A DNA stretch of 58,998 bases from Microbacteriaceae bacterium X2B (GTDB taxonomy: Bacteria; Actinomycetota; Actinomycetes; Actinomycetales; Microbacteriaceae). How positions within the stretch are numbered: the first letter of the stretch is position 1; each line of letters starts with the position of its first letter. The notes under the pieces are model-generated. The model saw only the letters and a list, made by a program, of their open reading frames with translations, did not search any database and had not been told where the DNA came from. This document shows, piece by piece, positions 1 through 58,998 of this stretch. Made by a program: the position numbers and the translations under genes. The stretch is taken from NCBI GenBank assembly GCA_005502445.1, contig SCPB01000011.1, positions 1 through 58,998 of the forward strand, read 5' to 3'.

Positions 1-94
1 GGGTGTTCGGGGGCTGAACCCGCGGCGGGGAATGGCCGAGCCGGTCGAATCGTTTCGATAGAGTGTCCGCATCCCCGATCCTCGAAGAGGTGCC

Positions 95-1402
95 GTGAGC
101 TTCCCCACCGCCCCCGTGCCCGTGATCGGGCCCGACGCCGCGCCCGACCCGTTCGTCCCGCGCGACCGCCACGGGCATCCGCTGAGCCGTCGCCGCGTGA
201 TCGCGGCGCTCCTCGCGCTGTCGCTCGGCGGGTTCGGCATCGGCTCGACCGAGTTCGTCGCCATGGGGCTTCTGCCCGACCTCGCGCGCGATCTGCTGCC
301 CGGCCTCTACGCCGCGAGCCAGGAGCAGGCGATCGCCCAAGCGGGCTGGCTCATCACCGCCTACGCGCTCGGCGTCGTGGTCGGGGCTCCGACGATCGCG
401 GCCTTCGCCGCCCGACTGCCGCGGCGCACCCTGCTGCTCTGGCTCGCCTCGGCCTTCACGATCGCGACGCTCGCTTCGGCGATGCTGCCGAGCTTCGAGT
501 CGGTGCTCGTGGCGCGCTTCGTCGCGGCCCTGCCGCACGGCGCATACTTCGGCGTGGCGGCGCTCGTCGCCGCCGACCTCATGGGCCCGGGCAAGCGCGG
601 CCAGGGCGTCGCCCTCGTGCTCTCGGGCCTCACCGTCGCGACGGTCGTCGGCGTGCCCGCGATCACCTGGGTGGGCCAGAACGCCGGCTGGCGGCCCGCC
701 TACCTGCTCGTCGCGGCGCTCTTCGCCGCGACGGTGATCGCCGTGCGGGCGCTCGTGCCCTGGCAGCCGGGCGACGCGAGCTCGACGATCCGCTCCGAGC
801 TGAGCGCCTTCGGCCGCATCCAGGTCTGGATCGCCCTCGCCGTCGGCGCGGTCGGCTTCGGCGGCTTCTTCGCCATGTACACCTACATCGCGCCCATGGT
901 GACCGAGGTCGTCGGCCTCGGCGAGCAGCTCGTGCCGGTCATCCTCATCACCACGGGCGTGGCGATGACGATCGGCAACCTCGTCGGCGGTCGACTCGCC
1001 GACCACGGAGCCGAGCGCGCGATCTTCGTCGGCTTCGCGGGTCTCATCGGCTCGCTCGTGCTGCTCGGCCTCGCCGGCGGACTCGCCGTGGGCCTCTTCT
1101 TCGGCACCTTCCTCGTCGGCTTCACGGCCGCGGCGATCAGCCCGATCATCCAGACCCGGCTGATGGATGTCGCGGGCCGGTCGCAGACGCTCGCCGCGGC
1201 CCTCAACCACTCGGCCCTCAATCTCGGCAACGCGAGCGGCGCGTACCTCGGCGGCCTCGTCGTGGCCGCCGGTTCGGGCTACCTCGCACCCGCGTGGGTG
1301 GGCCTGGCGCTCGCCATCGGCGGCGTCGGTCTCGCCGTGCTCAGCGTCGTCGTGCAGCGCCGCCGCGCGCTCGAGCCGGCGTTCTCGCCCGTCTCGGCCT
1401 AG
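95..1402 (+). CDS. MFS transporter, DHA1 drug/sugar efflux type
   Basis: Integral membrane exporter of the major facilitator superfamily, 435 residues with about twelve hydrophobic segments. After a polar N-terminus of about 35 residues, the first membrane segment carries GSTEFVAMGLLPDL, the hallmark of the AraJ/YdhP-like DHA1 branch. Family members export drugs, arabinose-like sugars or nucleosides by proton antiport; the substrate here cannot be read. The GTG start at 95 has a GAAGAGG ribosome site at 84-90 and a TAGAGT -10 candidate at 59-64. Its stop codon overlaps the stop of the convergent response regulator, both using the palindrome CTAG at 1399-1402, so no terminator fits between them. 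Family assignment is firm. Confidence 0.88.
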   Translation: MSFPTAPVPVIGPDAAPDPFVPRDRHGHPLSRRRVIAALLALSLGGFGIGSTEFVAMGLLPDLARDLLPGLYAASQEQAIAQAGWLITAYALGVVVGAPTIAAFAARLPRRTLLLWLASAFTIATLASAMLPSFESVLVARFVAALPHGAYFGVAALVAADLMGPGKRGQGVALVLSGLTVATVVGVPAITWVGQNAGWRPAYLLVAALFAATVIAVRALVPWQPGDASSTIRSELSAFGRIQVWIALAVGAVGFGGFFAMYTYIAPMVTEVVGLGEQLVPVILITTGVAMTIGNLVGGRLADHGAERAIFVGFAGLIGSLVLLGLAGGLAVGLFFGTFLVGFTAAAISPIIQTRLMDVAGRSQTLAAALNHSALNLGNASGAYLGGLVVAAGSGYLAPAWVGLALAIGGVGLAVLSVVVQRRRALEPAFSPVSA

Positions 1403-2073
1403 TTGCTGAAGGTGCCGGGAGCGTCGACGAGGATCCCGTCGGTGATCGCCTGCTTGCGCAGCCCCACCTTGGTGCCCACGTCGATGCCGGCGATGCGGTA
1501 CTTCTCGCGGATGCGCTTGAGGTAGCTCTTGGCGGTCTCCTCCGAGATGCCGAGCTGATAGGCGACGGCCTTGACCGGCTCGCCGGCGCCGTACAGGGCC
1601 ATGACGCGGCGCTCCTGGGCGCTGAGCCGCGGCGAACCGCCGACGTCGGCGGCGTTGAGGGCGAGGTCGAGTTCGGCGGAGATGAACGACTCGCCGACCC
1701 GCGCGGCGCGGATCGCCTCGACGATCATTCCGGCGTCCTCGCTCTTCACGAGGTAGCCGAGCGCGCCGGCGTTGAGCGCCTCGCGCACGACGTTGGGCTC
1801 GGAGTAGGTGCTCATGAGCACGACCGCGACGCCCGTCGCGCGCAGCGTCTGGATCTTGAGCGAGACGGGGATGTTGTCTTTGAGGTCGAGGTCGAGCAGC
1901 ACGACCTCGACGGGGAACTCGGGGTGGGCGAGCAGCTCGGGCCAGCTCGCGACCGCGGCGACCATGTGGATGTCGTCGGCGGCCTGCCGGATCCACTCGG
2001 TGAGAGCACCGAGGAGCATCCGGTGGTCGTCGACCAGTGCCAGACGGATGGGGGCGCTCGTGGCTGAAGCCAT
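1399..2073 (-). CDS. LuxR/NarL-family response regulator
   Basis: Two-component response regulator of 224 residues. The receiver domain (about 8-130) has acidic residues D15 and D16, phospho-acceptor D61 in VVLLDLDLKDN, the switch Ser in VVLMSTYS and the conserved Lys in YLVKSED. A LuxR-type helix-turn-helix (about 150-195) contains LSAQERRVMALYGAGEPVKA and GISEETAKSYLKRI. It is the last gene of a three-gene minus-strand operon with a histidine kinase and a kinase-like membrane protein, 20 bases after the latter, with its own GGAGGA site. It is presumably phosphorylated by that kinase. The regulon is unknown. Confidence 0.9.
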   Translation of the reverse strand: MASATSAPIRLALVDDHRMLLGALTEWIRQAADDIHMVAAVASWPELLAHPEFPVEVVLLDLDLKDNIPVSLKIQTLRATGVAVVLMSTYSEPNVVREALNAGALGYLVKSEDAGMIVEAIRAARVGESFISAELDLALNAADVGGSPRLSAQERRVMALYGAGEPVKAVAYQLGISEETAKSYLKRIREKYRIAGIDVGTKVGLRKQAITDGILVDAPGTFSN

Positions 2074-2093
2074 TTCTCGGGTCCTCCGACTCT

Positions 2094-3374
2094 CTAGCTG
2101 ACTCGTGCCGCGTCGACCGGGTTCTCGACAGGGCAGTCGATCTCGATGCGCACCACGCCCGATCCTGTGCTGTCACTGTACCTGCCGACCCGGTCGAGGG
2201 CCTCCCACACTCCGGGGTCGACGCGATTGCGTCGCAGGCCCGTCACCTCGAGGTGGATCGGGATGATCGTGCGGCCGTCCTCGTCGACGCGACCGGTCGT
2301 CATCGGACCGAGCTCGACGGTGACCGCCTCGGCGGGCGCGGATCCGAGCGGATCGGCCCCGAGCATCCACAGAGCGGCCAGGAGCGCGTCGCGCTGCCCG
2401 TCGTCGAGCAGGCCCGCGAGCGTTCCGGGATCGCTGATGGTGACGCGCCGGCCCAGCTGCTCCGACTCGGCGACGGCGTGGAAGAGCCAGGTCTCGCGCC
2501 GGCCCTCGAGCAGGTGCAGGCGCAGCTCGGTGGCGAGGGTCGCTGCGCGCGACGACAGCTCGGGCGGCAGCGGCAGCGGGGCCCCGCCGATCGCGACGGC
2601 GTCGAGCAGCTCCTCCGCGGCGAGGTCGAGGCGCGCGAGCTCCTCCGAGGCGAGCATGCCGACGGCGAGTCGTGGCGCGGTGACGGTCGACTGCACGAGC
2701 ACGCGGTCGAGCTCGCGCTTGAGCATCTGCTCGAATCCCGCGACGAGCATCACGGCCGTCACGCCGGGGGCGACCGCGAGCGCGACCGTGACGAGCTGGC
2801 TCGGGATCGTGACCGGGGTGAGCGGCGTCGTGAGGATGATCGCGACGAGGAAGGCCAGGCCCAGGGCGCCCGTCGCGACGAGAACCTCCCACCCGGCGCG
2901 CAGCGTCACGACGATGAGGAGCACGAAGCCCGCGCTGACCGAGGCCGTCGCGTATCGGCCGATGTCGCCGAGCGGCGCGATCGCCATGAAGTCGAGCCAG
3001 ACGACGGCGGCGAGCGCGGCGAGGAAGAAGCCGTAGAGCCAGTCGGGCAGTCGCTCGCCGGTGGCCGAGATCGTCACGATGAGGCCGAGGAAGGTCACGA
3101 GCAGCAGCAGCCAGGCGCCGAGGCCCGGCAGCAGCGAGGGGTACTCCTCGGCGCGGAGGAAGAACAGGCCGACGCCGACCATCGACTGCAGTGCGGCGAT
3201 GATCGCGACTCCGATGCCGAGGAACCCCGAGCCGAGAGCGGAGGCGTGCGTGGAGGTGACAGCGCCGCGGCGCACGGAGGAGCGCGCGCCGGCGCGGCGG
3301 ATGCTGCCGCCGAGCGTCGTCTCCTCCGGCGGGGTGTACCGCGGGTCCGGGAGGGTGGAGCCGGTCGGGTTCAT
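2094..3374 (-). CDS. Kinase-like membrane protein of the two-component operon (possible pseudokinase)
   Basis: Membrane protein of 426 residues with no product I can name. About six hydrophobic segments occupy residues 45-225 (for example GFLGIGVAIIAALQSMVGVGL), followed by a cytosolic region of about 200 residues. The start ATG overlaps the stop of the upstream histidine kinase by four bases (ATGA), so the two are translated together. The overall plan, membrane block then a helical linker around LDLAAEELLDAVAIGG then an alpha/beta C-terminus, resembles a histidine kinase. However, I see no phospho-acceptor HD or HE motif, no N box and no DxGxG box. The reading is a catalytically dead partner or accessory subunit of the kinase; this is inference. 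Confidence 0.75.
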   Translation of the reverse strand: MNPTGSTLPDPRYTPPEETTLGGSIRRAGARSSVRRGAVTSTHASALGSGFLGIGVAIIAALQSMVGVGLFFLRAEEYPSLLPGLGAWLLLLVTFLGLIVTISATGERLPDWLYGFFLAALAAVVWLDFMAIAPLGDIGRYATASVSAGFVLLIVVTLRAGWEVLVATGALGLAFLVAIILTTPLTPVTIPSQLVTVALAVAPGVTAVMLVAGFEQMLKRELDRVLVQSTVTAPRLAVGMLASEELARLDLAAEELLDAVAIGGAPLPLPPELSSRAATLATELRLHLLEGRRETWLFHAVAESEQLGRRVTISDPGTLAGLLDDGQRDALLAALWMLGADPLGSAPAEAVTVELGPMTTGRVDEDGRTIIPIHLEVTGLRRNRVDPGVWEALDRVGRYSDSTGSGVVRIEIDCPVENPVDAARVS

Positions 3375-4537
3375 CGGCGTGGCACCTCCAGCATCACGGT
3401 CGTGCCGGCACCCGGGGTCGAGAAGACGCGCGCGTTGCCGCCGACGTTGCCGAGGCGGGCGACGACCGATTCGGCGAACCCGAGCCGGTCGGCGCCGATC
3501 GACTCGGGCGAGAAGCCGACTCCGGCGTCGGTGACGACCGCGCGCACGATGTCGTCGTTCTCGGTGATCGTCACGTCCGCCTCCTCGACGCCGGCGTGGC
3601 GCCGCACGTTCTCGAGGCACTCGGCGAGCGCGAGGAGGAAGGCGTCGAGCACGTCGTTGGGCAGCAGCACGTGGCCGGTGCCGTGCCAGCGCACGGTGAG
3701 CCCCATGCGCAGGAACCGCTGCTTGACCGACTCGAGAGTGGTGCCGAGCGTCGTCTCTCCGACGGGCTCGAGGCTGTAGGAGCCCGAGAAGCGCGGCATG
3801 GGCGTCGAGCCGAGCCGCAGCTGGCGCAGCAGCCGGGCGTCCTCCTCGGCCTGCTGGCGCAGTGCATCCTCGCTCACCCCGACGCCCGAGTGGGCGAGCA
3901 GCGTGAGCGTCGCGAGGACGGTGTCGTGCAGCAGGCGCGCACCCTGGCGGCGCTGCGCCTCGAGCTCGCTCGCGTGCCGCTCTGCCTGGTGCGAGAGCCC
4001 GATCTGCTCGATGCGACGCATCGCGCGCTGCACGCCCGCTGTCACCCAGATTCCGGCGATGAGGGTGATGACCCAGCCGGCGAGCGTGGCGATCGCGGCG
4101 ACCGAGACGAGGTCGCGCGTGGGCCCGGCGCTCGCGACGAGCACGCTCGAGCCGAGCGATCCGAGCGCCCACAGGATCCACCGCCCGGTGCTGTCGCTCA
4201 GCACCATGCCGACGGCGCCGAGACCCGCTGCTCCGAGGGGAGCGAGCGACACGGCGAGGGCGACGTTCGCCGACTCGCCCCACGGCAGTTGCGCGAGGGC
4301 GAGCGCCCCGCAGCCGAGTACGACCGTCAGGATCACCCAGCCGACGTGGCCCGAGCGCCCGACCATGACGAGCGAGGCCGACTGGCCGGCGAGCACGATG
4401 AGCACCGAGGGCAGGATGTCGGGGTCGACGATCCCCGGCAGAGACAGGCATACGGCGCTGAGGATCACGCCGCCGAGACCGAACGCACGCGCGGCGCGCT
4501 GCAGCAGTGCGCGGCGCTCCTTGGCGATCAGATCCAT
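3371..4537 (-). CDS. Sensor histidine kinase (HisKA_3/NarL-partner type)
   Basis: Membrane sensor kinase, 388 residues. About five to six hydrophobic segments lie in residues 15-168, then a coiled linker with the dimerisation/phospho-acceptor helix RRQGARLLHDTVLATL (His204 followed by Asp205). The ATPase domain shows the N box ALAECLENVRRHAG, the G1 box VVTDAGVGFSP and a C-terminal STPGAGTTVMLEVP. There is no large extracellular domain, so it probably senses a membrane or internal signal. I start it at ATG 4537, preceded by GGAGAG; longer in-frame extensions run antisense to metX and are spurious. It is first of three co-directional genes ending with the response regulator. Confidence 0.87.
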   Translation of the reverse strand: MDLIAKERRALLQRAARAFGLGGVILSAVCLSLPGIVDPDILPSVLIVLAGQSASLVMVGRSGHVGWVILTVVLGCGALALAQLPWGESANVALAVSLAPLGAAGLGAVGMVLSDSTGRWILWALGSLGSSVLVASAGPTRDLVSVAAIATLAGWVITLIAGIWVTAGVQRAMRRIEQIGLSHQAERHASELEAQRRQGARLLHDTVLATLTLLAHSGVGVSEDALRQQAEEDARLLRQLRLGSTPMPRFSGSYSLEPVGETTLGTTLESVKQRFLRMGLTVRWHGTGHVLLPNDVLDAFLLALAECLENVRRHAGVEEADVTITENDDIVRAVVTDAGVGFSPESIGADRLGFAESVVARLGNVGGNARVFSTPGAGTTVMLEVPRR

Positions 4538-4623
4538 TGCTCTCCTGTGCGGAACGTCGGGATCGCTCCGACCCTCAGTCTGGCCCATCCGCGGGCCGGC
4601 GGCGAGCGCCACACGCGCTCCCG

Positions 4624-5823
4624 TCAGCCGGCGAGCAGAGCCGCGAGGTGGGGGCCGACGAGGTCGTCCTCGATGAGGAAGGCGTCGTGGCCGAAGGGGG
4701 AGGAGACGACGAGCGCCTCGCTGCCGTGGATCGTCGTCGGCAGCGCGGCCGCGATCGCCTGCTGCTGCTCGACGGGGAAGAGCCGGTCGGTGTCGATGCC
4801 GAGCACGAGGGCACGCGCCGTCACCGCGCCGAGGGTCTCGTCGAGCGAGCCGCGGCCGCGGGTTACGTCGTGCGAGTTCATCGCCTCGACGAGGCGCAGG
4901 TAGCTGTTGGCATCGAAGCGGCGCGTGAACTTGTTGCCGTGGAAGTCGAGGTAGCTCTCGACGGCGAAGCGCCCACCACCGCCGAGCGGGTCGAGCACGC
5001 CCTGCCACGAGCGCTCGAACCGCTCGTTGAGCTCGTGCGGCGAGCGGTAGTTGAGCAGCGCCATGCGGCGAGCGAGGGCGAGACCCCGGTATGGCCCCTC
5101 CTCCTCGTCGTAGTAGTCGCCGCCACGGAAGGCCGGATCCATCCTGATGGCCTCGAGCTGCACCGAGTTGAGAGCGATCTGATCGGCGCTCGAGACCGCC
5201 GGGGCGGCGAGCACGGCGACGCGCTCGACGCGCTCGGGGTGCGCGACGGCCCACTCGAGCGCGTGCATGCCGCCCATCGACCCGCCCACGACCGCGGCGA
5301 AGCGGGTGATGCCGAGTCGGTCGGCGAGCAGGCGCTGGGCGGCGACCTGGTCGCGGATCGTCACGTACGGGAACCGCGAGCCCCACTCGACGCCGTCGGG
5401 CGAGAACGAGCTCGGCCCCGTCGAGCCCTGGCAGCCGCCGAGCATGTTGGGCGCGATGACGAACCAGCGGTCGGTGTCGATCGCGAGACCGGGGCCCACG
5501 ACGCCGCCCCACCAGCCCGCGGTGGGGTGCCCGGGGCCAGGCCGACCGGCCAGGTGGCTGTCGCCCGTGAGCGCGTGGCACACCATGACGGCGTTCGAGG
5601 CGTCGGCGTTCAGCTCGCCCCACGACTCGTAGGCGAGGCGCACGTGCGGCAGGCGAGCGCCCGACTCGAGCTCGAGTGGGCCGAGACCGGCGAAGTGCCG
5701 ATCGCCCGGGTCGTCGCCCTCGCGCCAGGCCCCCGTCGTCGGCGGGGTGCCGCGCAGGGCGCGCCGGTTCGCCTCGGTGATGAACGCCGAGGGCACCGTG
5801 TCTTCTGAGGTCTGCCAGTCCAT
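4624..5823 (-). CDS. metX: Homoserine O-acetyltransferase
   Basis: Transfers acetyl from acetyl-CoA to L-homoserine, giving O-acetylhomoserine for methionine synthesis in the cytosol. The 399-residue alpha/beta-hydrolase fold has the nucleophile elbow VVGGSMGGMHALEW (Ser182), acid Asp346 in GIDTDRLFP and base His379 in SPFGHDAFL. The signature APNMLGGCQGSTGPSS is also present. Length is normal for the family. It follows metY on the same strand after an 88-base gap that holds a perfect 12-bp hairpin, so the two may be only partly co-transcribed. The next enzyme, O-acetylhomoserine sulfhydrylase, is this neighbour, giving direct sulfhydrylation. Confidence 0.96.
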   Translation of the reverse strand: MDWQTSEDTVPSAFITEANRRALRGTPPTTGAWREGDDPGDRHFAGLGPLELESGARLPHVRLAYESWGELNADASNAVMVCHALTGDSHLAGRPGPGHPTAGWWGGVVGPGLAIDTDRWFVIAPNMLGGCQGSTGPSSFSPDGVEWGSRFPYVTIRDQVAAQRLLADRLGITRFAAVVGGSMGGMHALEWAVAHPERVERVAVLAAPAVSSADQIALNSVQLEAIRMDPAFRGGDYYDEEEGPYRGLALARRMALLNYRSPHELNERFERSWQGVLDPLGGGGRFAVESYLDFHGNKFTRRFDANSYLRLVEAMNSHDVTRGRGSLDETLGAVTARALVLGIDTDRLFPVEQQQAIAAALPTTIHGSEALVVSSPFGHDAFLIEDDLVGPHLAALLAG

Positions 5824-5850
5824 GTCCGCTTCATTCTGTCGCAGACGGCA

Positions 5851-5883
5851 CCGCGCCCCCGCAATATGACAGCGGGGGCGCGG
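5851..5883 (-). terminator. Perfect 12-bp GC hairpin between metY and metX
   Basis: The arms 5851-5862 and 5872-5883 are exact reverse complements (CCGCGCCCCCGC type) with a nine-base AT-rich loop. It lies 28 bases past the metY stop and 28 bases before the metX start. No U-tract follows on the minus strand, so it may be a partial terminator or an RNA-stabilising hairpin that sets the metY:metX ratio. Confidence 0.6.
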
Positions 5884-5911
5884 CGCCGGACGAGCGCGGG
5901 GGATGCGGCGG

Positions 5912-7228
5912 TCAGGCCGCCTGGTTCGCCGCGACGACCGCGCGCGCGGCCGCGAATCCCGACTCGAGGTCGGCGACGATGTCGTCGATGTTCTCGAGGC
6001 CCACCGAGAGTCGCACGAGGCCGGGCGTGACGCCCGCCGTCAGCTGCTGCTCGGGGGTGAGCTGCGAGTGGGTCGTGGACGCGGGGTGGATGATGAGGCT
6101 GCGCACGTCGCCGATGTTCGCGACGTGGCTGAACAGCGACACCGAGTCGACGAGCGTGCGGCCGGCGTCGACGCCGCCCTTGAGCTCGAACGAGAGCACG
6201 GCGCCGACGCCCTTCGGGGCGTACTTCTGCGCGGCCGCATACCACGGGCTCGAGGGAAGGCCCGAGTAGTCGACCGTCGCGACGTCGGGGTGGGCGTCGA
6301 GCCACTGCGCGACGGCGAGGGCGTTCTGCACGTGGCGCTCGACGCGCAGGCTCAGGGTCTCGATTCCCTGGATGAGCGCGAAGGCGTTGTCGGGCGAGAC
6401 GGCGGCGCCGATGTCACGCAGCAGCTGCACGCGCGCCTTGATGATGTAGGCGATGCCGTCGCCGAGAACGCCCGTGTAGCTCGCACCGTGGTACGAGGGG
6501 TCGGGCTCGGTCAGGCCGGGGAACTTCTCGGCGTTCGCCGACCAGGCGAAGCGGCCGCCGTCGACGATGACGCCGCCGAGCACGGTGCCGTGCCCGCCGA
6601 GGAACTTCGTCGCCGAGTGCACGACGATGTCGGCCCCGTGCTCGAAGGGGCGGATGAGGTACGGGGTCGCGATCGTGTTGTCGACGATGAGCGGCAGCCC
6701 GTGCTCGTGCGCGACATCGGCGACGCGGGCGATGTCGAGGATGTTGATCTTCGGATTGCCGACCGTCTCGCCGAAGAAGAGCTTGGTGGTGGGGCGCACC
6801 GCAGCGGCCCACGCCGCCGGGTCGTCCTGGTTCTCGACGAACGTGGTCTCGATGCCGAGCTTGGCGAGCGTGTACTTGAAGAGGTTGTAGGTGCCGCCGT
6901 AGATCGACGACGACGACACGATGTGGTCGCCCGCCTGCGCGATGTTGAGCACGGCGTAGGTCGTCGCGGCCTGGCCGGAGGCGAGCAGCAGCGCCGCCGT
7001 GCCGCCCTCGAGTGCGGCGACGCGCTGCTCGACGACGTCCTGGGTGGGGTTCTGGATGCGCGTGTAGATGTTGCCGAACTCCGCAAGGGCGAAGAGGTTC
7101 TTCGCGTGCTGGGCGTCGTTGAAGACGTACGCGGTCGAGCGGTAGATCGGCGTCGCGCGCGCATTCGTCGCGGGGTCGGGCTGGGCGCCGGCGTGGATCT
7201 GCAGCGTCTCGAACTGGTAGGCGGTCAT
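5912..7228 (-). CDS. metY: O-acetylhomoserine aminocarboxypropyltransferase (sulfhydrylase)
   Basis: PLP enzyme of the Cys/Met metabolism family that makes homocysteine from O-acetylhomoserine and sulfide. The 438-residue length suits MetY better than the shorter cystathionine enzymes. The lysine that binds PLP is K208 in VVHSATKFLGGHG, and the phosphate-binding segment LLASGQAATTYAVLN and tyrosine segment NIYTRIQNPTQDVVEQR are conserved. The start has GAAAGG nine bases upstream. It is followed by metX, its substrate supplier. Sulfide consumption is a loose metabolic link to the persulfide locus at the far end of the window. Confidence 0.95.
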   Translation of the reverse strand: MTAYQFETLQIHAGAQPDPATNARATPIYRSTAYVFNDAQHAKNLFALAEFGNIYTRIQNPTQDVVEQRVAALEGGTAALLLASGQAATTYAVLNIAQAGDHIVSSSSIYGGTYNLFKYTLAKLGIETTFVENQDDPAAWAAAVRPTTKLFFGETVGNPKINILDIARVADVAHEHGLPLIVDNTIATPYLIRPFEHGADIVVHSATKFLGGHGTVLGGVIVDGGRFAWSANAEKFPGLTEPDPSYHGASYTGVLGDGIAYIIKARVQLLRDIGAAVSPDNAFALIQGIETLSLRVERHVQNALAVAQWLDAHPDVATVDYSGLPSSPWYAAAQKYAPKGVGAVLSFELKGGVDAGRTLVDSVSLFSHVANIGDVRSLIIHPASTTHSQLTPEQQLTAGVTPGLVRLSVGLENIDDIVADLESGFAAARAVVAANQAA

Positions 7229-7286
7229 CGCTCAAGGCCTTTCGGGGGGTCGCGGGCCGCATCGATGGAGGAGGCGGCGCACGCCC

Positions 7287-7316
7287 ACGGTACGGAGGCG
7301 GGCATCCGCCGGTCAA
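7287..7316 (-). promoter_or_regulatory. Candidate sigma-A promoter of metY
   Basis: On the minus strand TTGACC (7316-7311) and TACCGT (7292-7287) are separated by 18 bases, giving a leader of about 50 nucleotides before the metY ATG. That is too short for a SAM riboswitch. The -35 match is five of six to TTGACA. Confidence 0.5.
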
Positions 7317-7365
7317 TGCCCCGGTCACACGCCGTAACCGCTGCGATGCCGTGCGAGCACGCCGG

Positions 7366-8499
7366 TCAGCGGCGTCGGGCCCCCGTCGGGTCGGTGCGCG
7401 AGGGGCCGACGCGCAGCGGGCCGGTGCGCGTCTCCTCCGCCGGTCGGAACAGCCACGTCGGCTTCGGCTCGATGAGCGGCCGCGTCGCTCGGCGCACCCA
7501 CGGGCTCGCAAGCAGCACCGCGATCGCCACGCTCGCGAACAGCAGGCCCACGAGCCAGGTCAGCGACGAGTTCTCGCCGCCGATCACGCCCGACTCGCGG
7601 ATCGGCCACAGCACGAACGAGTGCAACAGGTACACGTACATCGTCGACTGGCCGAGGCCGGTCATCCAGGTCTCGCGGCGGGGGATCAGCACGAACACCG
7701 CCGCGGTCAGCAGGATCGCGAGCGCGATGAGCAGCAGCCGCACCGCTCCCGCCCACCACTGATCCTCGCCGAGACCCTGATACGAGTCGTCGTAGAAGAA
7801 CCAGAAGCGCAGCTCCATCGCGCGCCAGCCGTCGATGAACGCCGCGAGCACGGCCGCCCAGCCGACGAGCACGGCGACCGCGGCGAGCCGCATGGGCAGG
7901 GCCTGCCGTTCGACGACGCCCCACCGGTCGACGACGCCCCACTCCTTGAGCTTCCAGCCGAGCACGAAGAACGGCAGGATCCCGATCGCGCGCGAGAGCG
8001 AGAAGGTCGAGTCGACGTTCGACAGGTAGCCGACGCCGACCGAGAACACGACGGCCCACAGCAGCGGCCAGCGCAGCAGCGCCAGGTAGGGAAGGATCAG
8101 CCGGAAGATCCCGAGCGCGAGCAGGAACCACAGGGTCCACGAGGGCTTCGTCGGGTTGACCGTGAGCGTTCCCTCGACGAGGAACTGCAGCAGCGTCCAG
8201 ATCGTCTCCATGATCACGTACGGCACGAGGATGTCGGTGATCACCCGCTGCATCTGGCGCGCGCTGGGCGGGCCTGCCTTCGAGAAGTACCCGCTGATGA
8301 TCGCGAAGGCGGGCATGTGGAAGGCGTAGATGAACAGGTAGACGATGAGGGCGTTGTCGCTGTCGTAGGTGAGCCGCTGGATCGCGTGGCCGCTCACGAC
8401 GAGAGCGACGCTCACGAAGCGCGCGTTGTCCCAGAACGGCACGCGCTGCTTCGGCTTCTCGCCCTCTCGACGCACGGTGCTCGGGGGGGTCGTCGTCAT
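7366..8499 (-). CDS. Acyltransferase family 3 membrane protein
   Basis: Multi-pass membrane acyltransferase of 377 residues (OafA/fucose-O-acetylase-like family) that probably O-acylates a cell-envelope sugar. The N-terminal segment WDNARFVSVALVVSGHAIQRL carries the conserved Arg and His of the fold. It is followed by FHMPAFAIISGYFS and about nine more hydrophobic segments, ending in a short basic cytosolic tail. The start is leaderless: TAGCCT (8511-8506) ends six bases before the ATG. It is transcribed divergently from the SDR gene at 8549, and the two -10 boxes share a 49-base gap. The acyl acceptor is unknown. Confidence 0.85.
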   Translation of the reverse strand: MTTTPPSTVRREGEKPKQRVPFWDNARFVSVALVVSGHAIQRLTYDSDNALIVYLFIYAFHMPAFAIISGYFSKAGPPSARQMQRVITDILVPYVIMETIWTLLQFLVEGTLTVNPTKPSWTLWFLLALGIFRLILPYLALLRWPLLWAVVFSVGVGYLSNVDSTFSLSRAIGILPFFVLGWKLKEWGVVDRWGVVERQALPMRLAAVAVLVGWAAVLAAFIDGWRAMELRFWFFYDDSYQGLGEDQWWAGAVRLLLIALAILLTAAVFVLIPRRETWMTGLGQSTMYVYLLHSFVLWPIRESGVIGGENSSLTWLVGLLFASVAIAVLLASPWVRRATRPLIEPKPTWLFRPAEETRTGPLRVGPSRTDPTGARRR

Positions 8500-8548
8500 C
8501 CGCCCAGGCTAGGGCAGGCGCGCTGAGCGGCGGCGGTACCGTTGCACC

Positions 8549-9358
8549 ATGACCGACGTCACACCGACCGACGCCACCCCGACCGTCCTCCGCGCCGTGG
8601 TGACGGGCGGCAGCTCGGGCATCGGAGCGGCGACCGTGCGCCTGCTGCGCTCCCGCGGCTGGCACGTCACGGCCGTCGCCCGCCGCGCCGACCGCCTCGC
8701 GGCGCTCGCCGACGAGACGGGCTGCGCGGTCGTCGTCGCCGATCTCACCGTGCAGGGCGACGTGGATGCGCTGGCCGGGCGGGTGCGCGCCGACGGCCCC
8801 CTGCACGCCCTCGTCGCGAACGCGGGCGGAGCGATCGGCACCGACCCCGTCGCGACGGCGTCCGCCGCCGACCTCGCGCGCATGTTCGAGATCAACGTGC
8901 TCACCGCGCAGCGGTCGATCGCCGCCCTGCTGCCCGCCCTGCGCGCGGGCGCGGTCGAGCGGGGATCGGGCGACATCGTCGCCGTCACCTCCACGGCCGG
9001 TCAGGTCTCGTACGAGGGCGGCGGCGGGTACAACGCCGCGAAGTTCGCGCTGCGCGGCCTGCTCGGTGCCCTGCGTCTCGAGCTCGCGGGCGAGCCACTG
9101 CGGGTCGTGCAGATCGCGCCCGGGATGGTGCGGACGGAGGAGTTCGCCTTGACGCGCTTCGGCGGCGACCCCGCGAAGGTCGAGGCCCTCTACGCGGGAG
9201 TCGAGCATCCCCTTCTGGCGGAGGACGTCGCCGACGCGATCGTGCACGCCATCGAGCTCCCGAGCCATGTCAACCTCGACGAGGTGACGATGCGGCCCGT
9301 CGCGCAGGCCGCGCAGCACAAGCTCGTGCGCGAGCCGCTGCGGGTGCGAGAGAGCTGA
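8549..9358 (+). CDS. Short-chain dehydrogenase/reductase
   Basis: Classical SDR oxidoreductase, 269 residues. The Rossmann motif [17 protein letters not shown] is near residue 16, followed by the NAG motif LVANAGGA, catalytic Ser in VAVTSTAG and YxxxK in [10 protein letters not shown], with PGMVRTEEF after it. The basic residues in VARRADRL after strand two suggest NADP(H). It resembles YdfG/serine-dehydrogenase-like SDRs, but the substrate is not readable. TACCGT (8537-8542) lies six bases before the ATG and no ribosome site is present, so the mRNA is probably leaderless. ung follows 11 bases downstream and may share its transcript. Confidence 0.87.
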
Positions 9359-9369
9359 GGGCCCGCACG

Positions 9370-10050
9370 GTGTCGCCGCGCCCGCTGGCCGAGCTCGTCG
9401 CGCCCGACTGGGCCGAGGCGCTAGCACCCGTCGCCGACCGGATCGCCGCGCTCGGCGACTGGCTGCGCGCCGAGACCGCGGCGGGCCGGCGATACCTGCC
9501 GGCGGGGGAGCACGTGCTGCGGGCCTTCACCGCGCCGCTCGCCGAGGTGCGAGTGCTCGTGCTCGGGCAGGATCCGTACCCGACGCCGGGCCACCCGATC
9601 GGTCTGAGCTTCGCCGTCGAGGCGCACGTGCGGCCGCTGCCGCGCAGCCTCGTCAACATCTACCGAGAGCTGCGCGACGACCTCGGCATCGAGCCGCCGC
9701 CGCACGGCGACCTGTCGGCCTGGCAGGCGCAGGGGGTCATGCTGCTCAACCGCGTTCTCACGGTGCGGCCCGGCGCGCCCGGCTCGCACCGCGGAAAGGG
9801 CTGGGAGGAGGTCACCGCCTGCGCCGTGCGCGCCCTGGCGCAGCGGGGCGGCCCGCTCGTGGCCGTGCTGTGGGGGAGGGATGCGCAGTCGGCGCAGCCC
9901 CTGCTCGGCGACGTCCCCGTGATCGCGAGCGCGCATCCCAGCCCCCTGTCGGCCCATGCCGGATTCTTCGGATCCGCGCCGTTCTCGCGCGCCAACGCGC
10001 TGCTCGTCGAGCAGGGCGGCGAGCCCGTCGACTGGCGCCTGCCCGCCTAG
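9370..10050 (+). CDS. ung: Uracil-DNA glycosylase, family 1
   Basis: Removes uracil from DNA in base-excision repair. The 226-residue length is standard. Catalytic Asp68 lies in the water-activating motif [20 protein letters not shown], and the DNA-intercalation loop [13 protein letters not shown] is conserved, as is the Asn-containing segment [12 protein letters not shown] start at GTG 9370, which gives the usual family N-terminus; the open frame extends upstream only as an antiphase reading of the SDR gene. It lies 11 bases after the SDR stop and its TAG stop forms part of the next gene's -10 box. Confidence 0.95.
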
Positions 10051-10059
10051 ACTGGCCGC

Positions 10060-10644
10060 GTGCTGGAGGAGGAGTACCAACCGCGACGCGTGCTGCCGCC
10101 GCACCTGCGCAGGAGCCAGGAGCCCGAGGCGCCCTTCGCCTTCGCGATCCGCGAGGCGACCGAGGCCGACCTGCCGTGGGTGCGCGAGATCTACAACCAC
10201 TACGTCGCGAACTCGACCGTGACCTTCGACGAGAAGCCGTGGAGTCTGCGCGTGCTCAAGTCGAAGTTCGCGAAGGTGCGCGCGCTCGGCTACCCCTTCC
10301 TCGTCGCCGAGTCGCCCTCGGGGGTCATCCTCGGATTCGCCTACGTCTACCCGTGGAAGGAGAAGGCGGCATACCGGTTCACGGTCGAGAACTCGATCTA
10401 CCTCGGCCCGGCCTCGACGGGAAAGGGTCTCGGCCGGGCTCTGCTCGGCGAGCTTCTCGAGCGGTCGCGCGCGGCGGGCGTCAAAGAGGTCATCGCGGTG
10501 ATCGCCGACAGGGGCGCCGAGGCCTCGATCGCGCTGCACGAGCAGTTCGGGTTCCGCAAGTCGGGCGAGATGGCCCGCGTCGGGTTCAAATTCGGGCGCT
10601 GGCTCGGCATCGTCATGCTGCAGAAGTCGCTCAAGAAGCGGTGA
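10060..10644 (+). CDS. GNAT N-acetyltransferase, phosphinothricin-acetyltransferase-like
   Basis: Acetyl-CoA-dependent N-acetyltransferase of 194 residues. The core matches the PAT/Bar/YwnH group: REIYNHYVANSTVTFDEKPW, then the acetyl-CoA loop ENSIYLGPASTGKGLGRAL, and the ending GFKFGRWLGIVMLQKSL. Such enzymes acetylate phosphinothricin, methionine sulfone or sulfoximine, or other amino-acid analogues. An N-terminal extension of about 30 residues is unusual. TAGACT (10048-10053), made partly from the ung stop codon, ends six bases before the GTG, supporting a separate leaderless transcript. Confidence 0.87.
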   Translation: MLEEEYQPRRVLPPHLRRSQEPEAPFAFAIREATEADLPWVREIYNHYVANSTVTFDEKPWSLRVLKSKFAKVRALGYPFLVAESPSGVILGFAYVYPWKEKAAYRFTVENSIYLGPASTGKGLGRALLGELLERSRAAGVKEVIAVIADRGAEASIALHEQFGFRKSGEMARVGFKFGRWLGIVMLQKSLKKR

Positions 10645-10647
10645 CCG

Positions 10648-10668
10648 ACCCCGGGAGCGGCCCCGGGT
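10648..10668. terminator. Bidirectional hairpin between convergent genes
   Basis: Arms 10648-10655 and 10661-10668 pair over eight positions with one C-C mismatch and a five-base loop. It sits between the convergent acetyltransferase and lipoprotein genes. Confidence 0.5.
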
Positions 10669-10683
10669 GCTGGGCTGGTCGGA

Positions 10684-11307
10684 TCAGCTGTAGACGATGT
10701 CGAGGACCTCGCCGGCGATCACGACCGCCTCGTCGTAGAACACCTGACCGCCGATCGTGGTGATGACCGAGACCCAGGCGTCGGTCGTGACGACGTTGTG
10801 AACGGCGCCGGGCCCGTTCTCGTCGCCGGTGACCCAGAAGGTCGCGTCGCGGGAGGAGGTCGTCCCCTCGTTGAGGCCCTGAGCGGTGAGATCGGTGATG
10901 ACCTGCGCGCGGGTGGAGGGCGAGATCGGGGCCACGCTGATCGTGAAGGTCGCGATGTTGGGCCGCGCCTCGTCCTCGTAGAAGCAGCTGATGCCGCCGA
11001 CCGCTTCCTCCCTCGTCGGCTCGGGCAGGTAGGTGGCGCCGATGTCGGTGCCGGGGCCGCCGACGAGGGCGATGCCCTGCTCGAGGAGGGCATCGACACG
11101 TTCAGGAGGAAGGATCGTCGTGCAGTCCTCCGGCATCGTGAAGGTCTCGGGCTCGGGCTCGGGCTGCGCGCTCTCGGTCGCGGTCGGCACCGGAGCCGGG
11201 CCGTCGGTCGGCGCGGCCGCGGGTTCCTCCGGCTCGGTGGCGCACGCGGCGAGGCCGAGCACGAGAGCGAGGGCGGCGGTGCTCGCGAGCAGTCGAGTCG
11301 AGGACAT
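10684..11307 (-). CDS. Secreted lipoprotein, unknown function
   Basis: Predicted lipoprotein of 207 residues. A type II signal peptide of about 20 residues ends in the lipobox LGLAAC, followed by a low-complexity linker rich in Pro, Glu and Ala that is typical of actinobacterial lipoproteins. The mature domain holds two further cysteines (EDCTTILPPERV and GGISCFYEDE) that could form a disulfide. I recognise no family with certainty; the domain plan is common among hypothetical actinobacterial lipoproteins. It is convergent with the acetyltransferase gene and divergent from the amidase. The start follows an AAGGAGA-type site. Confidence 0.8.
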   Translation of the reverse strand: MSSTRLLASTAALALVLGLAACATEPEEPAAAPTDGPAPVPTATESAQPEPEPETFTMPEDCTTILPPERVDALLEQGIALVGGPGTDIGATYLPEPTREEAVGGISCFYEDEARPNIATFTISVAPISPSTRAQVITDLTAQGLNEGTTSSRDATFWVTGDENGPGAVHNVVTTDAWVSVITTIGGQVFYDEAVVIAGEVLDIVYS

Positions 11308-11448
11308 GGATCTCCTTGGCTGCGGGGGCGGACGGCGCGAATCTAACAGGCTGGGGCGAGCCAGCGCCGCCCTAGACGCTTATCCCGGCGCTCCCGGCCC
11401 GCTTCGTTGCCTAATCGATATCGGGATGCGCTCGCTAGGCTCGCGATG

Positions 11449-12879
11449 ATGTTCGAACTCCACCACTTGAGCGCCCTCGAGCAGTGGGAGTGGCTGCACG
11501 CCGGCCGCGTCTCGCCGAGCGAGCTCGTCGAGCACTATCTGCAGCGCATCGAAAGCCTCAATCCCGCGATCGGGGCGCTCACGGTCGTCGAGGCCGATCG
11601 GGCTCGCACGCGGGCCGCGCACGTCGAGCGCTCGATCCCGCGCACGGCGCCCCTGTGGAGCATCCCGATCGCCGACAAGGAGCTCATGCCGCGCGCGGGT
11701 CAGCGTACGAGCCACGGCTCTCGGTTGCTGGCCGATGCGGTGCCCGACTCCTCGCACGAACTCGTCGAGCAGTTCGACGCGGCCGCGGCGATCAGCCTGG
11801 GCGCGACCGCGGCCCCCGAGTTCGGGCTCGCGTCGTACACCGAGTCGCTCGTGAGCCCGCCGGCGCGCAACCCCTACGACCTCTCGCGGGGCGCCGGCGG
11901 GTCGAGCGGCGGGGCGGCCGCCGCCGTCGCGGTGGGGCTGCTGCCCGTCGCACCCGCGAGCGACGGCGGCGGCAGCATCCGGATCCCCGCCGCCGCCTGC
12001 GGACTCGTCGGCCTCAAGCCGTCCCGCGGGCGTCTGCCCGGCGGAAGCGGGCTCGACCGGCTCGCCGGTCTCGTCGTGCCCGGCCCGATCGCGCGCACCG
12101 TCGCCGACGCGGCGCTCGTGCTCGACGCGCTCGTGACGGCCGCGCCCTGGCCGTTCGCCACGCGCGCGCCCGACCCGCACGACGGCCCCTTCCTCGGGCA
12201 CGCGGTGCGCGGCGAGGGCCGCTTCCAGCGCGGGGTCATGACGAGATCGCCCCGGGACGAGTGGACCGACATCGTCATCGCGCCCGAGGCGCGCGCGGCA
12301 CTCGACGAGGCGGTCGCCGTGTTCGCCGACCTCGGGCACGGCGTCGACGAGCTCGCGCTCGACCCGGAGCCGGACTACGGCCCGAACTTCCGCACCGTGT
12401 GGATGGCGGGCGCCGCGGCGATCCCCGCGCACTCACCGGCCGAGCTCGCCCTCCTCGAGCCCCTCACCGCCTGGCTCGTCGAGCGGGGCCGCGCCCTGCC
12501 GGCCTCGGAGCTCATCGACGCTCTCGAGTGGCTGAGCGGCTTCGAACGGCGCGTCATCCGCCGCTTCGCGAGCGTCGACGTCGTCATCACCCCGGCCGTC
12601 GCCCTGACGCCGCGGCCGCTCGGCTGGTACGACGGCGAGGATGCCGAGCGCAACTTCCATCAGCAGGTGCGGTACACGCCTTTCACGAGCTTCGTGAACG
12701 TCAGCGGACTGCCCGCCATGACGCTGCCCGTCGGCCTCACGGGCGCCGATTCGGCGACCCCCGGCCTGCCCATGGGCGTGCAACTCATCGGGCGACCGGG
12801 CGGGGAGGCCGCACTGCTCGCGCTCGGCGCGCAGTGGGAGCGCCGGCGGCCGCGGCCTCTGCACCCGCCGCAGTGGTGA
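11449..12879 (+). CDS. Amidase-signature family enzyme
   Basis: Serine amidohydrolase of 476 residues, probably cytosolic, acting on carboxylic amides. The Ser-Ser-Lys triad is readable: Lys in [14 protein letters not shown], cis-Ser in [14 protein letters not shown] and nucleophile Ser in [16 protein letters not shown]. It also has QLIGRPGGE near the C-terminus. It is related to GatA but lacks GatB/GatC neighbours, so it is more likely a stand-alone amidase of unknown substrate. Two ATGs stand in tandem at 11446 and 11449; TAGGCT at 11436-11441 puts +1 near 11449, so I chose that leaderless start. It is convergent with the SDR gene beyond a hairpin. Confidence 0.88.
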
Positions 12880-12884
12880 CCGAC

Positions 12885-12906
12885 CGCTGACGCTCGGCCG
12901 TCAGCG
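12885..12906. terminator. Bidirectional terminator hairpin
   Basis: Perfect 8-bp stem (CGCTGACG and CGTCAGCG) with a six-base loop lies between the convergent stops of the amidase and SDR genes. Confidence 0.6.
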
Positions 12907-12915
12907 CCCGACTCG

Positions 12916-13758
12916 TCAGCGCTCGACGACGGGCGCGACGACCCCGATGCGCGGAGCGATGGCGTGCCACAGGGCGCCGGCCAGTCGCGCGTCCCCCGCA
13001 CTCGGATGGGTCGCGCCGAGCGGGTTGAGCCCGTCGAAGTAGGTGCCGTTGCGCACTCCGAGCTCGGGGGTGTCGACGAGGTGCACGAGGGGCGCCGCGC
13101 CGGCCTCGGGCGAGATCTGCATCGACGCCGTGAGCACCTGCACGAGCCGCGCGCTTCGGGATTCGGCCCCGAAGGCGCTGCGCACGTACCCGGGGTGGAA
13201 GGGGTAGCTCTCGAGCCCGGTGCGCTCGGCGAGCGAGCGCGCGTACAGGATCGTCGCGAGCTTGCTCGCCCCGTAGGCCCGCCAGCCGGCGCCGTAGCGG
13301 CGCTGCGCGAAGTCGAGGTCGTCGAGCCGCAGCGCCCCGAGCCGGTTGAGCACGCTCGAGGTGAACACGACGCGGCCGCGCTCGCGCCCGCCGGCCCGGC
13401 CCGCGCGCAGGCGGGGCAGCAGCAGCTCGGTGAGCAGCGCGCCGGCGAGCAGGTTGCGCTGCAGGGTCGTCTCGTTGCCGTCGGGGGTCTCGATGCGCCG
13501 GCCGACCATGCTGCCGGCGTTGTTGACGAGCGCGTCGATGCGCGGGAACCGCGAGAGCAGGTCGTCGGCGAGCGAGCGCACGTCGTCGAGGCGATCGAAG
13601 TCGCAGACGAAGGGGATGCCGCCGGCGCGGGCGGCGGTTGCCGCGGTCCTCGCGGGGTCGCGGCCGACCACGGCCACCTGCCACTCGCGGCGGGCGAGTT
13701 CGACGACCGCGGCGGCGCCGAGTCCCGAGCTCGCTCCCGTGACGACGACCGTGCGCAT
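12916..13758 (-). CDS. Short-chain dehydrogenase, retinol-dehydrogenase-like
   Basis: SDR oxidoreductase of 280 residues. It has TGASSGLGAAAVVELARR at the N-terminus, DALVNNAGSMVGRR, catalytic Ser in VVFTSSVLNRLG and YGASKLATILYARSL (YxxxK), then FHPGYVRSAFG. This is the pattern of the oxidoreductases annotated as retinol or protochlorophyllide dehydrogenase-like in actinobacteria; the true substrate is unknown. Its ATG overlaps the TGA of the upstream 146-residue gene (TGATG), so translation is coupled. Confidence 0.85.
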   Translation of the reverse strand: MRTVVVTGASSGLGAAAVVELARREWQVAVVGRDPARTAATAARAGGIPFVCDFDRLDDVRSLADDLLSRFPRIDALVNNAGSMVGRRIETPDGNETTLQRNLLAGALLTELLLPRLRAGRAGGRERGRVVFTSSVLNRLGALRLDDLDFAQRRYGAGWRAYGASKLATILYARSLAERTGLESYPFHPGYVRSAFGAESRSARLVQVLTASMQISPEAGAAPLVHLVDTPELGVRNGTYFDGLNPLGATHPSAGDARLAGALWHAIAPRIGVVAPVVER

Positions 13759-14198
13759 CAGCGGTAGCCCCCCGCCTCGAGTCCGGCTTCGATCTCGAAC
13801 CGGTTGCCGCGCGGGTCACGTCCGGCCGCGAGGTAGAGCGGGATCATCGCGAGGCCGTACCGGCGCCACTGCGCGCGGTGCACGGCCTCGTGCTCGAGCA
13901 CGCGCGGGCTCACCGCATCGCGCGTGAGATAGACGGCACCGATCGTCGTGCCGCCGCGACCGAACGCCCACCGGGGCAGTCCCGCGCAGACGATGACGCC
14001 GCCTCGGCGTGAGACGCGCCGCCTGCCGAGAGCCGCCCCCCAGACGAGCGCGAGCGCCGTCGCGAACCAGTAGCCGGGTCGCGCGATGACGGGGTGCAGC
14101 GCCGCCGCCCTCAGCCAGCGCACGCGGGCGAGGGCCGCGACCGCGCGAGCGCCGCGGCCGGCCACCCTGCGAGGGTGGGTGCGCGGAGCGGCGACCAT
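13758..14198 (-). CDS. Conserved small protein with HEAVH motif
   Basis: Basic protein of 146 residues, no confident family. A hydrophobic stretch at about residues 40-58 (PGYWFATALALVWGAALG) may anchor it to the membrane. A second weakly hydrophobic part follows, then VLEHEAVHRAQWRRYG, which fits HExxH and could bind a metal as in a peptidase, though no third ligand is obvious. The C-terminus is NRFEIEAGLEAGGYR. It is translationally coupled to the downstream SDR gene. The frame and codon usage look real; a metalloprotease role is only a guess. Confidence 0.7.
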   Translation of the reverse strand: MVAAPRTHPRRVAGRGARAVAALARVRWLRAAALHPVIARPGYWFATALALVWGAALGRRRVSRRGGVIVCAGLPRWAFGRGGTTIGAVYLTRDAVSPRVLEHEAVHRAQWRRYGLAMIPLYLAAGRDPRGNRFEIEAGLEAGGYR

Positions 14199-14263
14199 GA
14201 CTCATTCCTAGCAGGTGCCGCGCGGTCGACGGGCGCACCCCCCTCGACCGGGAGCGGGAGCGA

Positions 14264-15757
14264 TCAGCCGCGGCGGGCGGCCCGGTCGGTCTCGAGCAGT
14301 CGCAGCCAGATCTCGCTCATCGTCGGGTACGACGGCACGGCGTGCTGCAGCCGCCCGATCGTGACCTCGCCGACGATCGCGATCGTCGCGGCATGCACGA
14401 GCTCGGCGACATCGTTGCCGACGACCGTGAAGCCCACGACGACGTCGCGAGCGTCGTCGATGATGAGCCGCGCGCGCCCCGCATAGCCGTCGGCGTGCAG
14501 GCTTGCCCCGGCGACGCGGCCGAGCTCGTAGTCGACGACGCGCGAGGCGATGCCGCGCTTCTCGGCCTCGGCGGCCGTCAGGCCGACGCTCGCGACCTCG
14601 GGCGCCGTGAACGTCACCTGAGGCACTGCGGCGTGGTCGGCTGTCGCGACATGCGCGCCCCACGCGGCCTCGTCGACGTCGCCTCCCGCGGCTCGCGCGG
14701 CGATGACGTCGCCCGCGACGCGCGCCTGGTACTTGCCCTGGTGCGTCAGCAGCGCCCGGTGGTTGACGTCGCCGACCGCGTACAGCCAGTCGAGTCCCGC
14801 GACGCGCATCGAGTCGTCCACACCCAGCCACGAGCCCGGTTCGAGGCCGACCGAGTCGAGCCCGAGGTCGTCGGTGCGCGGTCGGCGGCCGGTCGCGATC
14901 AGCAGCTCATCGGCCTCGACCCGCTCGTGGCCCGCCGCGCCGTCGCCCTCGAGGTCGAGCGTCACGGCGCCTCGCTCGCCATTCCGCCGCACGCGCGTCG
15001 GGCTCGCTCCCGTGAGCACCGTCACGCCGTCGGCGCGCAGGCGCTCGGCGACGGCGTCGCCCGCGAAGGGCTCGGTTCCCGACAGCAGTCGGCCCCGGCT
15101 GATGAGCGTGACGGTCGAGCCGAGCGCGGCGTACGCGGTCGCGAGCTCACTGCCGACGACGCCGCCGCCGACGATCGCGAGCCGCTCCGGGATCCGCTCC
15201 GCGCTCGTCGCCTCGCGCGCCGTCCACGGCATCGCTTCGGCGAGGCCCGGGATGTCCGGCATCGCCGCATCCGATCCGGTGCAGATCGCGACGGCGTGCC
15301 TCGCCGTCACGACCCGCTCGGCGCCGTCGGGCCCGGTCACGAGAACCCGCTTCGCGCCCGCCAGCCGCCCGCGCCCGCGAGCGAGGGCGATGCCGGCGCT
15401 CTCCAGCCAGCGCACCTGCCCGCTGTCGTCCCAGTGGCTCACGACCGCGTCGCGGCGGGCGAGGACGGCGGCGGCATCCACGTCACCTGTCACGGCCTCG
15501 CGCGCTCCGCCGACCGCCTGGGCTGCGCGGACGGCGGCGATGGAGCGCAGGAGGGCCTTGGAGGGCATGCAGGCCCAGTAGGAGCATTCGCCGCCCACCA
15601 GCTCGCTCTCGACGATGAGCACGCTCAGGCCGCCCTGCGCGGCGCGGTCGGCGACGTTCTCGCCGACCGCGCCCGCTCCGATGACGACGAGGTCGTACTC
15701 GTCCAGAGGGGCCGCGCTCGTCGTCGCGGTCGTGGTGAGCGTGCGGGGTGCGGTCAT
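14264..15757 (-). CDS. FAD-dependent pyridine nucleotide-disulfide oxidoreductase
   Basis: Flavoprotein of 497 residues in the dihydrolipoamide dehydrogenase/mercuric reductase family. The FAD motif VVIGAGAVGENVADRAA is followed by the redox-active disulfide GGECSYWACMPSKALLR (CX4C), the NAD(P)H Rossmann motif IVGGGVVGSELATAYAALG, the second FAD motif YAVGDVNHRALLTHQGKYQA, and a dimerisation domain with His and Glu in HAVPSYPTMSEIW, as in classic disulfide reductases. It is not next to any dehydrogenase-complex gene, so an Lpd role in pyruvate oxidation is not supported. It follows the crotonase gene by 13 bases, with GGAG overlapping the crotonase stop. Confidence 0.88.
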   Translation of the reverse strand: MTAPRTLTTTATTSAAPLDEYDLVVIGAGAVGENVADRAAQGGLSVLIVESELVGGECSYWACMPSKALLRSIAAVRAAQAVGGAREAVTGDVDAAAVLARRDAVVSHWDDSGQVRWLESAGIALARGRGRLAGAKRVLVTGPDGAERVVTARHAVAICTGSDAAMPDIPGLAEAMPWTAREATSAERIPERLAIVGGGVVGSELATAYAALGSTVTLISRGRLLSGTEPFAGDAVAERLRADGVTVLTGASPTRVRRNGERGAVTLDLEGDGAAGHERVEADELLIATGRRPRTDDLGLDSVGLEPGSWLGVDDSMRVAGLDWLYAVGDVNHRALLTHQGKYQARVAGDVIAARAAGGDVDEAAWGAHVATADHAAVPQVTFTAPEVASVGLTAAEAEKRGIASRVVDYELGRVAGASLHADGYAGRARLIIDDARDVVVGFTVVGNDVAELVHAATIAIVGEVTIGRLQHAVPSYPTMSEIWLRLLETDRAARRG

Positions 15758-15770
15758 GGTGCGAGAGCTC

Positions 15771-16580
15771 CTATCGTCCGAGGAATCGGGGCGTCTCCCG
15801 GCGCAGGAAGGCCTCCAGGCCGATGCGGGCGTCCTCGGTGTGCATGAGTCGCACGAGCTCGCCCTGCAGCTGCGCCGCAGCGGCCGCGTGGCCCTGCTCG
15901 ACGGCGACGCGGGCGTTGGCGAGAGTCGCCTGCACCGCGAGCGGGGCCTGGACCGCGATGCGGTGAGCGAGCTCGACGGCGCGGGCGAGCTGCTCGCCCG
16001 GCTCGACGATCTCGTGCACGATCCCCATGCGGGCGGCCTCGACGGCGTCGAAGCGGTCGCCCGTGAGCATCCAGCGCATCGCGTTGCCCCAGCCGGCGGT
16101 GCTCGCGAAGCGCAGGGTCGCCCCGCCGAAGGGCAGGATCGCCCGAGCGACCTCGAGCTGGGCAAAGACGGCGTCGCTCGCCGCGACGACGATGTCGCTC
16201 GCGAGCGCGAGCTCGATGCCGAGCGTGAGGCACGTGCCCTGCACGGCGAGCACGACCGGCTTGCGGACCCGCGGCCCCTGAACCCCCCAGGGGTCGATGC
16301 CGCCGTCGGGCACCATCGCGAGACCATCGGGCCCGACGCGCGGCGCGATGTCGGCGAGATCGAGCCCGCCCGTGAAGTGATCGCCGTGGGCGAAGACGAC
16401 GCCGGCGCGCAGCTCGGGGTCCTGGTCGAGCTCGCCATAGGCGAGGGCGAGCTGCTGCAGCATCGCCAGGTCGGCGGCGTTGCGCTTCTCCGGGCGGTCC
16501 AGGCCGATGAGCAGCAGGGGGCCGTCGCGCTCGACGCTGACGCGGTGCGCGGCACCATCGACGGCGGGGGTCTGCGGCAT
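15771..16580 (-). CDS. Enoyl-CoA hydratase/isomerase (crotonase family)
   Basis: Crotonase-fold protein of 269 residues acting on acyl-CoA thioesters. The oxyanion hole is formed by HFTGGLDLADIA and QGTCLTLGIELALASD, and FAQLEVARAILPFGGATLRF aligns with the segment carrying the catalytic Glu, which is retained. The second catalytic Glu position is less clear, so hydratase and isomerase activities cannot be told apart. I choose ATG 16580: TAGAGT (16593-16588) ends seven bases before it, a leaderless layout, whereas the GTG at 16589 overlaps that -10 box. The next gene is the flavin disulfide oxidoreductase. Confidence 0.86.
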   Translation of the reverse strand: MPQTPAVDGAAHRVSVERDGPLLLIGLDRPEKRNAADLAMLQQLALAYGELDQDPELRAGVVFAHGDHFTGGLDLADIAPRVGPDGLAMVPDGGIDPWGVQGPRVRKPVVLAVQGTCLTLGIELALASDIVVAASDAVFAQLEVARAILPFGGATLRFASTAGWGNAMRWMLTGDRFDAVEAARMGIVHEIVEPGEQLARAVELAHRIAVQAPLAVQATLANARVAVEQGHAAAAAQLQGELVRLMHTEDARIGLEAFLRRETPRFLGR

Positions 16581-16590
16581 GCGCGACACT

Positions 16591-17400
16591 CTAGTCAGCG
16601 GTGTCGACGACCGGCCGGGTGAGCGCCGAGATCAGGCGCAGGATGCTCGGCAGATCCTCGGCCGCCTCCGCGGCGCTCGTCGGTGCGAACTCGGTGACGC
16701 CCGCCCCCGCGAGGGGCAGGGCGGCGCGGGCGGCCGCGATCGCGGCCGCGAGATCGCTCACGCTCGCGCCGAAGGGGGTCGGGAACCCGACGCCCGCGAA
16801 CTCTGCCGGGTCGATGACGTCGAGGTCGAGGTGCACGTAGAGCTGTTCCGCCCCGGCCGCGGCGCGCTCGGCGACGGCCGCGCCGACGGAGTCGGGGCCG
16901 ATCATGGCGATGCCGAGCGACGCGACGGCGTCCTCCTCGGCCGGATCGAGGTCGCGCGCGCCGACGAGCAGCACGTCGGCTGCGGCGACGAGATCGTGGT
17001 CGATGATCGATCGCAGCACCATCCCGTGGAAGGCGCCCGAGGGCGAACTGGCGGGCGTGTTCAGGTCGGCGTGGGCATCCGCCCACACGAGCACCGTCCG
17101 CCCCCGTTGCGCGACGCGCTCGACCGCGGCGTACTCGACGCCGCAGTCGCCGCCGATCGTGATCGCCGGGCCCTCGATGCCGGCGAGGGCGTCGGCGATC
17201 CGCTCGCGCACGATGCGCAGCGAGCTCCAGCGGTGCACGCCCGTCCCCTCCGCGTCGCCGGCCTCGAGGGGTACCTCGACGAGCGTCGTCGCGCTCATCG
17301 GCAGGTCGCCGCGGATCGCCTCCGCGCCGTCGACGAGGCGCATCGCGCGGTCGGCACCCGAGCCCTGCCACTGGGGGACCACCACGAAGTGCGCTGCCAT
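16591..17400 (-). CDS. Arginase/agmatinase-family protein with an altered metal ligand
   Basis: Ureohydrolase fold of 269 residues. Manganese ligands are recognisable as D108, H110 and D112 in WADAHADLNTP and D192 and D194 in VHLDLDVIDPAEF. The usual first ligand, the His of GGDHS, is Cys86 here (TIGGDCGVEY). The enzyme could be an arginase-like hydrolase with a modified metal site, or may not act on guanidines at all; such Cys variants do occur in actinobacterial sequences as I recall. It begins five bases after the stop of the upstream membrane protein gene, so it is part of that transcript. Confidence 0.82.
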   Translation of the reverse strand: MAAHFVVVPQWQGSGADRAMRLVDGAEAIRGDLPMSATTLVEVPLEAGDAEGTGVHRWSSLRIVRERIADALAGIEGPAITIGGDCGVEYAAVERVAQRGRTVLVWADAHADLNTPASSPSGAFHGMVLRSIIDHDLVAAADVLLVGARDLDPAEEDAVASLGIAMIGPDSVGAAVAERAAAGAEQLYVHLDLDVIDPAEFAGVGFPTPFGASVSDLAAAIAAARAALPLAGAGVTEFAPTSAAEAAEDLPSILRLISALTRPVVDTAD

Positions 17401-17405
17401 GGCGC

Positions 17406-18494
17406 TCAGTCTCGCACCCGGCGCGGCCCGAAGGGGAGGTCGGCGAGGCGGGTGAGCAGCCATTCGAGCGGGCCGCGGCGGCCCAGCGCGCGGCAGGCGA
17501 GCGCGAACGCCGTCGACGCGACGAGCAGGACGATCAGGATGCCCCAGCCGAGTGCCCCGTCGAAGCGGCCGGCGCCGCCGAGCGGAGAGAGCGCGGCGAT
17601 GACGAGCACCTGCCCGACGTAGACGCTGAGGGCGACGCGGCCCATCGCGCTCAGCGGCGCGAGCGCGATGCGCACGCCGATGGGCGCGCGCCCGGTCGGC
17701 GGGTCGAGCAGCACGAGGCACAGCCCGAGCACGGCAGCGGCGAGCCCTCCCGAGCCGAGCAACTCGGCGATCGTGCCCGAGTGCGCCGCAGCGTCGACCT
17801 CGGCGAACCCGGCCGCCGGAAGCACCGCGGCGGCGCCGTAGCCCGCGACGCTCGCCGTCGCCCCGCCGGCGAGGAGCGCGGCGCGCACGCGCGCCGAGCC
17901 GAGGCCCGCGCGCGCCGCGAGCAGCCCGACCGCCAGCAACGGCACCCACAGCAGCGCCGGGTACCAGCCGGTGAGCAGGTAGTCGACGATCGTCGCGAGC
18001 GGCCCGGTCTCGGGGGCTCCCCGCGTCACGATCTCGTCGCGCAGCAGCGGTGCGGCGACGAGCACGACCGTCGCGACGACCGCGAGCACCACTCGTCGGG
18101 CGAACAGCAGCGGGATCATCAGCAGGAACATGACCCCGTAGTAGTCGAGGATGACGGCGATGCCGTGCGGCAGCAGCCACAGCCCGAGGCCGAGGGCGAG
18201 CAGCGCGAGAGCGCGGATGAGCAGGCGCCACCGGGCCTCCGCACGCGCCGGCAGGCCCGGACGGGAGGGCGCGCCGAGCGCAGGAGGGGCATCCTGACCC
18301 GTCATGAGACCGAGCGAGACGCCCGCGACGAGCGCGAACAGGATCGAGGGGCGTCCGTCGACGAGCAGCTCCTGCGCGCCGAGGCCGCCCGGCCGGGGAA
18401 CGACGTGCGCGGCGATCATGCCGACGATCGCGAGCCCGCGGGCGGCGTCGACCCCCGCCCAGCGCGGGGCGGGGCTGGGGTCGGCGGAGCTCAG
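17406..18494 (-). CDS. Multi-pass membrane protein, DUF418/heparan-N-acetyltransferase-like, probable CTG start
   Basis: Membrane protein with about ten hydrophobic segments, 362 residues if started at CTG 18494. The first ATG (18419) would remove the conserved first segment: upstream and in frame the sequence reads WAGVDAARGLAIVGMIAAHV, the family N-terminal signature. Between the pspA stop (18500-18498) and that signature there is no ATG, GTG or TTG. CTG 18494 has GAGAGG six bases upstream, overlapping the end of pspA. Members of this group are predicted acyltransferases or transporters for envelope sugars; function here is unknown. It continues the pspA transcript. Confidence 0.75.
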   Translation of the reverse strand: MSSADPSPAPRWAGVDAARGLAIVGMIAAHVVPRPGGLGAQELLVDGRPSILFALVAGVSLGLMTGQDAPPALGAPSRPGLPARAEARWRLLIRALALLALGLGLWLLPHGIAVILDYYGVMFLLMIPLLFARRVVLAVVATVVLVAAPLLRDEIVTRGAPETGPLATIVDYLLTGWYPALLWVPLLAVGLLAARAGLGSARVRAALLAGGATASVAGYGAAAVLPAAGFAEVDAAAHSGTIAELLGSGGLAAAVLGLCLVLLDPPTGRAPIGVRIALAPLSAMGRVALSVYVGQVLVIAALSPLGGAGRFDGALGWGILIVLLVASTAFALACRALGRRGPLEWLLTRLADLPFGPRRVRD

Positions 18495-18497
18495 CGC

Positions 18498-19241
18498 CTA
18501 CCTCTCGATCGCCGAGGGCGCGGTGCCGCTCGCGCCGCCCTTGAGGGCCGCGAGCCGCGCCTCGATCTCGGTCTGCGCGCCGACGTCTTCGAGGCTCTCG
18601 AACTGCGCGTCGAGGCTCGAGGCGGCGAGCTCCTGCTGCCCGAGCACCTTGGCCTCCTCGCGGCGGATCTTCTCCTCGAAGCGGCCGAGCTCGCTCGTCG
18701 GGTCGAGGATGTCGATGCTCTTGACCGCATCGAGCACCTGCGACTGCGCGTCGGCGATCGTCGAGCGCGCGATGAGCTGGTCGCGCTTGCTCGACAGTTC
18801 GCCGAGCTTGCCGCGCATGGCCTCGAGCCCCGACTTGAGCTTCTCGACGATCTCGGTCTGCGCAGCGATCGTCGGAGCGGCCGCGGTCGCCTCGTTCTCC
18901 GACTGCAGCTGCTTGCCGAGTGCCACCTTCGCGAGGTTGTCGAACTTGTCGGCGTCGGCGGCGTTGCCGACGGCACGCAGCTCGTCGGCTTTCGCGCTCG
19001 CCGCGACGGCCTTGCGGCCCCAGTCCTGCGCTGTCGCGACGTCTTCGGTGTGGTCCTGCTCGAGCAGACGCAGGTTGCCGATGGTCTGCGCGATCGCGGT
19101 CTCGGCCTCCTGGATGCTCTCGGAGTAGTCGCGCACCATCTGGTCGAGCATCTTCTGCGGGTCTTCGGCGGAGTCGAGCAGGGCGTTGATGTTCGCTTTC
19201 GCGAGCTGCGCGATGCGGCCGAAGATCGATTGCTTCGTCAT
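18498..19241 (-). CDS. pspA: PspA/IM30 family membrane-stress protein
   Basis: Coiled-coil ESCRT-III-like protein of 247 residues that binds the inner face of the membrane and protects it under stress. It begins SIFGRIAQLAKANINALLDSAEDPQKMLDQMVRDY, the family's N-terminal helix and linker, then long heptad-rich helices through residue 220. Length is normal. It follows the TPM-domain gene by 85 bases on the same strand, a pairing seen in other actinobacteria, and is followed directly by a membrane protein gene. It probably stabilises envelope integrity together with the TPM protein. Confidence 0.92.
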   Translation of the reverse strand: MTKQSIFGRIAQLAKANINALLDSAEDPQKMLDQMVRDYSESIQEAETAIAQTIGNLRLLEQDHTEDVATAQDWGRKAVAASAKADELRAVGNAADADKFDNLAKVALGKQLQSENEATAAAPTIAAQTEIVEKLKSGLEAMRGKLGELSSKRDQLIARSTIADAQSQVLDAVKSIDILDPTSELGRFEEKIRREEAKVLGQQELAASSLDAQFESLEDVGAQTEIEARLAALKGGASGTAPSAIER

Positions 19242-19326
19242 TGCGGTGCTGCCTTTCTGTCGGGGGTTCGATGTCGAGATGGTCGATGTGGAAAAGGGCC
19301 GGATGCCCGCCGCGGGCCGCGCGGGC

Positions 19327-21357
19327 CTAGAAACGCCCCCCGCCGCCGCGTCGGCCGCTCGACCGCATGCCGCCCGAGCGCGAGCCGCCGCCGAAGCCGC
19401 CGCCGCTCGAGCGTCGCGACGAGCCGAAGGTGGGAATGCCGCCGCCGAAGCCGCCTAAGCCGCCGCTTCTGCCGCCGCCCCCGCTGCCGCTCAGCAGCCC
19501 GCCGATCAGTCCGCCGATGATCGCCTCGCCGAGCCCGCCACCGAGCATCCCGCCACCGAGGCCCGGGAGCCCGGAGGGGGTGCCGCCGCCCATGGTCGTC
19601 GACAGGTCGGACTCGGCCTGCCGCAGCGCCTGGGCGGCGAGGTCGTTCGCGCGCTGTGCGGCGGTGATCGCCTGCTCGGGCGAGCTCGAGAGGGCGCCGG
19701 CGGCGACGTCGAGTTGCGCCTGCGCCTCGGCGAGCGTCGCACGGGCCGTCGCGCCGACGGCACCGCGACGCGAGCTGATGAACTCTGAGGCGCTCAGGAT
19801 GCGGCTTCGGGCCGAGGCGAGGGTCCGGTCGAGCGCGGCGACCGCGGCCCGGCGGCGCTCTGCGTCCGCACGCGCGCTCGCGAGCACCTCGTCGAGCGTG
19901 CGGTCGGCGTCGACGAGCGAGCGCAGCGCGTCGATCGGATCGCGCTCGCCGTTCGCCGCCTCGCGCAGAGCCGACTCGGCCGCGGCGATCGCCGCGGCGA
20001 AGGCAGGCTCGCTCGGCAGCGCGCGCGCGGCGGCGAGCCCCGCCTCGAGGTCGGTGCGCTGCGCCTCGAGGTGCGTGCGAGCGGCCTCGAGCTCGCCCGC
20101 GAGGCGGTCGACGGCGTCGAGCGAACTCGTCAGCTGGGTCACCGCGAGTTGCGCGGCGCGCACTGCGACGGCAGCCTCGCCCGAGTCGCCGGCGGTCGAC
20201 TTCGCCTCGGCGTCGGCGAGCTCCTCGTCGACGAGCGAGCGCAGTCGCGCGGCCTGGGCCGGGGTCTCGGCGACGGCCGCGACCGCGTCGGGAGCGTAGT
20301 CGGCGCGCAGCCGCTGCACGGTCGCCTCGACGATCGGGAGGCGCGCGGCGAGGGCCTCGAGGGCGGCGCGCACCTGCGTCATCGCCGCCGGAAGCTCCTG
20401 CTCGACGTCGCGGAGGGCGTCGAAGGCCTCCTCCTGCTCTTCGAGGAGGTCGTCGGCCTCGTCGAGCAGCACCCCCACGCGCTGCAGCGCTTCACGCCGC
20501 TGCTCCTCGGTGTCGGGGGTCGCGTCGTCGAGTCCGCGACGCAGACGGAACGCCTCCCCGACGCGCTGCTTCGCCGCGTCGAGCGCGGTGCGGAAGCCCG
20601 CGACGGTCTCGGAGCCGAACTGCGCCTCGGCGAAGCCGAGCTCCTGCTCGCTCGTCGCGAGAGCGTCGTCGAGTTGCACGAGGCGGCGTGCCGACTGCTG
20701 ATCGAGCTGGTCGAGCGAGGGCTGCGCGGGCTGTGCGGGCGCCCCCGCGCCGGAGGAGCCACCGCTCTTGCGCCGCCGCGCGCGCGCGATGAGCCAGACG
20801 ACGACGCCCACGATGGCGAGACCGAGCAGGATCGGGAAGATCGGCAGCCCCCCGCTGAAGGGCCCTGAGCCCGCGCCGCCGCCGAGCGCCTCGGCATAGG
20901 CGACGACGGCGTCGGCGTAGCGGTCGTCGCGGAGGGCCGGCACGAGATGTTCGGTCTCGGCCTGCTCGAGCCGGGCATCGTCGATGGGTACCTCTGGGCC
21001 GTAGGAGAAAGCATAGACGCGGTCATCGACGGCGATCGCGAGCAGCGTGTCGCGCTCACCGAGGCCCGAGGCGACCGCCGACCGCTCGGCCCAGTCGGGG
21101 CCATCGGCGGCGCCGTCGAAACGGTCGGTGACGACGACGAAGAGAGCGGCACCCGTCTCGTCGAAGAGGCGGTCGAGCGCCTGCTCGACGCGGTCGGTGT
21201 CCCCGCCGAGCGCGCCCGTCTCGTCGAGCACGTAGGCACCGCCGAGATCGACGGGCTCGGATGCCGCGGCCGGCACCCCGAGCCCCGTCGCGACGACGAG
21301 GGCGAGGCCTGCGATCGCGGCCGCCGCCGCACGAATGTGTTCTGCGGCTCCGCGCAT
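19327..21357 (-). CDS. TPM-domain secreted/membrane protein with Gly-rich tail
   Basis: Protein of 676 residues. A signal peptide (about 1-32, ending AAASEPVDL) precedes a TPM domain (about 38-160: YVLDETGALGGDTDRVEQALDRL, ALFVVVTDRFDGA). A membrane segment ILLGLAIVGVVVWLIARARRRK lies near residue 180, followed by a roughly 400-residue Ala/Glu/Arg coiled-coil region. The C-terminus is a Gly/Ser/Arg-rich tail with GGGFGGGSRSGGM repeats and ends GGGGRF. TPM domains occur in membrane-repair and photosystem assembly factors, and this architecture is typically linked to PspA, which follows. The coiled coils may interact with PspA in the cytosol; this is inference. Confidence 0.85.
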   Translation of the reverse strand: MRGAAEHIRAAAAAIAGLALVVATGLGVPAAASEPVDLGGAYVLDETGALGGDTDRVEQALDRLFDETGAALFVVVTDRFDGAADGPDWAERSAVASGLGERDTLLAIAVDDRVYAFSYGPEVPIDDARLEQAETEHLVPALRDDRYADAVVAYAEALGGGAGSGPFSGGLPIFPILLGLAIVGVVVWLIARARRRKSGGSSGAGAPAQPAQPSLDQLDQQSARRLVQLDDALATSEQELGFAEAQFGSETVAGFRTALDAAKQRVGEAFRLRRGLDDATPDTEEQRREALQRVGVLLDEADDLLEEQEEAFDALRDVEQELPAAMTQVRAALEALAARLPIVEATVQRLRADYAPDAVAAVAETPAQAARLRSLVDEELADAEAKSTAGDSGEAAVAVRAAQLAVTQLTSSLDAVDRLAGELEAARTHLEAQRTDLEAGLAAARALPSEPAFAAAIAAAESALREAANGERDPIDALRSLVDADRTLDEVLASARADAERRRAAVAALDRTLASARSRILSASEFISSRRGAVGATARATLAEAQAQLDVAAGALSSSPEQAITAAQRANDLAAQALRQAESDLSTTMGGGTPSGLPGLGGGMLGGGLGEAIIGGLIGGLLSGSGGGGRSGGLGGFGGGIPTFGSSRRSSGGGFGGGSRSGGMRSSGRRGGGGRF

Positions 21358-21468
21358 GGAACCCCCTCGATCCGGGACCTCGTCGGTCGGGGCTCGCCGT
21401 GAGCGCCGCCGTTGTGCCTCGCGAGTCTAGCGATGCGCGATTGCCGCGAGTCGAGGGGTCTCCCGTGA

Positions 21469-22542
21469 TCAGTCGAGGTGCGGCGTGTCGCGCGGGGCGA
21501 GGACCCCCGCGGTCCCCAGCTCGTCGGCGAGACCGGCGCCGTCGGGCGCCCAGACCCACGGAGCGGCCGATGCGGTGCGATCGGCGTCGTCGATGTGGCT
21601 CCGGCCGCCCGCGAGCACCGCCTCGGGTGTCGAGAGCTGCCGGATCGCCACGGCCTCGACGTTGTCGGGGTGGGCGTTCGCGAAGTCGCGATACAGCTCT
21701 TCGTCGTGCTGGCCGTCGTCGCCGATCAGGATCCACCGGATCGTCGGGAACTCGCGCGCGAGCCTCTCGAGGCTCTCCTGCTTGTGGTCGCGGCCGCTGC
21801 GGAAGAGCCGATCGTGCGTCGGCCCCCAGTCGGTCAGCAGCAGCGTGCCCTGCGGGTACAGATGACGCGACAGGAACCGGTCGAGGGTCGGTGCGACGTT
21901 CCACGCTCCCGTCGACAGGTAGACGACAGGGCAGCTCGGGTTCTCGCGCACGATCCTCTCGTAGAGCACTGCCATTCCCGGCACGGCCTGCCGGGCGTGC
22001 TCGTCGAGGACGAACGTGTTCCAGGCGGCGAGGAAGGGGCGGGGGAGGGCGGTGACCATGACGGTGTCGTCGATGTCGCTCAGGAGGCCGACCCGGGCAT
22101 CCGGCTGCACGACGTAGACGGGCGCCTCGACGGGCGGGCTGCTCTCGACCTGCAACTCGATCGTGCGCAGCCCCGGTTCGAGGTCGACGGCGACGTCGAC
22201 ATCGACGACGCCGCCCCGGTCGGCGTACACCGTGAACTCCTGTCCATCGACCCGCACCGCGACGGCGGCGCCCCCGATGGCGATGCTCGTGAAGCTCCGC
22301 CAGCCGCGGATCGCCCTCTCGGGTCGGCGCAGGTCGAGACCCGGCTTGACGAGCAGCACCCGGCCGAGCACGCGAACCCAGCCCGGCCCGCCGTAGCCGC
22401 TGTACGGCAGCACGACGGGCACGAGCCCGCGTCTGCGGCCCCGACGCTCGCGGAAGCGGTGCACCGCGTCTTCGAAAGCGGCGGCCCGACGGGCCCACCG
22501 GGAGCGCGGCGCGGGCGCGGAGGCGGGGGTGGCGGCCGGCAT
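21469..22542 (-). CDS. App1-like phosphatase, DUF2183 family
   Basis: HAD-like protein of 357 residues related to yeast App1 phosphatidate phosphatase. The C-terminal catalytic part contains LLSDIDDTVMVTALPRP (the DxDDT nucleophile motif), YLSTGAWNV (Thr/Ser motif), FRSGRDHKQESLERL and WILIGDDGQHDEELY (acidic motif). The N-terminal 150 residues form a beta-rich domain without obvious motifs. No signal peptide is seen, so it is probably cytosolic or membrane-associated through phospholipid binding. It stands 111 bases upstream of the TPM-pspA genes on the same strand, and all three may serve envelope lipids. Confidence 0.85.
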   Translation of the reverse strand: MPAATPASAPAPRSRWARRAAAFEDAVHRFRERRGRRRGLVPVVLPYSGYGGPGWVRVLGRVLLVKPGLDLRRPERAIRGWRSFTSIAIGGAAVAVRVDGQEFTVYADRGGVVDVDVAVDLEPGLRTIELQVESSPPVEAPVYVVQPDARVGLLSDIDDTVMVTALPRPFLAAWNTFVLDEHARQAVPGMAVLYERIVRENPSCPVVYLSTGAWNVAPTLDRFLSRHLYPQGTLLLTDWGPTHDRLFRSGRDHKQESLERLAREFPTIRWILIGDDGQHDEELYRDFANAHPDNVEAVAIRQLSTPEAVLAGGRSHIDDADRTASAAPWVWAPDGAGLADELGTAGVLAPRDTPHLD

Positions 22543-22685
22543 CGCTCCAGTCTGTCACGGTCGACGCGCCGGGCGCGGTGTTCGCAGACCGAACGAGGAG
22601 GACGAAATTCATGGTGGCGGAACCGGGTAATGACTCACCTCTCGCGCTACCATCGATCAGCCCGGTCATCGAAAGGTACCCACCT

Positions 22686-23327
22686 ATGTCCACCATTGAA
22701 TTGAGTACGACGCTTCTCACGTCGGCCGCCCCGATCCGCAACGAGCCCGTCCAGGCTCGCAGCACCGCGCGGCTCGCAGCCCTCCTCGACTCGGCCGCGG
22801 CCGTGATCGACGAGATCGGCTACGAGCGCCTGACGACCGCCATGGTCGCCGACCGCGCCGGTGCGTCGATCGGCACGGTCTACCGCTACTTCCCCGACCG
22901 CATCGCGGTGCTGCAGAGCCTCGCGGCGCGCAACTCCGAACGGCTGCTCGCCCGTCTCGCCGACGAGCTCGCGTCCGAGTCGCACACGACGGCGGTCGAC
23001 GCGCTGCTCGGCGTGCTCGAGGTCACGGTCGAGCTCTTCCGCTCCGAACCGGGGTACCGGTCGATCCGCGTCGGCGACGTGCTCGACCTGCTGCCGCCGA
23101 GCGCCGACGAGACCGCCAACAGCGTCGTCGCCGGGGCCGTCGCCGACGCGCTCGAGCAGCGCTTCGCCATCGCGGTCGACGCCGAGACCCGCCTCGCCAT
23201 CGGCACCGCCGTCGAGGTCATCGACGCCCTCGTGGCGCGCGCCTTCGCGCGCCACGGCGCCGGCGACCCCGCATTGCTCGACGAAGCCCGCCGCGTGGTT
23301 CGCGCGACCGTCGCCGACCGCCTCTAG
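22686..23327 (+). CDS. TetR family transcriptional regulator
   Basis: DNA-binding regulator of 213 residues. The helix-turn-helix is YERLTTAMVADRAGASIGTVYRYFPDRIAVLQSLAARN at about 45-85. The C-terminal ligand domain is all-helical and unassigned. I start at ATG 22686 with GAAAGG nine bases upstream; the longer frame from 22578 lacks a site and codon bias. It precedes the quaternary-amine ABC operon on the same strand but is separated by a terminator-like hairpin, so control of that operon is possible but unproved. Confidence 0.87.
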   Translation: MSTIELSTTLLTSAAPIRNEPVQARSTARLAALLDSAAAVIDEIGYERLTTAMVADRAGASIGTVYRYFPDRIAVLQSLAARNSERLLARLADELASESHTTAVDALLGVLEVTVELFRSEPGYRSIRVGDVLDLLPPSADETANSVVAGAVADALEQRFAIAVDAETRLAIGTAVEVIDALVARAFARHGAGDPALLDEARRVVRATVADRL

Positions 23328-23346
23328 GCATCCCCCTACGGGCTCG

Positions 23347-23380
23347 AGGGCCCTCGACCGCGCCGCCGGCCGAGGGCCCT
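23347..23380 (+). terminator. Terminator hairpin after the TetR gene
   Basis: Ten-base arms 23347-23356 and 23371-23380 (AGGGCCCTCG and its complement) with a 14-base loop, 20 bases after the TetR stop codon. Confidence 0.6.
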
Positions 23381-23537
23381 TGCCGCAGCCGGCAGAGGCC
23401 AGCGCAGCATCCGCGCACCGTCTGCATATGTGCCGGGAAAACAGGGAGATCCGGCGCTGAGCGCCGGTGACGGCTGTTTGACTGGGAGCACGCTGGGCGA
23501 GACCTCGGCGCCGATCGAACCCGAGGAGTCGAGCACC

Positions 23538-24358
<821 letters not shown>

Positions 24359-24362
<4 letters not shown>

Positions 24363-25042
24363 CCTGGGTTCTCAACAACCTCGAGCAGATCATCGAGCTG
24401 ACCCTCGTGCACATCCGGCTGAGCATCCTGCCCATCGTCGTCGGCTTCCTCGTGTCGATCCCGCTCGGCTGGGTCGCGCACCGGTACCGGCACACGCGCG
24501 GGCTCATCCTCACGGTCGTCGGCCTGCTCTACACGATCCCCTCGCTCGCGCTCTTCGTGATCCTGCCTCCCGTGCTCGGGATCCCGTACACGAGCGAGGC
24601 GAACGTGCTCATCGCGCTCTCGATCTACGCGGTCGCGATCATGGCCCGCTCGATGGCGGATGCCCTCGCGAGCGTCGATCCCGACATCACGCAGGCAGCC
24701 ACCGCTGTGGGCTTCTCGAGCTGGCGCCGCTTCTGGACCGTCGAGTTCCCCCTCGCCGGCCCCGTCCTGCTCGCGGGATTGCGCGTCGTCGCGGTGAGCA
24801 CCGTGAGCCTGCTGACGGTGGGCGTCGTCGTCGGCGTCGGCAGCCTCGGCTATCTGTTCACGAACGGCTCGCAGCGGGGCATCCTCGCCTCCGTGCTCGC
24901 CGGCGTGGTCGCGACCGTCCTGATCGCCCTCGTCTTCGACCGCGTGCTGGCCCTGCTCGGGCTGTGGCTCATGCCGTGGACGCGGAGCGAACGACGCGCA
25001 CGGACCTCCATCGTCGACCCGTCGAGATCGGCGACAGCATGA
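24359..25042 (+). CDS. Quaternary-amine ABC importer, permease 1
   Basis: Inner-membrane permease of 227 residues with about six hydrophobic segments. The ABC-coupling loop matches the family (ITQAATAVGFSSWRRFWTVEFPLAGPVLLAG). The segment SIPLGWVAHRYRH near residue 35 is typical of the OpuCB/YehW group. The GTG start overlaps the ATPase stop and its TGA overlaps the ATG of the second permease, so all three are translationally coupled. It forms a heterodimeric channel with permease 2. Confidence 0.92.
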
Positions 25043-25791
25043 ACCTCTTCCTCGACGCATTCGCCTGGCTGCTCGATCCGGCGAGCTGGCAGGGGCCGAG
25101 CTCGATCGCCGTTCGCATCGGCGAGCACCTCTTCTACACCGCGCTCGCCGTGCTCATCGGGGCGGCCGTCGCCATCCCGGTCGGCTGGCTCATCGGGCAC
25201 ACGGGCCGCGGCCGGGAGATCGCCGTGGGCGTCGCAGGCGCGGCCCGGGCCCTGCCCTCGTTCGGTCTGCTCTTCCTCTTCGTCATGATCGCCGGGGTGC
25301 TGCTGCGCGGCCCATCGACGATACTCGTGCTCGTCCTCCTCGCGGTCCCGCCGATCCTCGCCGGCGCCTACGCGGGCCTCGAGGTCATCGATCGCCGCGT
25401 CATCGACGCCGCCCGCGCCGTCGGCATGACCGAGTGGCAGATCCTGTGGAAGGTCGAGGTGCCCCTCGGCCTGCCGCTGCTGCTCGGCGGGCTGCGCGGC
25501 GGCACGCTGCAGGTCGTCGCGACCGCAGTGCTCGCGGCCTTCGTCAACCTCGGCGGCCTCGGGCTGCCGATCGTCGAGGGCATCGCTCTGCGCGACTACG
25601 GCCGCATGCTCGGCGCGGCGATGCTCATCATCGCCCTCGCCCTGCTGCTCGACGCGCTGTTCGCCGTGCTGGATCGCGTCGCGATCCCGCGGGGCGTCCG
25701 CGCCGGTCGGGTCACGGATGTCCGCACCGCGTCGCCGAGGCGCCGTGCGGCGGCGGATCCCCCCGCCACCACCGAGAAGGAGACAGTGTGA
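25039..25791 (+). CDS. Quaternary-amine ABC importer, permease 2
   Basis: Second permease, 250 residues, about six hydrophobic segments after an N-terminal amphipathic stretch. The coupling loop is VIDAARAVGMTEWQILWKVEVPLGLPLLLGG. A polar, Arg-rich tail follows the last membrane segment. The start overlaps the first permease by four bases (ATGA), and the stop overlaps the binding-protein ATG by one base. Two permeases with one ATPase and one binding protein is the OpuC/OsmU layout. Confidence 0.92.
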   Translation: MNLFLDAFAWLLDPASWQGPSSIAVRIGEHLFYTALAVLIGAAVAIPVGWLIGHTGRGREIAVGVAGAARALPSFGLLFLFVMIAGVLLRGPSTILVLVLLAVPPILAGAYAGLEVIDRRVIDAARAVGMTEWQILWKVEVPLGLPLLLGGLRGGTLQVVATAVLAAFVNLGGLGLPIVEGIALRDYGRMLGAAMLIIALALLLDALFAVLDRVAIPRGVRAGRVTDVRTASPRRRAAADPPATTEKETV

Positions 25792-26705
25792 TGTTCACAG
25801 CTAGGAACAAGGGCCGGTACGCGCTCGTCGCGGCCGCGGTCGGGGCGTCATTGGCCCTGGCAGGGTGCGCTCAGGGTGATCCGCTCGACCCCGGCAGCGG
25901 ATCGGAGGGCTCGGGCGAGCCGATCGTCGTCGGCTCGCAGGCGTACTACTCGAACGAGATCATCGCCGAGATCTACGCCCAGGCGCTCGAGAACGCCGGC
26001 TTCGATGTCGAGCGCACCTTCAACATCGGCCAGCGCGAGACCTATCTGCCCGCGATCGAGGGCGGCGAGGTCGACCTCTTCCCCGAGTACACGGGCAACC
26101 TGCTGCAGTACTACGTGCCCGACACCGAGGCGACGACGGCCGACGAGGTCTACGCCGAGCTCGCCGTGTCGCTGCCCGACGGGCTCCAGGTTCTCGACCA
26201 GAGCCCCGCGACCGATCAGAACTCGTACAACGTGACGGCCGAGTACGCCGAGGCGAACGGCCTGACGACGATCGCCGACCTCGCGAACATCGAGGGCGGG
26301 GTCGTGCTCGGAGGCCGCCCCGAGCTCGAGAAACGCCCATACGGCCCCACGGGGCTGAAGGAGTTCTACGGCGTGACGGCCACGGTTCAGGCGACGGGCG
26401 ACACGACCGTCGAGTCGCTGCTCGAGGGCGTTGTCGACGTCGGCAACGTCTACAGCGCCGACCCGCGCATCGAGCAGTTCGGCCTCGTGACGCTCGAGGA
26501 CCCGAAGGGGCTCTTCCTCGCCTCGAACGTCGTGCCGCTCGCCGCCGCGGACCTGCCGCAGGAGGTCATCGACATCATCGACGAGATCAGTGCGGCGCTC
26601 ACCCCCGAGGGCCTCATCGGTCTCAACGTGCGCAGCACCGTCGACGAGGAGTCGGCGGAAGCGATCGCGACCGATTGGCTGACCGAGAACGGGTTCCTCG
26701 GGTAG
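25791..26705 (+). CDS. Quaternary-amine ABC importer, substrate-binding lipoprotein
   Basis: Extracellular binding protein of the OpuAC/OsmF family, 304 residues. A lipoprotein signal peptide with lipobox LALAGC at about 19-24 is followed by a short Gly/Ser linker and the binding fold beginning IVVGSQAYYSNEIIAEIYAQ. Family landmarks are GEVDLFPEYTGNLLQYY and VGNVYSADPRIEQFGLVTLEDP. The aromatic residues that would cage a quaternary ammonium group are plausible but I cannot assign them. GAAGGAGA precedes the start. A strong hairpin follows the stop. Confidence 0.92.
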   Translation: MFTARNKGRYALVAAAVGASLALAGCAQGDPLDPGSGSEGSGEPIVVGSQAYYSNEIIAEIYAQALENAGFDVERTFNIGQRETYLPAIEGGEVDLFPEYTGNLLQYYVPDTEATTADEVYAELAVSLPDGLQVLDQSPATDQNSYNVTAEYAEANGLTTIADLANIEGGVVLGGRPELEKRPYGPTGLKEFYGVTATVQATGDTTVESLLEGVVDVGNVYSADPRIEQFGLVTLEDPKGLFLASNVVPLAAADLPQEVIDIIDEISAALTPEGLIGLNVRSTVDEESAEAIATDWLTENGFLG

Positions 26706-26726
26706 GCGATCGCAGCATCCCGAACG

Positions 26727-26762
26727 AGGCGGGGCCGGTGCCGACGGGCGCCGTCCCCGCCT
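26727..26762. terminator. Strong bidirectional terminator hairpin
   Basis: Sixteen-base arms (26727-26742 and 26747-26762) pair with one mismatch and one G-T wobble around a four-base loop. It separates the convergent ABC operon and DedA gene. Confidence 0.7.
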
Positions 26763-26777
26763 TCGTGCGCCGGGCGG

Positions 26778-27449
26778 TCAGTCCTCGCGGGTGCGAGCGT
26801 CGCGATCGCCCGGGTGGTGGGAATAGCGATGGGTGTAGCGGTCGAGCAGCTTCTTGACGCCCCAGACCGCGGCGAGGAACACGAGGATGATGCCGACGAA
26901 GAGGTACGCCGCCCAGCTCAGCCGACCGTCGAGTTCGCGGTAGGTCTCGGCCGCCGCGGCGCCGACCGAGACGTAGGCGAACGACCACAGGGTCGACGCC
27001 GCGGCCAGCCACAGGATGAATGTGCGGTAGCGCAGGGTGCTCATGCCGACGGTGAGGGGCGTCAGCGAGTGCAGCACGGGCAGGAAGCGCGAGATGAACA
27101 CCGCGATGCCGCCGCGATGGTCGAGGAAGTTCTCGGCGCGGACCCAGTTCTTCTCACCGATGAGGCGCCCGGCGCGCGAACGGCGAAGCCACGGGCCGAT
27201 CGTGCGCCCGATGGCGAAGCCGATGGATCCGCCGGCGAGAGCGCCGGCGATGCAGGTCATCACGAGGGCGATGTACTCGGCGGGGGAGTCGACGGCGGTC
27301 GCGGCGACGAGCACGACCGTATCGCCCGGCACGACGAGCCCGATCAGCACGCTCGTCTCGAGCACGATGAAGACGCCGGCGATCAGAGTGCGCACGATCG
27401 GGTCGACGCCCTGCACGAAGTCGAGCAGCTCGCCGAGGACGTCGTTCAC
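26778..27449 (-). CDS. DedA family membrane protein
   Basis: Membrane protein of 223 residues of the DedA/SNARE-associated family, whose members flip undecaprenyl phosphate or phospholipids and support proton-motive force. The signature acidic and basic residues are present: ETSVLIGLVVPGDTVVLVA near the N-terminus and FISRFLPVLHSLTPLTVGMS in the centre, with GGSIGFAIGRTIG between. The C-terminal tail is basic and histidine-rich. TAGGCT on the minus strand (27462-27457) lies seven bases before the GTG start, indicating a leaderless transcript. It is divergent from cydA. Confidence 0.9.
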   Translation of the reverse strand: MNDVLGELLDFVQGVDPIVRTLIAGVFIVLETSVLIGLVVPGDTVVLVAATAVDSPAEYIALVMTCIAGALAGGSIGFAIGRTIGPWLRRSRAGRLIGEKNWVRAENFLDHRGGIAVFISRFLPVLHSLTPLTVGMSTLRYRTFILWLAAASTLWSFAYVSVGAAAAETYRELDGRLSWAAYLFVGIILVFLAAVWGVKKLLDRYTHRYSHHPGDRDARTRED

Positions 27450-27594
27450 GATCGTGAGCCTAGCGAGCGAGTCACCGCGTCCGCTGAGGACGTATCGCCC
27501 GCCGATTCGGGACCTTCGGCCCCTGCGACGAGCCGTCCCCTCTTCCTAGAGTGGAGGCGACCCCACCCCTGACGACGCAAGGCGGTAGCTCTCC

Positions 27595-29001
27595 GTGCTC
27601 GATTGGCTCGACCCGCTCGCCCTCGCCCGCTGGCAGTTCGGTCTCACGACCCTTTACCACTTCCTGTTCGTGCCGCTCACGATCGGCATGGCCTTCCTCG
27701 TCGCGCTTCTGCAGTCGGCGTGGGTGCGCACGGGCAAGCTGAAGTACCTGCATCTCACGCGCCTGTTCGGGCGCATCTTCCTCATCAACTTCGCGATGGG
27801 CGTCGTCACGGGAATCGTGCAGGAGTTCCAGTTCGGCATGAACTGGAGCGACTACTCGCGTTTCGTCGGCGACGTGTTCGGCGCCCCGCTCGCGATGGAG
27901 GGCCTTCTCGCGTTCTTCCTCGAAGCCACCTTCATCGGCCTGTGGATCTTCGGCTGGGACAAGCTGCCGACCGCCCTCCACCTGGCCTCGATCTGGGTCG
28001 TGTCGATCTCGACCGCGCTCTCGGCATACTTCATTCTCGCCGCGAACGCCTTCATGCAGAATCCCGTCGGCTTCACGATCAACGAGATGCGCGGTCGAGC
28101 CGAGCTCACCGACATCGGCGCCGTGCTCACCAACCCGGTCGTGCTCGCCGCGTTCCCGCACACGATCCTCGCCTCGATCATGTTCGCGGCCGTCGTCGTC
28201 GTCGCCGTCGCGGCGTACCACCTCTCTCGCGGCCAGTACGACGAGACGATGCGCACGGCGCTGCGGTTCGGCGGCATCACGAACCTCGTCGCCTTCGCCG
28301 GCGTCGCCCTGAGCGGCGACCAGCTGAGCCTCGTCATGGTCGCGACGCAGCCGATGAAGATGGCCGCGGCAGAGGCGCTCTACGAGACCGCCGGCCCGGC
28401 GAGCTTCTCGATCTTCTCGTGGGGCACGCCCGACGGCTCGAGCGAGATCTTCTCGATCCGGGTGCCGTACCTGCTGTCGCTGCTGTCGACCAAGACCTTC
28501 ACCGGCGAGGTCGAGGGCATCAACGATCTGCAGGCGCAGTACGCCGCAGAGTTCGGTCCCGGCGACTACGCGCCCATCATCTGGGTGACCTACTGGGCGT
28601 TCCGGTGGATGATCGGCCTCGGCGCCCTCGCCGCGCTGATCTCGGCGGTCGGCCTCTGGCTCACGCGCGGGGGCCGCACACCGGCCGGCTGGGCCTGGAA
28701 GATCGCCATCTGGGCGGCTCCGCTGCCCATGGTCGCGAGCCTCGTCGGCTGGATCTTCACCGAGATGGGCCGCCAGCCCTGGCTCGTCTTCGGCCTGATG
28801 AAGACCCAGGACGGCGTCTCGCCGAACGTCACGGGGCTCGAGGTGCTCATCTCGCTCGTGGTGTTCACGGTGCTCTACGGCGCGCTCGCCGTCGTCGAGT
28901 TCCGGCTCATCAAGAGGGCGGCGATCGAGGGCCCGGCGGAGTGGGAGCAGCACTCCGACGCCGAGGCCGTCGACCACTCGAAGCTCGCCACGGTCTACTA
29001 G
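27595..29001 (+). CDS. cydA: Cytochrome bd oxidase subunit I
   Basis: Quinol-oxidising haem subunit of cytochrome bd, in the cytoplasmic membrane, 468 residues, the short Q-loop form common in Gram-positives. The N-terminus WLDPLALARWQFGLTTLYHFLFVPLTIGMAF contains the high-spin haem b595 axial His, and the segments EGLLAFFLEATFIGLWIFGWDKL and GRQPWLVFGLMKT are family landmarks. First gene of cydABDC. The GTG start has AAGGCGG upstream; TAGAGT at 27547-27552 is a candidate -10 box. It supports respiration at low oxygen and, as known for cytochrome bd, in the presence of sulfide. Confidence 0.96.
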   Translation: MLDWLDPLALARWQFGLTTLYHFLFVPLTIGMAFLVALLQSAWVRTGKLKYLHLTRLFGRIFLINFAMGVVTGIVQEFQFGMNWSDYSRFVGDVFGAPLAMEGLLAFFLEATFIGLWIFGWDKLPTALHLASIWVVSISTALSAYFILAANAFMQNPVGFTINEMRGRAELTDIGAVLTNPVVLAAFPHTILASIMFAAVVVVAVAAYHLSRGQYDETMRTALRFGGITNLVAFAGVALSGDQLSLVMVATQPMKMAAAEALYETAGPASFSIFSWGTPDGSSEIFSIRVPYLLSLLSTKTFTGEVEGINDLQAQYAAEFGPGDYAPIIWVTYWAFRWMIGLGALAALISAVGLWLTRGGRTPAGWAWKIAIWAAPLPMVASLVGWIFTEMGRQPWLVFGLMKTQDGVSPNVTGLEVLISLVVFTVLYGALAVVEFRLIKRAAIEGPAEWEQHSDAEAVDHSKLATVY

Positions 29002-29010
29002 GAGCACCCC

Positions 29011-30030
29011 ATGGATCTCGCCACCCTCTGGTTTCTCATCGTCGGGTTCTTCTTCGTCGGCTACTTCGTGCTCGACGGCTTCGACTTCGGCGTCGGCATG
29101 TCGCTGCCCTTCCTCGGCAGGGACGACACCGATCGCCGCGTCATCATCAACACGATCGGTCCTGTCTGGGATCTCAACGAGACCTGGCTCATCGTCGCCG
29201 GCGCCTCGCTCTTCGCCGCCTTCCCCTACTGGTACGCGACGCTCTTCAGCGGCTTCTACCTCGCCCTGCTGCTGATCCTCGTCGCGCTCATCCTCCGCGG
29301 GGTCTCGTTCGAGTACCGCCACCAGGGGCGCAGCCCGCAATGGGCGGCCGCCTTCGACCGGATGATCGTGGTCGGCTCGGCCGTGCCCGCCCTGCTGTGG
29401 GGCGTCGCCTTCGCGAACATCGTCCAGGGCACCCCGATCGACGAGAACGGCGACTTCACGGGCACCCTTCTCACGCTCCTCAACCCCTATGGCCTGCTCG
29501 GCGGCGTCACGACGCTCCTGCTGTTCTTCACGCACGGCGTGCAGTTCGTCGCCCTCAAGACCGATGGCGATCTGCGCGAGCGCGCCCGCGCTCTCGCCTC
29601 GCGCTCGGGCATCGTCACGATCGTCGTCGCGGCGGCGTTCCTGGTCTGGACGGTGCTGCAGCACCTCGACGCTCCGCACGTCGCCGCGATCGTCGCGAGC
29701 GCCGCCGCCGCCGCGCTCGCGCTCATCGGCTCGACGCTCGCGAATCGCGTCGGTCGCGAGGGGACCGCCTTCGCGCTCTCCGCGGTCACGACGCTCTTCG
29801 CCGTCGCGACGATCCTGCTCGCGCTCTTCCCGAACGTCATGCCCTCCACCATCGACCCCGCGTACAGCCTCACGATCCAGAACGCCTCCAGCACGCCGTA
29901 CACGCTGCAGGTCATGAGCTGGGTGGCGCTCGTCATGGTGCCGCTCGTGATCGCCTACCAGGGCTGGACGTACTGGGTGTTCCGCAAGCGGATCACGCGT
30001 GCCTCGATCCCGGTGGGGGCCGCGCACTGA
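29011..30030 (+). CDS. cydB: Cytochrome bd oxidase subunit II
   Basis: Second structural subunit of cytochrome bd oxidase, 339 residues with about eight or nine hydrophobic segments. It starts LATLWFLIVGFFFVGYFVLDGFDFGVGM, the family N-terminus, and contains GPVWDLNETWLIVAGASLFAAFP. It begins nine bases after cydA. Its TGA stop is overlapped by the probable CTG start of cydD. Confidence 0.96.
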   Translation: MDLATLWFLIVGFFFVGYFVLDGFDFGVGMSLPFLGRDDTDRRVIINTIGPVWDLNETWLIVAGASLFAAFPYWYATLFSGFYLALLLILVALILRGVSFEYRHQGRSPQWAAAFDRMIVVGSAVPALLWGVAFANIVQGTPIDENGDFTGTLLTLLNPYGLLGGVTTLLLFFTHGVQFVALKTDGDLRERARALASRSGIVTIVVAAAFLVWTVLQHLDAPHVAAIVASAAAAALALIGSTLANRVGREGTAFALSAVTTLFAVATILLALFPNVMPSTIDPAYSLTIQNASSTPYTLQVMSWVALVMVPLVIAYQGWTYWVFRKRITRASIPVGAAH

Positions 30031-31766
30031 GACCCCTCGACCCCCGCCTGCTGCGCACCGCGTCGGCCGCCCGCTCACTGCTCGCGCTCGGCGCGGCCGT
30101 CGCGGTCGTGCACGTCGCGAGCATCGTCGCCTTCTGCTGGTCGGCGGCGCACGCCATCGCGCTCGTCGTCGACGGGGCGGCGCCGGCGGAGACCGCCGGA
30201 ACGGTCGCGGCGACCGCCGCGAGCGTCATCCTGAGAGCCCTCAGCCAGGCGGCTCTCGACGCGCTCGCCGCTCGCGGCGCCGCCCGCGTGAAGAGCCAGC
30301 TGCGCCGGCAGGTCATCGAGGCGATCGACCGCGGCGGATCGACGGCGCTCGGCGCGCGCTCGAGCGGCGCGGTCGCGACGATCGTCGGCCCCGGTCTCGA
30401 CGCGATGGACGGATATGTCGGCTCGTACCTCCCGCAGCTGATCCTCACGGCGGTGGCGACGCCCATCGTGGTCGGGGTCCTGCTGCTCGCCGACGCGACG
30501 ACGGGCATCGCGGTGATCGTGACGCTGCCGCTCATCCCGATCTTCATGGTGCTCATCGGCTGGGCGACGCACGCGATGCAGCGTTCGCAGTGGCAGGCGC
30601 TCACGACGCTCTCGCAGGGGTTCCTCGAGGTCGTGCAGGGGCTGTCGACGCTCATCATCTTCGGTCGTCAGCATCGCCAGTCGGCCCGCATCGAGGCGAT
30701 CACCGAGCAGTACCGGGTGCGGACGATGCGCGTGCTGCGCGTCTCGTTCCTGTCGAGCTTCGCCCTCGAGCTCGCGGCGAGCCTCTCGGTCGCGGTCGTC
30801 GCCGTCTCGGTCGGCGTGCGCCTGATCGACGGGGCGATGCCCTTCGCGCTCGGCCTGTTCGTGCTCATCCTCGTGCCCGAGGCCTATCTGCCGCTGCGCC
30901 AGGTCGGCGCCCGGTACCACGCTGCGGCCGACGGCATCGCGGCCGCCGACGACGTGCTCGCGATCCTGGGCGAGGGGCGGCCGGGCGACCAGAACGATCC
31001 GGTCGAGGATCCCGTCGGGACCGTCGCCCAGCGGCCCCCGTCCGCGTCGCCCGGCACCGGCGATGCGCACGGCGTCGTTCTCGCGCTCGAGGGCGTGAGC
31101 GTCGCGCGCGGGGGCCGCGCCGTGCACGCGCCCGTCGACGCCGCGTGGCGGGCCGGGCGGATCATCGCCCTCAGGGGCCCGAGCGGCGCGGGCAAGTCCT
31201 CGCTCGTCGCGGCGCTCCTCGGGCTCGTGCCCGCGACCGGGCGCATCCTGCTCGACGGCGTCGAGCTCCCCGCCGTGCAGCGCGCGGCGCGCATGGCCTG
31301 GGCCGGGCAGCGCCCCGAGCTCACCCTCGGCCCGCTCGACGAGGTCGTCGCCCTCGGTTCCGCGCATCCCGACCCCGCGCTCGTCGCGCGCGCGCTCGTG
31401 CTCGCCGGAGCGGTCGACGTGCCCGTCGCGACGACGCTCGGCCCGGCCGGCGTCGGGCTCTCGGGCGGGCAGGCCCAACGGGTCGCCATCGCCCGCGCCT
31501 ACTACCGCGCGCTCGAGCGCGACCTCTCGATCGTGCTGCTCGACGAGCCGACCTCGGCGCTCGACGCCGATGCCGAGCTGCGCGTCATCGACGGGATGCG
31601 CCGACTCGCCGACGGCGGTCGACTCGTCATCGCGGTGACCCACCGGCCCGCGGTCGTCGCGGCCGCCGACGAGGTGGTCGACCTGGCCGAGTCGCGCTCC
31701 CCGCTCCCGCAGCTCACCGGGCGCCCGCCGGGCTCCGTGCGCTCGCCCGTGGCGGTCGTGCCATGA
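30027..31766 (+). CDS. cydD: Thiol reductant ABC exporter subunit CydD, probable CTG start
   Basis: Half of the CydDC heterodimeric ABC exporter needed to assemble cytochrome bd, thought to export cysteine or glutathione or to handle haem. Length is 579 residues. Membrane segments fill about 15-310 and the ATPase domain follows with GPSGAGKSSLVAALLG, LSGGQAQRVAIARAYY and LLDEPTSALD. The protein should begin RPLDPRLLR, a common CydD N-terminus, but the only start that keeps it is CTG 30027, which overlaps the cydB stop as CTGA. The next in-frame candidate, GTG near 30108, would cut into the first membrane helix. Confidence 0.9.
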   Translation: MRPLDPRLLRTASAARSLLALGAAVAVVHVASIVAFCWSAAHAIALVVDGAAPAETAGTVAATAASVILRALSQAALDALAARGAARVKSQLRRQVIEAIDRGGSTALGARSSGAVATIVGPGLDAMDGYVGSYLPQLILTAVATPIVVGVLLLADATTGIAVIVTLPLIPIFMVLIGWATHAMQRSQWQALTTLSQGFLEVVQGLSTLIIFGRQHRQSARIEAITEQYRVRTMRVLRVSFLSSFALELAASLSVAVVAVSVGVRLIDGAMPFALGLFVLILVPEAYLPLRQVGARYHAAADGIAAADDVLAILGEGRPGDQNDPVEDPVGTVAQRPPSASPGTGDAHGVVLALEGVSVARGGRAVHAPVDAAWRAGRIIALRGPSGAGKSSLVAALLGLVPATGRILLDGVELPAVQRAARMAWAGQRPELTLGPLDEVVALGSAHPDPALVARALVLAGAVDVPVATTLGPAGVGLSGGQAQRVAIARAYYRALERDLSIVLLDEPTSALDADAELRVIDGMRRLADGGRLVIAVTHRPAVVAAADEVVDLAESRSPLPQLTGRPPGSVRSPVAVVP

Positions 31767-33457
31767 CGCGCGCGGTCGAGCGCTCCGCGCTCGCAGCGGC
31801 CCTTCCGCCGCTGCGCGACGCCCTTCCCGCGATCGCTCTCGGGGTGCTCGCGGCCGGCTCGTCGGTCGCGCTCCTCGCGACCTCCGCCTGGCTCATCGCG
31901 CGCGCCGCCGAGCAGCCGCCGATCCTCTTCCTCGGCTTCGCGATCGTCGGCGTGCGGGCCTTCGCGATCGGTCGGGCGGTGCTGCGCTACCTCGAGCGCC
32001 TCGTCGGCCACGATGCCGCGTTCCGCGCGCTCGCGACGCTGCGCGTCTCCACGTACCGTCGCCTGCTGCCGGTCGCCCCCGACGGACTGCGCGGCGCGCG
32101 CCGCGGCGACCTGCTCACGACGCTCGTGCGCGACATCGACGCGCTGCAGGACCTCCCGCTGCGGGTGGTGCAGCCGCTGACGAGCGCCGCGATCGTCGCC
32201 GGTCTCGCCGTCGTCGGCGTGTGGTGGGCGTCTCCCGCCGCGGCCATCGTGCTCGCGGTCGGGATCGCGGTGACCTCGGCGATCGCGATCGCGGCGCTCT
32301 CCGCGCTCGGTCGCGGCGCGGAGCAGCGGATCGCGCCGCTGCGCGCCGAGCTCGCCGATGCCGTCCTCGACTACCTCGCGCGCTGGGAGACCCTGCGCGT
32401 CTTCGGCGCCGATGCCGAGCGCCGCGACGCCGTCCTCGCGCTCGACGATCGGCTGAGGCGCGCGCAGTCGGGGCAGTCCGCGGCCGCGGGGGCCGTTGCG
32501 GCGGTCATGACGCTCGGCGGCGGCGCGATGGTCCTCGCCACGCTCGTGCTCGTCCAGCCCGAGCTCGCGAGCGATGCCGTCTCGGGGCCGGTCTTCGTGC
32601 TGCTCGCGCTCGTCCCTCTCGCGGTCGTCGAGGTCGTCGGAGCCCTGCCGGGCGCGCTCGCGGCGTGGTGGCGAGTGCGGGCGAGCGCTCAGCGCATCCG
32701 CGCCGTCGTGCCCGGCGTGGTGCCGGCGGAGGTGCCTCAGGCGCCCGCTTGTCCACGGTCGGCGCCGGAGGGGGACTCGGTCATCAGGCTCGAGCGGGTG
32801 ACCGCCCGTTGGCCCGGCGCAACGTCGGCGGCGCTCGCGCCTCTCGATCTCGAGCTGCGCCCGGGGGAGCGCCTGCTGGTCGAGGGGCCGAGCGGAGCAG
32901 GCAAGACCACCCTCGCGCACGTGCTCGTGCGCTTCCTCGACCACGAGGGGCGGTACTCGATCGGCGGCATGGACGTGCGCGAGCTGCACCCCGATGACGT
33001 CCGGCGCCGCGTCGTGCTCCTCGAGCAGCAGCCGCACCTGTTCGACGAGAGCATCCGGCAGAACCTGATCTTCGCCCGCGACACCGCGAGCGACGACGAG
33101 CTGCTCGATGCGCTCGACCGCGTCGGTCTGCGCGGCTGGACGGCCGAGCGCGGCGGCCTGGATGCGCCGCTCGGCGAGCGCGGTCGGCTCGTCTCGGGCG
33201 GTCAGGCGCAGCGGATCGCCCTCGCTCGCGCCCTGCTGACCGACGCGCCGGTGCTCGTGCTCGACGAGCCGACCGCGAACGTCGATCCCGATCGCGCCGA
33301 GGCCCTGCTGGAGGAGCTGCTGGGCCCCGCCATCGGCCCCGAGCGCGCGGTCATCGTGATCTCGCACGCGCCGGTGCCCGCGCGACTGGTCACGAGACGA
33401 CTGCGCATGGTCGGGTCCGGCGCCGCGACGGCCGGTCGAAGCGGGCGAACCCGATAG
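31763..33457 (+). CDS. cydC: Thiol reductant ABC exporter subunit CydC
   Basis: Partner of CydD, 564 residues, with six membrane segments (about 15-300) and an ATPase domain showing VEGPSGAGKTTLAHVLVR, VSGGQAQRIALARALL and LVLDEPTANVDPDRAE. It starts at ATG 31763, overlapping the cydD stop as ATGA. The last gene of cydABDC; its TAG stop doubles as the TAGACT -10 box that may serve aspA. In many actinobacteria CydD and CydC are fused; here they are separate. Confidence 0.94.
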   Translation: MTRAVERSALAAALPPLRDALPAIALGVLAAGSSVALLATSAWLIARAAEQPPILFLGFAIVGVRAFAIGRAVLRYLERLVGHDAAFRALATLRVSTYRRLLPVAPDGLRGARRGDLLTTLVRDIDALQDLPLRVVQPLTSAAIVAGLAVVGVWWASPAAAIVLAVGIAVTSAIAIAALSALGRGAEQRIAPLRAELADAVLDYLARWETLRVFGADAERRDAVLALDDRLRRAQSGQSAAAGAVAAVMTLGGGAMVLATLVLVQPELASDAVSGPVFVLLALVPLAVVEVVGALPGALAAWWRVRASAQRIRAVVPGVVPAEVPQAPACPRSAPEGDSVIRLERVTARWPGATSAALAPLDLELRPGERLLVEGPSGAGKTTLAHVLVRFLDHEGRYSIGGMDVRELHPDDVRRRVVLLEQQPHLFDESIRQNLIFARDTASDDELLDALDRVGLRGWTAERGGLDAPLGERGRLVSGGQAQRIALARALLTDAPVLVLDEPTANVDPDRAEALLEELLGPAIGPERAVIVISHAPVPARLVTRRLRMVGSGAATAGRSGRTR

Positions 33458-33512
33458 ACTCGGCCCGCCACCGCCACCGCTGTCGGAACCGATGAGGAAG
33501 AGGCATCCATCC

Positions 33513-35045
33513 ATGGTGCGCACCACTGGCCCTGCTCCGAGTTTCACCACGAGTGACGATGGGGTACCGATCTACCGTCCCGGTCTCCAGGAGGCGGGGG
33601 ATGCTCCGCGCGAGATGCGCATGGAGCACGACTCACTCGGCTCGATGCCGATCCCCGCGGACGCGTACTGGGGGATCCACACCGCGCGAGCGCTCGAGAA
33701 CTTCCCGATCACGCGCCGCGCCCTCTCCAACCACCCCAACCTCGTCGTCGCGCTCGCCTACGTCAAGCAGGCCGCCGCGCGGGCGAATCGCGAGATCGGC
33801 GTGCTCGATTCCGCGAAGGCCGACGTCATCGATCGGGCCTGCCAAGAGATCATCGACGGCCGCCTGCACGACCAGTTCGTGCTCGGCGTGCTGCAGGGCG
33901 GCGCCGGCACGAGCACGAACATGTCGGTCAACGAGATCATCGCCAATCGAGGCCTCGAGCTGCTCGGCCGCGAGAAGGGCGAGTACGAGCACCTGCACCC
34001 CATCGACGACGTCAACCGCAGCCAGTCGACGAACGATGCCTACCCGACGGCGATCAAGCTCGGCATGGTGCTGAGCCTGCGCACGCTCCTCGACGAGCAC
34101 GAGCTGCTGTCCGAGTCGTTCGCCCGCAAGGGCCGGGAGTTCGCGCACATCCTCAAGGTCGGCCGCACGCAGCTGCAGGACGCCGTGCCGATGACCCTCG
34201 GGCAGGAGTTCAAGGGCTTCGCGACGACGCTGCGAGAGGATCACGACCGGTTGTCGGAGGTGATCCCCTGGCTCAACGAGATCAATCTCGGCGCGACGGC
34301 CATCGGCACCGGCATCACCGCCGATCCGCGCTACGCCGAAGCGGTGCGTCGGCACTTGAGCGAGATCTCGGGCTACGAGATGGAGACCGCGCCCGACCTC
34401 ATCGAGGCCACGAGCGATGCCGGGATCTTCATGACCCTCTCGGGCACCCTCAAGCGCGCCGCCGTGAAGCTCTCGAAGATCTGCAACGACCTGCGGCTGC
34501 TGTCGTCCGGCCCGCAGGCGGGGTTCGGCGAGATCAACCTGCCGCCGCGCCAGGCGGGATCCTCGATCATGCCGGGCAAGGTGAACCCGGTCATCCCGGA
34601 GGTCGTGAACCAGGTGGCGTTCTCGATCATCGGCGCCGACGCGACCGTCACGGCGGCGGCCGAGGCCGGTCAGCTGCAGCTCAACGCCTTCGAGCCCGTC
34701 ATCGCCACGAGCATCATGCAGTCGCTCGCGTGGATGACCAACGCGTGCCGCACGCTGCGACTGAACTGCATCGACGGCATCACCGCGAACGTCGAGCGCC
34801 TGAGCGAGATGGTCGACCTGAGCGTCGGCGTGGTGACCGCGCTCACGCCGTACATCGGCTACCAGGCGTCGGCGAAGCTCGCGTACGAGGCCCTGAACTC
34901 GCCGCTGTCGATCCGGCAGATCGTCGTCGAGCGCGGCCTCATGTCGGCCGAGGACGTCGAACGGGTGCTCTCGCCCGAGCGACTCTCGGGAGTAGTCCCG
35001 CCGACGGGCGCGATCGCCCTGCCCATGGCGCCGGTCGAGGACTGA
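33513..35045 (+). CDS. aspA: Aspartate ammonia-lyase
   Basis: Interconverts L-aspartate with fumarate and ammonia. The fumarase/aspartase signature GSSIMPGKVNPVIPE is present, as are GGAGTSTNMSVNEIIANR and the aspartase-type segment HPIDDVNRSQSTNDAYPTAIK. Length is 510 residues because of an N-terminal extension of about 40 residues before the usual MEHDSLG. I choose ATG 33513, which has GAGGAAGAGG nine bases upstream; ATG 33615 would give the shorter classical length without a ribosome site. TAGACT at 33455-33460 is a probable -10 box inside the cydC stop. Confidence 0.94.
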   Translation: MVRTTGPAPSFTTSDDGVPIYRPGLQEAGDAPREMRMEHDSLGSMPIPADAYWGIHTARALENFPITRRALSNHPNLVVALAYVKQAAARANREIGVLDSAKADVIDRACQEIIDGRLHDQFVLGVLQGGAGTSTNMSVNEIIANRGLELLGREKGEYEHLHPIDDVNRSQSTNDAYPTAIKLGMVLSLRTLLDEHELLSESFARKGREFAHILKVGRTQLQDAVPMTLGQEFKGFATTLREDHDRLSEVIPWLNEINLGATAIGTGITADPRYAEAVRRHLSEISGYEMETAPDLIEATSDAGIFMTLSGTLKRAAVKLSKICNDLRLLSSGPQAGFGEINLPPRQAGSSIMPGKVNPVIPEVVNQVAFSIIGADATVTAAAEAGQLQLNAFEPVIATSIMQSLAWMTNACRTLRLNCIDGITANVERLSEMVDLSVGVVTALTPYIGYQASAKLAYEALNSPLSIRQIVVERGLMSAEDVERVLSPERLSGVVPPTGAIALPMAPVED

Positions 35046-35085
35046 GCGGCAGGCGCGCCGAGTCGAGCCCGACGCGCCCGCGACC

Positions 35086-35355
35086 TCAGTGGTGACGCAG
35101 CATGTCGATGAGCTCGTTCTTGCGCTTGGAGGAATAGCCGACGAGACCCAGCTCCTTGGCGCGGGCGCGCAGCTCGGCGACGGTGCGGTCCTCGTAGTCC
35201 TCGCTCGTGCCGCCGCGGCGACCGACCGCCGATCGGCCGTCGCGCGCTGCGGCGTTGCTGATGCGCGCGGCCTTCTCCGGGCTGTTGCCCTCGGTGACGA
35301 GCGTGTCGTACAGCTCCGGGTCCTTGAGGCTCGGCCGCTTCGAGGCGGGGGCCAT
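35086..35355 (-). CDS. DUF7218 family protein, SAP/Rho-N-like C-terminus
   Basis: Small basic protein of 89 residues. The N-terminal part KDPELYDTLVTEGNSPEKAARISNAAARDG and the C-terminal TVAELRARAKELGLVGYSSKRKNELIDMLRHH match the family of small actinobacterial proteins called DUF7218; the C-terminal helix-turn-helix resembles a SAP or Rho N-terminal domain and could bind nucleic acid. Its start overlaps the stop of the stress SDR gene by one base (TGATG), so the two form an operon, often seen among general stress genes. Confidence 0.85.
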   Translation of the reverse strand: MAPASKRPSLKDPELYDTLVTEGNSPEKAARISNAAARDGRSAVGRRGGTSEDYEDRTVAELRARAKELGLVGYSSKRKNELIDMLRHH

Positions 35356-36263
35356 CAGAGGTTCTTCCCGCCCGTGACGGGCAGCACAGCGCCGGAGACG
35401 TAGCTGGCCTGCTCGCTCGCGAGGTACACGTATGCCGGTGCGACCTCCGCGGGCTGGCCTGCTCGGCCGAGGGGGGTGTCCTGCCCGAAGTCCGGCAGCG
35501 AGTCCGGCCAGCTCGTCGCGGGGATCAGCGGCGTCCAGATCGGGCCGGGCGCGACCGCGTTCACGCGCACGCCGCGACCGCCGAGCTGCGCGGCGAGCGC
35601 CCGCACGAAGGCGACCTGCGCCGCCTTCGTCATCGCGTAGTCGATGAGGTGCGATGAGGGCTGGAAGGCCTGGATCGACGACGTCACGATGATCGACGAT
35701 CCCGGTCGCAGGTGGGGGATCGCCGCGCGCGCCGTCGCGACGAGGCCGTAGAGGTTGGTCTTCATGACCCGGTCGAACTCCTCCGCAGACAGGTTCTCGA
35801 GGCCGTCGCGGCGCTCCTGGTATGCGGCGTTGAGCACGAGCACGTCGAGCCCGCCCAGTCGGGCGACGGTCTCGTCGACGATGCCGCTCGCGTAGTGCTC
35901 GTCGCGCACATCGCCCGGCAGCAGCACGCAGTCGCGTCCCGACTCGCGGACCCAGTCGGCGGTGTCGTCGGCGTCGGTCTGCTCCTGCGGCAGGTACGAG
36001 ATCGCGACGTCCGCCCCTTCGCGGGCGAAGGCGATCGCGACGGCGCGTCCGATGCCGCTGTCGCCGCCCGTGATGAGGGTCCGGCGGTCGAGCAGCCTCC
36101 CGCTGCCGCGATACGACTGCTCGCCGTGGTCGGGCCTCGGCCGGGTCTCACTCGTCAGGCCGGGCTGCGACTGCTCCTGTCGGGGGAAGCCCTCGTCATG
36201 GTATTTCGTCGTCGGGTCGGTGGGGCCCGTTCCGGTCGTGGCGGTGCTGGTCGATGCGCTCAC
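35355..36263 (-). CDS. Stress-type SDR oxidoreductase (YghA/GSP39-like)
   Basis: Oxidoreductase of 302 residues with a 55-residue polar N-terminal extension (FPRQEQSQPGLTSETRPRPDHGEQSY) that defines the YghA/YdaD/general-stress-protein-39 subgroup. The Rossmann motif is LITGGDSGIGRAVAIAFARE, catalytic Ser is in IIVTSSIQAF, YAMTKAAQVAFVRAL is YxxxK, and the end YVSGAVLPVTGGKNL is typical. NAD(P) preference is not clear. The GTG start has GGGAG five bases upstream. It is followed by the coupled DUF7218 gene. Confidence 0.88.
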   Translation of the reverse strand: MSASTSTATTGTGPTDPTTKYHDEGFPRQEQSQPGLTSETRPRPDHGEQSYRGSGRLLDRRTLITGGDSGIGRAVAIAFAREGADVAISYLPQEQTDADDTADWVRESGRDCVLLPGDVRDEHYASGIVDETVARLGGLDVLVLNAAYQERRDGLENLSAEEFDRVMKTNLYGLVATARAAIPHLRPGSSIIVTSSIQAFQPSSHLIDYAMTKAAQVAFVRALAAQLGGRGVRVNAVAPGPIWTPLIPATSWPDSLPDFGQDTPLGRAGQPAEVAPAYVYLASEQASYVSGAVLPVTGGKNL

Positions 36264-36349
36264 GTCGCTCCCTTCGGCGACCGCGGGGGCGGCCGCGCGA
36301 ACACGCTACGGCGCAACCGCGACGCCGCGCCACGGGGTTGACAGTCCGG

Positions 36350-36643
36350 TCACTTCGACTCGGCGCTGCCCTTCTCGACGAGCCGCTTCGACAGCAGAAC
36401 GATCAGGATCACGCCGTAGGTGTCGGCGACGATGCTGATGTTGTACTCCCAGAAGAACCAGATCCAGAACTCGCCGGCGTCGAGGGGCTCGCCCGCGTGC
36501 TCCTGATCGCCCACCCAGATATGGCGCCCGGCGAGGATCGCGAGCACGGTCTGCGCGATGAGGATCGCGGCGAGGACGATCGACAGGCTGTGGCGCTGCC
36601 AGAAGGAGCCGCTCGTGCGGGCTCCGCGATACTGCGTGATCAT
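36350..36643 (-). CDS. Small two-helix membrane protein (DUF6766-like)
   Basis: Protein of 97 residues with hydrophobic segments at about 18-40 (SLSIVLAAILIAQTVLAILA) and 70-86 (IVADTYGVILIVLLS) around a conserved-looking loop with GEFWIWFFWEYNISI. It resembles the DUF6766 group of small membrane proteins; I hold that only loosely. TAGTCT (36655-36650) ends six bases before the ATG, so it is probably leaderless. It is separated from the stress SDR by 86 bases. Confidence 0.7.
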   Translation of the reverse strand: MITQYRGARTSGSFWQRHSLSIVLAAILIAQTVLAILAGRHIWVGDQEHAGEPLDAGEFWIWFFWEYNISIVADTYGVILIVLLSKRLVEKGSAESK

Positions 36644-36699
36644 GCCCGGAGACTAGCGGCGCGCGCGCGCACGGGCGAAGGGGTTGCGCCGCCTCCGAT

Positions 36700-36894
36700 T
36701 CACCCGGTCGGGCGGTCGGGGTCGAGCGCCAGGTCGGGATCGGGCTCGGCCTCGACGCGCTCATCGGGGTCGATCGTGGGCGGCGGCAGTTCGGCCTCCG
36801 CCGCGTCGTCGAGGTCGACGTCGCGCTCCTCGTCGTGGTCGTAGTCGAAGTCGCGGCTCAGCGCGACATCCGGGTCGTACTCGCGGTCGGTCAT
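36700..36894 (-). CDS. Small acidic protein coupled to the AlkA gene
   Basis: A 64-residue, strongly acidic, probably disordered protein made mainly of Asp, Glu, Pro and Ala (for example DVDLDDAAEAELPPP, ending DPDRPTG). Its ATG overlaps the stop of the AdaA-AlkA gene as ATGA, and a strong GGGAGGGAGA ribosome site precedes it. I recognise no family. Reading frame, site and coupling support it being translated. A role as a DNA mimic or repair accessory is only speculation. Confidence 0.65.
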   Translation of the reverse strand: MTDREYDPDVALSRDFDYDHDEERDVDLDDAAEAELPPPTIDPDERVEAEPDPDLALDPDRPTG

Positions 36895-38453
36895 GGGATC
36901 TCCCTCCCTCGGTGCACGGTCGAGATGCCATCCTCCTCCGCTCGCGCGCTCCGCGCCACCGTCGCCGAGCTCCTCCACAGGTGCACCGTCGCGTAGCTGC
37001 GCCAGGGCGCCCATCGCTCGCCCAGCGCGCGGGCATCGCGGGGTGTGCTCGCAGCGCTCTGCGCGCGCAGGGCCCGGAGCAGCACGAGGTCGTCGGCGAG
37101 CAGGATGTCGGGGGCGCCGAGCGCGCGCATCGTGACGTAATCGGCCGTCCACGGTCCGACGCCCGGCAGAGCGAGCAGCCGCGTGCGCAGTTCCGCGGCC
37201 GGCATGCCGACGTCGAGCGCGAGCTCGCCGCTCGCGAGCGCCTCGGCGACGCCGAGCACGGTGCGGATCCTGATCGCCGGCCCACGCAGTACCGCGGGGC
37301 CGTGCGCGGCGACGCGCGCCGCGCTCGGGAACTCCCGCAGCCCTTCGCGCGGCGCGACGCCCTCGAGCTCGTCGATGTCGCCGGCGAGGCGGCCGAGCAC
37401 CGTGCGCACGGCGGGCAGTGAGATCTGCTGGCCGACGATCGTGCGCAGGAGCGTCTCGCCCGCGTCGATCGTGCCCGGGATCCGGATTCCCGGCTGGGCG
37501 GCGACGAGAGGGCCGAGCAGGGCATCCCCGCGCAGGGCGTCGTCGATCGCGACGGCGTCGGCGTCGAGATCGAACCAGCGGCGGACGCGCGCGACGAGCG
37601 GAGCGATGTCGGCGATCGCGGTCACGCTCGCCGTGCACACGACCCCCGGCCGCTCGGCGTCGAGCCGCACGCGCACGAGGGCGGGCCCGTGGGGGAGGGC
37701 GACCCACCGGCGCACGGCCCCCGAGTCGTCGACCTCCTCGACCCCGGCGACGGCATGGTCGGCCGTGTAGCGTACGAGCCCCGCACCGTCGAAGGGCGCG
37801 CGAGCGGCGAGCCGCACTGTCACGGTCGTCGCGTCGTGGGCGGCGGAGATCCGCGTGCCGGCATCCCGCCGCACGCCGGAGCGGCCCGCGCGGGCGAGCG
37901 CGCGCAAGCGCGTCGGGCTCACCCCGTACACCTCGCGCACGGTGTCGTTGAACTGCCGCAGGCTCGCGAACCCCGCCGCGAACGCGACCTGGGAGACGGG
38001 CAGCTCCGTTCCGGCGAGCAGGGAGCGCGCAGACTCGGCGCGGTGCGCTCGGGCGAGCGCGAGCGGGCCGGCTCCGAGCTCGGCGGTGAGCACGCGCACC
38101 ACCTGCCTGCTCGAGTAGCCGAGTCGGGTCGAGAGGCCCGGCACTCCCTCGCGCTCGACGACGCCGTCGAGGATCAGCCGCATGGCGCGCCCGGCGAGGT
38201 CGTCGCGGAGGTTCCAGTCGGGGTTGCCGGGCACGGCGTCGGGCTGACACCGCTTGCACGCCCGCAGCCCGGCCTCGTGCGCGGCGGCCGCGGTGCGGAA
38301 GAACGTCACGTTGTGCGGTCGCGGCGTCGTGGCGGGGCACGACGGCCGGCAGTAGATGCCCGTCGTGCGAACGCCCGCGATGAACTGCCCGTCGAATCGC
38401 GTGTCGCGGGAGGCCAGCGCGCGATAGCAGGCGTCGTGATCGAGGGCGGGCAT
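36891..38453 (-). CDS. AdaA-AlkA fusion: methylation-responsive regulator with 3-methyladenine glycosylase
   Basis: Repair protein of 520 residues. Residues 1-75 form an Ada-type zinc domain with C35, C39, C66 and C69 (IYCRPSC and ACKRCQ), where the first Cys accepts a methyl group from DNA phosphotriesters. Residues about 85-185 are an AraC helix-turn-helix. Residues about 200-500 are AlkA glycosylase, with the helix-hairpin-helix LPGVGPWTADYVTMRALG and the catalytic Asp in LLADDLVLL. The O6-methylguanine transferase domain is absent. It is likely to activate its own transcription on alkylation. The start could be ATG 38453 or 38459. It is divergent from the PrsW gene. Confidence 0.9.
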   Translation of the reverse strand: MPALDHDACYRALASRDTRFDGQFIAGVRTTGIYCRPSCPATTPRPHNVTFFRTAAAAHEAGLRACKRCQPDAVPGNPDWNLRDDLAGRAMRLILDGVVEREGVPGLSTRLGYSSRQVVRVLTAELGAGPLALARAHRAESARSLLAGTELPVSQVAFAAGFASLRQFNDTVREVYGVSPTRLRALARAGRSGVRRDAGTRISAAHDATTVTVRLAARAPFDGAGLVRYTADHAVAGVEEVDDSGAVRRWVALPHGPALVRVRLDAERPGVVCTASVTAIADIAPLVARVRRWFDLDADAVAIDDALRGDALLGPLVAAQPGIRIPGTIDAGETLLRTIVGQQISLPAVRTVLGRLAGDIDELEGVAPREGLREFPSAARVAAHGPAVLRGPAIRIRTVLGVAEALASGELALDVGMPAAELRTRLLALPGVGPWTADYVTMRALGAPDILLADDLVLLRALRAQSAASTPRDARALGERWAPWRSYATVHLWRSSATVARSARAEEDGISTVHRGREIP

Positions 38454-38550
38454 CCCCATACGATGCCACCGGCAGGATGCCCACGCCAGCGGGATTCGGA
38501 CATCCCGATCCGGGGCGTCCTCGTCGGAGCGCCCCGCTAGGCTCGCCGTC

Positions 38551-39738
38551 ATGACCGAGCCGATGAGCGCGCCCGACGAGGTGCGCGCCGAGACCGCCCG
38601 GGTCGCCTTGCCCGTCCTCGCGCAGCCGCCGCGACGCCGCTCGGCGGTCGTCGTCGTGCTCGCGGTCGTCGGATTCGTCGTTCTCGGCCTCGTCGCCCTG
38701 CTCGTCGCCGTGTACCTCGTCATGGGTCTCGGCCCCGCGGGGGTCGTCGTCGGCGCGATCATGGCTCTCGTGCCGCTCGCGATCGTGTTCGCGGGCATCC
38801 GATGGATCGACCGGTGGGAGCCGGAGCCGCGCGGGGCCCTGGCCTTCGCGTTCCTCTGGGGCGCCGGCGTGAGCGTGTTCATCGCCCTCGCCGTCGACGC
38901 CGAGATCCAGAACGTCATCGCCCTCGCGGGTGGGCCGGTCGAGGGGTACGAGTTCTTCTCGGCGGCGATCCAGGCGCCCATCGTCGAGGAGGTGGGCAAG
39001 GGGCTCGGCGTCCTGATCCTGTACTGGGCGGTGCGCCGGCACTTCGACGGCCCCGTCGACGGCATCGTGTACGCCGCGACCGTCGCCGGCGGGTTCGCGT
39101 TCACCGAGAACATCCTCTACTTCGGCGCACAGCTCGTCGAGGGCGGCCTGCTGAGTGCGGGCACGGTCGAGATCTTCTTCATCCGCGGCATCATGTCGCC
39201 TTTCGCCCACGTCATGTTCACGGCGCTGACCGGTGCGGCGCTCGGGCTCGCGGCGCGCCGGGTCGGCGCGGTCGGCGGAGTCCTCTTCTTCGTGCTCGGG
39301 CTCGTTCCCGCCGTGCTGCTGCACGCCTTCTGGAACGGCGCCCTGTTCTTCGTCGGCGACTTCTACGGCTACTACCTCGTCGTGCAGGTGCCCATGTTTG
39401 TCGCGGCGGTCGGGCTCGTCGTGCTCCTGCGGCGCCAGGAGCAGCGGCTCACGGCAGCCCGCCTCGGGGAGTATGCGGCGGTCGGCTGGTTCCACCCGCA
39501 GGAGGTCGCGATCCTCGCCACCTCCAGCGGGCGGCGCACGGCGACGGCGTGGGCCGCCCGGCACGGCGTGGCGGGGCTCATGCGGGCCTTCATCCACGAC
39601 GCGACGCGGCTCGCCCACGCGCGTCAGCGCATCCTCACCCACCGCGATCGGATCGGCGCGCAGGTCGACGAGGCGGCACTGCTGCACCGGGTGGCCGCCT
39701 CGCGGCACGCCCTGCGCGCGGGGCGAGCAACGCCCTGA
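38551..39738 (+). CDS. PrsW family intramembrane metalloprotease
   Basis: Polytopic membrane protease-like protein of 395 residues; PrsW proteins perform site-1 cleavage of anti-sigma factors in Bacillus. The family motifs occur in order: IRWIDRWEPEPRGALAFAF, APIVEEVGKGLGVL (EExxK), GGFAFTENILYF (FxxxEN), SPFAHVMFTALTGAALG (HxxFT) and LLHAFWNG. About eight hydrophobic segments lie in residues 30-300, then a soluble tail of about 90 residues. TAGGCT at 38538-38543 stands seven bases before the ATG, indicating a leaderless transcript. No anti-sigma gene is nearby. Confidence 0.9.
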   Translation: MTEPMSAPDEVRAETARVALPVLAQPPRRRSAVVVVLAVVGFVVLGLVALLVAVYLVMGLGPAGVVVGAIMALVPLAIVFAGIRWIDRWEPEPRGALAFAFLWGAGVSVFIALAVDAEIQNVIALAGGPVEGYEFFSAAIQAPIVEEVGKGLGVLILYWAVRRHFDGPVDGIVYAATVAGGFAFTENILYFGAQLVEGGLLSAGTVEIFFIRGIMSPFAHVMFTALTGAALGLAARRVGAVGGVLFFVLGLVPAVLLHAFWNGALFFVGDFYGYYLVVQVPMFVAAVGLVVLLRRQEQRLTAARLGEYAAVGWFHPQEVAILATSSGRRTATAWAARHGVAGLMRAFIHDATRLAHARQRILTHRDRIGAQVDEAALLHRVAASRHALRAGRATP

Positions 39739-39760
39739 GCCCCTGATGGAGACCGAGTGG

Positions 39761-39796
39761 GGGCCGGTCGTCGCGCCCCCGCGCGTCGACCGGCCC
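39761..39796 (+). terminator. Terminator hairpin after the PrsW gene
   Basis: Perfect 10-bp stem (39761-39770 with 39787-39796) and a 16-base loop, 22 bases after the stop codon. Confidence 0.55.
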
Positions 39797-40020
39797 GACC
39801 GAGTCCTCCGTGACCGTCGCAGCCCCCTGCGACTCACCCCCGTGGCGTCCCCGCGGAGTTCTCGGCTCGTTCCCGATACATCCAGCATTCGGCGCCGACG
39901 GCGAGGGGGTTTGCCGATCGAGCATCCCCTATTCGGGGGTCAACGCGTGGGGGCGCCGTTCCTTGCCGCTTCCTGTCGTGTCGTGGGTGGTGTGTGCAGC
40001 ACTCGAACCGCGTGAACGCA

Positions 40021-40073
40021 AACTCGCCGCCCAGCGGCGGGGCGATGCCTCCGGCGCGACTGGGCGGCGAGTT
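40021..40073. repeat. REP-like palindrome with 14-bp perfect arms
   Basis: Arms 40021-40034 (AACTCGCCGCCCAG) and 40060-40073 are exact reverse complements, with a 25-base loop that itself is GC-rich. Outer inverted hexamers GTGCAG (39994-39999) and CTGCAC (40077-40082) extend the symmetry imperfectly. It lies far from both flanking stops and starts, so a repeat unit is more likely than a terminator. Confidence 0.6.
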
Positions 40074-40257
40074 GACCTGCACCTATGGTGCATGCGCTCC
40101 GTCGGCAGGTCAAGAGCGGATTCGACCCGACTTGTTCACCCCCTCACTGGGGCGAGAGGCCCGAGCGGGGTCTCGGTACCCTGGCTGAACCGGGGCGATC
40201 CAGCGCGCCCTCGGAACCCGATCGACCCGGATCACGCGAGAGAAGGCGGTGACGCGC

Positions 40258-41091
40258 TTGGCGGCCTGCCCGAACTGCGCATCGCCGCTCCGCGCGGGGT
40301 TGCGCTTCTGCACGCGATGCGGTGCTGCGTTGCACGGGCAGGCGACGGCGGTCGACCCGCCGAGCGCGACGACCGATCCCGCGTCCCCCTTCCGCCCGGT
40401 GCCCGCCCTCGGACCGCATTCGCCCGCGCCTGCGGCCCGCCTGTCGATCCTCGATCTGGTGGCCTCGGCAGAGGATGCGGCCGTCGCCGAATCACCCGCG
40501 GCCGAGCCCGTCGTCCATCCGCTCGGCGTGCCCGTCATCAGCGCCCAGCGCCCGACCGGGCCGGGCGCCGACCCGACGCACATCGGCCGCTCGCGATCGG
40601 GCGCCTCGCCCCCGGCGAGCACCGCGACCCAGTCGGTGCCCTCGTCGGCGACCGTGCCGCCCGATCAGCTGCCGCGACACTCCACGCCCGGGGGCCGGTC
40701 GGGACCGCGCCGCTACAGCCCGCCGCCGGCGCGCAGCGCGGCGGCCACCTGGGCGTTCGCGACGGGACTGCTGCCCCTTCCGATCTCCGTCGCCGGCAAC
40801 CTGCTCACGACGCGACTCGGTCTCGACGCCGTCGCGGCGACCGAATCGGGCGTCACGACGGGCGCCTGGGCGCCTGTCTTCGTCGCTCTCGCCCTGGTAT
40901 TCGTGGCCAACGCCGCGCTCCTGACCGTGTGCGCGATCATGGGCGGTCGCGGCATCCGCGAGACCGGGAACGGCGTGACGAAGGGGCGCGGCCTCGCCGT
41001 CGCGGGGCTCTCGGCGGGCGCCGTGAATCTCGCCCTGTGGATCGCGGGGCTCGTCATCACGCTCAGCGGCTTCTCCACGGCACTGGTCTGA
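40258..41091 (+). CDS. Zinc-ribbon membrane protein, DUF4190-like
   Basis: Protein of 277 residues. The first 30 residues are a zinc ribbon, CPNCASPL then FCTRCGAAL (CxxC twice). A Pro/Ala/Ser-rich cytosolic linker follows to about residue 155. Three hydrophobic segments lie around TWAFATGLLPLPISVAG, APVFVALALVFVANAALLTV and VAGLSAGAVNLALWIAGLVI, with GGRGIRETGNGVTKGRGLAVAG between, the DUF4190-type repeat. I favour TTG 40258 because AGAAGG (40241-40246) is 11 bases upstream; GTG 40249 is only two bases from it. Function unknown. Confidence 0.78.
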   Translation: MAACPNCASPLRAGLRFCTRCGAALHGQATAVDPPSATTDPASPFRPVPALGPHSPAPAARLSILDLVASAEDAAVAESPAAEPVVHPLGVPVISAQRPTGPGADPTHIGRSRSGASPPASTATQSVPSSATVPPDQLPRHSTPGGRSGPRRYSPPPARSAAATWAFATGLLPLPISVAGNLLTTRLGLDAVAATESGVTTGAWAPVFVALALVFVANAALLTVCAIMGGRGIRETGNGVTKGRGLAVAGLSAGAVNLALWIAGLVITLSGFSTALV

Positions 41092-41101
41092 CGCGCCCGA
41101 G

Positions 41102-41524
41102 TCAGCAGCGTTCGGGCTCCGGTCCTCGCTCGAAGCGCCTCCCGCTCACCTCGTCGGGCGTGATGCGCACCCATCGGTACTTGAGCGTCGGAAGCCATGG
41201 CTCGAGGGCGAGCGTCTCGGCCGCGTCGATCTCGCTCTGTCGTTCCAGGCGTTCGGCGCGGCCCTTGAGCACGACGCTCCACGCCTCGGCGTCGGTGTAT
41301 CCGTCGATCTCGAAGGCGACGCGGTCGTTGATCGCGAGCTCGAGCAGCTTCGTCCCCGGCGCCGTCCTGAAGTAGAGCATCCCGTCGCGGACGGCGTAGT
41401 TGACCGGGAAGATGTCGACTGTCCCGGCGGCCGTGACCGCCAATCGGCCGACAGCGCGCGAGTCGAGCGCCCTCCAGCAGTCCTCGGGCGTGAGCTCGAT
41501 GATCGTGCCCGTACCGATGACCAT
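41102..41524 (-). CDS. Pyridoxamine 5'-phosphate oxidase-fold protein
   Basis: Flavin or F420-binding split-barrel protein of 140 residues. Typical family text: LTPEDCWRALDSRAVGRLAVTAAGTVDIFPVNYAVRDGMLYFRT, then KLLELAINDRVAFEIDGY and AWSVVLKGRAERL. In actinobacteria such proteins bind F420 or FMN and reduce or protect against reactive compounds. I start at ATG 41524, six bases after GAGGAG; the ATG at 41551 lies upstream of that site. It faces the zinc-ribbon gene with only 10 bases between stops. Confidence 0.87.
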   Translation of the reverse strand: MVIGTGTIIELTPEDCWRALDSRAVGRLAVTAAGTVDIFPVNYAVRDGMLYFRTAPGTKLLELAINDRVAFEIDGYTDAEAWSVVLKGRAERLERQSEIDAAETLALEPWLPTLKYRWVRITPDEVSGRRFERGPEPERC

Positions 41525-41612
41525 GCCGTTCTCCTCTCGCGATCGACCCATTGCACTCCTGCGTGCGACGATCGGGCAGGGTCGAAGGTCCTCTCTTCGC
41601 CGGGGAGAGCGC

Positions 41613-42791
41613 TCAGCGGCTGCAGCTGCCGGTGCCGACGGACTCGCTGAGCTGCGGGGCGGCGGCGATCACGGGGTCGAGCTCGACCATCGTGTGCGCG
41701 TATCCGATGTCATCGCGGTTCTGGGCCTTGGCGAAGATCATGCCGACGACTGCTCCGTCGAGCGTCAGGAGCGGGCCGCCGGAGTTCCCGGGGTTGACGT
41801 CGGCCGCGAGCGTGTAGGTGTCGCGCGCGTACGCACCCTCACCGTCGATGTCGGGCGAGGTGATCGGGCCCGCCTGCAGGACCTCGGCTCCGCTCGAGAC
41901 GAAGGGCCCGCCCCAGGGGTAGCCCTGCACGGCGCCGATCTCGCCGACGCCGACCGTGTCGCCGATCGCGAGCGGTGCCACGGGCAGACCGTCGACGGCG
42001 ACGACGGCGATGTCCTGCTGGCCGTCGAAGTAGACCACGCGACCGGTGAGGCCGCCGACGCCGGGGAACTCGATCGTCGGCTCGGCGACCCCGGCGAGAA
42101 CGTGCGCGTTCGTCAGCAGTCGATCCGCGGCGACCACGAAGGCGCTCCCCGATTGCACCTGGCCGCACGCGTAGGCAGCGCCCGTGATGCGGCCGACCGA
42201 CTGCCCGGCGCGCTGGAGGTCCGGATTCTGCGCGTCGATCTGCGGCGGCGGCGGAGGAGCCGCGTCACCGAGCGCGTCGGCGATGCGGGGGATGCCCTCG
42301 CTCACGACGAGACCGCGCACCTGGCCGAGCGCCCTCGCGACGGGGTCCGGCGTGAATCGCTCGATCGCCCGCAGCACGGTGGAGCTCGCCGTCGTCGTCG
42401 ACACGACGGGGATCCCGAGCGCGGTGACCGTCGAGCCGACGAGGCTCATCACGAGCAGGGCGACGACGCCTCCCGCGATCGCGCCGCCGATGCGGTCGAG
42501 GGGCCGCGCCCGCTTGGCGACTCCGCGCCGCCACAGATGGCCGAGCCGCTCGCCGAGGGTCAGGCCCCCGACGACGAGGAGCACGATCGCGAGGAACACC
42601 GCGGTCGCCCGCCAGGTCGGCTCGGGTATCCAGGTCGTGATGGGCGGGATCAGCAGGAAGGCGAGCACGGCGCCGACGGCCGCCCCGATGATCGAGCCGA
42701 GCGTGAAGAGGAAGCCCGCGGCCGCTCCGCGCGCGATCGCGCCGAAGATGAGCAGGAGGAGCAGCACGTCGAGCAGCAGCGGCAGCAGCAT
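41613..42791 (-). CDS. marP: MarP-type membrane serine protease (CvpA domain plus chymotrypsin-like domain)
   Basis: Periplasmic protease of 392 residues. Four hydrophobic segments (about 1-125) form a CvpA-like membrane domain; the chymotrypsin-like domain follows with triad His230 (LLTNAHVLAG), Asp260 (GQQDIAVVAV) and Ser337 (VNPGNSGGPLL). Cys209 and Cys390 match the disulfide that controls activity in Mycobacterium tuberculosis MarP, which protects against acid and oxidants. The layout and residue spacing agree well. It is a single gene with an acyclic context: the PPOX gene lies downstream and a degraded metal locus upstream. Confidence 0.9.
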   Translation of the reverse strand: MLLPLLLDVLLLLLIFGAIARGAAAGFLFTLGSIIGAAVGAVLAFLLIPPITTWIPEPTWRATAVFLAIVLLVVGGLTLGERLGHLWRRGVAKRARPLDRIGGAIAGGVVALLVMSLVGSTVTALGIPVVSTTTASSTVLRAIERFTPDPVARALGQVRGLVVSEGIPRIADALGDAAPPPPPQIDAQNPDLQRAGQSVGRITGAAYACGQVQSGSAFVVAADRLLTNAHVLAGVAEPTIEFPGVGGLTGRVVYFDGQQDIAVVAVDGLPVAPLAIGDTVGVGEIGAVQGYPWGGPFVSSGAEVLQAGPITSPDIDGEGAYARDTYTLAADVNPGNSGGPLLTLDGAVVGMIFAKAQNRDDIGYAHTMVELDPVIAAAPQLSESVGTGSCSR

Positions 42792-42934
42792 CCCGGCCCC
42801 TTCATCATCACCGTCGCGAGAATCCTGCCATGAACCGGCGACCGCGACCCGACCCTCGATCGGGGGTTGCGCGAGCAGGAGATGCAGGTGACACGTCGGG
42901 AGGGCAGACTGCGGCGTCGGGGCAGTCCATCACG

Positions 42935-43420
42935 TCACCTCCTCCTCTGTCGTCCCTCTTCGAACAGTTCGAACGGTGACTCCACGTCGCCGCGCCATGC
43001 CGCGATGCCCTCCCGTGCGTCGAGGGCGGCGACGATGAGGGCGGCGATGGAGTCGGCCCACCTCGAGCCGAGCAGGGTGCTCAGCAGCAGGCCGATCAAC
43101 ACGGTGCCGGAGAGGTAGATGCACAGCAGCCGTTGCGTCCCGTCCGCGTGCGCGCTCGTGGAGCCCAGCTCGCGGCCGGTGCGGCACTGGAACCAAGACC
43201 CGCATGGGCATGATCACCAGACTCACCACGGCGATGCCGATGCCGAGCGGGCCGTGCTCCACCGGTTCGATGCCGGTAAGGGCGACCGAGGACGCCGCGG
43301 CGCCGGCCGTGACGGCGATGTGATCCCCTCGAGCACGTTGTAGGTGATCGTGAAGCCCACGATCCACCGGACCCGCCGGTGCAGGGTCGCCCGTCGCTCG
43401 GTCGCGACCGCCGCGTTCAC
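42935..43420 (-). pseudogene. Degraded cation efflux (CDF-like) transporter
   Basis: Remains of a heavy-metal cation transporter. Reading three frames in succession from GTG 43420 recovers ATERRATLHRRVRWIVGF, then AVTAGAAASSVALTGIEP, GPLGIGIAVVSLVIMPM and, after a second frame change, CRTGRELGSTSAHADGTQR, LLCIYLSGTVLIGLLLS, RWADSIAALIVAALDAREG and AAWRGDV before a TGA at 42935. There are at least two frameshifts and an internal deletion between VALTG and the next membrane segment, which should hold several helices. The start overlaps the stop of the regulator remnant, so the original pair was an operon. Confidence 0.8.
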
Positions 43421-43803
43421 TGGTCGGTCGCCCCGCAGCAGCCGGGAACCGAGCATGTGGGGTCGAGGCGCGACGCGTTCTCGTCCACCGCGAGCGCGAC
43501 GTCCAAGAGAAGAGGTCAGCGCACGAGTCAGGTGCGGGTCGGCGATCTCGTACCGAGTCTGCCGACCCTCGGGCTCGGCGACCACGATGCCGCAGTCGCG
43601 CAGGCCCGCCAGGTGGTTCGACACGTTCGATCGGGTCAGCTCGAGGCTCGGGGCGAGCACGGCCGGGTAGCTCGGACCTTTCAGCAGGGTCATCAGGATC
43701 TGCGACCGGGTCGGATCCGGCCGAGTCGGCCCGGTGGAATCGGGTTCCTCACCGCTGCCGGTTCAACGCGATGCGTGGCTCCACTCAGAGCGTCTTTCGT
43801 CAC
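43417..43803 (-). pseudogene. Degraded ArsR/CmtR-type metal-responsive repressor
   Basis: The core is intact in one frame: DPTRSQILMTLLKGPSY, LELTRSNVSNHLAGLRDCGI and VVAEPEGRQTRYEIADPHL, the winged-helix of CmtR/CadC-like repressors. One base out of frame it continues DVALAVDENASRLDPTCSVP then GCCGATDQ and a TGA, supplying the Cys-rich metal-binding tail. Upstream, GRLGR is joined to DPTRS by a short deletion that removes the usual ALA-type residues and changes frame. So at least two lesions separate N-terminus, core and tail. It lies directly upstream of the transporter remnant. Confidence 0.8.
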
Positions 43804-43949
43804 CGTCAGCTGCTTCAGCCGTACGCCGTCGGCATGCAGGTGAAGAAGACCTACGACGGGGTCGAGATAGACAGAGGACTGCATTCGACCGATCTCGAAT
43901 ATCCACAGAATCGACGAACGCCCGGTGATCACTGGGGAGAAGCGCTACT

Positions 43950-43984
43950 TTCTACCCTCTTGCGTAGAAGGGTAGAATATGGTC
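43950..43984 (+). promoter_or_regulatory. VapB operator and leaderless promoter
   Basis: An inverted repeat, TTCTACCCT (43950-43958) and AGGGTAGAA (43969-43977) with a 10-base centre, spans the positions of a -35 hexamer (TTCTAC) and the -10 box TAGAAT (43973-43978), 17 bases apart. The antitoxin ATG at 43985 lies six bases after the -10 box. Autoregulation by VapBC binding over the promoter is the normal arrangement. Confidence 0.65.
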
Positions 43985-44257
43985 ATGGGGTTGAACATCA
44001 AGGACGACGAGGCGGTGGCACTTATCGCGGAGGTCGCGCGTCGCATGGGCATCACCAAGACGGGTGCCGTGCGCGAACTGGCGCGTGAGAAGCTCGCCGA
44101 GCTCGAGGCGCAGCACGACGACGATCTTCAGTCCCGCATCGCCGCGACCACCGTGTGGCTCGAGCAGAACGCCTGGCCCCTGACGCGTAGCCTGAGGTCG
44201 CTCTCTCCCGACGACGAAGACGCGCTTCTCGGCCACGACGAGATATTCGGCCGGTGA
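43985..44257 (+). CDS. vapB: VapB-family antitoxin (PSK type)
   Basis: Antitoxin of 90 residues. The N-terminus LNIKDDEAVALIAEVARRMGITKTGAVRELAREKL is the ribbon-helix-helix-like DNA-binding part of the Rv0623-like VapB group. The C-terminal part with WLEQNAWPLTRSLRSLSPDDEDALLGHDEIFGR should wrap the toxin. I start at ATG 43985, six bases after TAGAAT; ATG 43979 directly abuts the -10 box and could not be on the message. Its stop overlaps the vapC GTG (GTGA). Confidence 0.88.
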   Translation: MGLNIKDDEAVALIAEVARRMGITKTGAVRELAREKLAELEAQHDDDLQSRIAATTVWLEQNAWPLTRSLRSLSPDDEDALLGHDEIFGR

Positions 44258-44646
44258 TCGTCGACACCTCGGCGCTCATCGCGATCATCACGGACGAGCC
44301 GGGATCGGGCGCGCTGTGTGAAGCGTTGCTCGCCGCGCCGACCCGCGCGATCTCGGCCCCCAACCGCCTCGAAGCGAGCATCGTGCTGGGCGCTCGGGGT
44401 CTTGCCGACCCTGATTCCGTGGTGGGACGGTTTCTCGAGCAGGTCGCAACTCGCACGATCGACTTCGATGCCACGCATGCGGCGGCGGCGGTCGATGCCT
44501 GGCAACGGTACGGCCGTGGCCGGCACCCGGCCAAGCTCAACTACGGCGACTGCATGGCCTACGCCACGGCCAAGCTCGCCGGTGAGCCGCTGCTCTATGT
44601 GGGCGACGATTTCACTCTCACCGACCTCGAAGACCTCGGCACCTGA
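44254..44646 (+). CDS. vapC: VapC-family PIN-domain toxin
   Basis: Putative endoribonuclease toxin of 130 residues with the PIN active-site acids at D4 (IVDTSALIAI), E40 (NRLEAS), D99 (NYGDCMAYA) and D118 (VGDDF), so it looks catalytically intact. The target, usually tRNA or rRNA, cannot be deduced. It begins by GTGA overlap with vapB. The pair sits beside the decayed metal-resistance locus, in an apparently unstable stretch just upstream of rpsO. Confidence 0.9.
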   Translation: MIVDTSALIAIITDEPGSGALCEALLAAPTRAISAPNRLEASIVLGARGLADPDSVVGRFLEQVATRTIDFDATHAAAAVDAWQRYGRGRHPAKLNYGDCMAYATAKLAGEPLLYVGDDFTLTDLEDLGT

Positions 44647-44695
44647 GTCGGATGTAGCAAAGTCCTCCGATGGCTGGGCAGGGGAATGCGACTGG

Positions 44696-44701
44696 TAGTA
44701 T
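44696..44701 (+). promoter_or_regulatory. Candidate extended -10 promoter of rpsO
   Basis: TAGTAT preceded by TGG makes an extended -10 element, about 85 bases upstream of the rpsO ATG. No good -35 box is visible. Confidence 0.4.
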
Positions 44702-44789
44702 CTGAAGGTTGCCGTCGAACGGCCGCGGAGGAAGAGAGCTCGAGCATCCCGCTCAGAGCGCCGCGCAACGAGGAGAGAGGGGATCACCT

Positions 44790-45059
44790 ATGGCACTGGA
44801 AGCAGACGTCAAGAAGGCGATCATCGACGAGTACGCTACCCACCCCGGTGACACCGGATCCCCCGAGGTCCAGGTCGCGATGCTCACCAAGCGCATCAAA
44901 GACCTCACCGAGCACCTCAAGGAGCACAAGCACGACCACCACTCGCGTCGTGGACTGCTGCTCCTCGTGGGCCAGCGTCGCCGTCTGCTGGGCTACCTGC
45001 AGAACATCGACATCGAGCGCTACCGCTCGCTGATCGAGCGACTGGGACTGCGCCGCTAG
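44790..45059 (+). CDS. rpsO: 30S ribosomal protein S15
   Basis: Ribosomal protein of 89 residues that binds 16S rRNA in the central domain. The sequence [55 protein letters not shown] is unmistakable. Start ATG 44790 follows AGGAGAGAGG. In most bacteria rpsO directly precedes pnp; here a three-gene operon (45280-46693) lies between them. Confidence 0.98.
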
Positions 45060-45166
45060 CGCGCCGGAGCTCAGCGGATCGCATCGCGATCCTGCGACGC
45101 CAGCGCCGGGCGAGCTGTGCTCGCTCGGGCGTGACGCGAGTCGATTGACACCGCGAACTTCTTGCG

Positions 45167-45203
45167 CGAAGGCCGCCCCCGCACCGTCGGGAGGCGGCCT
45201 TCG
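45167..45203 (+). terminator. rpsO terminator
   Basis: Perfect 11-bp arms (45167-45177 and 45193-45203) around a 15-base loop, about 110 bases after the rpsO stop and before the TetR promoter. Confidence 0.65.
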
Positions 45204-45279
45204 TCGTCCCCCGGAGCGGAACGATCGGAATTGTGGCACTTTCGCGCGCCAGCGCGCGGTTCGGGCTAAGGTGGGCCGA

Positions 45280-45870
45280 ATGAACGAACCACGTCGTCGC
45301 GGTCGTCCCGTCGAGCTCGACCTCGAGCGCGTCGCCGGCGCCGCGATGCAGATGTTCCGCGAGCGCGGCTACGACGAGGTCACGATGGAGGACATCGCCC
45401 GCGCCGTCGGGCACAGTCGTCGCACGATCTTCCGTCATTTCCCGACGAAGTCGGCGCTCGTCTGGGCTGGAACGGAGCGGTTCGTCGACTCCTTGCGCAG
45501 TGAGATCGCGGCGACCGACCCGAGCCTGCCCGCGATCGACGCCGTGCGCATCGCGTATGTGACGGCCACCGAACTGCCCCCTGGGACGCACGAGATCACG
45601 CGCCAGCGGCTGCTGCTCATCGGTGAGAACCATACGCTGCACTCCGACGGCATCCTGCGCTTCGCGGCGGTCGGCGAGACCATCCGCGAGGTCTTCGTCG
45701 AGCGGGAGGGAATCGACCCGCGCGGTCTCGAGGCCGCGATCGTGGGTGACGCGATCGTCCATGCCGCCCACGATGCCTTCGTGTGGTGGGCGCGGCACGG
45801 CGAGGGCGAGCCGGGTCCCGTCATCGACGAGGCGCTGCGCCGACTCGGCAGCGGATTCCGCGACCGGTGA
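45280..45870 (+). CDS. TetR family transcriptional regulator
   Basis: Regulator of 196 residues with an N-terminal helix-turn-helix: YDEVTMEDIARAVGHSRRTIFRHFPTKSALVW (about 28-60). The C-terminal domain, with WWARHGEGEPGPVIDEALRRL, fits TetR_C of the mycofactocin/AcrR-like groups but the ligand is unknown. TAAGGT (45267-45272) ends seven bases before the ATG, indicating a leaderless transcript. A CGCGCG-CCAG-CGCGCG palindrome at 45244-45259 might be its operator. Its stop is overlapped by the GTG of the next gene, so it is the first gene of a three-gene operon and may regulate it. Confidence 0.88.
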   Translation: MNEPRRRGRPVELDLERVAGAAMQMFRERGYDEVTMEDIARAVGHSRRTIFRHFPTKSALVWAGTERFVDSLRSEIAATDPSLPAIDAVRIAYVTATELPPGTHEITRQRLLLIGENHTLHSDGILRFAAVGETIREVFVEREGIDPRGLEAAIVGDAIVHAAHDAFVWWARHGEGEPGPVIDEALRRLGSGFRDR

Positions 45871-46490
45871 GAGCCCGCCGCATCCGCCGGGCTCGGCTCG
45901 CGCTCGGCGCGGGCGCGCTCGCGATCCTCGGTGCCGACATCGCGGTGACGATCGACGCGGAGGGGCGGATCGACCTCGGCGACTGGGCGGCGCAGTTCAC
46001 GATCCTCAGCGTGGCTCTCGTCGCCCTCGTGCTCATCATCGCGGCGGCGCTGCGGCGCGAGCCGCGCGGCTGGGTGCACGTGCGGGCCGCGGGCGTCACG
46101 GCGATCGGGGTCGCCGCCGTGCTGCACGCGACGCTCCTCGGCGGCCGGCCGGGCGCATCCGGCGACCTCGTCAACGCCGGGCTGCACCTCGTCGTTCCTG
46201 CGCTCACCCTCATCGAATGGATGCTCGTCCGATCTCGCGACCGCGTGCGCTGGTTCACGCCGCTCCTCGGGCTGGTCTTCCCGGCCGTCTACCTCGCGGC
46301 GACGCTCGTGCGCGGGTCGATCGTCGATCGGTACCCGTACGACTTCGTCGACCCCACCGACCCCGCCGGCTACCGCGGGCTCGTGCAGAGCCTCTCGACC
46401 GTGCTCGTGGCCTTCCTCGCCGTCGGCGCGGTCGTTGCTCTCATCGGGCTCGTGCGCGACCGGTTCGCCACCTGGCGGCGCGAACGGTGA
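45867..46490 (+). CDS. Pr6Pr family membrane protein
   Basis: Membrane protein of 207 residues with about six hydrophobic segments. Landmarks of the Pr6Pr (FAR-17a/AIG1-like) family are AAQFTILSVALVALVLIIAA, GDLVNAGLHLVVPALTLIEWML and ATLVRGSIVDRYPYDFVDP, the last including the conserved YPYxFxDP. Function is unknown; human relatives hydrolyse fatty-acid esters of hydroxy fatty acids through Thr and His. The GTG start overlaps the TetR stop and its own stop overlaps the next gene as GTGA. Confidence 0.82.
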   Translation: MRARRIRRARLALGAGALAILGADIAVTIDAEGRIDLGDWAAQFTILSVALVALVLIIAAALRREPRGWVHVRAAGVTAIGVAAVLHATLLGGRPGASGDLVNAGLHLVVPALTLIEWMLVRSRDRVRWFTPLLGLVFPAVYLAATLVRGSIVDRYPYDFVDPTDPAGYRGLVQSLSTVLVAFLAVGAVVALIGLVRDRFATWRRER

Positions 46491-46693
46491 CCGGCCGACG
46501 CTCCCCCCTGCGCCGGGTGAGCGCAAGCAGGCTCGTCATCGCGCTCCTCGCCATCGGCATGGTGGTCGCCTCGGTGTCACCGGTGCTCGGGCCGCTTCGC
46601 GGTCTCGCTCGAGTGCTCCTCATCGCCGCCGTCATCCTGATCGTCGCAAGCTACGCGCGCGAGCTGCTCGTGCGGCGCCGCGGTCGGTGCTGA
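46487..46693 (+). CDS. Small membrane protein of the TetR-Pr6Pr operon
   Basis: A 68-residue protein with a basic N-terminus (TGRRSPLRRVSASR), two hydrophobic segments (LVIALLAIGMVVASVSPVLGP and VLLIAAVILIVASYA) and a basic tail. It starts at GTG 46487, overlapping the Pr6Pr stop as GTGA. No family is recognised. It is too short to be noticed by most gene callers, but the coupling argues it is real. Confidence 0.6.
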   Translation: MTGRRSPLRRVSASRLVIALLAIGMVVASVSPVLGPLRGLARVLLIAAVILIVASYARELLVRRRGRC

Positions 46694-47002
46694 GCGCCGC
46701 GCCGCCCTGAGTCGACCCCTTGCTAGGTCGCGACACGCCGTGCTGATAGCCTGAGCGCGGCGCGATTCCGCGTCGCTCAAGTGAATACCGCACGGAGCAG
46801 GCCGGCTCGAAGCTGGTCACCGGTGGTGATCTCCCGTCTCGCAGCGCGATCGACAGCGCGAAACGGTGGATGTCTACTGTTGGCCAGAGCAGACCCGGCG
46901 GCATCACGCCGACGTCCCTTCCTGCCCGCTCCTGCTCCGCGCGTCGCGCCGCGCCTCCATTCGGGATGCGCCGCGCACAGACGTGTAAGGAGACAGACCT
47001 CA
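46694..47002 (+). other. Promoter and long leader of pnp
   Basis: About 309 bases without a credible gene. TTGCTA (46720-46725) and TGATAG/TAGCCT around 46744-46752 could be a promoter, giving a leader of about 245 bases. A GTG-initiated in-frame extension from 46781 has unlike codon use and I reject it. Long pnp leaders are known to be cleaved by RNase III and autoregulated in other bacteria. Confidence 0.4.
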
Positions 47003-49273
47003 ATGGAAGGTCCTGAAATCAAGTTCGCCGAGACCGTTCTCGACAACGGCAAGTACGGCACCCGCACCGTCCGATTCGAGACCGGCCGTCTCGCGCAGCA
47101 GGCGCAGGGCGCCGTCGCCGCCTACCTCGACGAGGAGACCATGCTGCTGAGCGCGACGAGCGCCGGCAAGCACCCCCGCGAAGGCTTCGACTTCTTCCCC
47201 CTCACGGTCGACGTCGAGGAGCGCGCCTACGCCGCCGGCAAGATCCCCGGCTCGTTCTTCCGCCGGGAGGGCCGCCCCTCGACCGAGGCGATCCTCGTCT
47301 GCCGCCTCATCGACCGCCCGCTGCGCCCGACCTTCATCGAGGGCCTGCGCAACGAGGTGCAGATCGTGATCACGGTGCTGAGCATCGCACCCGACGAGTT
47401 CTACGACGCCCTCGCGATCAACGCGGCGAGCGCCTCGACCCAGATCTCGGGCCTGCCCTTCAGCGGCCCGATCGCGAGCGTGCGCCTCGCGCTCATGCCC
47501 GACAACGCCGGGGGTGGCCAGTGGGTCGCCTTCCCCAAGCACAGCCAGCTCGCCGAGGCCGTTTTCGACATCATCGTCGCAGGCCGCGTCGTGACCAACT
47601 CCGACGGCAGCGAGGACGTCGCGATCACCATGGTCGAGGCCGAGGCGACCGAGGGCAGCTGGGCCCTCATCCAGGGCGGCGCCGTGAAGCCGAGCGAGGC
47701 GATCGTGGCCGAGGGCCTCGAGGCTGCAAAGCCCTTCATCACGCAGCTCGCCAAGGCGCAGCAGGAGCTCGCGGCGCAGAGCGCCAAAGAGATCCGCGAC
47801 TACCCCGTCTTCCTCAACTACAGCGACGTGCTGTACAGCGCCGTTGACGCGATCGCGCACGACGAGCTCGCCGGCGTGTACCAGATCGCCGACAAGGTCG
47901 AGCGTCAGAACGCCGATGACGAGCTCAAGGCTCGCGTGAAGGACGCCGTCCAGGCCAAGGTCGAGGCGGGCGAGCTGCCCGAGGACTCGATGGGCCAGTT
48001 CGGCGCCGCCTACAAGTCGGTGTCGAAGCAGATCATGCGCCGCCGCGTGCTCACCGAGGGCATCCGCATCGACGGCCGCGGGCTCGCCGACATCCGCGCG
48101 CTCGACGCCGAGGTGCAGGTCATCCCGCGCGTGCACGGCTCCGCGATCTTCCAGCGCGGCGAGACGCAGATCCTCGGCGTCACGACGCTCAACATGCTCA
48201 AGATGGAGCAGCAGATCGACTCGCTGAACCCCGTCACGAGCAAGCGCTACCTGCACCACTACAACTTCCCGCCCTACTCGACCGGTGAGACCGGCCGCGT
48301 CGGCAGCCCCAAGCGTCGCGAGATCGGGCACGGCTTCCTCGCCGAGCGCGCCCTCGTGCCGGTGCTCCCCGCGCGCGACGAGTTCCCCTACGCGATCCGT
48401 CAGGTCAGCGAGGCGCTCAGCTCGAACGGATCCACCTCGATGGGCTCGGTCTGCGCATCGACCCTGTCGCTGCTCAACGCCGGTGTGCCCCTCAAGGCCC
48501 CCGTCGCGGGCATCGCGATGGGTCTGATCAGCGACGTCGTGGACGGTGAGACCCGCTACGCGGCCCTCACCGACATCCTCGGAGCCGAGGACGCGCTCGG
48601 CGACATGGACTTCAAGGTCGCCGGCACGAGCGAGTTCGTCACGGCCATCCAGCTCGACACCAAGCTCGACGGAATCCCCTCCTCGGTTCTGCAGCAGGCG
48701 CTCGGCCAGGCGAAGGACGCCCGCATGGCGATCCTCGCGGTCATGAACCAGGCGATCGACGCTCCCGACGAGATGGCGCCCACCGCGCCCCGCGTCATCA
48801 GCGTGCAGATCCCGGTCGACAAGATCGGCGAGCTGATCGGCCCCAAGGGCAAGACGATCAACTCCATCCAGGACGAGACCGGCGCCCAGATCTCGATCGA
48901 GGAGGACGGCACGGTCTACATCGGCGCCGTCGACGGCCCCTCGGCCGAGGCCGCCCGTGCGCGCGTCAACCAGATCGCCAACCCGATCAACCCCGAGGTC
49001 GGCGAGCAGTACCTGGGCACGGTCGTGAAGATCGCCGCCTTCGGCGCCTTCGTCTCGCTCATGCCCGGCAAGGACGGCCTGCTGCACATCAGCGAGGTGC
49101 GCAAGCTCGCCGGCGGCAAGCGCGTCGAGAACGTCGAGGATGTGCTGAGCGTGGGGCAGAAGGTCCTGGTCGAGATCACGAAGACCGACGACCGCGGCAA
49201 GCTCTCGCTCGCCCCGGTGCTCGCCGAGGGCGACGCCCCGGCGGACGAGCCCGCGGAGGGCGAGGACGCCTAG
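47003..49273 (+). CDS. pnp: Polyribonucleotide nucleotidyltransferase (PNPase)
   Basis: 3'-5' phosphorolytic exoribonuclease of 756 residues. Two RNase PH domains flank an all-helical linker: [30 protein letters not shown] at the front and [19 protein letters not shown] in the second. FxxR loop residues and catalytic Asp region [21 protein letters not shown] are intact. KH domain is [23 protein letters not shown] and S1 domain is [33 protein letters not shown]. It starts at ATG 47003 with AAGGAGA upstream and ends with an acidic tail. Confidence 0.98.
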
Positions 49274-49296
49274 TCCCCTCCCGTGCACCGATCGAC

Positions 49297-49331
49297 CGGA
49301 TGCCCGCCCCCGTACCGGGGGCGGGCATCCG
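49297..49331 (+). terminator. Strong pnp terminator
   Basis: Perfect 16-bp stem (49297-49312 with 49316-49331) and a three-base loop, 23 bases after the pnp stop codon. Confidence 0.85.
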
Positions 49332-49470
49332 TCGTCGGACCGGTGCCGCGCTCGGGTGCCATGCGCGCGCGATTCGCGCCGTGCGCGAGCACGAGGCCTC
49401 CGTGCTCCTCGTCATCCGCGATCGCTCGTCGCGCGATCGCGTCTCGACGGCCGCGGCTGTCGTTCGGTGC

Positions 49471-50001
49471 TCAGTCGGTGCTCTGGAGCCCCGTGAGCGC
49501 CGCGCGGCCGATCAGATGGTCGCGCAGGATGAAGCCGAGCAACGCGGGCGTCGCGTCATCCGGCACCTCGATCGACGGCACGTCGAGCGCGTTCACGATG
49601 AAGTAGTAGCGGTGATCGCCGTGACCCGTGGGCGGTGCCGCGCCGAGGAAGCGCTTGAGGCGCAGCTCGTTCGAGACCGTGACAGCGCCCTCGGGGAGGA
49701 GGCCCGCATCCGGGTCGCCCGCGTTCGCGGCGAGGGAGGTGCACGAGGCAGGGATGTTGTAGACGGCCCAGTGCCACCATCCGCTGCCGGTCGGCGCGTC
49801 GGGGTCGTACATCATGACGACGTGGCTCTGCGTGCCGGCGGGGGCTCCGCTCCATTCCAGCGCGGGGGAGCGGTCGTCACCGCCCGCGCCTGCGATGCCC
49901 GAGCGGGCCCACTGCGGCAGTCGATCGCCCTCGGCGAAGTCGGGGCTCGTCAGGGTGAAATGCGGCACTTCCGGCAGTCGCCAGAACGGATCGTTGGTCA
50001 T
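49471..50001 (-). CDS. YbhB/YbcL family Raf-kinase-inhibitor-like protein
   Basis: Phosphatidylethanolamine-binding-like protein of 176 residues. Family text includes FTLTSPDFAEGDRLP, SPALEWSGAPAGTQSHVVMMYDPDAPTGSGWWHWAVYNIP and YYFIVNALDVPSIEVPDDATPA. Bacterial relatives have no certain biochemical role. It is cytosolic by lack of a signal peptide. I start at ATG 50001 after GAGGAG (spacing about seven); upstream in-frame ATGs lack a site. It is alone on its strand, diverging from the aldo-keto reductase. Confidence 0.9.
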   Translation of the reverse strand: MTNDPFWRLPEVPHFTLTSPDFAEGDRLPQWARSGIAGAGGDDRSPALEWSGAPAGTQSHVVMMYDPDAPTGSGWWHWAVYNIPASCTSLAANAGDPDAGLLPEGAVTVSNELRLKRFLGAAPPTGHGDHRYYFIVNALDVPSIEVPDDATPALLGFILRDHLIGRAALTGLQSTD

Positions 50002-50252
50002 CGGCGTCTCCTCGCGATCGATCGGGGTGGGGATGCTCCCACCGTGCCACGTCGGCCCGGAGACGTGCTCGACTCCATGCAAACAGTCGGCGTCGAATTC
50101 CGCCGCACAGTCGCGTAACGATCGTGTGGCGGAGCCGACCATTCGTCGCCTCGCGGGGTACCGTGTGCCTCACCACCCGACAGCGGCGCCACAGCACGAG
50201 AGGCATGATTGTGATCGACCCGAACGGTGCCTCCGAATCCGGAGGCATCCTG

Positions 50253-51290
50253 ATGGCGACGGTACCCTCCGACGCCGCTCCGTCGGTGCAACGCGGTTCG
50301 CCGCTCAGCCCGATCACGATCTCCGCCGTGAGCGCTCCGGCTGCGTCGTCGGCGTCGACCGCCCCCCTCGCGCTGCCTCGCCGCATCGGTCCGAGCGCAT
50401 TGCGCGTCTTCCCCATCACGCTGAGCGGGAACGTGTTCGGCTGGACGGCCGACGAGCGCGCGACCACGGGCATCCTCGATCGCTTCGTCGAGCTCGGTGG
50501 CAGCTTCATCGATACCGCCGACTCCTACGCGGGCGGGCGCAGTGAGATCATGATCGGCAACTGGATGCGTCGTCGTGCGATTCGCGACCGCCTCACGATC
50601 GCGACCAAGATCGGCAAGAGCCCCGATCATCCAGGATTGTCGGCACAGGCGATCGAGGCGGCCGTCGACGCCTCGCTGCGAAGGCTGCAGGTGGAGACGA
50701 TCGATCTGCTCTACCTCCACATCGATGACGAGGCGGTTCCGTTCGACGAGACGCTCGCGGCGGTCGACGAGCTCATCCGTGACGGCCGCGTGCGATACTT
50801 CGGGGGATCCAACCACACGGGCGACCGGTTGATCGAGGCGCGGATCGCCGCGGGCCAGATCGGCGTCGCCCCCATGGTCGCGGTCCAGAACCACTACAAC
50901 CTCGTGCATCGTCGCGAGTACGAGGGCTCCCTCGCACGCGTCGCGACTCAGCTCGATCTCGGGGTCATGCCGCGGTTCGCGCTCGGCGGCGGGTTCCTGA
51001 CGGGGAAGTACCGCTCGCGGGCCGATGTCGAGCGGTATCGACGAGGGGCCGAGGCGACCCGCTACCTGAATCGGCGCGGGCTCCGGATCCTCTCCGCTCT
51101 CGATCGCGTTGCGGCCGAGACCGGGTCGAATGTGGCGACCGCCTCGCTCTCATGGCTCCTCAGCCGGCCTCGCGTCGTCGCGCCCGTGGTGTCGGTGAGC
51201 GAGCCGGAGCAGCTCGACGCGGTCATGGCGGCACCCTCGCTCGCCCTCGGCAGGCATCAACTCACCGAGCTCGATCGCGCCAGCGACTGA
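50253..51290 (+). CDS. Aldo/keto reductase
   Basis: NADPH-dependent TIM-barrel reductase of 345 residues. The catalytic tetrad reads Asp and Tyr in FIDTADSYAGGRSEIMIGNWM, Lys in TIATKIG and His in LLYLHIDD. The C-terminal LSWLLSRPRVVAPVVSVSEPEQL fits the cofactor site. About 35 polar residues precede the barrel. I choose ATG 50253 with GGAGG seven bases upstream; upstream starts at 50205 and 50211 are less well placed. Substrate unknown. It faces the TetR gene. Confidence 0.88.
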   Translation: MATVPSDAAPSVQRGSPLSPITISAVSAPAASSASTAPLALPRRIGPSALRVFPITLSGNVFGWTADERATTGILDRFVELGGSFIDTADSYAGGRSEIMIGNWMRRRAIRDRLTIATKIGKSPDHPGLSAQAIEAAVDASLRRLQVETIDLLYLHIDDEAVPFDETLAAVDELIRDGRVRYFGGSNHTGDRLIEARIAAGQIGVAPMVAVQNHYNLVHRREYEGSLARVATQLDLGVMPRFALGGGFLTGKYRSRADVERYRRGAEATRYLNRRGLRILSALDRVAAETGSNVATASLSWLLSRPRVVAPVVSVSEPEQLDAVMAAPSLALGRHQLTELDRASD

Positions 51291-51336
51291 GGGCGCGCCA
51301 TCGCGCATCGAGTGCTGGCCGCGTCCCCGAGCCGCT

Positions 51337-51933
51337 TCAGAGAACCGGCGCCTCGGCGATGACGCGGTCGAAGGCGCGGCGCAGCGCCGCGCTCGCCGCG
51401 ATCACGTCGCCGACGTAGCTCCACGCCATCGCGCCGTCGTAGGCGAGCACGAGTTCGTCGGCCGCCTCGCCCGGCAACGGGTGCCGCATGCGCGAGAGCG
51501 CGTCGGTCAGGATCTCGTGCAGCGAGTCGTGGAACTGGGTCGCGACCGCACGCACGGGGTGTGCCGGGTCGGCGAACTCGGCGGACGCCTTCTGGAACGG
51601 GCAACCGCGGTAACCCGGGGCGTTGACCTGCGCGACGACGGCGTCGGCGACCAGACGGAGGCCGACGCGCGGGTCGTCATGAGCCGTCACGAGTCCCCCG
51701 ATCGACTCGAGGGCCGCGTCGCGTCGAGTCGAGATGTAGTCGAGAACGAGTCGGTCCTTCGATCCGAAGTGCTTGTAGAACGTCGCCTTGGTGACCTTCG
51801 ATTCGGAGATGAGCAGATCGACGCCGACCTGACGGATCCCGTCGTCGTAGAACCGCCGCATGGCGGTGTCGAGAATCCGCGCCTTGGCGGGGGCGACACG
51901 CCGTGAGGCCTCGAGGGGGGGTGCGACCGTCAC
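51337..51933 (-). CDS. TetR family regulator (AcuR/LinR-like group)
   Basis: Regulator of 198 residues with helix-turn-helix IRQVGVDLLISESKVTKATFYKHFGSKDRLVLDYI near 35-70. The Cys-containing CPFQKASAEFADPAHPVR belongs to the TetR_C group that is common in regulators of small redox or electrophile responses. The GTG start 51933 has GAGGAG seven bases upstream. A palindrome at 52079-52100 in the divergent region is its probable operator; it could regulate itself and the aldo-keto reductase or phosphatase neighbours. Confidence 0.86.
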   Translation of the reverse strand: MTVAPPLEASRRVAPAKARILDTAMRRFYDDGIRQVGVDLLISESKVTKATFYKHFGSKDRLVLDYISTRRDAALESIGGLVTAHDDPRVGLRLVADAVVAQVNAPGYRGCPFQKASAEFADPAHPVRAVATQFHDSLHEILTDALSRMRHPLPGEAADELVLAYDGAMAWSYVGDVIAASAALRRAFDRVIAEAPVL

Positions 51934-52067
51934 GGTGTGTCTCCTCACTGCAGCGCCCCGGGCGGTGCCGGGCCGACTTGGGGGCGCCGGTCGAGCGGAC
52001 CGGCGCTTCACTCGGATCGGACGGCGGGAGGCCCTCCTGCCGGCGGACTGGTGATGCCGGTTCGATC

Positions 52068-52073
52068 ACTGTA
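52068..52073 (-). promoter_or_regulatory. Candidate -10 box of the TetR gene
   Basis: TACAGT on the minus strand, five bases downstream of the palindromic operator at 52079-52100, so bound repressor would cover the -35 region. Confidence 0.4.
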
Positions 52074-52078
52074 GCAGG

Positions 52079-52100
52079 GGACAGACTAGGTTGTCTGTCC
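52079..52100. promoter_or_regulatory. TetR-type operator palindrome
   Basis: GGACAGAC and GTCTGTCC are exact reverse complements separated by TAGGTT, a 22-bp dyad of the size and form bound by TetR dimers. It lies between the divergent TetR and histidine-phosphatase genes. Confidence 0.65.
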
Positions 52101-52201
52101 GCAAGACGGTTCCGTCGACTCCGCTGATCGCCTGCCGGGGGAACCCCCGCCCGTCGTCCACCCCTATGGCATAAGGTCGAGGGCGACGAAGGGGTGGGTT
52201 C

Positions 52202-52804
52202 GTGTCTCGGTACGTGTATCTGGTGCGTCATGGCGAGCAGCAGGATGCCGAGCACGGGCTGCCGGACGGCCCTCTGAGCGGTCGCGGTCAGCGACAGGCG
52301 ACGGCGATCGCCGAGCGGCTGAGCGGCGTGCCGTTCGCGAGCGTGCACACCTCGCCCCTGCAGCGCACGGTCGAGACCGCGCGCTTCATGACGGCACGCA
52401 TGCCGGCGATCGAGCCCGTTCCGACGGCCCTGCTCATGGACTGCATCCCGTCCGGCCCGTCTCCCGACATGCCGCACGTCTTCGAGACCTTCTTCGGAGG
52501 CGTGACGCCGGAGCAGATCGCCGCCGGCGAGGCGCAGATGGCCGATGCGACCGCGGAGTGGCTCTCGCCCTCGCGGGAGGATCGGCACGATCTGCTCATC
52601 ACGCACAACTTCGTGATCGCGTGGTTCGTGCGCGAGGTCTTCGGCGCTCCGGCGTGGCGGTGGATGGGCGTCAACCAGGCCAACTGCGGGCTCACGATCA
52701 TCCGGGTGCGCTCGGCGAAGCCGCCGGTGCTCGTCGCCCACAACGACCTCGGGCATCTGCCGGTCGAACTGCGCACGGGTCTCCCGGTCGAGCAGCCGTT
52801 CTGA
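52202..52804 (+). CDS. Histidine phosphatase family protein
   Basis: Phosphoglycerate-mutase-like phosphatase of 200 residues. The catalytic RHG motif is in YVYLVRHGEQQDAEHG, the second Arg in SPLQRTVETA, the acid near HVFETFFGG and the second His in LLITHNFVIAWFV. The GTG start follows GGGGTGGG, and TAAGGT (52172-52177) is a candidate -10 box. Substrate unknown. Not co-directional with either neighbour. Confidence 0.88.
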   Translation: MSRYVYLVRHGEQQDAEHGLPDGPLSGRGQRQATAIAERLSGVPFASVHTSPLQRTVETARFMTARMPAIEPVPTALLMDCIPSGPSPDMPHVFETFFGGVTPEQIAAGEAQMADATAEWLSPSREDRHDLLITHNFVIAWFVREVFGAPAWRWMGVNQANCGLTIIRVRSAKPPVLVAHNDLGHLPVELRTGLPVEQPF

Positions 52805-52843
52805 TGCACGGCGGGCCCGGAGGCGGACGACGATCCGGTGCGC

Positions 52844-53743
52844 TCAGGCGGTCTGCGCCGTCAGGCGATCGAGCCGCCGTGTCGTGTATTGCAGGCTCGA
52901 CGACTCGGCGCCGAGCACGGGGCGCATACTGGCGAGCAGCAAGCGCGTTGCCGTGACGGCTGGCCACCAGGGTCGACGCAGGCCCAAGAGCTCGCGGTAC
53001 CGCGGGGGGAGGGAGGCGACCGCGCCGCCGAAGAGAATCCGGTATGCGGGCCCGACGGCACGGCCGAGCTGGGGCGAGCGCAGCCAGCGCACCGCCTCGT
53101 CGACGCGCGCGTCGCGACGCAGCACCGGCACGTAGTCGGCGATCGCGGTGTCCAGTTCGGCCCGCGACCTCGGCGGATCAGTCATTCCCATGAGCTCGCC
53201 GGCGACCGCCCATTCGCGCACGTACCCGTCGGAGCCTCCGGGAACCGCTCCGCCCCAGGTCTCGTGACTGCCGATGAAGGCGTCGGCGAAGACGCAGTGC
53301 ACCCACGCGATGAGGTCGGCGTCGCGCGCCTCGTAGTCGACGCTGGCGCCGTCGACGCCCCGGTATTCCCCGCGCACCCTCTCATGCAGCCGCGACACCC
53401 GCTCGCAGCCGGCACGGGCCTGTGCTCGATCCGCAAAGGTCGTCGTGAGCACCCATCGCACGGTGCCCGCGAGTCGGCCGAGGGGATCGTGTCGGTAGCG
53501 GGAGTGGTCGTGCACGCCGGCCATGGCCCCGGGGTGCAGGGTCTGCATGAGGAGAGCGCGGATCCCCGCGACGACGGTGGGTATTCCGCTGTGGACCGCC
53601 CACACCGCTGAGCCGGGCCCGAAGTAGCCTTCGTCGTCGCCGCGTTCGAGGGCGCGCACCCACTCGGGAACGCCCTCCGGATCGCCCGAGAAGATCTCGA
53701 GGATGCGTTCGCGAGCGCGTCGCAGGAGTCCGAGACGGGGCAT
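52844..53743 (-). CDS. Oxygenase MpaB family protein (DUF2236)
   Basis: Protein of 299 residues of the MpaB/latex-clearing-protein family, haem-containing oxygenases. Family landmarks are WAVHSGIPTVVAGIRALLMQTLHPGAMAGVHDHSRYRHDPLGRL, RVSRLHERVRG, and AWVHCVFADAFI with the histidines that could coordinate haem or metal. Substrate unknown. I choose ATG 53743; an upstream GTG or ATG at 53779 would add 12 residues. It diverges from the persulfide locus, and its start lies about 100 bases from the repressor site at 53840. Confidence 0.85.
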   Translation of the reverse strand: MPRLGLLRRARERILEIFSGDPEGVPEWVRALERGDDEGYFGPGSAVWAVHSGIPTVVAGIRALLMQTLHPGAMAGVHDHSRYRHDPLGRLAGTVRWVLTTTFADRAQARAGCERVSRLHERVRGEYRGVDGASVDYEARDADLIAWVHCVFADAFIGSHETWGGAVPGGSDGYVREWAVAGELMGMTDPPRSRAELDTAIADYVPVLRRDARVDEAVRWLRSPQLGRAVGPAYRILFGGAVASLPPRYRELLGLRRPWWPAVTATRLLLASMRPVLGAESSSLQYTTRRLDRLTAQTA

Positions 53744-53839
53744 GGTCACGACTGTCGCACACGGTTCTGAGCGATGCACGAGAGGCCGTCGGGCTCGATA
53801 CGCGACCGGCCCCGGCGGGACGCGAGAGAGGCCGCTCAG

Positions 53840-53860
53840 ATACCCTACCGGGTATACAAT
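53840..53860 (+). promoter_or_regulatory. CsoR/CstR-type operator and leaderless promoter
   Basis: ATACCC-TACC-GGGTAT (53840-53855) is a perfect 16-bp dyad of the CsoR-family G-tract type. It overlaps the -10 box TACAAT (53855-53860), which ends six bases before the ATG at 53867. A repressor here would block the promoter. Confidence 0.75.
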
Positions 53861-53866
53861 CGGGCC

Positions 53867-54331
53867 ATGGGATCGCCGAGAACCGTCGTTGTCGTCGGCG
53901 GAGTGGCAGGCGGAATGTCCGCCGCCACCCGACTCCGACGACTCGATGAGAAAGCGCGCATCATCGTGCTCGAGCGCGGCGAGAACGTCAGCTTCGCCAA
54001 CTGCGGTCTCCCGTCACCGTGTCGGCGGCGTGATCGAGAATCGCTGGCGAGCACGCCGGCTACTGCCCCGAAGCAAGTGCGCTGTCTCTCACGCTCATCT
54101 TCGACGCGGCGACCGATCGCCTCCTCGGAGCTCATGCCGCTCGACGAGTTGCGGGCGCACGCCGAATCGCTGCGCGGCGAGAGCGCGATCGTGCACTGCA
54201 CGGCCGGCCAGCGCGGCCACGTCGCCGCAGCGCTCCTGCGGCAGTACGGTGTGACCGTCGCCAACCTCGACGGCGGCTACCTCACGTGGGCTTCAGGAAC
54301 CGCGGCATCGCGGGCTCCCGTCCGCGCCTGA
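53867..54331 (+). pseudogene. Remnant of CoA-disulfide reductase-like flavoprotein with rhodanese tail
   Basis: The first 50 codons are intact: VVVVGGVAGGMSAATRLRRL (FAD motif) and SFANCGLP with the active-site Cys46. Then a frameshift yields HRVGGVIENRW, a third frame gives GYCPEASALSLTLIFDAATD and RLLGAHAA (dimerisation domain), and the original frame ends with MPLDELRAHAESLRGESAIV and HCTAGQRGHVAAALLRQYGV, a rhodanese domain. An intact gene would be about 1,650 bases; 465 remain, so most of the NADH and middle domains are deleted. The promoter, operator and downstream genes look intact, so the remnant is still transcribed as a leader of the operon. Confidence 0.82.
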
Positions 54332-54362
54332 CCAGACACCACCCGAAGACAGGAGACGACGA

Positions 54363-54683
54363 ATGGCCGACGAGATCACAATCGACGAGCTCGTGACCGA
54401 GATGGCTGCCGGCCCGGTCCCGCTCATCGATGTGCGCGAGCTCGATGAGTACACGGCCGCCCACGTGCCCGGGGCGCGGCTCGTTCCGCTCGGCACCGTG
54501 CCCGAGGCCGTCGACGAGCTGCCGCGCGACGAGCGCGTCTTCGTCATCTGCCATTCCGGAGCGCGCAGCCAGCGCGCGGCGGACTTCCTCCTCACTCGGG
54601 GCATCGACGCCGTCTCCGTCGCTGGAGGAACATCCGCATGGGTGCAGCGCGGGCACGACTACGAGAGCGGAGAAGTCTCATGA
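54363..54683 (+). CDS. Single-domain rhodanese sulfurtransferase
   Basis: Cytosolic rhodanese-like protein of 106 residues that carries a persulfide on Cys63 in VICHSGARSQRAADFL. VPLIDVRELDEYTAAHVPGAR is the conserved N-terminal part. It probably moves sulfane sulfur to acceptors for the downstream dioxygenase. AGGAGA precedes the start. Its TGA overlaps the ATG of cstR, so the two are coupled. The order remnant-rhodanese-cstR is one operon under the operator at 53840. Confidence 0.92.
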   Translation: MADEITIDELVTEMAAGPVPLIDVRELDEYTAAHVPGARLVPLGTVPEAVDELPRDERVFVICHSGARSQRAADFLLTRGIDAVSVAGGTSAWVQRGHDYESGEVS

Positions 54684-54949
54684 CCTCGGTACCCGCGGAG
54701 CAGGCCAAGAAGATCGCCAATCGACTCCGGCGTGCGCAAGGTCAGCTCGCCGCCGTCCTCGCGATGGTCGAGGATGGGCGCGAGTGCCGCGAGGTCGTGA
54801 CGCAACTAGCCGCCGTGTCGAGCGCGATCGATCGTGCGGGTTTCGCCGTCATCGCCTCCGCGATGAAGGAGTGCCTGCGCGACGACACGGGCGACGACCA
54901 GGACATCGAGCTGGCCGACCTGGAGAAGCTGTTCATGAGCCTGTCCTGA
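54680..54949 (+). CDS. cstR: CsoR-family repressor, persulfide-sensing CstR type
   Basis: All-helical DUF156 repressor of 89 residues. The cysteines are Cys36 in DGRECREVVTQ and Cys65 in KECLRDDT, 29 apart as in CstR and CsoR. The position of the CsoR copper-binding His (61) is Ala here, so a copper site is unlikely and persulfide or sulfane-sulfur sensing is favoured. Its own predicted targets are the two G-tract palindromes at 53840 and 56394, which flank its operon. It follows the rhodanese by a four-base overlap. Confidence 0.9.
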   Translation: MTSVPAEQAKKIANRLRRAQGQLAAVLAMVEDGRECREVVTQLAAVSSAIDRAGFAVIASAMKECLRDDTGDDQDIELADLEKLFMSLS

Positions 54950-54969
54950 GTGCGTCGCCCGCCCCGCCC

Positions 54970-56334
54970 TCACGAACGTCGACTGCTGCGCAGTTCGACT
55001 CCGGCGTCGGCGGCATCGTCGAAGCGCGCATCGATGTGCACCGGGTCGAAGCCCGCGCGCTGCAGCAGGCTCGACGCGATCCCGGCGCGGTAGCCGGATG
55101 CGCAGTGCACCCACAGTCGGCCCGCGGGGACCTCGTCGAGCCGAGTGAGCAGTTCGTGCAGAGGGATGTTCTTCGCACCGGGGAGGTGAGCGACCTCATG
55201 CTCGTCGGTGCGCCTGACGTCCAGGATCGCCTCGTTCGCCGGTCGATCGGTCAGCAATCCTCCCCAGTCCGTCCGCGGGTAGCGGGCTGTCCTGCTCTGC
55301 GGAGCGAGGGCAGCGGGGTCGGAGCCGACCGCGACATCCGGTGAGTCGATCCCGATTCGCGAGAGGTCGCGGATGGCGTTCTCGACATCCTCGAGATCTC
55401 CCACGAGAGTGAGGTCCTGCCCCCACGGGAAGAGCCACCCCAGATAGGTCGTGAAGCTCGAGCCGTCACCGTACTCGATGCTCACGGTTCCCTCGAGGTG
55501 ATTGCTCGCGTACGCGACGCGGTTGCGCAGGTCGACCACCCACTCCTCGTCGAGCAGCCGACGGGTCAGTTCGTCCGGATCGATCGATTCGGGCACGACG
55601 AGGGTCGTCGCCCCCGGCCCCCGGATGTTCGAGGGCGCCATGTGCGCGTAGTACGAGGGGTAGGCGGTGAGGTTTGCGATCAACTCCTGGACGAAGTGCT
55701 CGACATCCGAATCAGTGAGAGCGTGGTTGCTCTCGAGCTGCTCGGCGACGGTCGAGGTGGCCGCGCCCGTCGACGGTCCGGAGGAGCAGAACGACCCGAA
55801 GCCGTGGGTGGGATACAGCGCGGCCTCTCGAGCGGCCTGCTCGACGAGCCGGCGAGCGGACGCGTACTGCTGGCGCGTCAGCGTCACGGTGTCGTCGGCG
55901 CTCACCAGGTCGGTGCGTCCGACGGAGCCGTACAGAAGGCTTCCTCCCGAGAAGACCGCCTGCTGCTCGCCCGCCGTCACGATGTACGACAGATGCGTGT
56001 GAGTGTGGCCGGGCGTTGCGACGGCTTTCACGAGCATCGAGCCGACTCTGACGGTCTCGCCGTCGGTGATCGGCTGCCGGTCGAATGAGACCGGGTCGGC
56101 CGCATTCACGAGGTACGCGGCTCCAGCGCTCTGCGCCAGCAGGTAGCCGCCCGTCACATAGTCGTTGTGAATGTGCGTCTCTGCGACGTGCGTGATCCGC
56201 ACGCCGAGATCGGCCGCGGCCTTCTCGACGCGATCGATATCGCGCTGCGGATCGATGACGAGAGCCGCTTCGCCGTCGTGAACGAGGTAGCTGCGGTCGC
56301 CGAGCTGAGGGGTATCGATGACGATGACGTCCAT
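54970..56334 (-). CDS. cstB: Persulfide dioxygenase-like/rhodanese fusion (CstB type)
   Basis: Fusion of 454 residues. Residues 1-200 are a metallo-beta-lactamase/ETHE1-like domain with H54, H56 and D58 (ETHIHNDYVTGG) and H110 (PGHTHTHL); it should oxidise persulfide to sulfite. At the position of the ETHE1 third ligand, Asp in TGDALL, this protein has Gly131 (FSGGSLLYGSVGRTDL). Residues 245-340 form a rhodanese-like domain without cysteine, and 350-450 an active rhodanese with Cys411 (VHCASGYRAG). This three-part plan is that of Staphylococcus CstB. Start ATG 56334 follows AGGAGAGAAG. Confidence 0.92.
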   Translation of the reverse strand: MDVIVIDTPQLGDRSYLVHDGEAALVIDPQRDIDRVEKAAADLGVRITHVAETHIHNDYVTGGYLLAQSAGAAYLVNAADPVSFDRQPITDGETVRVGSMLVKAVATPGHTHTHLSYIVTAGEQQAVFSGGSLLYGSVGRTDLVSADDTVTLTRQQYASARRLVEQAAREAALYPTHGFGSFCSSGPSTGAATSTVAEQLESNHALTDSDVEHFVQELIANLTAYPSYYAHMAPSNIRGPGATTLVVPESIDPDELTRRLLDEEWVVDLRNRVAYASNHLEGTVSIEYGDGSSFTTYLGWLFPWGQDLTLVGDLEDVENAIRDLSRIGIDSPDVAVGSDPAALAPQSRTARYPRTDWGGLLTDRPANEAILDVRRTDEHEVAHLPGAKNIPLHELLTRLDEVPAGRLWVHCASGYRAGIASSLLQRAGFDPVHIDARFDDAADAGVELRSSRRS

Positions 56335-56393
56335 TGCCGGTCTTCTCTCCTGATCGTCGGTCGGCGGAGCGCAGTCGTCCACCGTGGGGAAAA

Positions 56394-56409
56394 ATACCCC
56401 GGGGGGTAT
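56394..56409. promoter_or_regulatory. CsoR/CstR-type operator between cstB and tauE
   Basis: ATACCCC-GG-GGGGTAT is a perfect 16-bp dyad of the same length and end sequences as the site at 53840. It lies 60 bases upstream of the cstB start and overlaps TATAAC (56407-56412), a possible -10 box toward tauE, so it could control both directions. Confidence 0.75.
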
Positions 56410-56563
56410 AACGCTAGACTCTAGCAAGATTTGATGACCCCATGCTCGGACCCCTCGAGCAGTGGACAGACCGGAGTACCTTCATGCCCCCGATCGCGCG
56501 CGACGACGGCCCATCCACCGACGGCGGGCGCGGGTCGGAGATGACACCGGCTCCGCGACCGCG

Positions 56564-56583
56564 AGCCCTCCGAGCGGAGGGCT
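56564..56583 (+). promoter_or_regulatory. Hairpin covering the tauE ribosome site
   Basis: Perfect 8-bp stem, arms 56564-56571 and 56576-56583, loop GAGC. The right arm contains GGAGGG, the only good Shine-Dalgarno match, 8 bases before the GTG start at 56589, so folding would hide it. Confidence 0.5.
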
Positions 56584-56588
56584 GAGGG

Positions 56589-57362
56589 GTGGGCGCGCTT
56601 CTGGCCATCCCGCTCGGGCTCCTCATCGGGGCCGTGCTCGGTCTCGTCGGCGCGGGCGGCTCCATCGTCGCCGTACCGGCGCTCGTCTACGGCGTCGGCA
56701 TGAGTCCCGCCCACGCGATCCCGTCGTCGCTCATCGTCGTGGGGCTCGGCGCGGTCGCCGCGGTCATCCCACGGTTGCGCGGGGGAGTCGACTGGTCGAC
56801 CGCAACTCTCGTGGGGATCGCGGGCATCCCCGCGGCGTGGCTCGGAACCATCGTCAATCGCACGCTCGACCCGCGTGCCGTCCTGCTCGCCTTCGCTGCG
56901 CTCATGGTCGTCGCGGGAGTCCGTATGCTCGCGTCCGGTGCCGCGTCGTCGACCGAGCGCTACGACCCGACATCGACGAGCCGCAGTCGCGTGCCGCGTG
57001 CGCTCGCGGTCGGCCTGCTCGTCGGATTCCTCACCGGGCTCCTGGGCGTCGGCGGCGGATTCATCATCGTCCCGGCTCTCACGCTCCTGCTCGGCCTGCC
57101 GATGGGCAAGGCGGTCGGTACGTCGCTCGTGATCATCGCCCTCAACTCCGCGGGAGGGTTCTCGGCCCATGTGCAGTCCCTCGCGCTCGACTGGCCCGTC
57201 GTGATCGCCTTCGCGGCGACGGCGATCGCGGGCTCGCTCGTGGCCTCGCGATTCGCCGCACGACTGCCGGACAAGAAGGTGAAGACGATCTTCGCGATCG
57301 TCGTCCTCCTGGTCGCGGTCGGGGTCGCCACCGCGAGCGTCGTCGCCCTCGTGACCGGGTGA
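56589..57362 (+). CDS. TauE/SafE family sulfite or sulfur-anion exporter
   Basis: Membrane exporter of 257 residues with about eight hydrophobic segments in two repeats. The family signatures are [18 protein letters not shown] in the first half and [31 protein letters not shown] in the second. In cst loci TauE exports the sulfite or thiosulfate made by the dioxygenase. It is transcribed away from cstB, with the CstR operator about 180 bases upstream. A short open frame (56484-56585) lies in its leader. Confidence 0.9.
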
Positions 57363-57370
57363 GGCAAGCC

Positions 57371-57859
57371 TCAGTCGAGCCGCTTGCCGAGCCAGATCGT
57401 GGCGTTCGGGTTGTCGTTGAACCGCTCGACGAGGGTGAACCCGAGCGAGGCGTAGAGCGCGGCCGCCGCGGTCTGCGCCTCGTGCGTGTCGAGTACGAGC
57501 TCGGCCGCCCCGGTCGCGCGCGCCCGACTCTCGAGCTCGAGCATGAGGGCGCGGCCCGCTCCGAGGCGCCGCGCGTGCGGCTGGATCCAGAGGTGCTTGA
57601 CCTCGAACCGTGAGCCGTGGGGGCCGTCGGAGATGCGCCGGATGCCGCCGCAGCCGACGTCGGCAGGCTCGCCCGCGAGGTTCTCGCCCTCGACGACCAG
57701 GAAGGCGCCGTGCGGCGGCGCGAACTGCGCGGCATCGACCGTGGGTCGCCGGTAGGCACCCTGATCGGCGGGGAACCCCTCGCTGCGCGTCGCGAAGTAC
57801 TGGTCCAGCAGCGCCGCCGCCGCCGGATCGCTCGTCGAGGCCTCGCGGAACGTCACCAT
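57371..57859 (-). CDS. GNAT N-acetyltransferase
   Basis: Acetyl-CoA-dependent acetyltransferase of 162 residues. The core has DVGCGGIRRISDG, then VKHLWIQPHARRLGAGRALMLELESRA (the acetyl-CoA pyrophosphate loop) and AAAALYASLGFTLVERFND. Substrate unknown. It faces tauE with eight bases between stops. TAGGCT on the minus strand (57871-57866) ends six bases before the ATG, a leaderless start, back-to-back with the dapB promoter. Confidence 0.87.
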   Translation of the reverse strand: MVTFREASTSDPAAAALLDQYFATRSEGFPADQGAYRRPTVDAAQFAPPHGAFLVVEGENLAGEPADVGCGGIRRISDGPHGSRFEVKHLWIQPHARRLGAGRALMLELESRARATGAAELVLDTHEAQTAAAALYASLGFTLVERFNDNPNATIWLGKRLD

Positions 57860-57907
57860 GCCGCCAGCCTAGAACGGCCCTGCGCCGAGCGCTCCGGCGC
57901 ACGACAG

Positions 57908-57913
57908 TAGGCT
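57908..57913 (+). promoter_or_regulatory. Leaderless -10 box of dapB
   Basis: TAGGCT lies six bases before the dapB ATG, and the divergent GNAT gene has the same hexamer in mirror position (57871-57866) within a 60-base gap. Confidence 0.55.
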
Positions 57914-57919
57914 GATGTC

Positions 57920-58702
57920 ATGGTCATCCGGGTCGCCGTGGTGGGCGCGAGTGGTCGCCTCGGCGCCGTCGCCTGCCGCATCATCGAGCAGCAGTCCGAT
58001 CTCGAGCTCGTCGCGCGACTGAACTCGCGCAGTTCGCTCGACGACATGCTCGGCGCCGATGTCGTGCTCGACGTCACGCACCCCGGCGTCTCGCCGACGG
58101 TCGTGGATCACGCCGTGCGCGCCGGTCTGTCGGTCGTCGTGGGCACGAGCGGGTGGAGCGAGGACCGCCTGCGCGGCCTCCGCGCCCTTCTGGCGGGCCA
58201 TGGGGATGTCGCGATCGTCGTGATCCCGAACTTCTCGCTCGGATCGGTGCTCGCGACCCACTTCGCGACCATCGCCGCCCGTTTCTACGAGTCGGTCGAG
58301 ATCGTCGAGGCCCACCACGCCGCGAAGGTCGACTCGCCGAGCGGCACGGCGGTGCGCACGGCCGAGCTCATCGGCCACGCACGCGCCGAGCTCGGGCCCG
58401 TGGTCGCGCCGCATGTCGATCAGCGCGCGCGCGGTCAGCAGGTCGCGAGCGTGCCCATCCACTCTCTGCGCCTGCAGGGCGTCGTCGCGAAGCAGGACGT
58501 CCACTTCGGCGGCACGGGGGAAGTGCTCACCCTCTCGCACGAGACGCTCTCGCCCGCCGCCTACGAGCAGGGCATCGTCATCGCGATCCGCGCCGCGGCC
58601 GCCGCCCGCGGGCTCCTGGTGGGCCTCGACCAGCTCGTCGGACTCCATGAGCCGCAGGCCGACCCCGACGACGAGGCCGCCGTGCCCGAAGGCGTCGAGT
58701 GA
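57920..58702 (+). CDS. dapB: 4-hydroxy-tetrahydrodipicolinate reductase
   Basis: Reduces hydroxytetrahydrodipicolinate with NAD(P)H in lysine and peptidoglycan diaminopimelate synthesis. The Rossmann motif is VAVVGASGRLGAVACRIIE. The conserved catalytic signature is EIVEAHHAAKVDSPSGTAVRTAELI with His-His-Lys, and FGGTGEVLTLSHETLS follows in the substrate domain. Its 260 residues are slightly longer than mycobacterial DapB (about 245) because of an acidic tail. It is leaderless. The next gene overlaps its stop by GTGA. Confidence 0.97.
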   Translation: MVIRVAVVGASGRLGAVACRIIEQQSDLELVARLNSRSSLDDMLGADVVLDVTHPGVSPTVVDHAVRAGLSVVVGTSGWSEDRLRGLRALLAGHGDVAIVVIPNFSLGSVLATHFATIAARFYESVEIVEAHHAAKVDSPSGTAVRTAELIGHARAELGPVVAPHVDQRARGQQVASVPIHSLRLQGVVAKQDVHFGGTGEVLTLSHETLSPAAYEQGIVIAIRAAAAARGLLVGLDQLVGLHEPQADPDDEAAVPEGVE

Positions 58703-58998
58703 GCGGTCGAACGCGCTGGGGCGCTCTCGCGATGGGCGCTCTGCTGCTGATCTATCTCGTCTTCACGGTCTTCTACGCCGCGCAGCTGCTGCGCGACCCG
58801 CAGCCCCTCGTGCAGGCTCTCGGCTGGGCGCTCGTCGTTCTTCCGCTCATCGGAGGGTGGGCGGGCGCCGCCGAGTTCGTGTTCGGGTTCCGCGTCGAGG
58901 CGCTCGCGCGTCGGCTCGAATCCGAGGGCGGGCTTCCGTCGGGCGGGGCCGCGCTGCGGCGCGGCGGTCGAGCGGCGGGGGATGACGTCGAGGCCGCC
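58699..58998 (+). CDS. Membrane protein downstream of dapB, cut by the window edge
   Basis: Open to the end of the window, at least 100 residues. It starts at GTG 58699, overlapping the dapB stop as GTGA. Two hydrophobic segments are visible: LAMGALLLIYLVFTVFYAAQLL and LGWALVVLPLIGGWAGAAEFVFG, then a polar region with ALARRLESEGGLP. Small membrane proteins of this kind follow dapB in related actinobacteria as far as I recall. Function unknown. Confidence 0.75.
   Translation, partial: MSGRTRWGALAMGALLLIYLVFTVFYAAQLLRDPQPLVQALGWALVVLPLIGGWAGAAEFVFGFRVEALARRLESEGGLPSGGAALRRGGRAAGDDVEAA

Follow-up and report, generated by a model that had tools for sequence, protein, structure and literature searches.

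The window analysed is the whole stretch of 58,998 nucleotides, in which the parts named by the original prediction (a CstR-type repressor, a rhodanese, a persulfide dioxygenase (PDO)–rhodanese fusion, a TauE exporter and a CoA-disulfide reductase (CoADR) remnant) were all found at or close to where it had placed them. Operator 1 (ATACCCTACCGGGTAT, 53840–53855) is followed on the plus strand by a CoADR pseudogene with an open frame of 154 codons (53867–54331; partial CoADR and rhodanese matches), a single-domain rhodanese (54363–54683; PF00581, Pfam/NCBIfam; active-site loop C-H-S-G-A-R from residue 63), whose orthologue occupies the same position in the loci of relatives, and the CstR-type repressor (54680–54949; PF02583, 1.6e-22, Pfam/NCBIfam). 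The PDO-like gene (54970–56334, minus strand, 454 aa; PF00753, Lactamase_B, and PF00581) and the TauE/SafE-family exporter (56589–57362, plus strand, 257 aa, GTG start; PF01925, 1.1e-50) diverge from operator 2 (ATACCCCGGGGGGTAT, 56394–56409); a putative short leader frame of 47 codons (56442–56585, plus strand) lies between operator 2 and tauE, and a GNAT gene (57371–57859, minus strand) bounds this cassette (54950–57370). Both operators are, as had been claimed, exact 16-bp palindromes of the form ATACCCN4GGGTAT; in the window three sites with at most two mismatches were found, two of them perfect, against 0.24 expected from shuffling. Operator 1 stands 11 nt upstream of the start codon (ATG) of the CoADR remnant and is overlapped by a TATACAAT-like −10 element (by eye), so that the transcript may be nearly leaderless; operator 2 stands 59 nt before PDO and 179 nt before TauE.

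The repressor (89 aa) contains Cys36 and Cys65 and zero histidines. A CstR we take to be a protein with two conserved cysteines at the X and Z positions of CsoR and no copper-ligand histidine, and the residues found agree with this; where the copper-type CsoR of a relative (G010) has DDHLKHC, the protein reads ASAMKEC. Its gene is accompanied by sulfur genes and ATACCN6GGTAT operators. Three PF02583 members were found in the genome: CstR, a conserved paralogue (C34) with one cysteine and, in our reading, C-H-H-type residues, and, at C26, a copper-type member truncated to a fragment; copper-type CsoR is present in some relatives.

The CoADR frame matched CoA-disulfide reductase at residues 7–49 only and a rhodanese domain at residues 91–142 only; after about 49 N-terminal codons the frame shifts, an internal fragment follows, and the C-terminal half of the rhodanese domain comes last. 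Complete FAD/NAD, dimerisation and rhodanese domains, as in a CoADR/CoA-persulfide reductase, are not present. Compared with the gene of a relative, it shows two deletions in its interior and a length change of 1 nt, and about 70% of the gene is gone; the locus, which had been called complete-looking, is therefore not complete. The start, the nucleotide-binding loop, Cys46 (by position the catalytic cysteine) and the rhodanese CTAGQRG loop are retained. TIGR03385 gave no match above its cut-off in this genome, and the intact gene of a relative (L086, a 533-residue stretch, 3.6e-120) also scored below that cut-off. An open, near full-length CoADR, of the CoA-persulfide reductase type (FAD domain plus rhodanese), stands at the locus in 19 of the 25 other genomes of the genus. 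One relative (G018) has the locus without CoADR and no PDO match in its genome, and G010 has both CoADR and PDO; loss of CoADR thus does not track gain of PDO.

The PDO has the architecture of CstB/type III PDO: metallo-β-lactamase (MBL) fold, Cys-less rhodanese-like domain, rhodanese; the middle domain was read from alignment and sequence, without a Pfam call there. Residues 11–432 were aligned to PDB 3r2u, the staphylococcal protein, and 13–431 to 3tp9. The motifs THIHNDY (at 53), TPGHT (107), GRTDL (139) and VHCASGYR (409) were located, the assignment of iron ligands being one that we assume by analogy with ETHE1; HxHxD and TPGH, a middle rhodanese without cysteine and a C-terminal CxxGxR, which define the type, are all present.

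The comparison set comprised this genome and 25 others of the genus (26 in total). The usual locus of the genus reads operator–CoADR–rhodanese–cstR, then the GNAT gene; in this strain the PDO←operator→TauE cassette sits between cstR and GNAT, where PDO and TauE are absent from all 22 relatives with both flanks visible. The locus is a mosaic. Between the 60-bp ends of the cassette that were compared, no shared repeat over 8 bp was found. A PDO match at E ≤ 1e-20 was missing in 20 of the 26 genomes, and a TauE match at E ≤ 1e-10 was obtained in two of 26, this one included. Among the other 25, a close PDO (78% identical) occurs only in G010, in a different genomic place and with its own cstR; the PDO of a further relative (G006) is only about 35% identical and belongs to its own PDO–TauE operon. 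In the PDO tree this genome and G010 form a pair (100/99) inside a clade of 35 rows (100/100), the rest of which are Micrococcaceae with one Dermabacteraceae and one Propionibacteriaceae row. The cassette was most likely acquired horizontally; the inner order of the clade is resolved only in part, so the direction of transfer, like the order of gain and loss, is something we infer rather than read from the tree.

Over the whole genome seven exact ATACCCN4GGGTAT sites were counted (0.04 expected from the base composition of the window); a reversed control pattern gave 0 in this genome and 0 across the 26. Each of the seven stands upstream of a sulfur/thiol gene or of a gene that recurs together with the site; five lie outside the locus, before unlinked genes for a thioredoxin (Trx), a secreted rhodanese lipoprotein, a DUF4395 membrane protein and two very small Cys-rich proteins. 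Across the genus 102 of 113 sites are upstream of the same gene families at near-fixed spacing: CoADR, 11–17 nt (22 sites); Trx, 25–27 nt (20); CysB, 28–43 nt (19); CysA, 43–51 nt (14); lipoprotein rhodanese, 35–72 nt (20); DUF4395, −5 to 9 nt (8); CysA and CysB are labels for the two small Cys-rich proteins, and the other 11 of the 113 sites had nothing from these families as a target. G006 has a second cstR, oriented divergently to a single operator-headed run, CysB–CysA–PDO–TauE–lipoprotein rhodanese–Trx. From this pairing of sites with genes, the operator is predicted to mark a dispersed regulon. The original prediction had missed the five further operators, and likewise the status of the CoADR fragment as the operon's first gene in decay and the absence of PDO/TauE from this place in 22 of 22 relatives.

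The two small operator targets (38 and 51 aa) share invariant C2, C7, C10, C18, H21 and C35; their family (37–65 aa, MC-x4-C-x2-CxK-x4-GCG-x-H-x13-C) gave no Pfam or NCBIfam match. Of 45 Actinomycetota genomes with such a protein, 21 encode it no more than 5 kb from a CstR-like gene; the two co-occur in 33 (Fisher p = 1.5e-8, a value that ignores relatedness), and in the remaining 12 no CstR-like gene was found at E ≤ 1e-10. Of 13 small-protein genes beside PDO loci, four lack a site in the 200 nt upstream. Tentatively, and with the odds rather against it, the tiny proteins might form a new and widespread part of persulfide homeostasis in actinobacteria, their genes kept under CstR operators or adjoining cstR across the phylum: minimal persulfide acceptors or carriers, perhaps treble-clef and zinc-holding, that would buffer sulfane sulfur or shuttle it between rhodanese, thioredoxin and PDO.

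The reading preferred here (probability about 0.76) is that the locus would be the command and disposal centre of the persulfide response, with CoADR decayed, the PDO/TauE cassette gained and one repressor set over the locus and five unlinked genes. CstR would bind the ATACCCN4GGGTAT palindromes near promoters and repress; persulfidation or polysulfide bridging of Cys36/Cys65 would free it from DNA. The usual operon of the genus would be reductive, CoADR/CoA-persulfide reductase returning CoA-persulfide to CoA and sulfide. In this strain CoADR would have decayed and the cassette been inserted downstream of cstR; PDO would now oxidise persulfide to sulfite and TauE export the sulfite, both under the one repressor, which most likely also controls the five unlinked genes that carry the operator.

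The operators might instead be read by another CsoR-family protein, the C34 paralogue or a copper sensor, with CstR controlling a part only. Copper-type CsoR/RicR sites resemble ATACCN6GGTAT, according to the available text of PMC7533328, the genome holds the three PF02583 matches and some relatives a copper-type CsoR, and in G007 one exact site lies upstream of a P-type ATPase gene. This is nevertheless improbable: the single-cysteine C34 paralogue has no exact operator and no recognised sulfur gene in its 6.2 kb of surroundings, the copper-type copy of this genome is a fragment, and the seven sites precede the sulfur/thiol or recurrently paired genes given above. Moreover, a site was found near 0 of 8 small-protein loci in genomes without a CstR-like gene versus 11 of 22 with one (p = 0.014; about 3 kb per locus, 30 of 52 places in the phylum sample).

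That PDO/TauE are ancestral to the genus and were lost by the others is about equally improbable. The 78% identical copy in G010, the PDO–TauE operon of G006 and the partly resolved clade would suit such a history; against it stand the separate place and own cstR of the former copy, the low identity of the latter, the 20 genomes without a PDO match and the 22 relatives with neither gene between cstR and GNAT. Slightly less probable still is a live CoADR frame, its 154 codons making a short chimeric protein or a translated operon leader. No stop interrupts it, and the start, loops and Cys46 listed above are kept, but most of the gene has gone, the middle is in the wrong frame and both domains are incomplete.

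If the preferred reading is true, one repressor keeps its regulon while the persulfide disposal beneath it switches from reductive to oxidative, the old enzyme half erased; an actinobacterial genus has a concrete CstR regulon, larger than the four-gene circuit of Streptomyces; and a still unnamed family of tiny Cys-rich proteins is indicated as part of sulfane-sulfur defence.

The cst operon of Staphylococcus aureus is tauE cstR cstA cstB sqr, CstA being a multidomain sulfurtransferase. The likeness to it that had been proposed holds for CstR, TauE and the three-domain CstB-type PDO; gene order and transcription units differ, the rhodanese here is single-domain, multidomain CstA was not seen, and one SQR-like query (from G020) found nothing in this genome at E ≤ 1e-20. 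The cst-like operon of Enterococcus faecalis, in the available text of PMC9405070, contains CstR, rhodaneses and a CoADR–rhodanese enzyme, the part kinds of the usual genus operon; its CoAPR is functional, whereas the counterpart here is a pseudogene, and that text names no PDO or TauE. Thermus thermophilus TTHA1953 is, in the available text of PMC10318464, a CsoR-family repressor over dispersed sulfur genes including thioredoxin, as predicted here; unlike here, its motif is TACNNTACNNNNGTANNGTA and its targets belong to the Sox pathway. Closest is the ScCsoR–ScPDO–ScRhod–ScTauE circuit of Streptomyces coelicolor (available text of PMC7533328), where this operator and all four functions were demonstrated by EMSA and RT-qPCR: a two-cysteine CstR-like repressor, the 16-bp ATACCN6GGTAT operator, PDO–rhodanese, rhodanese and TauE were all found here too. 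Separated transcription units with separate operators, the split layout that had been called unusual, are already described there. The predicted sensing and oxidation of reactive sulfur and export of sulfite fit the families, the residues and this characterised system (same text), and we infer them from sequence. In S. coelicolor, as that text has it, PDO and TauE are co-transcribed, csoR and rhod share an intergenic operator region and four genes are controlled, whereas in this strain PDO and TauE point away from each other, cstR stands behind the decayed CoADR and the rhodanese, and five unlinked genes also carry the operator. The kind of locus is already known, and its parts resemble the S. 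coelicolor circuit more closely than the cst operon of S. aureus; comparison with 25 genomes of the genus adds the mosaic make-up of the locus and the predicted dispersed regulon marked by the operator.

At 53840–57362 of the window lie five gene units and two exact 16-bp palindromes: a broken CoA-disulfide reductase (CoADR) gene, a single rhodanese, a CstR-type repressor and a TauE exporter, with a persulfide dioxygenase (PDO)–rhodanese fusion on the opposite strand; the original prediction had named the locus as a known kind of system, and this recognition was right. The repressor has Cys36, Cys65 and no histidine; when it was aligned with nine further CsoR-family proteins from the loci, one of its alanines faced a histidine in a relative's copper-type CsoR. 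Solved structures related to it are CsoR-family proteins, the best match being 7mq3, whose record is labelled copper-sensing and which we take to be pneumococcal CstR. The PDO was alignable over almost its full length to the MBL-rhodanese proteins 3tp9 and 3r2u; it shows the CstB-like motifs HIHND, TPGHT and C-terminal CASGYR, and its middle part lacks the cysteine. A cysteine-free 47-codon frame (56442–56585, + strand) starts 32 nt past the operator between divergent PDO and tauE (56394–56409), stops just ahead of tauE and may be a leader. Elsewhere the own genome (contig C34:119943–120224; L252:2986–3267) encodes another CsoR-family member, a paralogue with a single cysteine and residues of the C-H-H type, and near-identical genes are present in genus genomes G003 and G001 (stretches L254 and L258).

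The usual order in the genus is MPAB (−), operator, CoADR, rhodanese, cstR, then GNAT (−). In 20 of the 25 other genus genomes a CoADR could be aligned at this locus across 533 or more of 554 residues, 19 times without a stop; G013 (draft, 410 contigs) has one stop in the aligned stretch. The gene is interrupted by the contig end in G014 and G021; G018 has no CoADR at the locus and a one-mismatch operator ahead of the rhodanese; the cstR locus was not found in G015 and G024. Against a 1750-base stretch of the relative's locus L086, the window CoADR aligns as three collinear pieces, keeping positions 57–251, 1149 to a point in 1206–1249, and a point in 1494–1540 to 1681; the first piece differs in length by 1 nt, and the frame is still open and encodes 154 residues. 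Nothing in the own genome was above the CoADR model cut-off, which says little by itself because an intact relative also falls below it.

No match to PDO or TauE was found between cstR and GNAT in any of the 22 relatives' loci showing both genes. A close PDO (78%) was found in the genus only in G010, adjoining that genome's own cstR and CysB (a very small Cys-rich protein), with a full CoADR elsewhere in G010; PDO-like proteins at 35–36% occur in the own genome (contig C20), G001, G006, G008 and G021. The C20 gene (6007–7329; L257) codes for another protein of the MBL-rhodanese type, which shares 36% identity with the window PDO; the gene lies ~5 kb from the operator-headed lipoprotein rhodanese gene. 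TauE matches at E ≤ 1e-10 were obtained in 2 of 26 genus genomes (the own genome and G006). In a tree of 54 PDOs, with rows hand-chosen from 80 loci and the genus, the window and G010 proteins pair at 100/99 inside a 100/100 clade of 35 rows; the others are Micrococcaceae rows except for L193 (Dermabacteraceae) and L181 (Propionibacteriaceae), with the inner order only partly resolved, and very near genomes may have been missed by the search. The PDO proteins of L181, L182 and L204 (Propionibacterium cyclohexanicum, Kocuria carniphila and Citricoccus zhacaiensis records) are identical, which suggests that a persulfide island is mobile or that the assemblies are cross-contaminated. From these comparisons the window locus is read as having gained genes horizontally and lost the reductive enzyme, no direction or order being implied; it is a system of known kind with an unusual recent history.

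The exact operator ATACCCN4GGGTAT was matched 7 times in the whole own genome (2.57 Mb, 113 contigs, 99.98% complete) versus 0.04 expected from window base composition; a reversed control pattern gave 0 matches across all 26 genus genomes. One of the seven sites heads the CoADR remnant–rhodanese–cstR run, and another lies between the divergent PDO and TauE genes. The other five each precede one gene, the products being a DUF4395 membrane protein, thioredoxin (Trx), a secreted lipoprotein that carries a single rhodanese domain, and two small Cys-rich proteins, one of 38 aa (contig C19; L007:4068–4184, +) and one of 51 aa (contig C64; L010:2645–2800, +). Across the 26 genomes there are 113 exact sites, all of which were examined; a relative of a target gene started within 300 nt of 102 of them, which are not independent because genomes of one genus are related. 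Gaps are tight inside each family: CoADR, 22 sites, 11–17 nt; Trx, 20, 25–27 nt; CysB, 19, 28–43 nt; CysA (the other small Cys-rich family), 14, 43–51 nt; lipoprotein rhodanese, 20, 35–72 nt; DUF4395, 8, −5 to 9 nt. Set against this relatedness, the arms are constant, the middle four bases variable and the target genes at unlinked positions. In G006 (C1, about 1859–1863 kb; L169/L260) another cstR points away from a single operator, downstream of which CysB, CysA, PDO, TauE, lipoprotein rhodanese and Trx follow in a row; nearly all scattered targets are therefore lined up there, and the arrangement is a single-locus counterpart of the dispersed regulon.

The remaining 11 of the 113 sites are near, e.g., an SQR-like protein (G020), a P-type ATPase (G007), a lipoprotein in three genomes and unrelated-looking genes. 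The SQR-like flavoprotein (L146:2–1447, −; exact operator 53 nt ahead) matched SQR type III of NCBIfam weakly and, as query, nothing at E ≤ 1e-20 in the other 25 genus genomes. In three genus genomes (L118, L135 and L149; operators at 1501) a lipoprotein with a common SPVGEYAAAASYLAVLD stretch lies behind an exact operator; that of L149 gave no Pfam family at 1e-5.

The small protein has no significant Pfam or NCBIfam family; C2, C7, C10, K12, G17, C18, G19, H21 and C35 are invariant in 16 hand-chosen sequences. In the phylum sample it was found in at least 45 of 296 genomes, a lower bound with at most 22 first-look candidates scored per genome; CstR-like genes (E ≤ 1e-10) occur in 104, and 33 genomes have both, with Fisher p = 1.5e-8 when relatedness is ignored. 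Of the 45 genomes, 21 have the pair no more than 5 kb apart and 15 no more than 650 nt apart. Among 30 small-protein loci of this sample fetched for the operator check, the operator was present within the fetched stretch in 11/22 from genomes with a CstR-like gene versus 0/8 without (p = 0.014). We propose that these proteins take up or carry sulfane sulfur, perhaps at a Cys3His metal site accompanied by two free cysteines, the predicted model being too weak as support.

The best 80 PDO relatives of named genomes were surveyed with flanks up to 6 kb (less at contig ends): the broader operator ATACCN6GGTAT was found in 41 loci, a CstR match in 39 and both in 34; TauE matched in 49 and Trx in 20. 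The small protein turned up in 13 loci, with an operator at most 200 nt upstream in 9 of these 13 (nearest at 27–38 nt). Rhodanese counts were left out because the rhodanese query also matches the PDO itself. Gene orders are many, in Arthrobacter, Kocuria, Streptomyces, Rhodococcus and others.

By analogy, CstR would repress until its cysteines are persulfidated, as for ScCsoR; persulfide would next be oxidised by the PDO and sulfite exported by TauE, and rhodaneses would move sulfane sulfur while thioredoxin would reduce persulfides. For ScCsoR, PMC7533328 gives EMSA on ATACCN6GGTAT, release by polysulfide and a requirement for both cysteines. The regulon predicted here from operator sites is wider than in the literature found. 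In E. faecalis, according to PMC9405070, CoAPR and two rhodaneses are under CstR control, and this CstR–CoAPR control is the reductive precedent.
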